In this document: positions 1 through 37,463 of the stretch, piece by piece | Position numbering within the stretch: position 1 is the stretch's first letter | How the letters are laid out: each line of letters starts with the position of its first letter | Assembly (NCBI GenBank): GCA_021324415.1 | Contig: JAJPJF010000205.1 | Span: 1-37,463 of the forward strand | Source of the DNA: Nostocales cyanobacterium Centralia_MAG_434 | Lineage (GTDB): Bacteria > Cyanobacteriota > Cyanobacteriia > Cyanobacteriales > Nostocaceae | DNA: 37,463 nucleotides | Direction: 5' to 3' | The notes under the pieces: model-generated | The model's input: the letters and a program-made list of their open reading frames with translations, nothing else | Database searches by the model: none | Told to the model about the DNA's origin: nothing | Position numbers and translations under genes: made by a program

Positions 1-166
1 CGTGAATGCCAGTATCAATATCTTGAGATTAGGTCTCAGTACGACGGGGCACGTCGGAACTTACGCTTGGGGAGATTTGCCCTCTTGGGCAGTTGGGGCA
101 ACCCTGTTGTCTAACGGCGAGTCAGTGAACCAAGAATCCCCGTCGCTTTAGGTCGGGGAGTGTCAA
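1..166 (+). mobile_element. Right end of an IS200/IS605-family element (partial)
   Basis: Seen: an open frame with a TnpB-like C-terminus runs into a hairpin, TCCCCG (137-142) pairing with CGGGGA (154-159), followed by GTG and TCAA (163-166). Known: IS200/IS605 elements end in a subterminal hairpin followed by a short cleavage tetranucleotide, TCAA in IS608-type elements, and have no terminal inverted repeats. Many cyanobacterial copies carry this 'AATCCCCG...CGGGGAGTGTCAA' end. In TnpB systems the guide (omega/re) RNA covers this 3' end, and its guide is the flanking DNA just after the element, here starting at 167. Inferred: the element boundary is 166/167. The left end lies outside the window. 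Confidence 0.82.
2..151 (+). CDS. tnpB: TnpB-family RNA-guided nuclease, C-terminal fragment (5' end outside window)
   Basis: Frame 2 is open from the window edge to TAG at 149-151 and encodes 49 residues beginning VNASINILRLGL and ending NQESPSL. The first residues match the last RuvC segment of TnpB (D-x-N-A-x-x-N-I-L). The catalytic Asp codon would straddle the window edge, and the first base, C, fits GAC. The tail with TYAWGD and NQESPSL is typical of cyanobacterial IS200/IS605 and IS607 TnpB. The stop codon lies inside the right-end hairpin, as is usual for these elements, where the 3' end of the gene overlaps the guide-RNA scaffold. Whether the full gene is intact cannot be seen. Confidence 0.85.
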   Translation: MNASINILRLGLSTTGHVGTYAWGDLPSWAVGATLLSNGESVNQESPSL

Positions 167-1224
167 GAAGCAAATGCAACGGCTGGTTGGGGCCAGCGTC
201 CAACTGCCTGACCAATCACTGCCAATTCTTGCATTAAACTTTCAAAACGCTCTGGAGTCAGTGACTGCGGACCGTCAGATAAAGCTTTTGTTGGATTGGG
301 ATGAACTTCAATCATCAAGGAATCTGTGCCAGCAGCGATCGCAGCCATTGCCATAGAGGGTACATGTGTAGCCCAACCCGTGCCGTGGCTGGGATCAATC
401 ATAATTGGTAGGTGAGTCAAACTGCGTAGTACTGGTACGACAGACAGATCCAAAGTGTTTCTCGTATATTGGTTGTCAAAGGTACGAATTCCGCGCTCAC
501 ACAGAATGACATTGGGATTTCCCGATGCCAAAATATACTCTGCAGCCATCAACCAGTCATCTATTGTTGCTGCCATTCCCCGTTTAAGCAGAACAGGTTT
601 CGATGCTCTCCCTACTTTCTTCAGCAAGGAGAAATTCTGCATATTTCTTGCACCTACTTGGATGACGTCTGCGACCTCTTCTATTTTTTCCAGGTCGGCA
701 GCATCCATAACTTCTGTAATAATACCTAGTCCACTGACTTCCCGCGCTTTCGCCAACAATTCCAAAGCACTCTCGCCGTGTCCTTGGAAAGCATATGGTG
801 AAGTCCGAGGCTTATATGCCCCACCACGCAAAAACTTAGCTCCAGCAGCCTTGACTTTTTGCGCTGTTTCCACTATCATCTCTTCGTTTTCAACAGAACA
901 GGGTCCGGCAACAACGACAATAGGGTGATGTTCGCCAATGATCACTCGTCCGTTGGGAGTCTCAACTGTTACCTCAGAAGCTTCTCCATGGCGGAACTGG
1001 CGGCTAGCTCGCTTGTATGGTTTTTCGACCCGTAACACTTGCTCAATCCAGGGGCTAATTTCCTGAATCTGCCGTGCGTCTAGATCAGCGGTTTCACCAA
1101 CCAGACCAATAACCACTTTGTGTGTACCGACAATTTTTTCTGGTGTCAGCCCCCAAGAGCTAAATTCATCGCTGATACGATTAATTTCCGCCTCAGGGGA
1201 ACCAACTTTCATTACTACAATCAT
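163..1224 (-). CDS. aroF: 3-deoxy-7-phosphoheptulonate (DAHP) synthase, type I-beta
   Basis: 353 residues. Catalyses the first step of the shikimate pathway: phosphoenolpyruvate plus erythrose 4-phosphate to DAHP, in the cytosol. Residues 1-70 form a ferredoxin-like regulatory domain and about 100-345 a TIM barrel. Visible motifs are GPCSVEN (107-113), KPRTSPYAFQGHG (138-150), DPSHGTG (277-283) and IEVHPNP (305-311). The metal ligands predicted from the Thermotoga enzyme fall at Cys109, His280, Glu306 and Asp317 with nearly the same spacing. An N-terminal domain of this kind usually mediates feedback by Phe/Tyr; that is inferred here. The stop codon (TCA on the plus strand, 163-165) coincides with the terminal TCAA of the adjoining IS element, so the last residues may have been altered by the insertion. 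Confidence 0.96.
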   Translation of the reverse strand: MIVVMKVGSPEAEINRISDEFSSWGLTPEKIVGTHKVVIGLVGETADLDARQIQEISPWIEQVLRVEKPYKRASRQFRHGEASEVTVETPNGRVIIGEHHPIVVVAGPCSVENEEMIVETAQKVKAAGAKFLRGGAYKPRTSPYAFQGHGESALELLAKAREVSGLGIITEVMDAADLEKIEEVADVIQVGARNMQNFSLLKKVGRASKPVLLKRGMAATIDDWLMAAEYILASGNPNVILCERGIRTFDNQYTRNTLDLSVVPVLRSLTHLPIMIDPSHGTGWATHVPSMAMAAIAAGTDSLMIEVHPNPTKALSDGPQSLTPERFESLMQELAVIGQAVGRWPQPAVAFAS

Positions 1225-1338
1225 GCTAAAATCCCCAATGAGTTAATATTTTTTTAACTTAGACTGTTGTTTGAGTGGTTAGTAGAGATGAACAATTGTT
1301 CACCTCTGCTAACGACTAACTGAAACTGAGCTGAATAA

Positions 1339-1806
1339 TTATACGTTTTTTTGCCGAGTTTCGCGCCAAGCTGACACCATTCTTCGCCAATTGGTTGTAA
1401 ATTCACTCCAACCCAACCAGCTTCCAACCCTGTCTTCATCCCAAGAAGCTGAGAGAACACCATAAGTTATTCCCAATACACCCAAGCCAAACAACCCCAT
1501 ATTCACCAGTAATACGGCGATGTTGGGTAGTTTGATTTGGGCGTAAGTTAAGAGCAGATAGCTGATGATTAGGGTGCCAATACCTAAAGCTGTAGGTATA
1601 CCACAAAAGGCAGCCACGCGTCGAATCATCCGTTGGCTGACCACTTGGGGAATAGCTATTTCTTCTTTGGTAAAAGGTGGCTTTTTCTCACCTTTTTCCT
1701 TTGATTCTAGCTTGGCTACTGATGCTTGAGTTTTTGCTTTTGCTGGTTTTTGACGCTTTTTGTTAGGTTCAAAAGGCAAGCGATCGCGTTCAGATTCAGT
1801 AGACAT
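1339..1806 (-). CDS. PAM68-family photosystem II assembly protein (DUF3464)
   Basis: 155 residues. Residues 1-45 are a Lys/Ala/Glu-rich, probably disordered cytoplasmic tail. Two hydrophobic segments follow at about 68-88 and 96-119, then a soluble tail with SWDEDRVGSWLGW (121-133). This layout and the conserved SASWDxxxxGSxLG stretch are those of PAM68, a thylakoid protein that helps early photosystem II assembly (CP47 insertion) in plants and cyanobacteria. It starts 12 bp after the rpsO stop, so the two are probably co-transcribed, an arrangement common in cyanobacteria. Family assignment is strong; the biochemical role is taken from homologues. Confidence 0.9.
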   Translation of the reverse strand: MSTESERDRLPFEPNKKRQKPAKAKTQASVAKLESKEKGEKKPPFTKEEIAIPQVVSQRMIRRVAAFCGIPTALGIGTLIISYLLLTYAQIKLPNIAVLLVNMGLFGLGVLGITYGVLSASWDEDRVGSWLGWSEFTTNWRRMVSAWRETRQKNV

Positions 1807-1818
1807 AGGTGGTAGTCC

Positions 1819-2088
1819 TTACCCACGAATACCGAGACGACCAATCAAAGTTTGATAGTGTTCCCGGCTATCTTTTTGAATATAAGACAAAAGGCGCTTG
1901 CGTTGACCAATGAGCTTTAACAATCCTCGTCGTGAAGAATGATCTTTCTTATTGGCTTGGAGATGTTCGCTGAGGCGGTTAATACGCTCCGTCAGCATAG
2001 CAATTTGAACATCAGCGGAACCAGTATCGGTTTCGTGAACTTGGAAGTTTGAAATGATTTCTTGTTTGCGCTGTTGCGTGAGAGCCAT
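1819..2088 (-). CDS. rpsO: 30S ribosomal protein S15
   Basis: 89 residues, the standard length for S15. It contains the classic segments [35 protein letters not shown] and [21 protein letters not shown], split only for listing. S15 binds the central domain of 16S rRNA and nucleates the platform of the small subunit. It starts at ATG (2086-2088 on the minus strand) and is followed immediately by the PAM68-like gene. The 87 bp between it and the wzc-like stop at 2176 must hold its promoter and leader, but no clear autoregulatory fold could be assigned by eye. Confidence 0.98.
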
Positions 2089-2175
2089 GATCCAATCGAT
2101 TTTTTCTAATGTTTATGCAGCAGTTTCTCATGTTATCACAGCTGGCTGATTGACTGGCAGTATATCAACACAGCT

Positions 2176-4368
2176 CTAATAACTTTCAAAGTTGCTTCGC
2201 TGACCATTGGCAACAACACCCAAGACATTGATTCGGGAAAGTTGTAGGCTATCTAAAGCTCGCTTCAGCATTAAGGAGTCTGTTTTGTTTATCCTCACGA
2301 CAAGCACAATACCATCAGTGTGTGGTGCCAGCAATGTCGCGTCAGCCAGTCCCAATAAAGCAGGGGTATCATAAATAACTAAGTCAAAGTTGTGATGGAA
2401 CTCTTCCATCAGTCGCTTCATACGATGAGATGAGAGCAGTTTAGTGGCGTCAGGTGGTATGGGTCCTGCAGTAATCACAGACAATTGGCTCATAGAAGAC
2501 AGTTGCTGTACCACCTCCTCTATTGGTAGATTCATAGAGATTAAATTACTCAATCCCCACTGATTATTTAAATTGGATAGGGAGTGAATGACGGGTTGAC
2601 GCAGATCGGCATCTACAAGTAGCACTCGTTGCCCCATTGCTGTCGCTATTTGTGCTAGATGGAAAGCGACTGTAGATTTACCATCACAAGACATCGCTGA
2701 GCTTATGATTATAGAGCGGATAGGACGATCAGAACTAAGCAATTGGACATTTGTCTGAAGAACCCTCAAAGATTCCAAAAATTTTGCAGAATATTTGCTG
2801 TGCTCTGAGTGTGTGTTGCTCGCTAAGCCAGGGATACCTTGAGATAGACTAGAGATACCATGAGAGAGTAACTTTGGGACTCTTACTGAAGGAGCCATGA
2901 GGCTTTTTTGTTTGGAAGCATGATACTGATCCCCTTGGATCTGCTTTTCAAAAGGAATGTTTCCAATCAAAGGCAGTTTACTCCTCTCCTTGAGAGTCTG
3001 AACAGTACGGTAGGTTTTATCGAGCTTTTCAAGCAGTAAGGCAACTCCAATTCCTGCAGCAATACCCGCAGCTAATCCCATCAGCAAACTACGTTTAATA
3101 TCTGGAGAAGATATAGGCTGTTCTGGCTTGCTTGGCGCTTGAATTAATTGCCAACTGATCTCTGTCTGCGATCCCTGGATTTGGAGATTTTCACGGGTTG
3201 CTAAAAAACGGTTGAGGCTATCAGTAGCAACTTGTAATCCTCGCTGCAACTCAGTATATTGCCGTGACAAAACTGGCAGTTGCTTTCTTTTTTGTTCAAG
3301 TCTTTGCTCTGCCTTAGCAAGTTCCTGACTTTGTACCTCTAAAGTTTGAACTTGTGTTGCTATCTCTGCAACTTTAACATTCAAAAAACGCTGTGCTTCA
3401 TCACGTAGGAGAGGCAACAGATTTTCTCGTTTCTGCTTTAACGCTTGAATGGTTGGGTTATCATCTTGGAAACGAGTTGATTCCAAAGCAATCTGAGCAT
3501 CCAATTGACGCAGTTGAACAAGCAATTGCTGATACACAGTAGCACTGTTTAATGCTGCAAGATCTCCATCCTTCTGCTGCAAACTGGTAAGATTGGCACG
3601 GGCTTGAGCCAACTGCTGATTAATGTCACGGCGTCGTACAGACAAAGTGCTAATTTGATTATTGATTTGCTGTACTTGGCTATCTGGGTCAATAAAGTCA
3701 TATTTTTGCCGGAAAATTTGCAAATCTCTTTGAAGTCTATTAACTCGAGATTTGAGGGACGGAAGTTGTTTTTCAACAAACAGAATTCCCTGATGTACTT
3801 TGCTTTGACGATTTTCTAGGCTGTAGTCTAAGTATTCTCTAGAAATCTTGTCTAGTACAACTTTGACCTTTACAGGGTCGTTACTTCGATAGCGAACTTC
3901 TAAAATTTTGGTTTCGCCTAAACGAGTAATGGTCAGAGAACTGAGGAGAGAATCATATTTAATGTCTGGATAAAAAGGTTGTAGCTGCTGAACAATGATA
4001 TTCATCACTTCAGGACTTTTGAGAACCTGAATTTGACTGTTGTAATCTAGACTAGACTTTGTTACGTTAGTAGGATCTTTGAACAAATCTAACACCCTAG
4101 TGTCATCATTAACAGGTTCGACTAAAAGCCGAAAACTGCTTTCATATTCTGGTTTCTTGTTGAGTGTTAAGACGACAATAGTCGCCATCACAGCAGCAGC
4201 AGCTACTGCAATAATTCGTGCTCGTCGCCGTACAATACCGATAAATTCTTGTAAATTCCAATCATCTCCTTGTTCTGCAGACCACGGCACAGATTGCGAC
4301 TGAACAAGGGAAGATACAGAATTTCTGGTTTGGTTATAACTTGAGCTTTGAGAAGAATAATTTTCCAT
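2176..4368 (-). CDS. Wzc-like polysaccharide co-polymerase with BY-kinase-type ATPase domain
   Basis: 730 residues. Order: a short Ser/Gln-rich tail, TM1 at about 50-69, a Wzz domain, a long coiled-coil periplasmic region (about 190-400, rich in Gln/Leu/Arg), TM2 at about 427-448 (GLAAGIAAGIGVALLLEKLD), then a P-loop kinase domain. Walker A is CDGKST near 560, Walker A' is VLLVDADLRQP and Walker B is LVIYDTPALL. Such proteins set chain length in Wzy-dependent capsule or exopolysaccharide export at the inner membrane and normally autophosphorylate on a C-terminal Tyr cluster. Here the C-terminus ends SNFESY with one Tyr only, so the usual cluster is missing. It is transcribed away from the sugar genes, across a long shared control region. 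Confidence 0.92.
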   Translation of the reverse strand: MENYSSQSSSYNQTRNSVSSLVQSQSVPWSAEQGDDWNLQEFIGIVRRRARIIAVAAAAVMATIVVLTLNKKPEYESSFRLLVEPVNDDTRVLDLFKDPTNVTKSSLDYNSQIQVLKSPEVMNIIVQQLQPFYPDIKYDSLLSSLTITRLGETKILEVRYRSNDPVKVKVVLDKISREYLDYSLENRQSKVHQGILFVEKQLPSLKSRVNRLQRDLQIFRQKYDFIDPDSQVQQINNQISTLSVRRRDINQQLAQARANLTSLQQKDGDLAALNSATVYQQLLVQLRQLDAQIALESTRFQDDNPTIQALKQKRENLLPLLRDEAQRFLNVKVAEIATQVQTLEVQSQELAKAEQRLEQKRKQLPVLSRQYTELQRGLQVATDSLNRFLATRENLQIQGSQTEISWQLIQAPSKPEQPISSPDIKRSLLMGLAAGIAAGIGVALLLEKLDKTYRTVQTLKERSKLPLIGNIPFEKQIQGDQYHASKQKSLMAPSVRVPKLLSHGISSLSQGIPGLASNTHSEHSKYSAKFLESLRVLQTNVQLLSSDRPIRSIIISSAMSCDGKSTVAFHLAQIATAMGQRVLLVDADLRQPVIHSLSNLNNQWGLSNLISMNLPIEEVVQQLSSMSQLSVITAGPIPPDATKLLSSHRMKRLMEEFHHNFDLVIYDTPALLGLADATLLAPHTDGIVLVVRINKTDSLMLKRALDSLQLSRINVLGVVANGQRSNFESY

Positions 4369-4379
4369 TAGGATTGTGA

Positions 4380-4401
4380 ATACTTAAGTATTAAGCATTA
4401 A
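4380..4401. repeat. Palindrome plus 13-mer motif, copy 1 (5' leader of the wzc-like gene)
   Basis: ATACTTAAGTAT (4380-4391) is a perfect 12-bp palindrome. It overlaps TATTAAGCATTAA (4389-4401). Both words recur about 320-370 bp away (4753-4764 and 4704-4716). This copy lies 12 bp upstream of the wzc-like start codon, where a bound repressor could block transcription or translation. Function is inferred only from position and repetition. Confidence 0.5.
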
Positions 4402-4703
4402 ATCGAACAATTTTTATATAAACTTTAAGCTATCTTTACCAAAAAATCATAAAGCAGTAACTTCTTTGTTGTTGCCAATAAGGAGTCTCAAAAGTACCAT
4501 GACTGCATAAACTATTACCCTGCTGATTACCGAGATAAGTTCATGCTCCTGACTTAAAGTAAGTATTTTTTTATCCAAAACCTTTAAGAGTACAGTTATC
4601 ACTTATTATACATCTATAAAATTCCAGTTGAATTTTCTAATCTGAATAAGTGTATGAAGCTAGTATGTTTTTAGAGGTGGCTAAAAAACATTTATATGTA
4701 TGT

Positions 4704-4716
4704 TATTAAGCATTAA
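4704..4716. repeat. 13-mer TATTAAGCATTAA, copy 2
   Basis: Exact repeat of 4389-4401 in the same orientation. It overlaps by one base the minus-strand -10-like hexamer (4716-4721) of the proposed divergent promoter. Confidence 0.5.
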
Positions 4717-4786
4717 TTATATACTTCCAAGATGTTTTTCGAGTATAAGTATATACTTAAGTATGGCATAATCGGTATAATATACT
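4716..4786. promoter_or_regulatory. Candidate bidirectional NtcA-type promoter
   Basis: GTATAAGTATATAC at 4743-4756 fits GTAN8TAC exactly. Rightward, TAATAT (4778-4783) lies 21 bp after the box and TATACT (4781-4786) lies 24 bp after; both fit TAN3T. Leftward, ATTATA at 4716-4721 reads TATAAT on the minus strand, 21 bp from the box. Known: NtcA-activated cyanobacterial promoters have GTAN8TAC about 22 bp upstream of TAN3T. Inferred: nitrogen-status control of both the wzc-like gene and the rightward glycosyltransferase. The region is so AT-rich that chance matches are a real possibility. Confidence 0.45.
4753..4764. repeat. Palindrome ATACTTAAGTAT, copy 2
   Basis: Exact copy of the 12-bp palindrome at 4380-4391. 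It overlaps the right half of the GTAN8TAC box (4743-4756), so a factor binding here would compete with a factor on that box. Confidence 0.5.
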
Positions 4787-5316
4787 ATGTTTAGTGGTGT
4801 ATTTCGGATAAAAAAAATACGTATGTTAATCTTTACAGAAAATACAAGTATTAAATGTTCTAAAATTGGGGAAGTATCTTTGAAACATGGTATGATAATC
4901 GAGTTAGAAAACCTAGGTGACTAGAAATGAAATCGAATAACTCCCGCTTCGAATTCTTATCCATAGTCATTCTAAAGTTCTCAATCTAATGTGATAACGA
5001 GTTATATTTACTCAACAGGAGTTAATAGGCTGAAATTGATAATTGATGACTAAAAACGCTGCGAAGATAAGTTCCTTTTTACTATGAACTTCCATATGCT
5101 TTGCATATATCTGCTATGCCTTTTGTCATTGGTACATACCTTCATCAAAAATAATATGTAATATTATGTTGAGTCAACTTTTGGGTGAATCATCTACTAA
5201 GAGGGGAATCTATATTCTAACCTTTCTTGCTCTTCTATGTTTAGTGTAGAAGGGTTTCTTGGAGATTTTTTTTAATTTAAGCAGCTGTTGAAAGTCATCT
5301 AATTATATATACACAG

Positions 5317-5352
5317 CCTGGCGTCATTGAATATATGACTTGTAAAGCCAGG
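5317..5352. promoter_or_regulatory. Bulged hairpin in the leader of the GT4 gene
   Basis: CCTGGCGTCAT (5317-5327) pairs with ATGAC (5335-5339) and GCCAGG (5347-5352), with a 7-nt loop and a 7-nt one-sided bulge (5340-5346). The 11 pairs are much more GC-rich than their surroundings. No known riboswitch is recognised, and the fold is by eye only. Confidence 0.35.
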
Positions 5353-5432
5353 TGAATTTTGTGTGGAAATAGAAGTAAGAAAAAATATTCAACTTAGGCG
5401 AATAAACTTGCATATGAATAGAGATTGGGAAA

Positions 5433-5451
5433 CAATGTAAATCAATGTAAA
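5433..5451. repeat. Helically phased direct repeat CAATGTAAA
   Basis: CAATGTAAA occurs at 5433-5441 and 5443-5451, so starts are 10 bp apart, on one face of the helix. Such pairs often bind regulator dimers, here about 180 bp upstream of the GT4 start. Only two copies are seen. Confidence 0.3.
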
Positions 5452-5617
5452 GTTTTGAGCAGTGCTTGCATAAATTCTTAAATAACTCCTGATTAAGTTT
5501 ACAAAGGGTGAATTTAAGACGTCCGTATTTGGGTTTTCCATTCAACAACACTGCTTTTTTCCACCAAAATTAATGGCTAAAAAAGTTGAGTGACATCTTC
5601 TAATTTAGAATTCCACC

Positions 5618-5623
5618 GAAGGA
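5618..5623 (+). promoter_or_regulatory. Ribosome binding site deciding the GT4 start
   Basis: GAAGGA sits 8 nt before ATG 5632. The earlier in-frame GTG at 5590 has no such site, so ATG 5632 is preferred. Confidence 0.7.
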
Positions 5624-5631
5624 TACAGTTA

Positions 5632-6975
5632 ATGAGACTCAATGAATGGATTCATAAAGGTTTTTTCCAATCCCTCCCAGCTCGGCTAGCAAAGGAGAGT
5701 CAGCATTCTAAGAAAACTCAGCAGTTCATCAAGTTATCTGTAATCACTCAGTATTATCCCCCAGACTATGCTGCTACAGGACAATTGATTGAAGAACTGA
5801 TGAGACATCTGGGATCTCTTGGGGTAGATATTGAGGTTTTTACCAGTCAACCAGGCTATGCGTTTCGATCCTCGACAGCTCCAGCAGTTGAAGAGTCTGG
5901 GGGAGTTCGAATCCAGCGATCGCGTACAGCCCGACTGTGGCCTGCGAGAATTCGTGGTAAAGCCATCAATGGTCTTCTGTATACCTTGCGTGCTGCACTC
6001 CATATATTAAGATCCAAAAGTCGCTTCAATCTATTATTGGTAACGACAGCACCGCCATTTTTACCAATTCTGGGATATCTGGCTTATGTTTTGTTCCGAC
6101 TTCCTTATGTCTGCATACTTTACGATCTGTATCCAGATATTGCGATCGCGCTAGGAGTGATACCAAAACGGCACTGGTTAGCACAATTTTGGCAGTCACT
6201 CAATAAACAGATTTGGCGAAACGCCAAGGGAATCGTGGTTCTCAGTCCTGCTATGAGAATGCGGCTAGTAGAGATTTGTCCGCAGATAGCTGATAAGGTT
6301 TCTGTGATTCACAGTTGGGCAGATCCTGACTGGATTGTGCCAATTGCCAAGCAGGAAAACTGGTTTGCCTGGAAGTATGACCTAGTTAATAAATTTACTG
6401 TGCTCTACTCCGGTAATATGGGTCGTTGCCACGATATGGATACGATCCTGGAAGCTGCACAGCAGTTGCAGGATGAGCCAATTCAATTTGTGTGTATTGG
6501 CAGTGGGGCGAAACGGGAGGAACTGATTAATAGAGTTAATCGATTAGGACTGACCAATTTCACCTTTCTACCCTATCAAGACAAGCAAGTATTACCCTAC
6601 TCTCTCACAGCTTGCGATTTATCACTCGTGAGTGTCGATGCATGTACAGAAAGTTTAGTTGCTCCTAGTAAGCTTTATTCAGCTTTAGCCGCTGGACGAC
6701 CAGTAGCAGTCATTTGTTCTCAGTATTCATACCTAAGACAACTCATCTCTGAAGCTAACTGTGGTGGCACTTTTGACAATGGGGATAGTCATGGTTTAGC
6801 GCAATTTATTCGCTTGCTCAGTCGTGATCAGCAACTAGGAGAATCCATGGGTAAAGCAGGTCGTCAATATTTACGTTCAAATTTCACTTTGAAGGTGATA
6901 GCTCAACAATATCTTGATGTTTTGCAGCAAGCATTATTGTATGACAAGGTGAAAATCCATGCTTCAAAACCATAG
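5632..6975 (+). CDS. Glycosyltransferase family 4 (WbuB/Pel-like)
   Basis: 447 residues from ATG 5632; a GTG at 5590 would add 14 residues but lacks a ribosome site. Two Rossmann-like halves are visible. The N-terminal acceptor half opens with SVITQYYPPDYAATGQLIEELM and has a hydrophobic stretch (FLPILGYLAYVLFRLPYV) typical of membrane-associated WbuB-type transferases. The C-terminal nucleotide-sugar half has VLYSGNMGRCHDMDTILEAA and ESLVAPSKLYSALAAGRP, where the usual E-x7-E signature is relaxed. It would add a sugar from a nucleotide donor to a lipid-linked intermediate; donor and linkage cannot be read. It stands alone between two long gaps, divergent from the wzc-like gene. Confidence 0.88.
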   Translation: MRLNEWIHKGFFQSLPARLAKESQHSKKTQQFIKLSVITQYYPPDYAATGQLIEELMRHLGSLGVDIEVFTSQPGYAFRSSTAPAVEESGGVRIQRSRTARLWPARIRGKAINGLLYTLRAALHILRSKSRFNLLLVTTAPPFLPILGYLAYVLFRLPYVCILYDLYPDIAIALGVIPKRHWLAQFWQSLNKQIWRNAKGIVVLSPAMRMRLVEICPQIADKVSVIHSWADPDWIVPIAKQENWFAWKYDLVNKFTVLYSGNMGRCHDMDTILEAAQQLQDEPIQFVCIGSGAKREELINRVNRLGLTNFTFLPYQDKQVLPYSLTACDLSLVSVDACTESLVAPSKLYSALAAGRPVAVICSQYSYLRQLISEANCGGTFDNGDSHGLAQFIRLLSRDQQLGESMGKAGRQYLRSNFTLKVIAQQYLDVLQQALLYDKVKIHASKP

Positions 6976-7038
6976 CCAGTAAATACTACGGGAGATTTTA
7001 AATTCAAGAACTTTTTCAGGATTTGCAACTATTCTTTT

Positions 7039-7073
7039 TTGGCATAATCACTTTTTAATTGTTATTATGCCAA
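7039..7073 (+). terminator. Terminator-like hairpin after the GT4 gene
   Basis: TTGGCATAAT (7039-7048) pairs perfectly with ATTATGCCAA (7064-7073) around a T-rich loop, 63 bp after the GT4 stop. There is no U-run after the stem, so it may instead protect the 3' end or be rho-independent only in a loose sense. Confidence 0.45.
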
Positions 7074-7202
7074 CGTGCTTAGCTGCATATATTCTAGAAA
7101 ACGCTCTCTAAAAAATATTTACATTTTTTTTGATAAAAAACCTATGAATTCAACAAAAAATACTGAAAATATGTTGTAATATCTGATATAGATTAATAAG
7201 TT

Positions 7203-7220
7203 AGAACAATTTTTTGTTCT
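7203..7220. repeat. Small hairpin AGAACAA-TTTT-TTGTTCT
   Basis: A perfect 7-bp stem with a four-T loop, in the middle of the non-coding gap. No function can be assigned; it may act as a weak transcription pause or 3'-end structure. Confidence 0.35.
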
Positions 7221-7326
7221 GAGGTTTTGTAAATAAATCTATTAATAAAATAATACCAACGAAACCGGAGAGCTTTTCATTAACTCAATTGAATATTTTA
7301 TTACTTTGATTTAGGAGTGAGCTTTG

Positions 7327-7383
7327 ATGGTCATGATGATCTCAGCTTCTCTCGACGTAACCTTCCACTTTTGTGTTTTATAG
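7327..7383 (+). CDS. Possible 18-residue leader peptide
   Basis: ATG at 7327 follows AGGAG (7313-7317) at 9 nt, one of the best ribosome sites in the window, and the frame closes at TAG 7381-7383. The peptide starts MVMMISASLDV and ends HFCVL. No family is recognised. It lies about 280 bp before the first precursor gene and upstream of the GTAN8TAC box, so it is not an obvious attenuator leader. It could be a chance frame or a gene remnant. Confidence 0.2.
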   Translation: MVMMISASLDVTFHFCVL

Positions 7384-7548
7384 TTACTCAAGTGCGAAGG
7401 TCGAATTGCAGAGAAGGTGTGACAAAAATCAGAACTGCTTCTACAGTTTTGTGTATTTAACACAAATAAAAAACACTATATAGATAACGCAAGTATAAGC
7501 ATATAAAAAGTGTGCAGTTGAATATTCGCTATACACAGAAAACAGAGA

Positions 7549-7569
7549 GTACCTTGTACAGTAAGGTAC
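7549..7569 (+). promoter_or_regulatory. Inverted repeat containing a GTAN8TAC (NtcA-type) box
   Basis: GTACCTT (7549-7555) and AAGGTAC (7563-7569) form a perfect 7-bp inverted repeat around GTACAGT. Inside it, GTACAGTAAGGTAC (7556-7569) fits GTAN8TAC, with T in front as in strong sites. It lies about 95 bp before the first codon of the precursor operon. No perfect TAN3T follows at 20-24 bp; TATCTA at 7591-7596 is the nearest. Could be an NtcA site or an unrelated operator. Confidence 0.4.
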
Positions 7570-7664
7570 GTTATGGAACGCTTATAGCGGTATCTATAGA
7601 AGATTCTACTTTTCTCTTCATTACTTAACTGATAGCGTAAGTTACTCGTACCGGGGTTATAACA

Positions 7665-8975
7665 ATGTTACTAAAAGATCTCAAAAGTAAAATTGAGAAT
7701 AAACAAGCGAAAATTGGAATTATTGGCCTAGGCTATGTAGGATTACCAATCCTAGTAGCTTTTGCCAAAAAAGGATTTTCAGTATTAGGATTTGATGTAG
7801 ATCAAAATAAGATTAATCAGATTGAAAAAGGTCATTCGTATATCAATCATATTGATTCAGAACTCTTGAAGAATGACTTAATTCAAGTCACCACCGATAT
7901 GACTCGGTTGAAAGAAGTCGATGTTATAACTATTTGTGTTCCAACTCCTCTCAACATACACAGAGAACCAGATTTAAGTTATGTTATTGATACAACTTAT
8001 GCAATTGCTCACTCCTTGAAAATAGGACAACTGATTGTTTTGGAAAGTACCACTTATCCAGGAACAACGGAAGAGGTAATGCTGCCTATTTTATCCCAAA
8101 GTGGTTTAATTGTTGGACAAGAATTTGCTCTAGCATACTCTCCAGAGCGAGAAGATCCTGCTAATGAAAAGTATTCTTTAGTCAATGTACCAAAAGTGGT
8201 CGGGGGAGTTACACCCTTATGCCTTGAATTGGTGGAAACTCTGTACAATCAGATTGTTATAAAAACCGTACCAGTTTCTTCAACTCAAACGGCAGAAGCA
8301 ACTAAAATTTTAGAAAATATTTACCGTGCGGTCAATATTGCTCTCGTTAATGAATTAAAAATACTCTTTTTAAAAATGGGTATAGATATCTGGGAAGTCA
8401 TTGAAGCCGCTAAAACTAAACCATTTGGTTTTCATGCTTTTTATCCAGGTCCTGGATGGGGTGGACATTGTATTCCAATTGACCCATTTTATCTAACATG
8501 GAAAGCGAAAGAATATGATGTGCCTTTGCGATTTATTGAGTTGGCTGGTGAAGTCAATACTTTAATGCCTAACCATGTGGTAAATCAGCTAGTCTTCTCA
8601 CTAAATCGTCATAGTAAGCCTTTAAAAAACTCGCGAATCCTTCTTTTGGGTGTGGCTTATAAAAAGAATGTAGATGATCAAAGAGAAAGCCCTTCGCTGA
8701 AGATAATTCAGCTTTTGAAAGAGCATGAAGCATATGTTGAATATCATGATCCCTATGCTCCTATTTGTGCCAATCATCGTCATTATCCAGAAATCAATTT
8801 AAAATCTGTGCCATTAACAAAAGAAACAGTAAGAAGTTATGATGCAGTAATTATCGCAACAGATCATGAGAATGTTGATTATCAACTAGTTGCTGAGAAT
8901 GCGGCCTTAATTATTGATACCAGAAATGTTTTGGCTAGCAAGGAATTGAAGAATGTAAATACAGTGCTTGCTTGA
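7665..8975 (+). CDS. wbpA: UDP-N-acetylglucosamine 6-dehydrogenase (WbpA-like)
   Basis: 436 residues. Oxidises the C6 hydroxyl of a UDP-HexNAc (UDP-GlcNAc in WbpA) to the uronic acid with two NAD+. The N-terminal Rossmann motif is GIIGLGYVGLPI (18-29). The substrate motif ESTTYPGTTEE and the linker helix TAEATKILENIYRAVNIALV are present, and the catalytic Cys is Cys269 in WGGHCIPIDPFYL. The FYPGPGWGGHCIPIDP form is that of WbpA/WecC-type enzymes rather than UDP-glucose dehydrogenases. It is the first gene of an operon with WbpB, D and E-like enzymes, which favours UDP-GlcNAc as substrate over UDP-ManNAc; that choice is by context. Confidence 0.9.
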   Translation: MLLKDLKSKIENKQAKIGIIGLGYVGLPILVAFAKKGFSVLGFDVDQNKINQIEKGHSYINHIDSELLKNDLIQVTTDMTRLKEVDVITICVPTPLNIHREPDLSYVIDTTYAIAHSLKIGQLIVLESTTYPGTTEEVMLPILSQSGLIVGQEFALAYSPEREDPANEKYSLVNVPKVVGGVTPLCLELVETLYNQIVIKTVPVSSTQTAEATKILENIYRAVNIALVNELKILFLKMGIDIWEVIEAAKTKPFGFHAFYPGPGWGGHCIPIDPFYLTWKAKEYDVPLRFIELAGEVNTLMPNHVVNQLVFSLNRHSKPLKNSRILLLGVAYKKNVDDQRESPSLKIIQLLKEHEAYVEYHDPYAPICANHRHYPEINLKSVPLTKETVRSYDAVIIATDHENVDYQLVAENAALIIDTRNVLASKELKNVNTVLA

Positions 8976-9033
8976 GGCATCTCCAATTAGCTTAGAAAGA
9001 CCATTTTAAATAAATTGATTGGTTTATGAAGTT

Positions 9034-10059
9034 ATGAAACCTGATTTTAATAAAAATGTAGCCGTAGTTGGCTGTGGATACTGGGGTAAGAATTTGGTGA
9101 GGAATTTTGCCGAATTAGGTGTTCTACGAGTCGTTTGTGATGCTAACTATGAAGCTCTTGCGAAATTCAAGGAACAATATGGTGTTGAGGGAGTATCTGA
9201 TTTTGGCAAAGTTTTAGATATGCCAGATGTGCAAGCCGTAGTTATCGCAACTCCAGCAAGTACCCATGCAAGTCTGGTCATGCAAGCGCTAGCAGCAGGT
9301 AAAGATGTGTTTGTTGAGAAGCCTTTGGCTTTGACACTGGAGGATGCTCTTTTGATACAGACGGCTGCTCGTAAAAGTGGTTGTATCTTGATGGTAGGAC
9401 ATTTGCTAGAGTACCATCCAGCTTTAGTCAAACTCCGCAGTTTAGTTGCTGAAGGAGCAATTGGCAAGCTTCAGTATATTTACTCAAATCGTCTAAGTTT
9501 TGGTAAAGTTCGTACTGAAGAAAATGTCCTTTGGAGCTTTGCTCCCCATGATATTTGCACTATTCTCGGTTTTGTTGGTACGCTACCAACCTCTGTACAA
9601 GCTGTGGGTACAAACTCTTTAGGTGAAGTCGAAGACTTTTGTACTATTAATTTGGAATTCAAACAAAATATTAAGGCACATATTTTTGTCAGCTGGTTTC
9701 ATCCTTTTAAAGAGCATCGGCTGGTAGTCGTTGGGGATTCAGGGACAGCAGTCTTTGACGATGTTTCTATTGATGCTAAGCTGGCCGTTTATGAACAGTG
9801 TTTGGAGTGGGATCATCATATTCCGCTTCTTAAGCAAAAAGCAAAAACAATCATTCCCTTTGAGATAGCGGAACCTCTGAAGTTGGAGTGCCAGCATTTT
9901 CTCAACTGTATTGAAACCAGGCAAACTCCCCTCACCAGTATTCAAAACGGTATTGATGTTTTGACTGTGTTACAAGCAGCACAGTTATCACTAGACTCTA
10001 AGATGGAGTCTCACAGAAAGATAGTTGATTTAAAGGAGAGTTTACTTGTCAGTAGCTAA
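9034..10059 (+). CDS. wbpB: Gfo/Idh/MocA oxidoreductase (WbpB-like, UDP-GlcNAcA 3-dehydrogenase)
   Basis: 341 residues from ATG 9034; an in-frame TTG at 9019 adds five residues but has no better ribosome site. The N-terminal NAD domain has VVGCGYWGKN (11-20), and the family motif EKP is at 95-97 with the general-base Lys96. The C-terminal GFO_IDH domain includes LWSFAPHDI. Known: WbpB oxidises C3 of UDP-GlcNAcA to a keto sugar and WbpE then aminates it. The gene lies between WbpA- and WbpD-like genes, and the next gene overlaps its stop, so the pathway role is well supported by context. Confidence 0.87.
   Translation: MKPDFNKNVAVVGCGYWGKNLVRNFAELGVLRVVCDANYEALAKFKEQYGVEGVSDFGKVLDMPDVQAVVIATPASTHASLVMQALAAGKDVFVEKPLALTLEDALLIQTAARKSGCILMVGHLLEYHPALVKLRSLVAEGAIGKLQYIYSNRLSFGKVRTEENVLWSFAPHDICTILGFVGTLPTSVQAVGTNSLGEVEDFCTINLEFKQNIKAHIFVSWFHPFKEHRLVVVGDSGTAVFDDVSIDAKLAVYEQCLEWDHHIPLLKQKAKTIIPFEIAEPLKLECQHFLNCIETRQTPLTSIQNGIDVLTVLQAAQLSLDSKMESHRKIVDLKESLLVSS
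10032..10038 (+). promoter_or_regulatory. Ribosome binding site supporting a TTG start
   Basis: AAAGGAG lies 7 nt before TTG 10046, within the end of the previous gene. It decides the start of the acetyltransferase and suggests translational coupling. Confidence 0.65.
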
Positions 10060-10657
10060 TTCAAATGCCTCCCAAGATTTGGGATATTTTGTCCATGAAT
10101 CTGCTTATGTTGACCAGCCATGTTCTATTGGTCATGGTACTCAAATATGGCACTTCACCCATATCATGCAAGATGTGGTCATTGGAGAAAAGTGTAAAAT
10201 TGGACAAAATGTATTTATTGCAGCTGGCGTCGAAATTGGACGGAATGTAAAAATTCAAAATAACGTCTCTGTCTATGCGGGTGTAACTTTAGAGGATGAT
10301 GTTTTTTGTGGTCCTAGTTGTGTCTTTACAAATATAAATACACCACGCTCAGCTTTTCCTCGCAATACAAAAGAAGATTACTTGGTAACCTGGGTCAAGC
10401 AAGGAGCTACGATTGGCGCAAATGCCACAATTGTTTGTGGTCATACCATTGGTCGTTATGCGTTTATTGGTGCTGGATCTACGATTACCAAAGATATTCC
10501 AGACTATGCACTAGTTTATGGCAACCCTGCAAGACAAGTGGGCTGGATGTGTGAGTGTGGCTCTAAACTAGAAGATTTTGTGAACACGACTGTTTGCCAA
10601 GCCTGTGGACGCAAGTATGAATATTGTGATGAGAATCAAATTAAAAGGGTTGAATAA
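10046..10657 (+). CDS. wbpD: Left-handed beta-helix N-acetyltransferase (WbpD-like)
   Basis: 203 residues from TTG 10046, chosen because AAAGGAG precedes it; the frame overlaps the WbpB-like gene by 14 bp. Hexapeptide repeats run from about 15 to 170 (for example IGHGTQIWHF, IGQNVFIAAGVEIGRNVKI, IGANATIVCGHTIGRYAFIGAG). The C-terminal NPARQVGWMCECG and VCQACGRKYEY form a CxC...CxxC zinc-ribbon-like tail found in many WbpD/WlbB relatives. Known: WbpD acetylates the 3-amino group of UDP-GlcNAc(3N)A using acetyl-CoA. The substrate follows from the operon. Confidence 0.88.
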   Translation: MSVANSNASQDLGYFVHESAYVDQPCSIGHGTQIWHFTHIMQDVVIGEKCKIGQNVFIAAGVEIGRNVKIQNNVSVYAGVTLEDDVFCGPSCVFTNINTPRSAFPRNTKEDYLVTWVKQGATIGANATIVCGHTIGRYAFIGAGSTITKDIPDYALVYGNPARQVGWMCECGSKLEDFVNTTVCQACGRKYEYCDENQIKRVE

Positions 10658-10662
10658 CTAAA

Positions 10663-11790
10663 GTGAAAATTCCTCCATTTGATGCAACTTGTCAGTATCA
10701 AAGTATACGTTCTGATATAGAAAAAAGCATCTGTGCAGTCATGGCTGCTGGACGTTATATTATGGGTCCTCAAGTCAAGGAGTTTGAAGCACAGTTTGCT
10801 CAGTATTTAGGTTGTCCTCAAGTCATCTCCTGTAATTCGGGTACAGATGCATTGCATTTGGCTCTGAAGGCATTGCGAATTGGTCCTGGTGATGAGGTTA
10901 TTACTGTACCTTTTACTTTTATAGCTACGACAGAAGCTATTGGTATAGTTGGAGCGACTCCAGTCTTTGTCGATGTAGATTTAAATACTTACAATATCGA
11001 TACGAGTCTGATTGAGGCAAAAATCACAGAACGCACCAAAGCCATCTTGCCAGTACATTTGTATGGGCGTCCTTGCAACATGACAGCAATCATGGAGATT
11101 GCCCGCAAGTATAATCTTAAAGTGATTGAAGATTGTGCCCAAGCAACTGGAGCAACATGGGCAGGGAAAAAAGTAGGGACAATTGGGGATGTTGGTTGTT
11201 TTAGCTTCTTTCCTACGAAAAATCTTGGTTGTTTTGGGGATGGGGGAGCAATAGCAACTTCTGATCCTATGATTGCCGAGCGAGTTGAGTATTTACGCCG
11301 TCACGGAGGTAAAATTAAGTATCAGCATGAAGAACTAGGACTCAATAGTCGTCTCGATACTGTACAGGCAACCGTCTTATTGGTAAAACTGCCATATTTA
11401 GATCAATGGAATGAGGCAAGGGCTGCGATCGCGGATTATTACATCAGTCAGCTAGCCAAAGTAAAGGGCGTTGTTCTACCTAAAGTTGAGCAGGAAGGAA
11501 CGTCTGTTTGGAATCAATTCACAATCAGAGTTTTAGATGGACAACGCAATCAAGTGCAAAAGCTTCTCAAGGAGAAGGGGGTTGAGACAATGGTCTACTA
11601 TCCTATCCCGCTGCACCTACAGCAAGTACATGCTAACTTAGAGTATTCTCTGGGCTCACTACCCGTGAGTGAACAATTGAGCCATGAAGTCTTGTCCTTA
11701 CCAATGTTTCCAGAACTGACTGCACCAGCACAACAAACCGTGACTGAGTCTGTTAAGCAAGCGTTAGCAAATATTTACTCTTCTGTGTGA
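10663..11790 (+). CDS. wbpE: DegT/DnrJ/EryC1 aminotransferase (WbpE-like)
   Basis: 375 residues, GTG start at 10663. PLP enzyme that aminates the 3-keto sugar made by WbpB, usually with glutamate. Visible: CNSGTDALHLALKAL (about 58-72), the PLP-ring Asp in VIEDCAQATGA, and the Schiff-base Lys186 in FFPTKNLGCFGDGGA. A C-terminal small domain contains SVWNQFTIRV and MVYYPIPLHLQ, both typical of sugar 3- and 4-aminotransferases. The stop overlaps the start of the next gene (TGATG), so translation is coupled. The WbpE assignment rests on the family plus the operon. Confidence 0.9.
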   Translation: MKIPPFDATCQYQSIRSDIEKSICAVMAAGRYIMGPQVKEFEAQFAQYLGCPQVISCNSGTDALHLALKALRIGPGDEVITVPFTFIATTEAIGIVGATPVFVDVDLNTYNIDTSLIEAKITERTKAILPVHLYGRPCNMTAIMEIARKYNLKVIEDCAQATGATWAGKKVGTIGDVGCFSFFPTKNLGCFGDGGAIATSDPMIAERVEYLRRHGGKIKYQHEELGLNSRLDTVQATVLLVKLPYLDQWNEARAAIADYYISQLAKVKGVVLPKVEQEGTSVWNQFTIRVLDGQRNQVQKLLKEKGVETMVYYPIPLHLQQVHANLEYSLGSLPVSEQLSHEVLSLPMFPELTAPAQQTVTESVKQALANIYSSV

Positions 11791-12194
11791 TGAATTCCCC
11801 AGCATCAACTTCACGGCTGAAACTGATCTCATATACAGCTTTGTTTGCCAGTATTGGATTCGGTATCATTGGGCAATTGCTAATGAAACATACTATGAGC
11901 AATAAAGCTGGTGGATTCTTGACATGGGCATTTGTTCAGCAATTAGCATTGGCATTGACTATCTATAGTTTGGGGATTATCAATTGGATCTTTGCATTGC
12001 GCTCAGTAAAGCTGAGTATAGCGTATCCACTCACTAGCCTAAACTACGTTGGCATACTTCTAGGTTCGTATTACTTTTTTGGTGAAAAAATCACACTGAT
12101 TCGAGTCGCTGGAGTCGCCTTGATTTTTATGGGAGTTCTGTTGGTAGCTCTTCCAATTAAGAATCGTAGATCCTTTCAAGAAGATGCTAGATGA
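11790..12194 (+). CDS. Small four-helix membrane protein, EamA/SMR type (ArnE/ArnF-like), subunit 1
   Basis: 134 residues from ATG 11790, overlapping the aminotransferase stop; a GTG one codon earlier is possible. Four hydrophobic helices at about 12-31, 47-68, 72-96 and 102-121. Helix 1 carries GFGIIGQLLMK and lacks the Glu that drug-export SMR proteins such as EmrE need for proton coupling. The loop before helix 4 has FFGEK. Known: ArnE/ArnF are paired SMR-like proteins that move undecaprenyl-phosphate-L-Ara4N across the inner membrane. A second such gene follows directly, so the two may form a heterodimeric flippase for a polyprenyl-phosphate sugar. The cargo is unknown. Confidence 0.75.
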   Translation: MNSPASTSRLKLISYTALFASIGFGIIGQLLMKHTMSNKAGGFLTWAFVQQLALALTIYSLGIINWIFALRSVKLSIAYPLTSLNYVGILLGSYYFFGEKITLIRVAGVALIFMGVLLVALPIKNRRSFQEDAR

Positions 12195-12227
12195 AGCGGT
12201 GATTTTTCCTAGAGAAGAGATTGACAA

Positions 12228-12587
12228 ATGAAAATAATTTCTTGGCTGATTTTAGTACTTATAGTTGTGCTGGGGACAGCAGGACAGTTATCGCTAAAAT
12301 ATGCATCTCAAAGTCCTTCTTCCGATAAGAAAAATAGCAGTTCAATCCGAGATTTGTTGTTTTCGCCTTATTTTTGGGTTTGGTTCGTTTCCTATGTAGT
12401 AGTGACTGGATTATGGCTATTTGTTTTGCGAAGTCTTCCTCTCAGTCAAGCATTTCCTGCTTTGGGATTGACATTTGCTCTAGTTCCATTGGCATCATAT
12501 TATTTTCTTCGGGAGAAAGTAGTATTTAGCCAGTGGTTGGGAATAGCAATTATTGTAGCTGGTGTAGTTTTGGTAGCTCAAACATAA
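12228..12587 (+). CDS. Small four-helix membrane protein, EamA/SMR type (ArnE/ArnF-like), subunit 2
   Basis: 119 residues. Four helices at about 3-22, 44-63, 68-90 and 98-117. It shares with its neighbour the helix-1 pattern G-x-x-GQLxxK (GTAGQLSLKYA), a helix-3 start LPLSQAFPALGLTFALVPL and the pre-helix-4 motif FLREK, so the two are paralogues. It also lacks the EmrE-type Glu. The polar insert SPSSDKKNSSS after helix 1 is not in the first copy. The likely role is the second half of a polyprenyl-phosphate-sugar flippase; the direct neighbours (SDR, FAD oxidoreductase) may make the sugar. Confidence 0.75.
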   Translation: MKIISWLILVLIVVLGTAGQLSLKYASQSPSSDKKNSSSIRDLLFSPYFWVWFVSYVVVTGLWLFVLRSLPLSQAFPALGLTFALVPLASYYFLREKVVFSQWLGIAIIVAGVVLVAQT

Positions 12588-12634
12588 ATTGTGGTTTAGT
12601 AAAGTAAATTTAAAAGGTTGAATATTAAAAAATT

Positions 12635-13630
12635 ATGAATATATTACCTCGAAAAGTTTTAGTGACAGGAGTTGCAGGATTCCTTGGCTCTCATCTACTA
12701 GATAAGCTCATAGCCTCTGGTCATGAGGTGATTGGTATTGATAACCTCTCCATGGGGAAACTAGAAAATATAACTGACCATTTAACTAATAAGGCATTTC
12801 AATTTCTCCAGAAAGATATTACTGAGAAAAGCACGTTTGAAAATTTAGAAAATGACATCGATTGTATAGTTCACCTTGCTGCTTTTAAAATTCCTCGATA
12901 TGGTAAAGCCATCGATACTTTAAAAATTAATTATCAGGGAACAGAAAATGTTTTAGAGCTAGCGCGAAAACTGAATTGTAAATGTGTACTTGCCTCAACT
13001 TCTGATGTCTATGGTCGCAACCCTAAGCTACCTTTTAGCGAAGAGAATGACTCTGTCATTGGCTCCTCTAAAGTCGCTCGTTGGAGCTATGCTGTATCCA
13101 AGCTGTTTGATGAACATTTAGCTTTTGCTTACCAAGACAGCTATGGTATTCCAGTTGTAATTCTGCGATTTTTCGGGTCTTATGGACCACGCCATCATTT
13201 ATCCTGGTGGGGTGGTCCACAGTCTGTTTTTATAGAGCAAATATTGAATGATGAAGAAATCACCATTCATGGTGACGGATTACAGACTCGTAGTTTTACT
13301 TATGTGAGTGACACTGTTGCTGGCATTTACGCTGCAACTGTAAAACCTGAAGCCAATGGTGAGATTTTCAATATTGGCAGCAATCATGAAATCACTATCC
13401 TCGATTTGGCCAAGACGATCAAGCGACTTAGTAATACGCCTGGGGAACTTAAGGTGAAATTTGTTCCTTATGAATCTTTCACAGGCGGTAAGTACGAAGA
13501 TGTTAGACGGCGCGTACCCGATAGCAGGCTTTGTGAAAAGGTTCTTGGTGTCAAAGCTGTAGTGGGATTAGAAGAGGGTCTGTCTCACGCTATTGCTTGG
13601 CATCGTAGTCTCAATCTCTATAAATACTAG
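12635..13630 (+). CDS. NAD-dependent epimerase/dehydratase (extended SDR)
   Basis: 331 residues. Extended short-chain dehydrogenase fold. The cofactor motif is GVAGFLGSH (12-20), an ASTSDVYG motif gives the catalytic Ser/Thr, and the catalytic pair Tyr152/Lys156 is in SYAVSKLFDEH. A substrate-side FFGSYGPRHH and the IFNIGSNHEITI stretch are typical of UDP-sugar 4-epimerases and 4,6-dehydratase relatives. It would act on a nucleotide sugar, or possibly a lipid-linked sugar, in the cytosol. Exact reaction is not readable. It lies between the SMR pair and an FAD oxidoreductase, which ties it to the same sugar. Confidence 0.87.
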   Translation: MNILPRKVLVTGVAGFLGSHLLDKLIASGHEVIGIDNLSMGKLENITDHLTNKAFQFLQKDITEKSTFENLENDIDCIVHLAAFKIPRYGKAIDTLKINYQGTENVLELARKLNCKCVLASTSDVYGRNPKLPFSEENDSVIGSSKVARWSYAVSKLFDEHLAFAYQDSYGIPVVILRFFGSYGPRHHLSWWGGPQSVFIEQILNDEEITIHGDGLQTRSFTYVSDTVAGIYAATVKPEANGEIFNIGSNHEITILDLAKTIKRLSNTPGELKVKFVPYESFTGGKYEDVRRRVPDSRLCEKVLGVKAVVGLEEGLSHAIAWHRSLNLYKY

Positions 13631-13641
13631 CTACTAGCCCA

Positions 13642-14952
13642 ATGAATATCGGTATTGTCGGCGGCGGAATGATGGGGCTGACACTAGCTTATCGGCTCTC
13701 ACAGCAAGGACATCTAGTAACCGTCTTCGAAAGCAGTAAACAACTTGGTGGATTAACCACTCATCATGATTACGGTCCATTTGTTTGGGACCGTTTTTAT
13801 CATGTCATTTTACCGTCAGATACTCACTTAATCAATTTAATTCAGGAGATTGGTCTTGGAGAACAGCTTCGTTGGCATCGAACTCTGACAGGGTGTTACA
13901 TAGACCAGCAATTGTATTCGATTAGTAACAGTGTCGAATTTTTACGCTTTCCTCCCCTAACGCTTATCGGAAAGCTCCGGTTAGCCTTTACTCTATTGTA
14001 TGGTTCTCGGATTAAAAATTGGCAGCGACTTGAGAAAATAACAGTTGAAAATTGGCTGCGAAGAATCTCTGGTTCAAACACATACGAAAAGCTTTGGAAA
14101 CCCTTGTTATTGGCTAAACTAGGGGAAAACTATAAGCGTGTCTCCGCTGTCTTTATTTGGTCGTATATCAAACGACTGTTTTCTGCTCGTGATTCCTCTC
14201 TGCATAAAGAACAACTTGGTTATGTTATGGGAGGTTACAAGACTGTTTTTGACCAGTTAGCAAAATTAATTACCTCCACTGGAGGTAATATCTGCACTGG
14301 TGTGACAGTCGAACACATTACATCTCATCCTGTTGGTGGGATATGGGTTGAACACAGTGGGAAAAAAGAGCATTTTGATAAAGTCATCTTTACTGGTCCA
14401 GTAGATATTCTACAGCGTGTAGTCGCAAAGGACTTGATGAAAGTTACAGGCGATTGTGCAACTATAGAATATATGGGTGTTATCTGCATGGTACTCATTA
14501 CCCGCAAACCCTTGGTACCTTATTACATAGTCAATCTAGCTGATCAACGTATTCCCTTTACAGGTATCCTTGGGATGAGCAATTTAGTTTCCTTAGAGGA
14601 AACAGCAGGTCTACACATGACTTATTTACCAAAATATGTGAGTTCTGACGATCCACTCTTGCAGCAAACTGATGAAGAATTACGAAAGTTATTTTTCCAG
14701 GGCTTACGTTTGATGTTCCCAGATCTCACAGTGGATGATATTGTAACAACCCACATCAATCGTGCCGTGAAAATGCAACCCCTACAGGTCTTAAACTACT
14801 CCCGTCTTGTACCAAAGGTGGTTACAGAACATAATGATTTTTTTGTTCTCAACACATCACAGTTTATTAATGACACCTTAAATAACAATACAGTTGTGCA
14901 TCACGTCACTGAATTCATCAGAACATTCGGTTCTTTTGTGAAAACTTTTTAA
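13642..14952 (+). CDS. FAD-dependent oxidoreductase, amine-oxidase/protoporphyrinogen-oxidase-like
   Basis: 436 residues. The N-terminal dinucleotide motif is GIVGGGMMGLTLA (4-16), followed by the FAD-binding GG motif FESSKQLGGLTTHH (about 30-43). The stretch FVWDRFYHVILPSD shortly after is characteristic of a family found in cyanobacterial and other polysaccharide loci. No membrane helix stands out. Relatives include UDP-galactopyranose mutase-like and HpnE/CrtI-like flavoenzymes, so the substrate could be a sugar or a prenyl lipid. Position 11 bp after an SDR gene suggests a paired redox or epimerisation step. The function is not established; the fold call is firm. Confidence 0.82.
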   Translation: MNIGIVGGGMMGLTLAYRLSQQGHLVTVFESSKQLGGLTTHHDYGPFVWDRFYHVILPSDTHLINLIQEIGLGEQLRWHRTLTGCYIDQQLYSISNSVEFLRFPPLTLIGKLRLAFTLLYGSRIKNWQRLEKITVENWLRRISGSNTYEKLWKPLLLAKLGENYKRVSAVFIWSYIKRLFSARDSSLHKEQLGYVMGGYKTVFDQLAKLITSTGGNICTGVTVEHITSHPVGGIWVEHSGKKEHFDKVIFTGPVDILQRVVAKDLMKVTGDCATIEYMGVICMVLITRKPLVPYYIVNLADQRIPFTGILGMSNLVSLEETAGLHMTYLPKYVSSDDPLLQQTDEELRKLFFQGLRLMFPDLTVDDIVTTHINRAVKMQPLQVLNYSRLVPKVVTEHNDFFVLNTSQFINDTLNNNTVVHHVTEFIRTFGSFVKTF

Positions 14953-14994
14953 TGATTGTATTCTTAAATTATACCAGAATCAATCAAGGTATCA

Positions 14995-16140
14995 TTGAAC
15001 AACAGTATATTCAAGGTTTTACGACGGTGCATGCTTGCCAATAAACTTTTTTCATCGGCAACGATGGTGGGTCTTTCCTTTAGCTTGTTTATGACAGGTC
15101 AGGCTTTTGCCTTCACTTTTACTAAAATTGCTGATACCAACGATCCTGTATTTCGTAATTTTGGCTTCTACCCTGCAATTAATAACAAGGGGACAGTAGT
15201 CTTCTCGGCTAACTTAAATGCGGATGGTCAAGCTACTGGTATCTACATCAGCAGTGGAGACGAGACAACCACTACGATTGCTGATACCAATGGACCCTTT
15301 AGCTTATTTGGAAATGCTCCTGCAATTAATGACCAAGGAATTGTGGCATTCCGAGCTAATTTGAAGACTATAGGGAGTGGTATTTATACTGAGAGTGATG
15401 GGGTAATAACTACCATTTCAGAAAGCACAGAACCTAGAGGGATCTTTGAAGATCCAGTCATCAATAATGAAGGTACCATAGCTTTCTCTGCTTCTACTCA
15501 AGGAGGAAGCGCTATCTTCATCAGTAGTGATGGGGTAACGACCAACGCTACGGATACCGTTAATCCTTTTAATAGCTTCAATGGATATACCATTAATGAT
15601 ACAGATACTGTTGCTTTCTCTCCAAACTTGAATTTAGGAGGAAGTGGGATCTTCACTCTTAACACTGGGGTAATGACTACCATTGCTGATACTAGCGATC
15701 GTTTTAGCTTCCTCTTTCCTCCAGCCATCAACAACATAGGTACAGTGGTCTTTAAAGGTGTACTGAATCAGTTGGCAGGTGAGGGAATCTATACCGTTAC
15801 TAACGGTATAACAACCACTATTGCTGATAATAGTAATTCCTTTAGCTTCTTCGAGAATCCTGCAATCAATGATCAAGGCACTGTTGCTTTCAAGGGAGTT
15901 CTAAAAGCAGGAGGCTTGGGTATTTTCACAGGTCCAAATCCAGTGACTGATAAAGTTATTGCTGCTGGTGATGCTCTGGATGACTCAACAGTAACAGACC
16001 TTTATTTCTCTAAGAAAGGGCTAAACAATAGTAATCAGCTTGTCTTCTATGCCAAGCTTGCGAATGGCACCACTGGTATTTTCCTTGCTGATCCTGAGTC
16101 TGATCCCTTCAGCGCTGATCCTGAAAATTCTCAGGAATAA
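14995..16140 (+). CDS. Exported protein with seven 'IN-x-x-G-x-V-F' beta repeats (DUF7453-like)
   Basis: 381 residues from TTG 14995 (AAGGT 5 nt upstream); ATG 15031 is an alternative and would leave a cleaner signal peptide. A hydrophobic segment (TMVGLSFSLFMTG) ends in QAFAF, a likely signal-peptidase I site. The rest is about seven repeats of 44-50 residues with the pattern IADT...F-x-x-PAINdxGtVaFxaxL...GIyt. Such repeats usually fold as beta-propeller or beta-helix blades. No catalytic motif and no PEP-CTERM tail are seen. Known for the family: little. Inferred: a periplasmic or extracellular surface protein linked to the polysaccharide. It is the first of three envelope proteins inserted in the sugar cluster. 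Confidence 0.75.
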   Translation: MNNSIFKVLRRCMLANKLFSSATMVGLSFSLFMTGQAFAFTFTKIADTNDPVFRNFGFYPAINNKGTVVFSANLNADGQATGIYISSGDETTTTIADTNGPFSLFGNAPAINDQGIVAFRANLKTIGSGIYTESDGVITTISESTEPRGIFEDPVINNEGTIAFSASTQGGSAIFISSDGVTTNATDTVNPFNSFNGYTINDTDTVAFSPNLNLGGSGIFTLNTGVMTTIADTSDRFSFLFPPAINNIGTVVFKGVLNQLAGEGIYTVTNGITTTIADNSNSFSFFENPAINDQGTVAFKGVLKAGGLGIFTGPNPVTDKVIAAGDALDDSTVTDLYFSKKGLNNSNQLVFYAKLANGTTGIFLADPESDPFSADPENSQE

Positions 16141-16525
16141 AGCTTGTGAAAGAAAAGAGTAGTGAATCAGCATGACTACAATCTTGGTACGCATGCTGAT
16201 CTACAAAGCTGTTCAGTATTTAACTAAAGTATTTAATTAAACTAAACTATTTACCTAAATATAGTTTCTCATATAAAAAACATTTACAAAATTGACTTTT
16301 ATATAAGCGCTGTTGCTCTTCGAACAGGACTTGGAAGTATTTTCTGTAGTTGGGTTGAACTGGATACTGACAATAACATTACTTTCAAATGTTGGTGTCA
16401 TTTGTCTCTACTCTCAGCACTAATTTAAGTTTTGTTTTACCGTATTAATTCATAGAGATAGTGCTTGCTTCGAATGCAAGTACACTCTTTGACTTTTCGT
16501 CTCCTTAGTTTGAAGGAAAAATAAA
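16141..16525. other. Intergenic region, 385 bp, with two inverted repeats
   Basis: AT-rich. It holds ATCAGCATG/CATGCTGAT (16166-16200) and a smaller stem AGTGCTTGC/GCAAG-TA-CACT (16460-16486) about 40 bp before the next start. No further gene is visible and no GTAN8TAC box was found. It probably holds the promoter for the 1010-residue protein gene. Confidence 0.6.
16166..16200. terminator. Inverted repeat after the repeat-protein gene
   Basis: A perfect 9-bp stem, ATCAGCATG with CATGCTGAT, 17-nt loop, 26 bp after the stop at 16140. No U-run follows, so termination is only a guess. Confidence 0.4.
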
Positions 16526-19500
16526 ATGATGCAAAAAGACTATGATCATGAGTTATTAATAGCTCAGGCTCAAACTAATGAAACTGTATTTACAACTCAG
16601 ACGCCAAGTAACCCAAATGTTACTGATGGCACCTCCTACGAACTAGGAATGAAGTTTCAGAGTGCTGTAGCTGGTCAAATTACGGCAATTCGCTATTGGA
16701 AAGCATCTAGTGAGACAGGCTCCCACACTGGTAAAATCTGGGCATCAACGGGTGGCACTCCCCTAGCGACTGTGACTTTCTCAAATGAGACAGCTTCAGG
16801 TTGGCAACAGCAAGCTCTCAGTACCCCACTGAATATTCAAGCCAATACAACCTATGTAGTGAGTGTCAACTGCAATAGCTATTTCGTTATCACTTACGAT
16901 CAATTAGCTACCTCAATTGTTAATGGTGATCTCAACTCAGTTGCTGACGGTAATAATGGGGTATTTGGTAATGCAAATTCTTTACCAACCAATTCTTACC
17001 GCAATAGCAACTATTTTCGTGATGTAGTCTTCTCTGCTGTCAGTACGCCAACCATTACCAAGGCAAGCGGAGATAATCAGACTGGTACTGCAGGAACTGC
17101 CTTGCCTAATGCTTTGGTTGTTCAAGTCAAAGATGGTTCTGGCAATCCCCAATCAGGAGTTACAATTAACTTTGCAGTTACTAGTGGTGGTGGTTCAGTA
17201 TCTCCCACTAGTGCAGTTACCAATGCTAATGGTCAGGCAAGCACGGTGCTGACTTTGGGAGCTGCACCTGGTGCAACAAGTCCAGTCACAAATACTGTAA
17301 CTGCTACAGCTTCTAGCATAGGCAGTGTCACCTTCACTGCTACAGCTAATCCTGCAGGAGGAAGTGGTAACGAAAGCATCTTCACAAATCAGACACCAAG
17401 CAACCCCAATGCTACTGATGGGACCTCATATGAACTGGGTATGAAGTTCAAGAGTGCAAAAGGGGGTCAAATCACAGCGATCCGTTATTGGAAAGCAGCT
17501 AGTGAAACTGGTAGCCATACTGGCAAAATCTGGTCAGCAACAGGTGATGTCTTAGCAAGTGTGACTTTCTCAAATGAAACAGCATCAGGTTGGCAACAGC
17601 AAGCTCTTAGTGCACCGCTAAGCATTTTGGCAAACACGACTTACGTGGTCAGTGTTAACGTCAATTCTTATTTCGCCGTCACTAGTAATCAATTGGCAAC
17701 CTCTATTGCTAATGGCGATCTCAGTACAATCGCTGACGGAAACAATGGAGTCTATGGTGTTATCAACACGTTCCCAACCAATTCCTATAGCAACAGTAAC
17801 TATTTCCGCGATATAGTTTTCGTTGCTGGCAGTTTCCTCAATAAGGTAAGTGGTGATAATCAAAGTGGTGCAATAGGAAATGCCCTACCAAATCCTTTAG
17901 TTGTACAAGTCCTAGATAGTTCTGGCAATCCTCAGTCTGGAGTCACAGTTACCTTTGCAGTTACTAGTGGTGGTGGTTCAGTTTCACCCACTAGTGCCGT
18001 CACTGGTAGTAATGGTCAAGCTAGTACAGTGCTGACGTTGGGAACAATACCCAGTGGTCCAAATGATGCTGTCATAGTGACTGCAACGGCTTCAGGGGTT
18101 GGCAGTGTTACCTTCAAAGCCAAAGCTGCTCCAGCAAATCCTAATCCCATTTACATAGAAAACCAAAACACTGGCACTACAAACTGGAAAATCACTAACC
18201 AAACCACAAACGAAATAGCTGGCTATGCAACAGCCACTAGTGTCAATAAGGGTGGTAGCCTAGACATCAAAGTTTCCCTAGCACAACCAGGAAATTTCAC
18301 AGTCGATGTCTACCGCTTAGGTTACTACCAGGGTACAGGTGGTCGGCTGATGAAGAGTAGTGGTCCACTCAGTGGAACAACTCAACCTGCGTTTACACTC
18401 ACTGACGCAAATACTAATCTCTATCAAGGTACAAACTGGTCCACTTCTTACACTATATCAGTCGATTCTAGCTGGACTAGTGGTTTATACATTGCTAAAC
18501 TCACTGACCAAACAAGTGGTAAGCAAACACAGATATGGTTTGTTGTTCGTGATGACAGCAGTACATCAGATCTATTGTTCCAGAGTTGTTTCACAACCTT
18601 CCTCGCTTATAGCGCTAGCAGTGGTTATAGCTTGTACCCATTTAATAGTACAAATGGTCAAAGAGCATTTAAGGTTTCTTTCGACCTACCATTCTCGGAA
18701 ACCACCACTTTGTCTGCAGAGTTTAATAATTTACTCCGCTGGGAATATAATATGGTGCGGTGGTTAGAGTCTCAAAGTTATAATGTGTCCTATGTGACTA
18801 ACATAGATGTCCACTCAAACGCACAGTTGCTGCGGCAGCATAAAGTATTTTTGTCGGTAGGTCATGACGAGTATTGGTCTCTAGAAGAGCGGACTAATGT
18901 TCAACAAGCTCGTGATGCTAACCCTCCGGTTAACTTGGCGTTTTTCTCAGCCAACACAGCCTATTGGCGAGTACGTTTTGAAAACTCTAACACTGGGCAA
19001 CCCAACAGAGTTATGGCTTGCTATAAGGATAATTGGTCACAAGATCCAGTTGCACCTACTAATAAATTCCGCAGTACGCAAAATAATCTGCCAGAAAATG
19101 CGTTACTGGGAGTTATGTACACAGGCGATCGCGACGATGTTTATGGTGGTTATAATTTTATTGTAGCTAACAGCACTGACCCATACTACGCTCATACTAA
19201 TCTTAACAATGGAGATTCACTGGGTCAGTTAGTAGGTTTTGAATGGGATGCAGTGGTTAACAATGGCGCGACACCAAGCGGATTGGTTGTTCTATCGCAA
19301 TCCACAGTTAGTCCAGTCGATATCGATGCAGATCTCCCACCAGGAACAAATACACAGGTATCCAACGCAGCCCGTTACACGGCAGCAAGTGGGGCTAAGG
19401 TTTTTGCAACAGGATCTATTCAATGGTTATGGGGACTAGATAGCGATAGCGTGCAGACACCACGTACAGATCCTCGTGTCAAGCAAATAGCAGTGAACAT

Positions 19501-19558
19501 CTTGGCAGATATGGGTGTCAGACCACAAACTCCAGATGCCAGCATAATTTTATCTTGA
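16526..19558 (+). CDS. Modular DUF4082-Ig-DUF4082-Ig protein with N,N-dimethylformamidase beta-like C-terminal domain
   Basis: 1010 residues; ATG 16526 has AAGGA 8 nt before it, and an in-frame stop at 16511 rules out a longer start. Order: DUF4082 (about 18-175; ELGMKFQSAVAGQITAIRYW, HTGKIW, ASGWQQQ), Big_1-type Ig domain (about 178-278; GDNQTGTAGTALPNALVVQV), second DUF4082 (282-435), second Ig (440-537), then about 540-1010 resembling the large subunit of N,N-dimethylformamidase (YRLGYYQGTGGR, VGHDEYWS, NTAYWR, GFEWD). Tyr783, Tyr813 and Glu906 are candidates for the two-Tyr-one-Glu iron site known in that enzyme. No signal peptide is seen, which is odd for Ig-bearing proteins. Substrate unknown; amide or sugar-amide hydrolysis at the surface is a guess. 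Confidence 0.85.
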   Translation: MMQKDYDHELLIAQAQTNETVFTTQTPSNPNVTDGTSYELGMKFQSAVAGQITAIRYWKASSETGSHTGKIWASTGGTPLATVTFSNETASGWQQQALSTPLNIQANTTYVVSVNCNSYFVITYDQLATSIVNGDLNSVADGNNGVFGNANSLPTNSYRNSNYFRDVVFSAVSTPTITKASGDNQTGTAGTALPNALVVQVKDGSGNPQSGVTINFAVTSGGGSVSPTSAVTNANGQASTVLTLGAAPGATSPVTNTVTATASSIGSVTFTATANPAGGSGNESIFTNQTPSNPNATDGTSYELGMKFKSAKGGQITAIRYWKAASETGSHTGKIWSATGDVLASVTFSNETASGWQQQALSAPLSILANTTYVVSVNVNSYFAVTSNQLATSIANGDLSTIADGNNGVYGVINTFPTNSYSNSNYFRDIVFVAGSFLNKVSGDNQSGAIGNALPNPLVVQVLDSSGNPQSGVTVTFAVTSGGGSVSPTSAVTGSNGQASTVLTLGTIPSGPNDAVIVTATASGVGSVTFKAKAAPANPNPIYIENQNTGTTNWKITNQTTNEIAGYATATSVNKGGSLDIKVSLAQPGNFTVDVYRLGYYQGTGGRLMKSSGPLSGTTQPAFTLTDANTNLYQGTNWSTSYTISVDSSWTSGLYIAKLTDQTSGKQTQIWFVVRDDSSTSDLLFQSCFTTFLAYSASSGYSLYPFNSTNGQRAFKVSFDLPFSETTTLSAEFNNLLRWEYNMVRWLESQSYNVSYVTNIDVHSNAQLLRQHKVFLSVGHDEYWSLEERTNVQQARDANPPVNLAFFSANTAYWRVRFENSNTGQPNRVMACYKDNWSQDPVAPTNKFRSTQNNLPENALLGVMYTGDRDDVYGGYNFIVANSTDPYYAHTNLNNGDSLGQLVGFEWDAVVNNGATPSGLVVLSQSTVSPVDIDADLPPGTNTQVSNAARYTAASGAKVFATGSIQWLWGLDSDSVQTPRTDPRVKQIAVNILADMGVRPQTPDASIILS
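16577..18130 (+). repeat. Tandem intragenic duplication, 792-bp period
   Basis: Codons 18 onward and 282 onward encode the same DUF4082-Ig unit, offset 264 residues. DNA identity remains high in places, for example GCAGTTACTAGTGGTGG begins both Ig cores. The second Ig half is shorter and differs most in its last third. This points to unit duplication followed by drift, and the locus could gain or lose units by recombination. Confidence 0.8.
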
Positions 19559-19582
19559 ACAATTTAACTAGGATTTCAAGTT

Positions 19583-20587
19583 ATGAATCTGAGAATAAGA
19601 CGCCGAAGATTTGGTCAGCTGGTAGTCGCTACAGCTGCCTCTACGGCGATCGCCAACTTTGCAAGTAAAAGCATTGCACAAACGTCGCCATCAACCATTT
19701 ATGGGCTAACTCTCAGTGCAAACAAAGCTCCATTGGCTGTAGGTAACGCTATCACAGCTATAGGAAGTGGTATTGATATCACCAACGTAGCCAATAATAC
19801 CCCTGGAGTGGTTCTAGTCTCTTCAGATGTAAATACTGGTAATCAGATATCAACCTTACAAGTTGCTGCAACAACAGTTGACAATCAAAACACGCCTATC
19901 GAGGCTGCAAATAAAGCCATCTCTCGAGAGCCTAGCGAGCGCCTAACTGCTTTGAGTGCCCTATCCAATGGCACATTTGTTGCTGTCTCTGTAGTTAACT
20001 CAAACAAAGGTGATGTTAGTCGCCTTATACTTATCAATCCTAAGTCTGCTACTCCAATAGCTCGAAAAATATCAGGATTCAAAAAGAGCAATAGTACAGT
20101 TGAAAGTTTGCTAGCAGCTAGAGATGATACACTCATTGCCGTTGTTAGTCAAAATGGAGGCATTCCGCCTTTTGAGTTGGTGACTATTGATCTTAAGTCA
20201 GGAAAGGTTAATTATAACAACGGTTTGGGTCTGCCAGATCTCTTACCCAACATTAGGTTAAGTAATCTGGCCCAATCTTCAGATGGGACTTTTTATGCTA
20301 CCTTTCTTGAAGCACAAGGCGGAACCTCTTTGGTGCAGATAGACCTGAAAAACAAGTCGTTAATCACTGGTAAGGGAAGAATTATCAACCAACAGCGTCT
20401 CACATTAAACGGAAAGCCTTTGGCAAATGACTTAAAAAGCCTGGTTTTTTCTAGTTCAGACCAACTCTTCGCGTTGGCTGATGCTACATACGAAGGCACC
20501 AATTCTTTGCATACTGTGAATGTAAAAACCGGAGAGGTCACGCTACTCAGGAAATTCCCAGTTGATAAGATTGCTTTTGCTCGTTAA
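19583..20587 (+). CDS. Tat-exported protein of unknown function, probable beta-propeller
   Basis: 334 residues. The N-terminus MNLRIRRRRFGQLVVATAAS has a twin-arginine motif (Arg7-Arg8-x-Phe10), a mild hydrophobic core and a likely cleavage near SIAQ-TS (about 33), so it should be exported folded by the Tat system. The mature part has repeating beta-like segments such as LTALSALSNGTFVAVSV, LVTIDLKSGKVNY, LAQSSDGTFYATFL and LHTVNVKTGEVTLL, a pattern seen in propellers that read 'value-gain' strands. No catalytic motif is recognised. It lies 24 bp after the 1010-residue protein gene, probably in the same transcript, so the two may act together outside the plasma membrane. Confidence 0.75.
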   Translation: MNLRIRRRRFGQLVVATAASTAIANFASKSIAQTSPSTIYGLTLSANKAPLAVGNAITAIGSGIDITNVANNTPGVVLVSSDVNTGNQISTLQVAATTVDNQNTPIEAANKAISREPSERLTALSALSNGTFVAVSVVNSNKGDVSRLILINPKSATPIARKISGFKKSNSTVESLLAARDDTLIAVVSQNGGIPPFELVTIDLKSGKVNYNNGLGLPDLLPNIRLSNLAQSSDGTFYATFLEAQGGTSLVQIDLKNKSLITGKGRIINQQRLTLNGKPLANDLKSLVFSSSDQLFALADATYEGTNSLHTVNVKTGEVTLLRKFPVDKIAFAR

Positions 20588-20728
20588 AGATCGAGCAACT
20601 GTGAGAATTAGCGATTGATAAGAGTTCAGCTTAGCCTCTAACTTTCTTCTGTTAATTTTTGGAAAAAGTTGATTATTGGATTTTTTTCTAATAAAGACTT
20701 GAGCTAGTTTGTCATTTTCAATTTAACG

Positions 20729-20771
20729 AAACCAGATCAAACCTGAAAAGATTTTAGGTTTGATCTGGTTT
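20729..20771. terminator. Strong hairpin ending the envelope-protein block
   Basis: AAACCAGATCAAACCT (20729-20744) pairs with AGGTTTGATCTGGTTT (20756-20771) without a mismatch. One G-U and three A-T pairs extend it inward to a 3-nt loop, about 20 pairs in all. It lies 141 bp after the Tat-protein stop and 46 bp before the next start. No U-run follows. It could be a terminator, a palindromic repeat element or a protein-binding site. Confidence 0.55.
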
Positions 20772-20817
20772 GACTATAAAAGATAGAACATTTTGTGACT
20801 TAAAAACAGGATAAAAT

Positions 20818-21621
20818 ATGTACCAAAAAACTCGAGATCTGGAAACAATAGAAAATAAGCAAAATGATTCAGTCAGCATTGTGGTTCCATGCTTCAATGA
20901 GTCTGAAGGAATTGCAGCTTTAAAGCAAAAACTCCTACCTGTATTGGCAAAGTTGCGTACCTCTAGGTCAGTCGAACTTATTTGTGTTGACGATGGCAGC
21001 ATTGATGATACTTTTATTAAGCTGCAGCAAAACTTTGGACAGCAAGCTCAGATAATTCGTCATCCGAAAAACAAAGGTCTCTCGGCTGCTATACAAACAG
21101 GAGTGTCTCATTCGACAGGTCTGATTATCTGCACAATTGATAGTGACTGCACTTACGATCCCAAATACCTACTTGCTCTTTTAAATTTAATGAGTAGCGA
21201 CGTTGCTGTCGTCACAGCATCCCCATACCACCCAAAAGGTAGAGTGAAAAATGTTCCTGGTTGGCGTCTATTTCTCAGTAAAGGTTTATCTCAGCTTTAT
21301 AGATTGATTTTGCCACAAAAGCTTTATACCTACACAAGTATGTTCCGAGCATATCGTCGAGAAGTTCTGGAGACTATACCAATCACTCATCCAGGATTTC
21401 TCGGTTTAGTAGAGATTTTAGCAGAAGCTATGTTACAAGGATATAGAGTCATAGAGTATCCGACAGAATTAAGTAACCGAGTATATGGACAGTCAAAGTT
21501 GCGTGTGGTTAAAGTGATTTGGAGTCACATTAAGTATATTTTTTCACTGATAAATCGACAGAAACTTAAACAGAATAATATTAGATCATTAAAATATAAA
21601 TATACTAACAAATCACTATGA
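20818..21621 (+). CDS. GT2 glycosyltransferase, polyprenyl-phosphate-sugar synthase type (DPM1-like)
   Basis: 267 residues, ATG 20818 with CAGGA 6 nt upstream. GT-A fold: SIVVPCFNESEG near the start, the first Asp motif ICVDDGSIDDT, then the donor motif TIDSDCTYDPKYL (metal-binding DSD). Later SMFRAYRREVLE and the amphipathic GFLGLVEILAEAMLQGY fit dolichol-phosphate-mannose synthase relatives. No C-terminal membrane helices are present, unlike GtrB/ArnC, as in DPM1-type soluble enzymes. It would load a sugar on undecaprenyl phosphate at the cytosolic face. Its stop overlaps the next start (ATGA), so translation is coupled. Cargo is unknown. Confidence 0.85.
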   Translation: MYQKTRDLETIENKQNDSVSIVVPCFNESEGIAALKQKLLPVLAKLRTSRSVELICVDDGSIDDTFIKLQQNFGQQAQIIRHPKNKGLSAAIQTGVSHSTGLIICTIDSDCTYDPKYLLALLNLMSSDVAVVTASPYHPKGRVKNVPGWRLFLSKGLSQLYRLILPQKLYTYTSMFRAYRREVLETIPITHPGFLGLVEILAEAMLQGYRVIEYPTELSNRVYGQSKLRVVKVIWSHIKYIFSLINRQKLKQNNIRSLKYKYTNKSL

Positions 21622-22685
21622 AAATTGTGACCATATTGGGTGCTAGACCACAATTTATTAAAGCATCTGTCGTGAGTTCCGCTTTTAAAAAAGCAGCAAT
21701 TAATGAAGCTATTATTCATACAGGACAACATTTTGATTCGTTAATGTCCGATATTTTTTTCCAAGATTTAGACTTGCCTCAGCCCCAATATCACTTGAAT
21801 ATTCATAGCTTAAATCATGGTGCAATGACAGGTAGAATGATGGAAAAGATAGAGGAAATTGTACTTCAAGAGTTACCTGATTGGATATCGGTTTATGGAG
21901 ATACAAATTCGACACTGGCAGGAGCTTTAGTAGCAGCCAAGTTGCATATTCCACTGGCTCATATAGAAGCAGGATTGCGCAGCTTTAATCGGCAAATGCC
22001 GGAAGAAGTGAATCGAGTTGTGACTGACCATCTTTCACAACTTCTGTTTGCTCCTACACCTTTAGCCGTACAATGTCTTCAAAAAGAGGGAATTCATCAG
22101 GGAGTCCACTTAGTTGGCGACGTGATGAAGGATGCTATTTTGAGTTATCAAGCTAAAGCAAAGCAGACCTCTTCTGTTTTAGCTAAACATCAATTAACAC
22201 CCGATAAATTTTACCTTGCTACTATTCATCGACCCAGTAACACAGATGATCGAGATCGTTTAAATTCTATACTCCAAAGTTTCACAAAATTAGACTTTCC
22301 GGTTGTTTTTCCAATTCATCCTAGGACTTTGGCTCAAATCCGCAACATGGATCTAAGCCACTATCTTAACACCGACTCAATCGTGGTGATTCCACCAGTG
22401 AGTTATCTTGATATGCTTACACTGGAAAGCGCCAGCCGCTCTATAATTACAGACTCTGGGGGAATTCAGAAAGAAGCTTATATTTTAGGGCGACCCTGCT
22501 TTACTCTTCGTAATGAGACAGAATGGAAAGAGACTGTAGAAGTCGGTTGGAATCAACTGATACAACCCGAGAAGTTAAGTGAAGCGATCGCTAACTTCAC
22601 TCCACCAGCAGAAGTTCCCACGCTATACGGTCAAGGCAATGCAGCTACTGAGATAGCCGAAATATTAATAGGTTGCTCCTATTAA
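21618..22685 (+). CDS. wbpI: Non-hydrolysing UDP-sugar 2-epimerase (WbpI-like)
   Basis: 355 residues. The N-terminus MKIVTILGARPQFIKASVV has the GARPQFIK form seen in WbpI-type enzymes, whereas WecB usually has GTRPEAIK. Other family motifs: VYGDTNSTLAGA, HIEAGLRSFNRQMPEEVNR, the acidic and His residues in TIHRPSNTDD, and TDSGGIQKEAYILGRPCFTLRNETEW. Known: WbpI turns UDP-GlcNAc(3NAc)A into UDP-ManNAc(3NAc)A in the cytosol. With the WbpA, B, D and E-like genes 8-14 kb upstream this completes the set. UDP-GlcNAc 2-epimerase activity cannot be excluded. Confidence 0.9.
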   Translation: MKIVTILGARPQFIKASVVSSAFKKAAINEAIIHTGQHFDSLMSDIFFQDLDLPQPQYHLNIHSLNHGAMTGRMMEKIEEIVLQELPDWISVYGDTNSTLAGALVAAKLHIPLAHIEAGLRSFNRQMPEEVNRVVTDHLSQLLFAPTPLAVQCLQKEGIHQGVHLVGDVMKDAILSYQAKAKQTSSVLAKHQLTPDKFYLATIHRPSNTDDRDRLNSILQSFTKLDFPVVFPIHPRTLAQIRNMDLSHYLNTDSIVVIPPVSYLDMLTLESASRSIITDSGGIQKEAYILGRPCFTLRNETEWKETVEVGWNQLIQPEKLSEAIANFTPPAEVPTLYGQGNAATEIAEILIGCSY

Positions 22686-22691
22686 GGAGGT
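22684..22691 (+). promoter_or_regulatory. Consensus ribosome binding site for a GTG start
   Basis: AAGGAGGT overlaps the stop of the 2-epimerase gene and lies 6 nt before GTG 22698. It fixes that start and suggests efficient re-initiation. Confidence 0.75.
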
Positions 22692-22697
22692 GTTATT

Positions 22698-24422
22698 GTG
22701 AAGCGTCCTCTACAACTTGATCTATGGCTATGTGTCGTGATAGCTTCTTTTGCTTTACTTGTCTGGGCAAACTGGGGCAAACTCGAAAATCCAATCATTG
22801 ATATTGGGCGTGAAGTTGAAATCTCAGCTAGACTAGCTGATGGACAGTTTCTTTATCGCGATGTAGCAACTTACTATACTCCCTTAGGTTACTATGCCAA
22901 TGCTCTAGCACTATTGCTGTTTGGTCATCATCTTGAAGTATTTTACATAGTCAATCTGCTCTTAGCATTGGTCGCAACACTGCTATTTTATAGATTGGCA
23001 AAGCGGTTAATGAATCCCCTATGGGCTACTCTTTGCAGTATTTGCATGTTAATTTACTGTGCCATAGGTCCAGGACCGTTCAACTTTATCATGCCTTACA
23101 GTCATGGCGCAGTCTATGCTATAGTTTTTAGCCTGGTAGCCATTACTTGTCTCGATTATTACTGTACATCTCAAAAGCAATTGAGATGGCTGGTGGCTGC
23201 TGGGATCACATGTGGATTAGCAGGGCTTGCCAAGCAAGAGTATGGAGTAGCGGTGCTAGGAGGAGTTCTGATAGGTGTTAACGTTCAGACGGATAAAACA
23301 TTAAGAAGTAGGCTGAAACAAAGTATACTTGTAGCTTTAGTAGCATCAATTTGCGTAATAGTACCACTTAGCATCTATGCTCAACAAGTTTCTTGGGAGC
23401 AGCTGTTTTCATCATTGTTCCCGACATCTCAAATCGGGGCTATTAACCGTGGCACAGTTTCACTCAGCAGAACGCTTAGTGTATGGTGGTCTACTTTGAA
23501 AGTGTTCATAGTTGCTTCATCCCTGATTTTGGGATCATTAGTAGTAGCTCATAGGCTGTCAAATTTTGTTAAAGTTCCCAAAAAGTTTAGGAGTCTAGCT
23601 GAGGGACTGTTAAGCCTTGCTTTTTCATTGCTTGCTCTATATTTGCTGAATCGCTCATCAATTTTTAGTAATTATAATTACTATCCTCCGAACGCCAGTT
23701 TTAACCCTTTGGAGGATTTATCCTGGGCACTGCCACTATTAGTTGGATGGTTTTCTTTGGCCCGAAAGCAACTATCTCTGTCTAAGCATGCACCACTTTT
23801 GTCAGCATTGCTAGTTTTCTCATTAATATTGAATGCCCGGTGGGGATTTTATATAAATTTCTATGGGTTATATGCTTTACCAGTAATTATTTTATTTTTT
23901 ACGCTACTGTACAATATACCTCAGCGATTTAAAAGAGTAGTGTGCCATTACTTAGTGATTTGTCTTGTCATCAGCGGTACATTCAAATTGGGTGGTTTAC
24001 TAATTCGTTATCCTCATGCAGTACACTCATCTTCCGGTAGTTTTTATGTAAAAAATGCTTCTCTTGCTCAAGCCCTTAACCAGACAGTAGCGGCTATTGA
24101 TGCTGCGAAAGTATCTTCGGTACTCATATTGCCTGAAGGGAATATTTTGAATTTCATGACAGCAACTCACTCACCTAGCCGAGAGCTTACCTTCCTGCCA
24201 CACGTTCTTCCTACTGCTAGGGATGAGCAAGCGTTTATTGCTGATATGCAGATGCATCGGCCTGAACTTATTGTCTATGTCCCTCGTCCATTTGCAGAGT
24301 GGGGTTATCAAACCTATACAGACTTTAATCCACTGGTTGATCACTGGATTACTCAGCAGCATCGATTAGTTCATAGTTTTCCGATAGACAGCAGTAAAAT
24401 TCGGATTTACGTAAGCAAATAA
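22698..24422 (+). CDS. GT-C-like integral membrane glycosyltransferase (PMT/ArnT-like)
   Basis: 574 residues from GTG 22698. A first helix (about 6-24) is followed by a large loop with IIDIGREVEISARLADGQ and LYRDVATYYTPLGY; acidic residues here are where GT-C enzymes such as ArnT/PMT hold their catalytic Asp. Many further hydrophobic helices follow (for example 75-97, 100-150, 155-190, 270-300, 310-330, 370-420). The last 130 residues are soluble and probably external. It would transfer a sugar from a polyprenyl-phosphate donor outside the membrane. The GT2 two genes upstream and the SMR pair could be its donor route. Exact family not certain. Confidence 0.75.
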   Translation: MKRPLQLDLWLCVVIASFALLVWANWGKLENPIIDIGREVEISARLADGQFLYRDVATYYTPLGYYANALALLLFGHHLEVFYIVNLLLALVATLLFYRLAKRLMNPLWATLCSICMLIYCAIGPGPFNFIMPYSHGAVYAIVFSLVAITCLDYYCTSQKQLRWLVAAGITCGLAGLAKQEYGVAVLGGVLIGVNVQTDKTLRSRLKQSILVALVASICVIVPLSIYAQQVSWEQLFSSLFPTSQIGAINRGTVSLSRTLSVWWSTLKVFIVASSLILGSLVVAHRLSNFVKVPKKFRSLAEGLLSLAFSLLALYLLNRSSIFSNYNYYPPNASFNPLEDLSWALPLLVGWFSLARKQLSLSKHAPLLSALLVFSLILNARWGFYINFYGLYALPVIILFFTLLYNIPQRFKRVVCHYLVICLVISGTFKLGGLLIRYPHAVHSSSGSFYVKNASLAQALNQTVAAIDAAKVSSVLILPEGNILNFMTATHSPSRELTFLPHVLPTARDEQAFIADMQMHRPELIVYVPRPFAEWGYQTYTDFNPLVDHWITQQHRLVHSFPIDSSKIRIYVSK

Positions 24423-24459
24423 TAAATAACCAAATCATAGGAAATCTACCTTTACAAAG

Positions 24460-26292
24460 ATGCTGAAATACAAGAAAATTCCTATTTTTTATGATTGTGT
24501 AAAGGCCCAGTGGCCACTTGCTGTCAAAGCAATTGTCTTCTCTGTCTTTGTCGCATTGTTTGAAGTTATTAGTAACTCCTTAGTTTTTCCATTAATACAA
24601 GTTCTAAATAATAATAATCAAGTATCGTTTACTCGTATACCAGCTATATTAAGAGCATTATTTCTCATTTATGCAAAGTTTCCAAAGCAAGAGCAATTAT
24701 TAATAATTGCACTCAGTCTGTTCTGTTTAACAATTATCAAGAATACGAGCCTTTTTTTCGCCCAAGTTAACATGAATGATTTTAAACTACGGGCTGGTAA
24801 TCTACTGAGGCAAAAGTGTATTGAACGTTTATTACATCTGGATATCAATTTTTATACGCGCCGCAGTCAAGGTGAAGTTTTGAGTTATGTTAATGAGCAA
24901 ACTCAACGTAGTGAGCCCATATTTTATTATTGCCTTGATATCATTAAAGAAATATTAGTAATTGGTTTCCTGTTATCATTCCTAATTATTTTATCTCCAA
25001 AACTAACTATATTTACAGTATTTAGTTTAACAATTGTTGCATTATCCTTACGAAGGGTAATCAAGCAAGTTCAGATTCATGGTGGCAAAGTTGTCAATGG
25101 TATTGAAGCCTTTTCTGCATTGATTACTGAGACTATTAGTGGTATGAGAGTTGTCAAATCCTTTAATGCAGAATCAAGAGAATTGCAGCAGGCCAAGCAA
25201 TCTCTTAATAATCGTTACAAAGAAGAATTAAAGTCCTACAAGATTTTATCGGCTATTGGACCTTTAAGTGAAACAGCGGGAATTTTAATTTTAGTAAGTA
25301 TCCTCCTTGTAGGAGCAGGAACTCTTGCAACTTCAGGAAATATCAATCTCTCTATTTTGCTAACATATATGTTAGCCTTGCTCCGAATTCAGCCTAGAGT
25401 CAGTGTCCTAAATCATTTAAGATCAGAAATTTCTTTACAGTGGGGAAGTTTAGAAGCCATACAAGGATTTTTGTCCAGTACTGTTGACTTGAGTATACGA
25501 GATGGTAAGTATGCTTTTCAAGGTTTGAAATCGGCTATAGTTTTTGAGCATCTAACCTTTACTTTTCCGACTAACTCGGAACCAACATTATATAACATTA
25601 GCTTCAGTGTTCCTAAAGGAACAACAACTGCAATTGTAGGACCTTCAGGCAGTGGTAAATCTACATTAGTAGATTTGATCATGCGGTTTTATGATCCTGA
25701 CAGTGGGAGTATCAAAATCGATGGGATTGATCTCCAAGATCTCCAAATTGGATCTTGGCGGCGATCTATTGCTATGGTGAGCCAAGATACATTTTTATTC
25801 AATAGTTCTATCCGAGAAAATATTGCTTATGGTCGTCCTGATGCAACAGATTCTGAGATAGTTGAAGCAGCTAAAAAAGCATATGCCTATGATTTTATCC
25901 AAGACTTACCTCAAGGTTTTGAGACAAGAGTTGGTAATCGTGGTACCAGACTTTCTGGTGGTCAGCGACAGCGGATTGCAATTGCTCGAGCGATTTTATG
26001 CGATCCCGATATCCTTATTTTAGATGAAGCGACTAGTGCCTTAGATTCAAAGTCAGAAAGGATTGTTCAAAAGGCAATTGAGGAAGTCAGTCGTAACCGC
26101 ACAGTGATTGTGATTGCTCATCGTCTCTCTACAATTGAGAGATCTGACAAAATTCTTGTTTTAAAAGATGGGAAGCTGTTTGAGCAAGGTACTCACCAAG
26201 AGTTGTTAGATCAAAAAGGAATCTATTATTCACTATATGAGTCACAAAAGTTTTCAGATAACTCAGCTTTTCATTCTGAAACAAACTCATAA
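24460..26292 (+). CDS. ABC exporter, fused permease-ATPase (MsbA/PglK/HepA-like)
   Basis: 610 residues. Membrane domain 1-330 with about six helices, then the ATPase: Walker A GPSGSGKST near 393, Q-loop MVSQDTFLFN, signature LSGGQRQR near 498, Walker B ILILDEATSAL near 520 and H-loop AHRLS near 553. Known relatives flip lipid A (MsbA), lipid-linked heptasaccharide (PglK), O antigen (Wzk), or in Anabaena are needed for the heterocyst polysaccharide layer (HepA). With no Wzx in the window and a Wzy-like gene downstream, it is the best candidate flippase for the lipid-linked repeat unit. Substrate is inferred. Confidence 0.93.
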   Translation: MLKYKKIPIFYDCVKAQWPLAVKAIVFSVFVALFEVISNSLVFPLIQVLNNNNQVSFTRIPAILRALFLIYAKFPKQEQLLIIALSLFCLTIIKNTSLFFAQVNMNDFKLRAGNLLRQKCIERLLHLDINFYTRRSQGEVLSYVNEQTQRSEPIFYYCLDIIKEILVIGFLLSFLIILSPKLTIFTVFSLTIVALSLRRVIKQVQIHGGKVVNGIEAFSALITETISGMRVVKSFNAESRELQQAKQSLNNRYKEELKSYKILSAIGPLSETAGILILVSILLVGAGTLATSGNINLSILLTYMLALLRIQPRVSVLNHLRSEISLQWGSLEAIQGFLSSTVDLSIRDGKYAFQGLKSAIVFEHLTFTFPTNSEPTLYNISFSVPKGTTTAIVGPSGSGKSTLVDLIMRFYDPDSGSIKIDGIDLQDLQIGSWRRSIAMVSQDTFLFNSSIRENIAYGRPDATDSEIVEAAKKAYAYDFIQDLPQGFETRVGNRGTRLSGGQRQRIAIARAILCDPDILILDEATSALDSKSERIVQKAIEEVSRNRTVIVIAHRLSTIERSDKILVLKDGKLFEQGTHQELLDQKGIYYSLYESQKFSDNSAFHSETNS

Positions 26293-26386
26293 TGAGCAAA
26301 TAGTCAATATCATGAGTTGCAATGCAACTTATTATTAGCTTATCTCTCAAAAACAGTCATATCTATCACTTAATTTTCTAAGAAAT

Positions 26387-27418
26387 ATGCAATTAACAGT
26401 AATTATTCCAATTTATAACCGTGCTAAAATGCTGTTTCATGCATTAGAGTCTCTACAATGGCAAACTTACAAAGATTTCGTCATAGTTATTTGTGATGAT
26501 GCTTCTAAGGAAAATCTTAAAGAAGTCGTAGCTCAGTTTCCCAATCTCAATATTGAATATCACTATTATGAAGCCAATGCAGGTCAGTTTAAAAATGCTA
26601 TGCGGGGAGTAAATCTCTGCAAAACTCCATTGATGAAATTTCTTTATAGTGATGACCTACTTTTTCCAAAAGCTTTAGAGAGGCAAGTCAAGGCTCTTCA
26701 GGAAGCACCTGATGCAGCAGTGTGCTTAGGAGGTATTGCAGAATTTGAGGAATTAGCAGAACAGAATACAATCAACTTGCTCAATTATTCTAAAGCTTAT
26801 ATTCCTCAACCAAGAAACGAGAAGCAATGGGCAAGACTTGAAGAATATAGTGGCTTTGTTCCTAGTGCTTGTATGTATCGTACAGAGTTTTTTCGTAATA
26901 TAGGCGGTTTCAACACTGGTCTAAGAGGGATAGCCGACTGGGAGATATATGTAGCTTTGTCTTCCCATTATCCTGTTGTCGCTGTTGATGAACCTGTTTG
27001 CGCTATGCGTTTCCATGCCGATCAGGTAGTCAAAAAATATTGTTTGGGTTCAGATGCACTGCTAATTAAGGATGTTTTTTGGATGACATCAAATGCTAAT
27101 CCCTATCGAACAAGACTTGGTCTTCCATGGTCTCAACAGCTTTTTTTACGACAGGATATATGTTGGAGAGACTTACGAATTTCTCTATCTTCAGAGTACA
27201 GGTTATCCTTACTTAAGAAGTGGTTGGACATAGTAGCCCAAAATAACATGCTACTGCCATTCATCATTGGTTTTCCAGTGTTTTTAGTTTTAAAGATACT
27301 ACGTAAGCCAAAAGTTCAGACAAGGATTCTTAATTTAGAAAAATACAAAGATATGATACGCTCCATCCTCTTGCAGACGAAAACAAAAAATGTAGAAGAG
27401 GTAATTTTGGATTGCTGA
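26387..27418 (+). CDS. GT2 glycosyltransferase
   Basis: 343 residues. GT-A fold opening with QLTVIIPIYNRAKMLFHALE and VIVICDDASKENLKEV; the donor-binding acidic motif is LYSDDLLFPKAL. The C-terminal part holds AMRFHADQVVKKY and a hydrophobic stretch LLPFIIGFPVFLVLKIL (about 287-303) that may anchor it to the membrane. It would add one sugar to the growing lipid-linked unit in the cytosol. Donor and acceptor are unknown. It opens the second half of the glycosyltransferase array, about 95 bp after the ABC exporter. Confidence 0.9.
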   Translation: MQLTVIIPIYNRAKMLFHALESLQWQTYKDFVIVICDDASKENLKEVVAQFPNLNIEYHYYEANAGQFKNAMRGVNLCKTPLMKFLYSDDLLFPKALERQVKALQEAPDAAVCLGGIAEFEELAEQNTINLLNYSKAYIPQPRNEKQWARLEEYSGFVPSACMYRTEFFRNIGGFNTGLRGIADWEIYVALSSHYPVVAVDEPVCAMRFHADQVVKKYCLGSDALLIKDVFWMTSNANPYRTRLGLPWSQQLFLRQDICWRDLRISLSSEYRLSLLKKWLDIVAQNNMLLPFIIGFPVFLVLKILRKPKVQTRILNLEKYKDMIRSILLQTKTKNVEEVILDC

Positions 27419-27513
27419 TTTAATGTGATATTGTTGCACGTATCTCCAAGCAACTACTTGGCTTTGCTTCTTCATTGAAGGTTGTTTAGCTATCAAATAT
27501 TAACTGGAGCAAC

Positions 27514-28704
27514 ATGAAACTGTGTTGGCTAATTCCTAGTGATCGCAGTGGTGGAATATCTCCTGTCGCTTTGTCTTGTTGTCGTCAAGTATCTCAGGCT
27601 GGACACGACACAACAATGCTTATGCTCCTCACACCCACTTGGATCGGTGATGATTATGATTTCCGAGTCTTGTCTTTGGGGTTGAGAGGATGGGCTCCCG
27701 AAACACCAATAAAGCTACTGCATTGGCTAGAAGAAAATCCACAGGATGTGTTGTTTTTTAACGCATGTGGAGAATTTGAAGCTCTTATTCCATATTTGCC
27801 ACCAAACATTAGGTGTGTTTTCGTTGTTCATGACACTGCACCTGGATACTGGTGTAAAGCTTTGGAAGAAGAAGAGAATCTAGATGCAATTGTTGCTGTA
27901 TCTGAAACTGTAGCCGGTAAATTCCGGCACCGCCTTAAACAACCTCAAAAACTTTCTGTAATTTATAATGGTTGTGCATTTCCTAAACTACTGGATACAG
28001 ATGCTATACGACAAGACGATTTGATATTTCTGGGTGGTGACAATCCAACAAAAGGAGCCTTTGATGTTCTCAAATTATGGATACAACTAGTGAAGCTAAG
28101 GTTTAGAGGAAAGCTGCACTGGTTCGGCAATGTGACGCCAGAATGGAAAACTAAAATTAACCACTTGCCTGATTCTGAGCGTATTCATATTTATGGTTAT
28201 GTTTCACGGGATGTGATTTTTTCTACATTAGCATCAGTAAAAGTGTTACTGATGCTGAGTCGTGTAGAACCATTTGGGATGGCAACGATAGAAGCAATGA
28301 GTATGGGATGCGTGCCAGTTGCTTGGGATGTAGAAACTGGGACAAAAGAAATTGCTACGGCGAATAAAACAGGATTGTTTGCTCCTTTGGGAAATATGGA
28401 AATCCTTGCCAAACAAGTTCTGTATGCATGTGAAAACTATCAAGCTTTTCATGCATCCGTCATTGAACGCGCACGCATTCACTTTGACGAAGCGGTCATG
28501 GGGAAAAACTACGAAGCGCTGATTAATCATATATCTACTCTGCAACCGATAGAAAGGAGTAAAAAAGGTCAACAACCAACACCATATAAACCTCCTGTAC
28601 ACAAGTTTCAGCTTTTACCACCCCGCCTACGTTCGGTAATTAGAGAATTTATTGGGAAATCACCTTTTTTTGGATACTGGCTACGTGATATGCGTGGTTT
28701 TTGA
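27514..28704 (+). CDS. GT4 glycosyltransferase
   Basis: 396 residues, GGAG 4 nt before ATG 27514. The N-terminal half starts MKLCWLIPSDRSGGISPVAL, with a glycine-rich acceptor loop. The C-terminal half has LIFLGGDNPTKGAFDVLKLW and the retaining GT-B motif EPFGMATIEAMSMG (E-x7-E). The tail (about 350-396) is basic and polar, with the LRDMRGF end. Retaining transfer from a nucleotide sugar to a lipid-linked acceptor is expected; the sugar cannot be told. It sits in a same-strand run of glycosyltransferase genes. Confidence 0.9.
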   Translation: MKLCWLIPSDRSGGISPVALSCCRQVSQAGHDTTMLMLLTPTWIGDDYDFRVLSLGLRGWAPETPIKLLHWLEENPQDVLFFNACGEFEALIPYLPPNIRCVFVVHDTAPGYWCKALEEEENLDAIVAVSETVAGKFRHRLKQPQKLSVIYNGCAFPKLLDTDAIRQDDLIFLGGDNPTKGAFDVLKLWIQLVKLRFRGKLHWFGNVTPEWKTKINHLPDSERIHIYGYVSRDVIFSTLASVKVLLMLSRVEPFGMATIEAMSMGCVPVAWDVETGTKEIATANKTGLFAPLGNMEILAKQVLYACENYQAFHASVIERARIHFDEAVMGKNYEALINHISTLQPIERSKKGQQPTPYKPPVHKFQLLPPRLRSVIREFIGKSPFFGYWLRDMRGF

Positions 28705-28730
28705 GTATTTATACTATATGATTGTATGTT

Positions 28731-29870
28731 ATGAGAAAACTTAGTTTTCTATTTTTAGGTGCGAATAGTCCTTGGACTTATGGTCTGGCAGAAGCAATAT
28801 CTCAAAACCACCATACCCACGCTATAGAATTTTACGATTGGCGGACTTACTATCTTCTTCGCCCAACTTGGTCAAGCCGTATCCCTCCATCTTTTTTACA
28901 GCGTTCGATGCACGTCATGCCTACTGGCTATGCAGGACGGCTAGAAAAATTATTCCGATTTTACTTACAACAACTCATTCAACGATGGTGCAATCGACTA
29001 AGGAGAGTTTCAGGTGAAACTCCTTGGGTCCTAGCTTGCCACCCTTATCTCACCTATTGGGTTCGCAGAGTCCCAGACAATCGTTTGATTTATTACAACT
29101 TCGATGACTACGTTCTCTACCGACCAAACCGAGAAAAGAAAATATTAGATCAAGAAAAGGAATTAGTCGAACGTGCTACTATTACCCTCTGCGCTTCCCG
29201 CTCCCAATTGATTACCCTTCAGAAGCGTCATCCTCAGAGGGCATCCCATATTTATCATTACCCACATGGATTTGTAGATACCTACCTGAATTCCCAACCA
29301 GACGACCCCCCAGAACCAAAAACTGTGGGTTATGTGGGTAATTTAGGCGATCGCTTGGATTGGCAATTAATTTATCAAGTCATCAAAAATTGCCCAGAAA
29401 TAACTTTTGTATTCGTTGGGGGTCGAGACGATCAAGGAATTCTCAACCCAGAAGATTGGCGATTAGCTCGTGAGGCAGTTTTGGAATTGCCAAATGTCCG
29501 TCATATTGGAAGGGTACCATCAGATCAAGTGGCTAAGTATTACTGGTCTTGTGCAATCAATTGGATTCCCTACCTAGTGAATCACCAGTTTAATCAAGCA
29601 GCATGTCCTACCAAAATTATGGATGGCATTGCCAGTGGTCGCCCGATTTTAAGTACTGATATACCAGAGTGTCGTTTATATCCTGAGTGGATTACCATTT
29701 TCCATTCTGCTGAAGATGCTATCGAATTTATCCGTAAGTATTCAGCTTTATCACAACGGCCTGAAGCTTATGAGAAAAGTTTAAAGCAACTAGAGTTTGC
29801 TCGTCAAAATACTTGGCAAATGCGCGCTCAAACTCTTGAAAACTCTCTATTAAAATTATGCTCAGTTTAA
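28731..29870 (+). CDS. GT-B glycosyltransferase, GT4-like
   Basis: 379 residues from ATG 28731; TTG 28722 would add three residues. The start MRKLSFLFLGANSPWTYGLA and an Arg/Tyr-rich acceptor half (NFDDYVLYRPNREKK) lead to a C-terminal half with TVGYVGNLGDRLDWQLI and VFVGGRDDQ. The donor site shows QAACPTKIMDGIASGRPIL, a form without the classic E-x7-E. That type occurs in teichuronic-acid/WcaI-like and other capsular transferases. It follows the previous gene by 26 bp and precedes the next by 3 bp, so it is in one operon. Sugar specificity is unknown. Confidence 0.85.
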   Translation: MRKLSFLFLGANSPWTYGLAEAISQNHHTHAIEFYDWRTYYLLRPTWSSRIPPSFLQRSMHVMPTGYAGRLEKLFRFYLQQLIQRWCNRLRRVSGETPWVLACHPYLTYWVRRVPDNRLIYYNFDDYVLYRPNREKKILDQEKELVERATITLCASRSQLITLQKRHPQRASHIYHYPHGFVDTYLNSQPDDPPEPKTVGYVGNLGDRLDWQLIYQVIKNCPEITFVFVGGRDDQGILNPEDWRLAREAVLELPNVRHIGRVPSDQVAKYYWSCAINWIPYLVNHQFNQAACPTKIMDGIASGRPILSTDIPECRLYPEWITIFHSAEDAIEFIRKYSALSQRPEAYEKSLKQLEFARQNTWQMRAQTLENSLLKLCSV

Positions 29871-29873
29871 GTA

Positions 29874-30911
29874 ATGCAGATTTGTTTGTACTCTAGTGTC
29901 TTTTTTCCCAGTGTTGGCGGTATTGAACAGGTAAGTTCTACGTTGGCTACATACTGGGTTAAGCAAGGGCATTTAGTGACTGTTGTTACTGATACTCGTG
30001 CTACTGATGCTCAAGATGAAGCTTCTAGCTTCCCAATTATCCGTTGTCCCAAGAAAGCAACCTGGAAATCTATACTACCGACTATCGATGTTATTGTTTC
30101 TAACGGTTATAGCCTTCGGCATTTAGGTCCTTGGCTGTTATCTGGTAAGCCTATCATTTGGATACATCAAACCTATATTCCTAAATTAAGTGATGCACAA
30201 GGTAACTTGCGAAATCTGCTTCGATCACTAATAGGACGAGTAATGTTGCCTTTAGCAACTCGTCATGTATATATTAGTCAAGCTATTCAGAAGCAGGTGG
30301 GAAGCCAAAAAGGAGTTGTGATTAACAACCCCGTAGATACCTCTTTTCACCCGTTACTTGATGCAACAATTGAAAATGATTTTGCCTTCTTTGGGAGAAT
30401 GGTCAGAGACAAGGGTGTAGATACCTTACTGGAGGCATTAGCGATCTGTCAGCAAAAGAGAAAAATTTATAACATTGATTTATATGGAGAAGGTCAATCT
30501 CTAAAAGAACTACAAGCATTAGCCCAAAATCTAGGAGTAGCATCACAAGTACGCTGGTATCCTTTCGTACGAGGTGAAGCTCTGGTGAAGGCAATGAATT
30601 TAGCTGGTGCTGTCGTGATGCCATCTCGATGGGCTGAGCCGATGGGTGTAGTTGCAGTAGAAGCTATGGCTTGTGGCAAAGCTGTCATTGGTTCACGCCT
30701 AGGTGGCTTAGGTGAAGTGTTGGAAGGCTATGGTATGACCTTTGACAATGGCAATGCTGAGCAGTTAGCAGAATGTATGATTCAGTTTAAAGAGTATCCA
30801 GATTTGCGTGTCACTCTGGAAAAGAAAGCATATGAGCGCTCACAAGATTTTGCAATTGAAATAATTAGTTCCAAATACCTACAACTATTTGAGAGTGTCT
30901 TGAAAAACTAG
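29874..30911 (+). CDS. GT4 glycosyltransferase
   Basis: 345 residues; starts 3 bp after the previous stop. N-terminus MQICLYSSVFFPSVGGIEQV has the Gly-Gly-x-Glu loop common in GT4. Middle: VFHP-like turn and NNPVDTSFHPLL. Donor half: FAFFGRMVRDKGVDTLLEAL and EPMGVVAVEAMACGKAVIG (E-x7-E). Predicted cytosolic, retaining. The NDxD-type Ser/Gly residues for the nucleotide are as in other family members. It is part of the transferase run; the sugar cannot be inferred from the sequence. Confidence 0.9.
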   Translation: MQICLYSSVFFPSVGGIEQVSSTLATYWVKQGHLVTVVTDTRATDAQDEASSFPIIRCPKKATWKSILPTIDVIVSNGYSLRHLGPWLLSGKPIIWIHQTYIPKLSDAQGNLRNLLRSLIGRVMLPLATRHVYISQAIQKQVGSQKGVVINNPVDTSFHPLLDATIENDFAFFGRMVRDKGVDTLLEALAICQQKRKIYNIDLYGEGQSLKELQALAQNLGVASQVRWYPFVRGEALVKAMNLAGAVVMPSRWAEPMGVVAVEAMACGKAVIGSRLGGLGEVLEGYGMTFDNGNAEQLAECMIQFKEYPDLRVTLEKKAYERSQDFAIEIISSKYLQLFESVLKN

Positions 30912-30915
30912 AAGC

Positions 30916-32073
30916 ATGGCTCCAAATTCGAATATTACTCGTCTCAATTCTATTGATGCGCTAAGAGGATTAGCTGCTCTTATCGTTGTTATCTATCATG
31001 CTAGAGCGATTTTGTGGGTAGGCTTGAGTGAAACATGGAAAAGATATGGACTGAGTCCAAATATTAATAGCTGGTTGGGATATGCAACAACACCTTTTTC
31101 TGTCGGTGGATTAGCAGTTGTACTATTTTTCGTCCTCAGTGGTTACTGTATTCATCGCAAAGGTGCTTTAGCATTAGCCTGTAATCCTGATGCAAAACTA
31201 GATATTAAACAGTTTTTAATCCGTCGTTTGTGGAGAATATACCCAGTTTATGTTTTAAGTCTTTGCATAACAGCAATTATTGATTCATATCTCATAGCCC
31301 ATCAATCTATATCTGTTCTTCCCGGACAGGATGACTCATTTTTTGCTTTTGCTATGAGTCTGTTATCTCTCCAAGGATTAGCAGCACCTCAATTTGGCAG
31401 TAATGGAGTTTTCTGGACTTTAGCGTTAGAATTACATTTTTATCTGATTTATCCCTTATTATACTATATATCTCGTAAATACGGTGCAACAAAAGCTACA
31501 ATTGTTACTCTAATAGCAAGCATAGCTTATATCAGTTTTGATATTCTTTCCGGATTTTCAGCAAAATTACCCTACCGTACTAATGGTGTACCTATCTTTT
31601 TGCCTTATTGGTTCACTTGGGGATTTGGATTTTATTTAGCTGAAGTGGAAGCTGGTAGAGCTTGTCTTCCTAAAAAATTTTATATACTCTCTATAGTTGG
31701 TGCTATGCTGACTGTGCCTGCACTGATATCAGGATATCAACCACTTAGTTATTTCACTTCTACCCTAACTTTCGGATGGTTACTATGGTGGAGTACAACC
31801 TCTCATGGTGAATTTTTCTGGAAGAACTTTTTTGGTCAAATGTTATCTAAAGTTGGGACTTTTAGTTACTCTCTATACGCTATTCATCTACCTTGTATAC
31901 TAATATTCAAATCTCTGATATCTCCTAAAGAAGAACCATTTATTAGCTTAATACCCGCAATCTTCGCTATTGCTGTGTCAGTGATATGTGGTTTCCTACT
32001 GTTTATAATAGTTGAACGATGGACTTTAAAATTTCCTTCACAGTTGAAATTTTTATTTGGTTCGCATCGTTAA
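30916..32073 (+). CDS. Membrane O-acyltransferase (acyltransferase 3, OafA/YrhL type)
   Basis: 385 residues, about ten membrane helices. The N-terminal signature RLNSIDALRGLAALIVVIYH carries the conserved Arg and His of acyltransferase 3, and FFVLSGYCIHRKG follows on the second helix. FLIRRLWRIYPVYVLSL and FWTLALELHFYLIYPLLYY are the standard third- and fifth-helix motifs. Known: these enzymes O-acylate (often acetylate) sugars of polysaccharides across the plasma membrane using acyl-CoA. There is no C-terminal SGNH domain. It probably decorates a sugar of the unit made here; the site is unknown. Confidence 0.92.
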   Translation: MAPNSNITRLNSIDALRGLAALIVVIYHARAILWVGLSETWKRYGLSPNINSWLGYATTPFSVGGLAVVLFFVLSGYCIHRKGALALACNPDAKLDIKQFLIRRLWRIYPVYVLSLCITAIIDSYLIAHQSISVLPGQDDSFFAFAMSLLSLQGLAAPQFGSNGVFWTLALELHFYLIYPLLYYISRKYGATKATIVTLIASIAYISFDILSGFSAKLPYRTNGVPIFLPYWFTWGFGFYLAEVEAGRACLPKKFYILSIVGAMLTVPALISGYQPLSYFTSTLTFGWLLWWSTTSHGEFFWKNFFGQMLSKVGTFSYSLYAIHLPCILIFKSLISPKEEPFISLIPAIFAIAVSVICGFLLFIIVERWTLKFPSQLKFLFGSHR

Positions 32074-32092
32074 TTATGAATAATATTTTTTT

Positions 32093-33337
32093 ATGAATAA
32101 ACCCAAAGTTTTAGTAGCACAGTTAGGTGCTAGAAAACATTATCAAGAGCCTCTACTATTTCAAAGTTGGGGTATCTTAGATAGATTATACACAGATTTA
32201 TACTCAGGTCATAGCACTATTGCAAATCTATTACGTTATCCTCAAATTTACAGTTATCTACCCAATGCCTTTAAGAAAGTTCTAGATCGATACGAGCCTG
32301 GTCTGAAAAATGCCAAAATCATTCACTTTCCAAAATTTGGATACAAATACGCACAGCTTCTGAAGAAGGCTTCACCTGAACAAGCATCCCAAATATTTAT
32401 TTTGGGAGGGCAGAAATTTTGCCAGCAGATTTTAAAACATGGTTTAGGAGATGCTAATACCATCTATGGATTTAATAGTGCTTGTCTGGAGTTATTTGAA
32501 TATGCGAAAGCTCGAGGTATTCGGTGTATTCTAGATCAAACACTGGCTGATTACTCACTTGTACATAAGCTTTTATTAGAAGAAGAGCAGCATTGGCAGG
32601 GATGGTCATTAACACCATTCACTGTCAGTAGTGCTGACTTAGAATTGATGGAGCGAGAGCACCAAGAGCAAGATCTCGCTGATGGTATTATTTGTGGTTC
32701 TAGTTTTGTTCGAGACTCCTTAATCACGAGAGGCGTTGATGCTAATAAGATAGATGTGGTGCCATTAGGTCGCCTGAAAGATGAAAAATTAATTCAGCAT
32801 CAACCGTTCATCCAAACCCCAAAACAGAGAGGGGACGGCTTAAGAATTTTATTTGTCGGTTTAGTGGGGTTACGGAAGGGAATTCCTTATTTACTGGAAG
32901 CTCTCAGACAGATTAAAGGAGAAATACCTTTTACTTGTAAAGTGGTAGGACCTTTGGAGATCAAGCCTGAGCGTGTTACTGAGTATAGTGATGTGTGTGA
33001 CTTTTTGGGAAGAATACCCCGCTCTCAAGTAAAAGATTTATATAGTTGGGCAGATGTATTTGTACTCCCTTCTATTTGTGAAGGCTCAGCAATGGTAACT
33101 TATGAAGCACTGGGTCTAGGAGTGCCTATTATTACTACGTATAATTCAGGCTCTATTGTCAGAGATGGAATTGATGGTTTTATTCTACCCATTAGGCAAA
33201 TAGGAGCAATTGCTGATAAATTGCTAAAAATTTATGCAACCAGCAATTGCTGTGAAGCGGAAGCAAAAACTCAAGAATATTTAAAACTTCAAATGAAGAA
33301 ATCAGAAGATGATCTGTGGAAAATCATGAAAAATTAG
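32093..33337 (+). CDS. GT4 glycosyltransferase
   Basis: 414 residues. N-terminus MNKPKVLVAQLGARKHYQEP has an acceptor half that differs from its neighbours (LYTDLYSGH, GFNSACLELFEYAKARGI). The donor half is typical: RILFVGLVGLRKGIPYLLEAL, then CEGSAMVTYEALGLGVPII with an E-x7-E-type motif, and a loop WADVFVLPS. A retaining GT-B enzyme is expected. It starts 19 bp after the acyltransferase stop. The unusual first half may mean a distinct acceptor. It is separated by 152 bp from the polymerase gene. Confidence 0.88.
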   Translation: MNKPKVLVAQLGARKHYQEPLLFQSWGILDRLYTDLYSGHSTIANLLRYPQIYSYLPNAFKKVLDRYEPGLKNAKIIHFPKFGYKYAQLLKKASPEQASQIFILGGQKFCQQILKHGLGDANTIYGFNSACLELFEYAKARGIRCILDQTLADYSLVHKLLLEEEQHWQGWSLTPFTVSSADLELMEREHQEQDLADGIICGSSFVRDSLITRGVDANKIDVVPLGRLKDEKLIQHQPFIQTPKQRGDGLRILFVGLVGLRKGIPYLLEALRQIKGEIPFTCKVVGPLEIKPERVTEYSDVCDFLGRIPRSQVKDLYSWADVFVLPSICEGSAMVTYEALGLGVPIITTYNSGSIVRDGIDGFILPIRQIGAIADKLLKIYATSNCCEAEAKTQEYLKLQMKKSEDDLWKIMKN

Positions 33338-33489
33338 TATATTTTTTTACAAGTTTTTATAGGCGACATTAGCCAGAGTTAAGCTTTGATGAGATTTATT
33401 TTGGAGGAGATACTGTAAAGACTGCTACTATTGTGTTGATGATATTACAATAGATTAAGCGGACATCAATGATATGAAATTTTACTCTT

Positions 33490-34761
33490 ATGTCTGAAAC
33501 ATATCGAGATCTACTGGTTATTATTTGCCTAGGTTTATTAGGTTGGGGAGTAGTTCGCGTGGAACGGATTTATCAATACCCATTCTTTATGGGTAGCATG
33601 TTTGTTGCCTTTATTGTTCCTCAGGCTTTTTCTCTAATTAGTAATCCTAAACAAGTCAGTCCAGAAGCTTTAGAAAGAGTATTATTTGTATCATGCCTTT
33701 GTGCTGCTGCTTGTTGGATAGGTTATAGGATGAAACCGAATCCAAAATGGTTAGCTAAGCTAAATATTATTGTAGATGAAAGTAAAATGTTAAAGGCTGG
33801 AATAGCTTTGATGGCTAATGGCTTATTCTTTAATTTTTTGCTTTCTCGTACAACTCCTGACGTAGCAGCCAATGGTAATTGGACTGGTCCTGCCACTATA
33901 TATATTTGTTTTGCTCAAACTGCTACTCTTGCTTTTGGAATTTTTCTTTTACAAGCCTTCAAGAAACCTAATATTATTAATTTTCTTTGGGTAGTGGTCT
34001 CAGGTTGGCCTCTATTAGGTTCTGTTTTAATAGGCCGTCGTCAACCAACAATGACATTTTTGATTACAATCGGACTCTCACTCTTCTGGATTCGCCGTTT
34101 GATACCACCTAGAACAGCAACTATTGTAGCGATGTTATCAATAACTTTTCTGATTCCAGTGTTGGGTATGTTACGTGCTGGTTTTTGGGATTTAGTCTTT
34201 AGTGGTCAATGGCAGGCTGTCTTGGACGCAACTCAGCAAGCGTTTGACTCACAGCAGAAGGGAGATTACTTGGAACTACGAAATGCAGCATTGATAATGG
34301 ATGCAGTAGAACACACAGGTCTATATGGATATGGCAGAGTATGGTGGGATAATATAGTATTCCAATGGGTACCTGGACAACTTGTAGGTTTTGATTTTAA
34401 GAAATCTCTACAGTTTAATTTATGGGATAAATATATAGATTTATTAAAAGACTTTTATGGTTATGAAAATCCTAATGGACTCACCTTTACTGGGGTTGCA
34501 GATTCTTTCACCCAATTTGGCTATTTTGGCTTCCTAAGTTTCGCAATAATTGCATATATTTTCAAACATCTCTGGATATTAGCCACTTATTATCAAAACA
34601 CTGCTATTAGAATAATCTATCTCGGATTAGTTAGTCCAGCAATGATATCTCTAACGCATTCGGTAGGATACTCCTTTCAACAAGCAAGTTTTCAACTACT
34701 TTTTATTGGCTTAGCTATCTACTATTCAAGAGCTAGATATAAATTTTCCTATACTGATTAG
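33490..34761 (+). CDS. Wzy-like polysaccharide polymerase / O-antigen ligase-type membrane protein
   Basis: 423 residues, mostly hydrophobic helices (for example 10-30, 35-50, 100-125, 130-160, 175-220). A long, more polar external loop at about 240-330 contains QKGDYLELRNAALIMDAVE and YGYENPNGLTFTGVADSFTQFGYFG, the place and kind of loop in which Wzy proteins keep essential residues. Sequence conservation of Wzy is low, so the call rests on topology and context (Wzc-like, many GTs, a flippase). It would join lipid-linked units in the periplasm. A sequence-related O-antigen ligase cannot be excluded. Confidence 0.75.
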   Translation: MSETYRDLLVIICLGLLGWGVVRVERIYQYPFFMGSMFVAFIVPQAFSLISNPKQVSPEALERVLFVSCLCAAACWIGYRMKPNPKWLAKLNIIVDESKMLKAGIALMANGLFFNFLLSRTTPDVAANGNWTGPATIYICFAQTATLAFGIFLLQAFKKPNIINFLWVVVSGWPLLGSVLIGRRQPTMTFLITIGLSLFWIRRLIPPRTATIVAMLSITFLIPVLGMLRAGFWDLVFSGQWQAVLDATQQAFDSQQKGDYLELRNAALIMDAVEHTGLYGYGRVWWDNIVFQWVPGQLVGFDFKKSLQFNLWDKYIDLLKDFYGYENPNGLTFTGVADSFTQFGYFGFLSFAIIAYIFKHLWILATYYQNTAIRIIYLGLVSPAMISLTHSVGYSFQQASFQLLFIGLAIYYSRARYKFSYTD

Positions 34762-34874
34762 GAGAAATCTGGGGAATATGCGAGTGTAGTTACTGAATAT
34801 TCACAATAGCAAATGAGATGTAAGTTTGTGTTAGCAAATTAACGTATATTTTATGTATTTCTACAGGATAAGTC

Positions 34875-36029
34875 ATGAATAAGCGTATACTTCTGATTAG
34901 CTCTAATTCAAGTGGGCGAGGAGGCGGAGAGCGCTATTTAGTATACCTTACTCAGGGTTTGTGCTTGCTTGGTTGTGAGGTATGTGTATTGCTTTCTAAT
35001 GTTAGTTACATGAATAATTGGGCAAAATTGCTGTCAGAGGAGGGGGCACATATACAACGTGTAAATTTACGAGGATTGCGTTCTCGACCGTTGCGATTTG
35101 TGCAATCCATCTTAGATAAAAATCAGCAATTTGCAGTAGCCAAAGTATGCAAGCAAATTGAACCTGATGCAATTTTGATTAACCAGCAATATGACGAAGA
35201 TGGATTAGATTATGTAGCAGGTGCTTTGATGTCTCAGGTTGCACCTGTAGGTGGAACTATGCATATGCCTATGACTGCAAATAAGCATCAACGTCCCTTG
35301 GGGAACTTAAGAAGTAAATTACTTCACAGATGGTATGAAAAGCACCCATACTCTTTGATTCTTGTCTCCAAAGGGAGTCAAAAAGAATTTGAAAATCACT
35401 ACAACTATCCACGTCCTACTAAGCTTGTCAATTATGGGTGTCCATTTCCAGATATCTTGGCCTCTCATCCACCACTTCCTGAGACTTGGGTGGACCCGTT
35501 GCCAATAATTGGATTTTCTGGTCAGCTCGTATTCCAGAAAAATCTTCAATTATTAGTAGACGCATGGTTATGGAGTATACAACAAGGGATTCAAAGTCGT
35601 TTGTTACTGATAGGTGATGGTCCAGAACGCAATAAGTTAACAAAACGCTTACATGAGCAAGCACCAGAAAATAGATGGCATATTACAGGTTGGCAAGAAC
35701 ATCCAGAAACATATTTATCAGTATTAGATATTTACGCCATGACTAGTCATTTTGAGGGTCTACCACTAGCATTGATAGAAGCAGTGGGGAGAGGGATACC
35801 TGCTGTAGTAACTAATTTTAATGGCGCATCAGATGTTGCTGAACGTGCCTCATGGGTAAGTATCGCCACTAATGCTAGTCCTGAATCAGTGGGTCAAGCA
35901 CTCATTCAATCTATCAATCAACTTCCTTGGCTGAAGCAGCAAGCCAGACATGGACAGCAAGAGTTTCAGAAGTATTTTTCCATAGAGAGAATGGCTCAAG
36001 AAACTTTAGTTGCACTTAGTTTAACTTAA
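34875..36029 (+). CDS. GT4 glycosyltransferase
   Basis: 384 residues, AGGA just before ATG 34875. N-terminus KRILLISSNSSGRGGGERYL has a glycine-rich loop with the GGGERY variant. The acceptor half keeps INQQYDEDGLDY. Donor half: IGFSGQLVFQKNLQLLVDAW, LLIGDGPERNKL and FEGLPLALIEAVGRGIPAVV (E-x7-E-type). It is close in layout to WcaL/PelF-type retaining transferases. No membrane helix is evident. It lies between the polymerase-like gene and the last glycosyltransferase, with a 12-bp gap on the right. The sugar is unknown. Confidence 0.9.
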   Translation: MNKRILLISSNSSGRGGGERYLVYLTQGLCLLGCEVCVLLSNVSYMNNWAKLLSEEGAHIQRVNLRGLRSRPLRFVQSILDKNQQFAVAKVCKQIEPDAILINQQYDEDGLDYVAGALMSQVAPVGGTMHMPMTANKHQRPLGNLRSKLLHRWYEKHPYSLILVSKGSQKEFENHYNYPRPTKLVNYGCPFPDILASHPPLPETWVDPLPIIGFSGQLVFQKNLQLLVDAWLWSIQQGIQSRLLLIGDGPERNKLTKRLHEQAPENRWHITGWQEHPETYLSVLDIYAMTSHFEGLPLALIEAVGRGIPAVVTNFNGASDVAERASWVSIATNASPESVGQALIQSINQLPWLKQQARHGQQEFQKYFSIERMAQETLVALSLT

Positions 36030-36041
36030 GGTACTCAATCC

Positions 36042-37199
36042 ATGCATGTTGTAGTGATTTTTATAAACATTGGCAGCTATCATGCTGCTCGGCTACGTGC
36101 TGCTTACTCTGCTTGCCAGCAAAAAGGTTGGAGTTTTACTGCAGTTCAAGTGACAGACGACACCCTAGAACATGCTTGGGGAGATTTAAAGCATGAAATT
36201 ACATTTCCCTTAAAAACCCTCTTACCTAAAGATCAGACATCTGATTATGTAGAAAGAGCCGCTGCTATACTTCCTAAGTTTTTAGATAATTTGCAACCCA
36301 ATATTGTTGTGATTCCTGGTTGGGGGTTTTCTGTGTCCCGTGCTGCACTTTCTTGGTGCAAGCGTCACAAAGTATCAGCTATTGTGATGAGCGAAACTAA
36401 GTGGGATGATGAGCAAAGGCAATGGTGGAAGGAAAAACTAAAATTTTTGCTATGTATCAGCAAGTTTGATGCGGCACTTGTAGGTGGTGAATTGCACCGC
36501 GATTATCTTATCAGGTTAGGCTTTCCGAAGGATCGTATTTTCCTTGGTTATGACGCAATTGATAATGATTACTTTGCGGAACGTGCACAATTAGCCAGAC
36601 TAGATCCTTCCTCTGCAAGACAACGACAGCCACAAATTCCTGCAAAACCCTATTTTATTGCTGTTACTCGCTTACTTAAACGCAAAAATGTATACCGTCT
36701 TTTAGAAGCTTTTGCTGACTACCGCCAAAAAATCGGTGAGACCCAAGCTTGGGAGCTGGCAATTTGTGGTTCTGGAAAAGAAGAAGCTGCTATCCGCAAT
36801 CTCATTCTAGAAAAACAATTGCAGGATTGTGTTCACTTACCAGGTTTTATAGCTTATCAAGCGATAGGAGATTGGTATGGATTAGCTAATGCATTTGTAC
36901 ATCCTGCGTTGCAAGAGCCTTGGGGACTCGTAGTCAACGAAGCGTGTGCTGCTGGGTTACCAATCCTATGTAGTCGTACAGTCGGAGCAAGTTATGAACT
37001 TGTTCAAAATAGTAAAAATGGTTTGCTATTTAATCCTGATAGTACGCAAGATATAACTCGAGCCTTGTTAACTATCCATAATATGGATTCAAATTCTAGA
37101 ATCAAGATGGGACAAATAAGTCAAAGTATTGTAGCTAATTATGGCCCTGAAAATTTTGCTCAAGGTATTCTAAATGCAATTCCTGCATTCTCACATTGA
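36042..37199 (+). CDS. GT4 glycosyltransferase
   Basis: 385 residues. The start HVVVIFINIGSYHAARLRAA lacks the usual Gly-Gly loop and resembles acceptor halves that bind a polyprenyl-linked saccharide. Donor half: YFIAVTRLLKRKNVYRLLEAF, LAICGSGKEEAAI and EPWGLVVNEACAAGLPIL (E-x7-E). It closes the same-strand gene run; the next 264 bp of the window have no gene. It probably adds a late residue to the unit, but order in the operon does not prove order of action. Confidence 0.9.
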   Translation: MHVVVIFINIGSYHAARLRAAYSACQQKGWSFTAVQVTDDTLEHAWGDLKHEITFPLKTLLPKDQTSDYVERAAAILPKFLDNLQPNIVVIPGWGFSVSRAALSWCKRHKVSAIVMSETKWDDEQRQWWKEKLKFLLCISKFDAALVGGELHRDYLIRLGFPKDRIFLGYDAIDNDYFAERAQLARLDPSSARQRQPQIPAKPYFIAVTRLLKRKNVYRLLEAFADYRQKIGETQAWELAICGSGKEEAAIRNLILEKQLQDCVHLPGFIAYQAIGDWYGLANAFVHPALQEPWGLVVNEACAAGLPILCSRTVGASYELVQNSKNGLLFNPDSTQDITRALLTIHNMDSNSRIKMGQISQSIVANYGPENFAQGILNAIPAFSH

Positions 37200-37203
37200 G
37201 AGG

Positions 37204-37304
37204 ATATAGCAATCCTAGTTTTAAAAATTATAAAGTCTCAAAACCTGTTTTTTTTTAGAGAAACCAGGAAGATTGTTTCTCACGATTGAAGAGAATTGCT
37301 ATAT
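37204..37304. repeat. MITE-like inverted repeat or terminator after the gene array
   Basis: ATATAGCAAT (37204-37213) recurs inverted as ATTGCTATAT (37295-37304), bounding 101 bp. Inside lies a second stem, GAGAAAC (37258-37264) with GTTTCTC (37275-37281), next to a run of nine T. It carries no gene. It may be a miniature element or a compound terminator for the operon. A search for copies elsewhere would decide. Confidence 0.4.
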
Positions 37305-37463
37305 TTGTGCAAGTCTTATGTGATACAAATTAATTGCTATCTAGCTTAGCAAAGTTGGTTCTTCCGGCAGTTTTATGGTGATTATTAAAATCTACAAAAT
37401 TTTAATAACTATAATTTAGTAATATTAATGCCTACAATATATATTGTATAAGCATTTAAGAAA

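Follow-up and report, generated by a model that had tools for sequence, protein, structure and literature searches.

The window (the whole stretch of 37,463 nucleotides that was analysed) encodes a 1010-residue protein whose domain composition raises two questions: how such a protein would leave the cytoplasm, and on what it acts. A DMFA2_C domain (PF20254) was matched at residues 592-972 with 332.5 bits (E 5.8e-99), above the curated Pfam cut-off of 27 bits, and is preceded by two stretches each of DUF4082 (E 1e-78) and Big_1 (E 7.2e-12). The latter form two arms, residues 18-277 and 282-537, which are 74% identical both in protein (260 aligned columns) and in DNA (771 columns), in agreement with the tandem duplication proposed in a preliminary description made from the sequence alone. 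Arms composed of DUF4082 and Big_1 are typical of extracellular proteins. Homologues of the enzyme, at least as partial matches, were present in 91 of the 192 genomes of the family.

Table 1 Features of the enzyme and partner genes (positions in the window).
Feature	Position	Strand	Basis
Signal-less DMFase-like enzyme, 1010 aa	16526..19558	+	ORF list; Pfam
Short N-terminal motif LIAQAQ	16556..16573	+	Pattern search
Arm 1, DUF4082 and Big_1 Ig	16577..17356	+	Pfam; self-alignment
Arm 2, 74% identical tandem repeat of arm 1 (DUF4082 and Big_1 Ig)	17369..18136	+	Pfam; self-alignment
DMFA2_C domain, Ig domain part and catalytic part	18299..19441	+	Pfam match; fold comparison
Tyr695, aligned with Y399, an Fe ligand of DMFase	18608..18610	+	Alignment
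Tyr704, aligned with Y440, an Fe ligand of DMFase	18635..18637	+	Alignment
His780 and Glu782, aligned with H519 (catalytic) and E521 (Fe ligand) of DMFase	18863..18871	+	Alignment
Asn810, aligned with N547 of DMFase	18953..18955	+	Alignment
Partner, 334-aa predicted β-propeller, Tat-like leader; proposed Tat carrier	19583..20587	+	Homologue comparison
Partner leader, residues 1-33; R7, R8, F10 invariant	19583..19681	+	29 relatives

Absence of a signal peptide

The reading frame (16526-19558, forward strand) starts with ATG and, as had been pointed out, is preceded by an in-frame stop, located five codons upstream. The highest Kyte-Doolittle average of any 13-residue stretch within the first 50 residues is 0.56, and this value, together with a reading of the N-terminus, bears out the earlier claim that a signal peptide is absent. 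The suspicion that a 5' sequencing error conceals a longer N-terminus found no support: the relatives from EPS clusters begin at about the same point and none of them has a signal peptide, hence a hidden 5' frameshift was rejected, and the lack of a signal peptide is a trait shared across this group of relatives, not a product of missequencing. Across a census of 56 DMFA2 ORFs (loci L032-L071 and L220-L232, selected from the matches and not comprising all of them), 20 have a hydrophobic leader. In this census and in that of the GalOx-like enzymes below, "signal-bearing" denotes a 13-residue hydrophobicity maximum of at least 2.0 in the N-terminal part, which is not a predictor's call; two ORFs, L035 and L190, were set as signal-less by hand, since an upstream start codon creates a false hydrophobic stretch.

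A leader-bearing partner gene

The gene directly downstream of the enzyme encodes a predicted β-propeller with a Tat-like leader. In 29 of 29 relatives R7, R8 and F10 are invariant, in a protein that has only six invariant columns altogether, and K29, A32 and Q33 are nearly so. Among 92 partners, the RRxF pattern was found in 89 and a Lys or Arg in the c-region in 87; the hydrophobicity maximum of the leaders averages 1.5 (0.9-2.2), which is lower than in most signal-bearing DMFA2 ORFs, the ranges touching at 2.1-2.2. When written as a regular expression, an A-x-A cleavage site matched 41 of the 92 leaders, that of the window reading S-I-A-Q. The leader is absent in the ORF call of the partner beside DMFA2 at L049, and two stand-alone partner copies (L120, L121) are without RRxF. 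When the curated Tat models were run on the 29 partners, neither passed, the best E-values being 2 (TIGR01409) and 0.38 (PF10518), with one member each. The propeller-type family DUF5074 was matched at E 0.0032, below the cut-off, and the partner was left unassigned; its propeller gave no match to a cofactor family. TatC is encoded in the same genome (G000:C212, E 4e-66).

Up to E 0.001, the partner profile had a single further match in this genome, at E 1.3e-7, to the leader of a protein resembling PaoA. The next gene there encodes a leaderless FAD subunit. For this PaoA-like protein, too, no Tat model was listed by NCBIfam. In E. coli, PaoA is the Tat carrier of the signal-less PaoB and PaoC (PMC4273604); in PaoABC, as here, the gene of a small protein with a leader adjoins those of metalloenzyme subunits that lack a signal. 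The present system, as known from its sequences, differs in that the partner is a predicted β-propeller and the cargo would be a polysaccharide-type hydrolase or oxidase, and no molybdoenzyme.

Pairing of the partner with signal-less enzymes

Of the 50 enzyme matches with at least 63% identity, a set that includes the window, 44 have the partner downstream on the same strand, with a median gap of 42 nt between the matches, and all 44 genomes concerned gave a strong partner match. Of the window's genes, the partner recurs most often up to 6 kb from a set of 28 DMFA2 ORFs (24 occurrences; the next two reach 21 and 14). Signal-less DMFA2 ORFs in the census have the partner in 24 of 36 cases and no adjacent partner in 12, one of which is a 298-aa fragment; none of the 20 signal-bearing ORFs has it.

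The same distribution was observed for the GalOx-like enzymes, which belong to families other than DMFA2 (PF09118, Kelch): a partner paralogue adjoins 42 of 49 signal-less ORFs and 0 of 33 signal-bearing ones, and among the seven signal-less ORFs without an adjacent partner L167 has, by eye, a Tat-like leader of its own. This sample comprised 83 matches, 80 ORFs of which made up the tested table (signal-bearing, 0 of 31 with a partner). L154 and G071:C104, both signal-bearing and partnerless, were added later to give 0 of 33 and lie outside the Fisher value, the place in G127 is a 55-residue frame for which no ORF was counted, and the ORFs that had been found through the partner (L143, L145, L146, L148, L149) were excluded from the 80. 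Two of the signal-bearing ORFs, L163 and L203, end less than 350 nt from a contig end, and a partner may lie beyond it. Fisher values for partner against signal status were 3.7e-7 (DMFA2) and 8.8e-16 (GalOx-like, 80 ORFs); both overstate the association, because homologues are not independent and the pairing may be one event per enzyme family. In the partner tree a 100/100 branch separates all 47 GalOx-linked sequences from the 35 that are DMFA2-linked and the 10 that stand alone.

The one partner-linked GalOx-like enzyme compared with solved structures (L123) has as its closest relative 4unm (E 6.2e-90), which we take to be the Streptomyces copper radical oxidase GlxA (PDB title "SECRETED PROTEIN"). 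According to PMC4736821, GlxA has a putative N-terminal signal of its own, which did not act as a Tat signal when assayed with a reporter; this counts against the export route proposed below. The partner-linked cyanobacterial forms have no signal and a partner with a Tat-like leader.

Proposed route of export

We regard it as somewhat better than an even chance that the enzyme is a polysaccharide N-acyl hydrolase exported in the folded state by Tat hitchhiking on its propeller partner. Judged by its sequences, the locus combines an apparently signal-less cargo, a co-encoded partner with a putative twin-arginine leader, and TatC in the genome, as would be expected of a hitchhiker. We infer that the partner binds the enzyme, that the pair is transported by Tat, and that the substrate is a polysaccharide amide. 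The enzyme would acquire its fold and its iron before leaving the cytoplasm, then bind the propeller encoded next to it, and the complex would exit through the Tat translocase on the propeller's leader, like E. coli hydrogenase-2 and PaoABC. Outside the cytoplasm it would act as an iron amidohydrolase of the DMFase fold, most likely cleaving an N-acyl (N-acetyl-type) amide on the polysaccharide of the cluster, with the two arms serving as a spacer or for glycan binding. Export, left unexplained in the preliminary description, thereby has a candidate explanation in the leader-bearing gene next door.

A broader proposal, to which we give an even chance, is that filamentous cyanobacteria and relatives of the same order possess a dedicated family of β-propeller Tat carriers, each clade being fitted to its own signal-less metalloenzyme, namely DMFase-like iron amidohydrolases of polysaccharide clusters or GlxA-like copper radical oxidases. 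If true, Tat hitchhiking would extend from respiratory-type redox complexes to enzymes of the extracellular matrix. Some cyanobacterial exoproteins have no signal peptide, and PMC4390845 and PMC11424642 describe the way they leave the cell as elusive or poorly characterised; the terms tried did not find our enzymes in the main texts, as available, of these exoproteome papers. A co-encoded Tat carrier would give two enzyme families a concrete, testable route and the DMFase-like domain a part in the maturation of matrix polysaccharides, and a signal-less enzyme with a leader-bearing propeller next door could serve as a search rule for further hitchhikers.

Alternatively, the enzyme and the propeller might cooperate outside the cell after leaving it by different routes, Tat or Sec for the propeller and an unrelated non-classical or ABC-type one for the enzyme, which we consider possible but rather unlikely. 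A third of the signal-less DMFA2 ORFs have no adjacent partner, and at least two of these proteins carry an N-terminal DUF4347 instead, so another export route does exist, and ABC transporters are present in the clusters. Moreover, a signal-bearing DMFA2 protein (~1200 aa) adjoins a signal-bearing DUF4082 protein of ~1530 aa in three of four loci (L065, L067, L068; WD40 was confirmed in the neighbour at L065), therefore pairing with a propeller may serve function rather than export. However, separate travel leaves unexplained why one partner family stands beside signal-less enzymes from two unrelated families, and in the census beside no signal-bearing one, and why its leader matches that of the PaoA-like protein. 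A type I secretion signal at the C-terminus was also rejected: the tail "..ADMGxxPxTPxxxIIVP" is common to the signal-less members, but a similar stretch lies mid-protein in the signal-bearing paralogues L065-L068.

The gene cluster

Pfam families in the window include UDPG_MGDP_dh, GFO_IDH_MocA, Hexapep, DegT_DnrJ_EryC1 and Epimerase_2 (UDP-GlcNAc 2-epimerase), a set that is presumably responsible for diacetamido-uronic acid synthesis; they support the earlier view that the DMFase-type iron amidohydrolase domain is encoded among genes for N-acetylated sugars. Within 6 kb of the 28 DMFA2 ORFs a DegT homologue was found 13 times, a hexapeptide homologue 11 times and a GFO/IDH homologue twice. 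With DegT near only 13 of 28, a strict tie of DMFA2 to this pathway is not universal within that distance and was rejected; a link to the heterocyst envelope (HEP island) was dropped, as nothing in the literature listing connected the two.

The biosynthetic enzymes on both flanks, and the lack of a signal peptide in the EPS-cluster members, would also suit a cytoplasmic enzyme whose substrate is a sugar still bound to a nucleotide or lipid and not yet exported; the propeller would then be an envelope protein with no relation to it. We find this improbable, given the extracellular type of the arms, the hydrophobic leaders on other ORFs with the same domain, and the tight pairing with a leader-bearing partner.

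Fold and predicted iron site

Residues 562-998 of the enzyme model gave a fold Z of 26.4 to N-acetyl-(R)-β-phenylalanine acylase (8i5a, 8huy) and 25.4-26.1 to DMFase, which is a tie, and the profile search against solved structures placed the acylase first (E 2.7e-19; DMFase, E 1.9e-15); the enzyme is 20% identical to it over the aligned part. Going by its name, the acylase removes an N-acetyl group; with such an acylase as the top-ranking solved structure in the profile search, a sugar amide, suggested earlier as a candidate target, gains weight.

On 6lvb, the profile match covers residues 5-41 and 337-753, and 394-407 residues align with the six acylase/DMFase chains. The previously described match to the DMFase large subunit thus holds for the Ig and catalytic domains (Z 25.4-26.4) but not for the pentraxin-fold domain II (DMFase residues 74-337, within the Ig domain), which is absent, as the interval between the matched parts of the enzyme is too short for 260 residues. 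Compared with the large subunit of Paracoccus N,N-dimethylformamidase (6lvb; PMC7686228), the enzyme shares the Ig-like and catalytic domains and, by alignment, the 2-Tyr-1-Glu site with its His and Asn; it differs in lacking domain II, in having DUF4082-Ig arms in front and in lying in a polysaccharide cluster. DMFase is active only together with a 15-kDa small subunit.

PMC7686228 gives Y399, Y440 and E521 as the iron ligands of DMFase, H519 as essential and N547 as part of the site. In the profile alignment, with the DMFase chain in the numbering of that paper, these correspond to Tyr695, Tyr704, Glu782, His780 and Asn810 of the enzyme, all five being invariant in 28 of 28 sequences and in 25 of 25 of another alignment. 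A mononuclear 2-Tyr-1-Glu iron site with His and Asn is thus predicted, on ligands other than the Tyr783, Tyr813 and Glu906 named before: Tyr783 aligns with DMFase Tyr522, beside the ligand Glu, Tyr813 is replaced by Phe in 4 of 28 relatives, and Tyr783 and Glu906 are invariant, yet aligned with no DMFase ligand. In the model, the loop 691-718, which holds Tyr695 and Tyr704, has a pLDDT below 50. The literature listings gave no activity report for a cyanobacterial member, and the domain might be a structural or glycan-binding module rather than an enzyme; the invariance of the whole active site makes this very doubtful.

The N-terminal motif

A motif of the LIAQAQ type occurs in 13 of 35 partner-linked signal-less DMFA2 ORFs and 20 of 47 GalOx-like ones, and in 0 of 12 and 0 of 7 of their partnerless counterparts, the window gene standing outside these counts. 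The pattern has seven matches in the genome, only the window gene's being near the start of a long ORF, and its use as a genome-wide leader was rejected. That this motif is itself a cryptic export signal, the partner being incidental, is highly improbable: it resembles the end of a signal peptide and is confined to partner-linked members of two unrelated signal-less families, but it is absent from 22 of 35 and 27 of 47 of these members, many of which start directly at the first domain, and no other long ORF in the genome begins with it. If the propeller does carry the enzyme, this short hydrophobic-IAQA stretch may serve as the peptide by which the enzyme docks.

Architecture of the enzyme and its iron site

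The open reading frame of the DMFase-like enzyme proved real, with the domain order DUF4082-Big_1, DUF4082-Big_1, DMFA2_C, and the tandem duplication of its arm proposed in the preliminary description was borne out, arms 1 and 2 being 74% identical. The contig (G000:C543) belongs to a cyanobacterial genome of 8.4 Mb; a search that may omit records of this genome gave as its closest named matches Aff. Roholtiella sp. LEGE 12411 and Plectonema radiosum NIES-515, with 74% identity over the best-matching segment.

Coordinates of the features discussed
Feature	Positions	Strand	Remarks
EamA protein	11787-12194		135 aa; adjacent to the next
EamA protein	12228-12587		119 aa
NxxGxxAF-repeat protein	14995-16140		TIGR05002, E 3.3e-42
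DMFase-like enzyme	16526-19558	+	1010 aa
Hydrophobic-IAQA/S/G motif	16556-16573	+	N-terminal, in the enzyme
Partner	19583-20587	+	334 aa
PMT_2 glycosyltransferase	22698-24422		same cluster as the EamA pair

Residues 562-998 gave a strong fold match (Z 25.4-26.4). In DMFase, according to PMC7686228, the iron ligands are Y399, Y440 and E521, H519 is essential, and N547 lies within the site. PDB sequences were searched with a profile built from 28 relatives, and the alignment of this profile to DMFase 6lvb, which keeps that numbering, placed Tyr695, Tyr704, Glu782, His780 and Asn810 at the equivalent positions, all five being invariant (28/28). The ligands suggested previously have to be replaced: Tyr783 and Glu906 are conserved yet do not align with the ligands, and Tyr813 is Phe in four of the 28 sequences. 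The mapping is sequence-based, with the AlphaFold loop 691-718 at pLDDT <50, and of the ligands Tyr704 is placed with the least certainty, since the alignment of the Y440A mutant chain was shifted around the insertion preceding Y440. The best solved relative by profile was an N-acetyl acylase, which favours N-deacylation as the predicted activity.

Absence of a signal peptide

The preliminary description had allowed for a 5' sequencing error behind the missing signal peptide. Judged by hydrophobicity, nearly all EPS-cluster relatives fetched from the family likewise lack a signal, with the first DUF4082 domain at the very start or behind a short extension; the extra length at the start of L035 and L036 comes from upstream start codons, and L053, a tandem copy, begins at the Ig domain. 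Hydrophobic leaders are present in same-domain paralogues of 540-570 or about 1200 residues. As a 5' frameshift would need to have recurred in nearly every species, the absence is genuine.

A partner with a Tat-like leader

Across polysaccharide clusters of differing composition, the enzyme gene is followed by that of a predicted beta-propeller, the partner (mean pLDDT 80.6, best fold Z 16.2). It lies downstream on the same strand for 44 of the 50 matches at ≥63% identity in 192 genomes, window included, with a median gap between the matches of 42 nt and a largest of 420 nt (44 pairs), and all 44 genomes with paired genes hold at least one strong copy. Six have no adjacent copy (G151, G025, G143, G001:C52, the second copy in G111, and G043:C134); G025, G143 and G151, whose DMFA2 genes lack an adjacent partner, carry one elsewhere. 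Further copies (L113-L121) lie away from both DMFA2 and galactose-oxidase-like (GalOx-like) genes.

Judging by its residues, the partner leader is Tat-like. R7, R8 and F10 are three of only six columns that are invariant across 29 diverse members, and K29, A32 and Q33 of the leader are nearly so. Of 92 partners, 89 have RRxF and 87 a basic c-region residue; a regular expression found an A-x-A site in only 41 leaders, and one partner (L049) has no leader in the ORF called here. No curated Tat model passed on the partners, and NCBIfam lists none for a PaoA-like iron-sulfur protein of the same genome either. The leader of this protein (NF008514, E 2.9e-74, below the equivalog cut-off) was the one other place in the genome matched by the partner profile (E 1.3e-7), and downstream of its gene lies an FAD subunit without a leader. 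The arrangement resembles E. coli PaoABC, where PaoA serves as the Tat carrier for PaoB and PaoC, neither of which has a signal (PMC4273604). PMC10924467 adds hydrogenases and formate dehydrogenases as hitchhiking cases and describes one class of hitchhiker cargo as difficult to detect computationally. We infer that the enzyme is exported through its partner. This pairing was not found in literature on the DMFA2 domain, DMFase, Tat hitchhiking, propellers and galactose oxidase, and DUF4082 is mentioned in one of the papers covered, most subscription journals lying outside the coverage.

A second enzyme family

Twelve partner copies lying away from DMFA2 (L122-L132) are preceded by a gene for a GalOx-like enzyme (Pfam run on four). 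PF09118 gave 83 matches in 72 of the 192 genomes, and among the ORFs recovered there, 42 signal-less ones had a partner and seven did not, the signal-bearing ones numbering 0 with and 31 without (33 including two late additions). The 56 DMFA2 ORFs, from loci chosen by enzyme and not by partner, comprised 24 signal-less with and 12 without, and 0 signal-bearing with and 20 without. What is counted here is homologues, which do not represent separate events; the independent evidence comes from two unrelated families that follow the same signal/partner rule. In the partner tree all 47 GalOx-linked members were separated from 35 DMFA2-linked and 10 stand-alone ones at 100/100 support. At two loci (L148, L149) the GalOx enzyme carries a fused Ig stretch that shares about 50% identity with the one in the window protein; in L148 it matches Big_1 at E 8.6e-8, just under the cut-off. 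The partner follows at both loci.

The N-terminal hydrophobic-IAQA/S/G motif of the window protein is also seen in, for example, L138, L123 and L145. It is found in partner-linked signal-less enzymes of both families and in none of 19 partnerless signal-less ones, and may serve as a peptide for docking or mark a cleavage site.

Exceptions and neighbouring genes

The 12 partnerless among 36 signal-less DMFA2 ORFs (one a fragment) include at least two with DUF4347. This domain is N-terminal in L058 and L060 (Pfam run on both), which lack a signal peptide and lie in polysaccharide clusters of other cyanobacteria; similar starts suggest the same type for L088, L092, L093 and L096, and such proteins are candidates for a second export route. 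Four GalOx-like proteins about 820 aa long (L156-L159; L157 from contig C218 of the window's own genome) are signal-less and likewise have no partner next to them. In L156, Pfam places an FG-GAP region at the N-terminus, and the others start similarly.

The propeller may also have a role as a functional subunit, since at three of four loci (L065, L067, L068) a signal-bearing DMFA2-DUF4082 protein of about 1200 aa adjoins a DUF4082 protein of about 1530 aa that has its own leader and is encoded directly upstream; Pfam confirmed a WD40 propeller in that of L065, making this a further DMFA2-propeller pairing, here with a signal on each protein.

The EamA pair and the PMT_2 glycosyltransferase resemble an Arn-type flippase pair combined with a periplasmic transferase. 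By eye, the relatives of the NxxGxxAF-repeat protein in L038-L040 have a PEP-CTERM-like tail at their end, and so, less clearly, do those in L053 and L055, which suggests an exosortase link.
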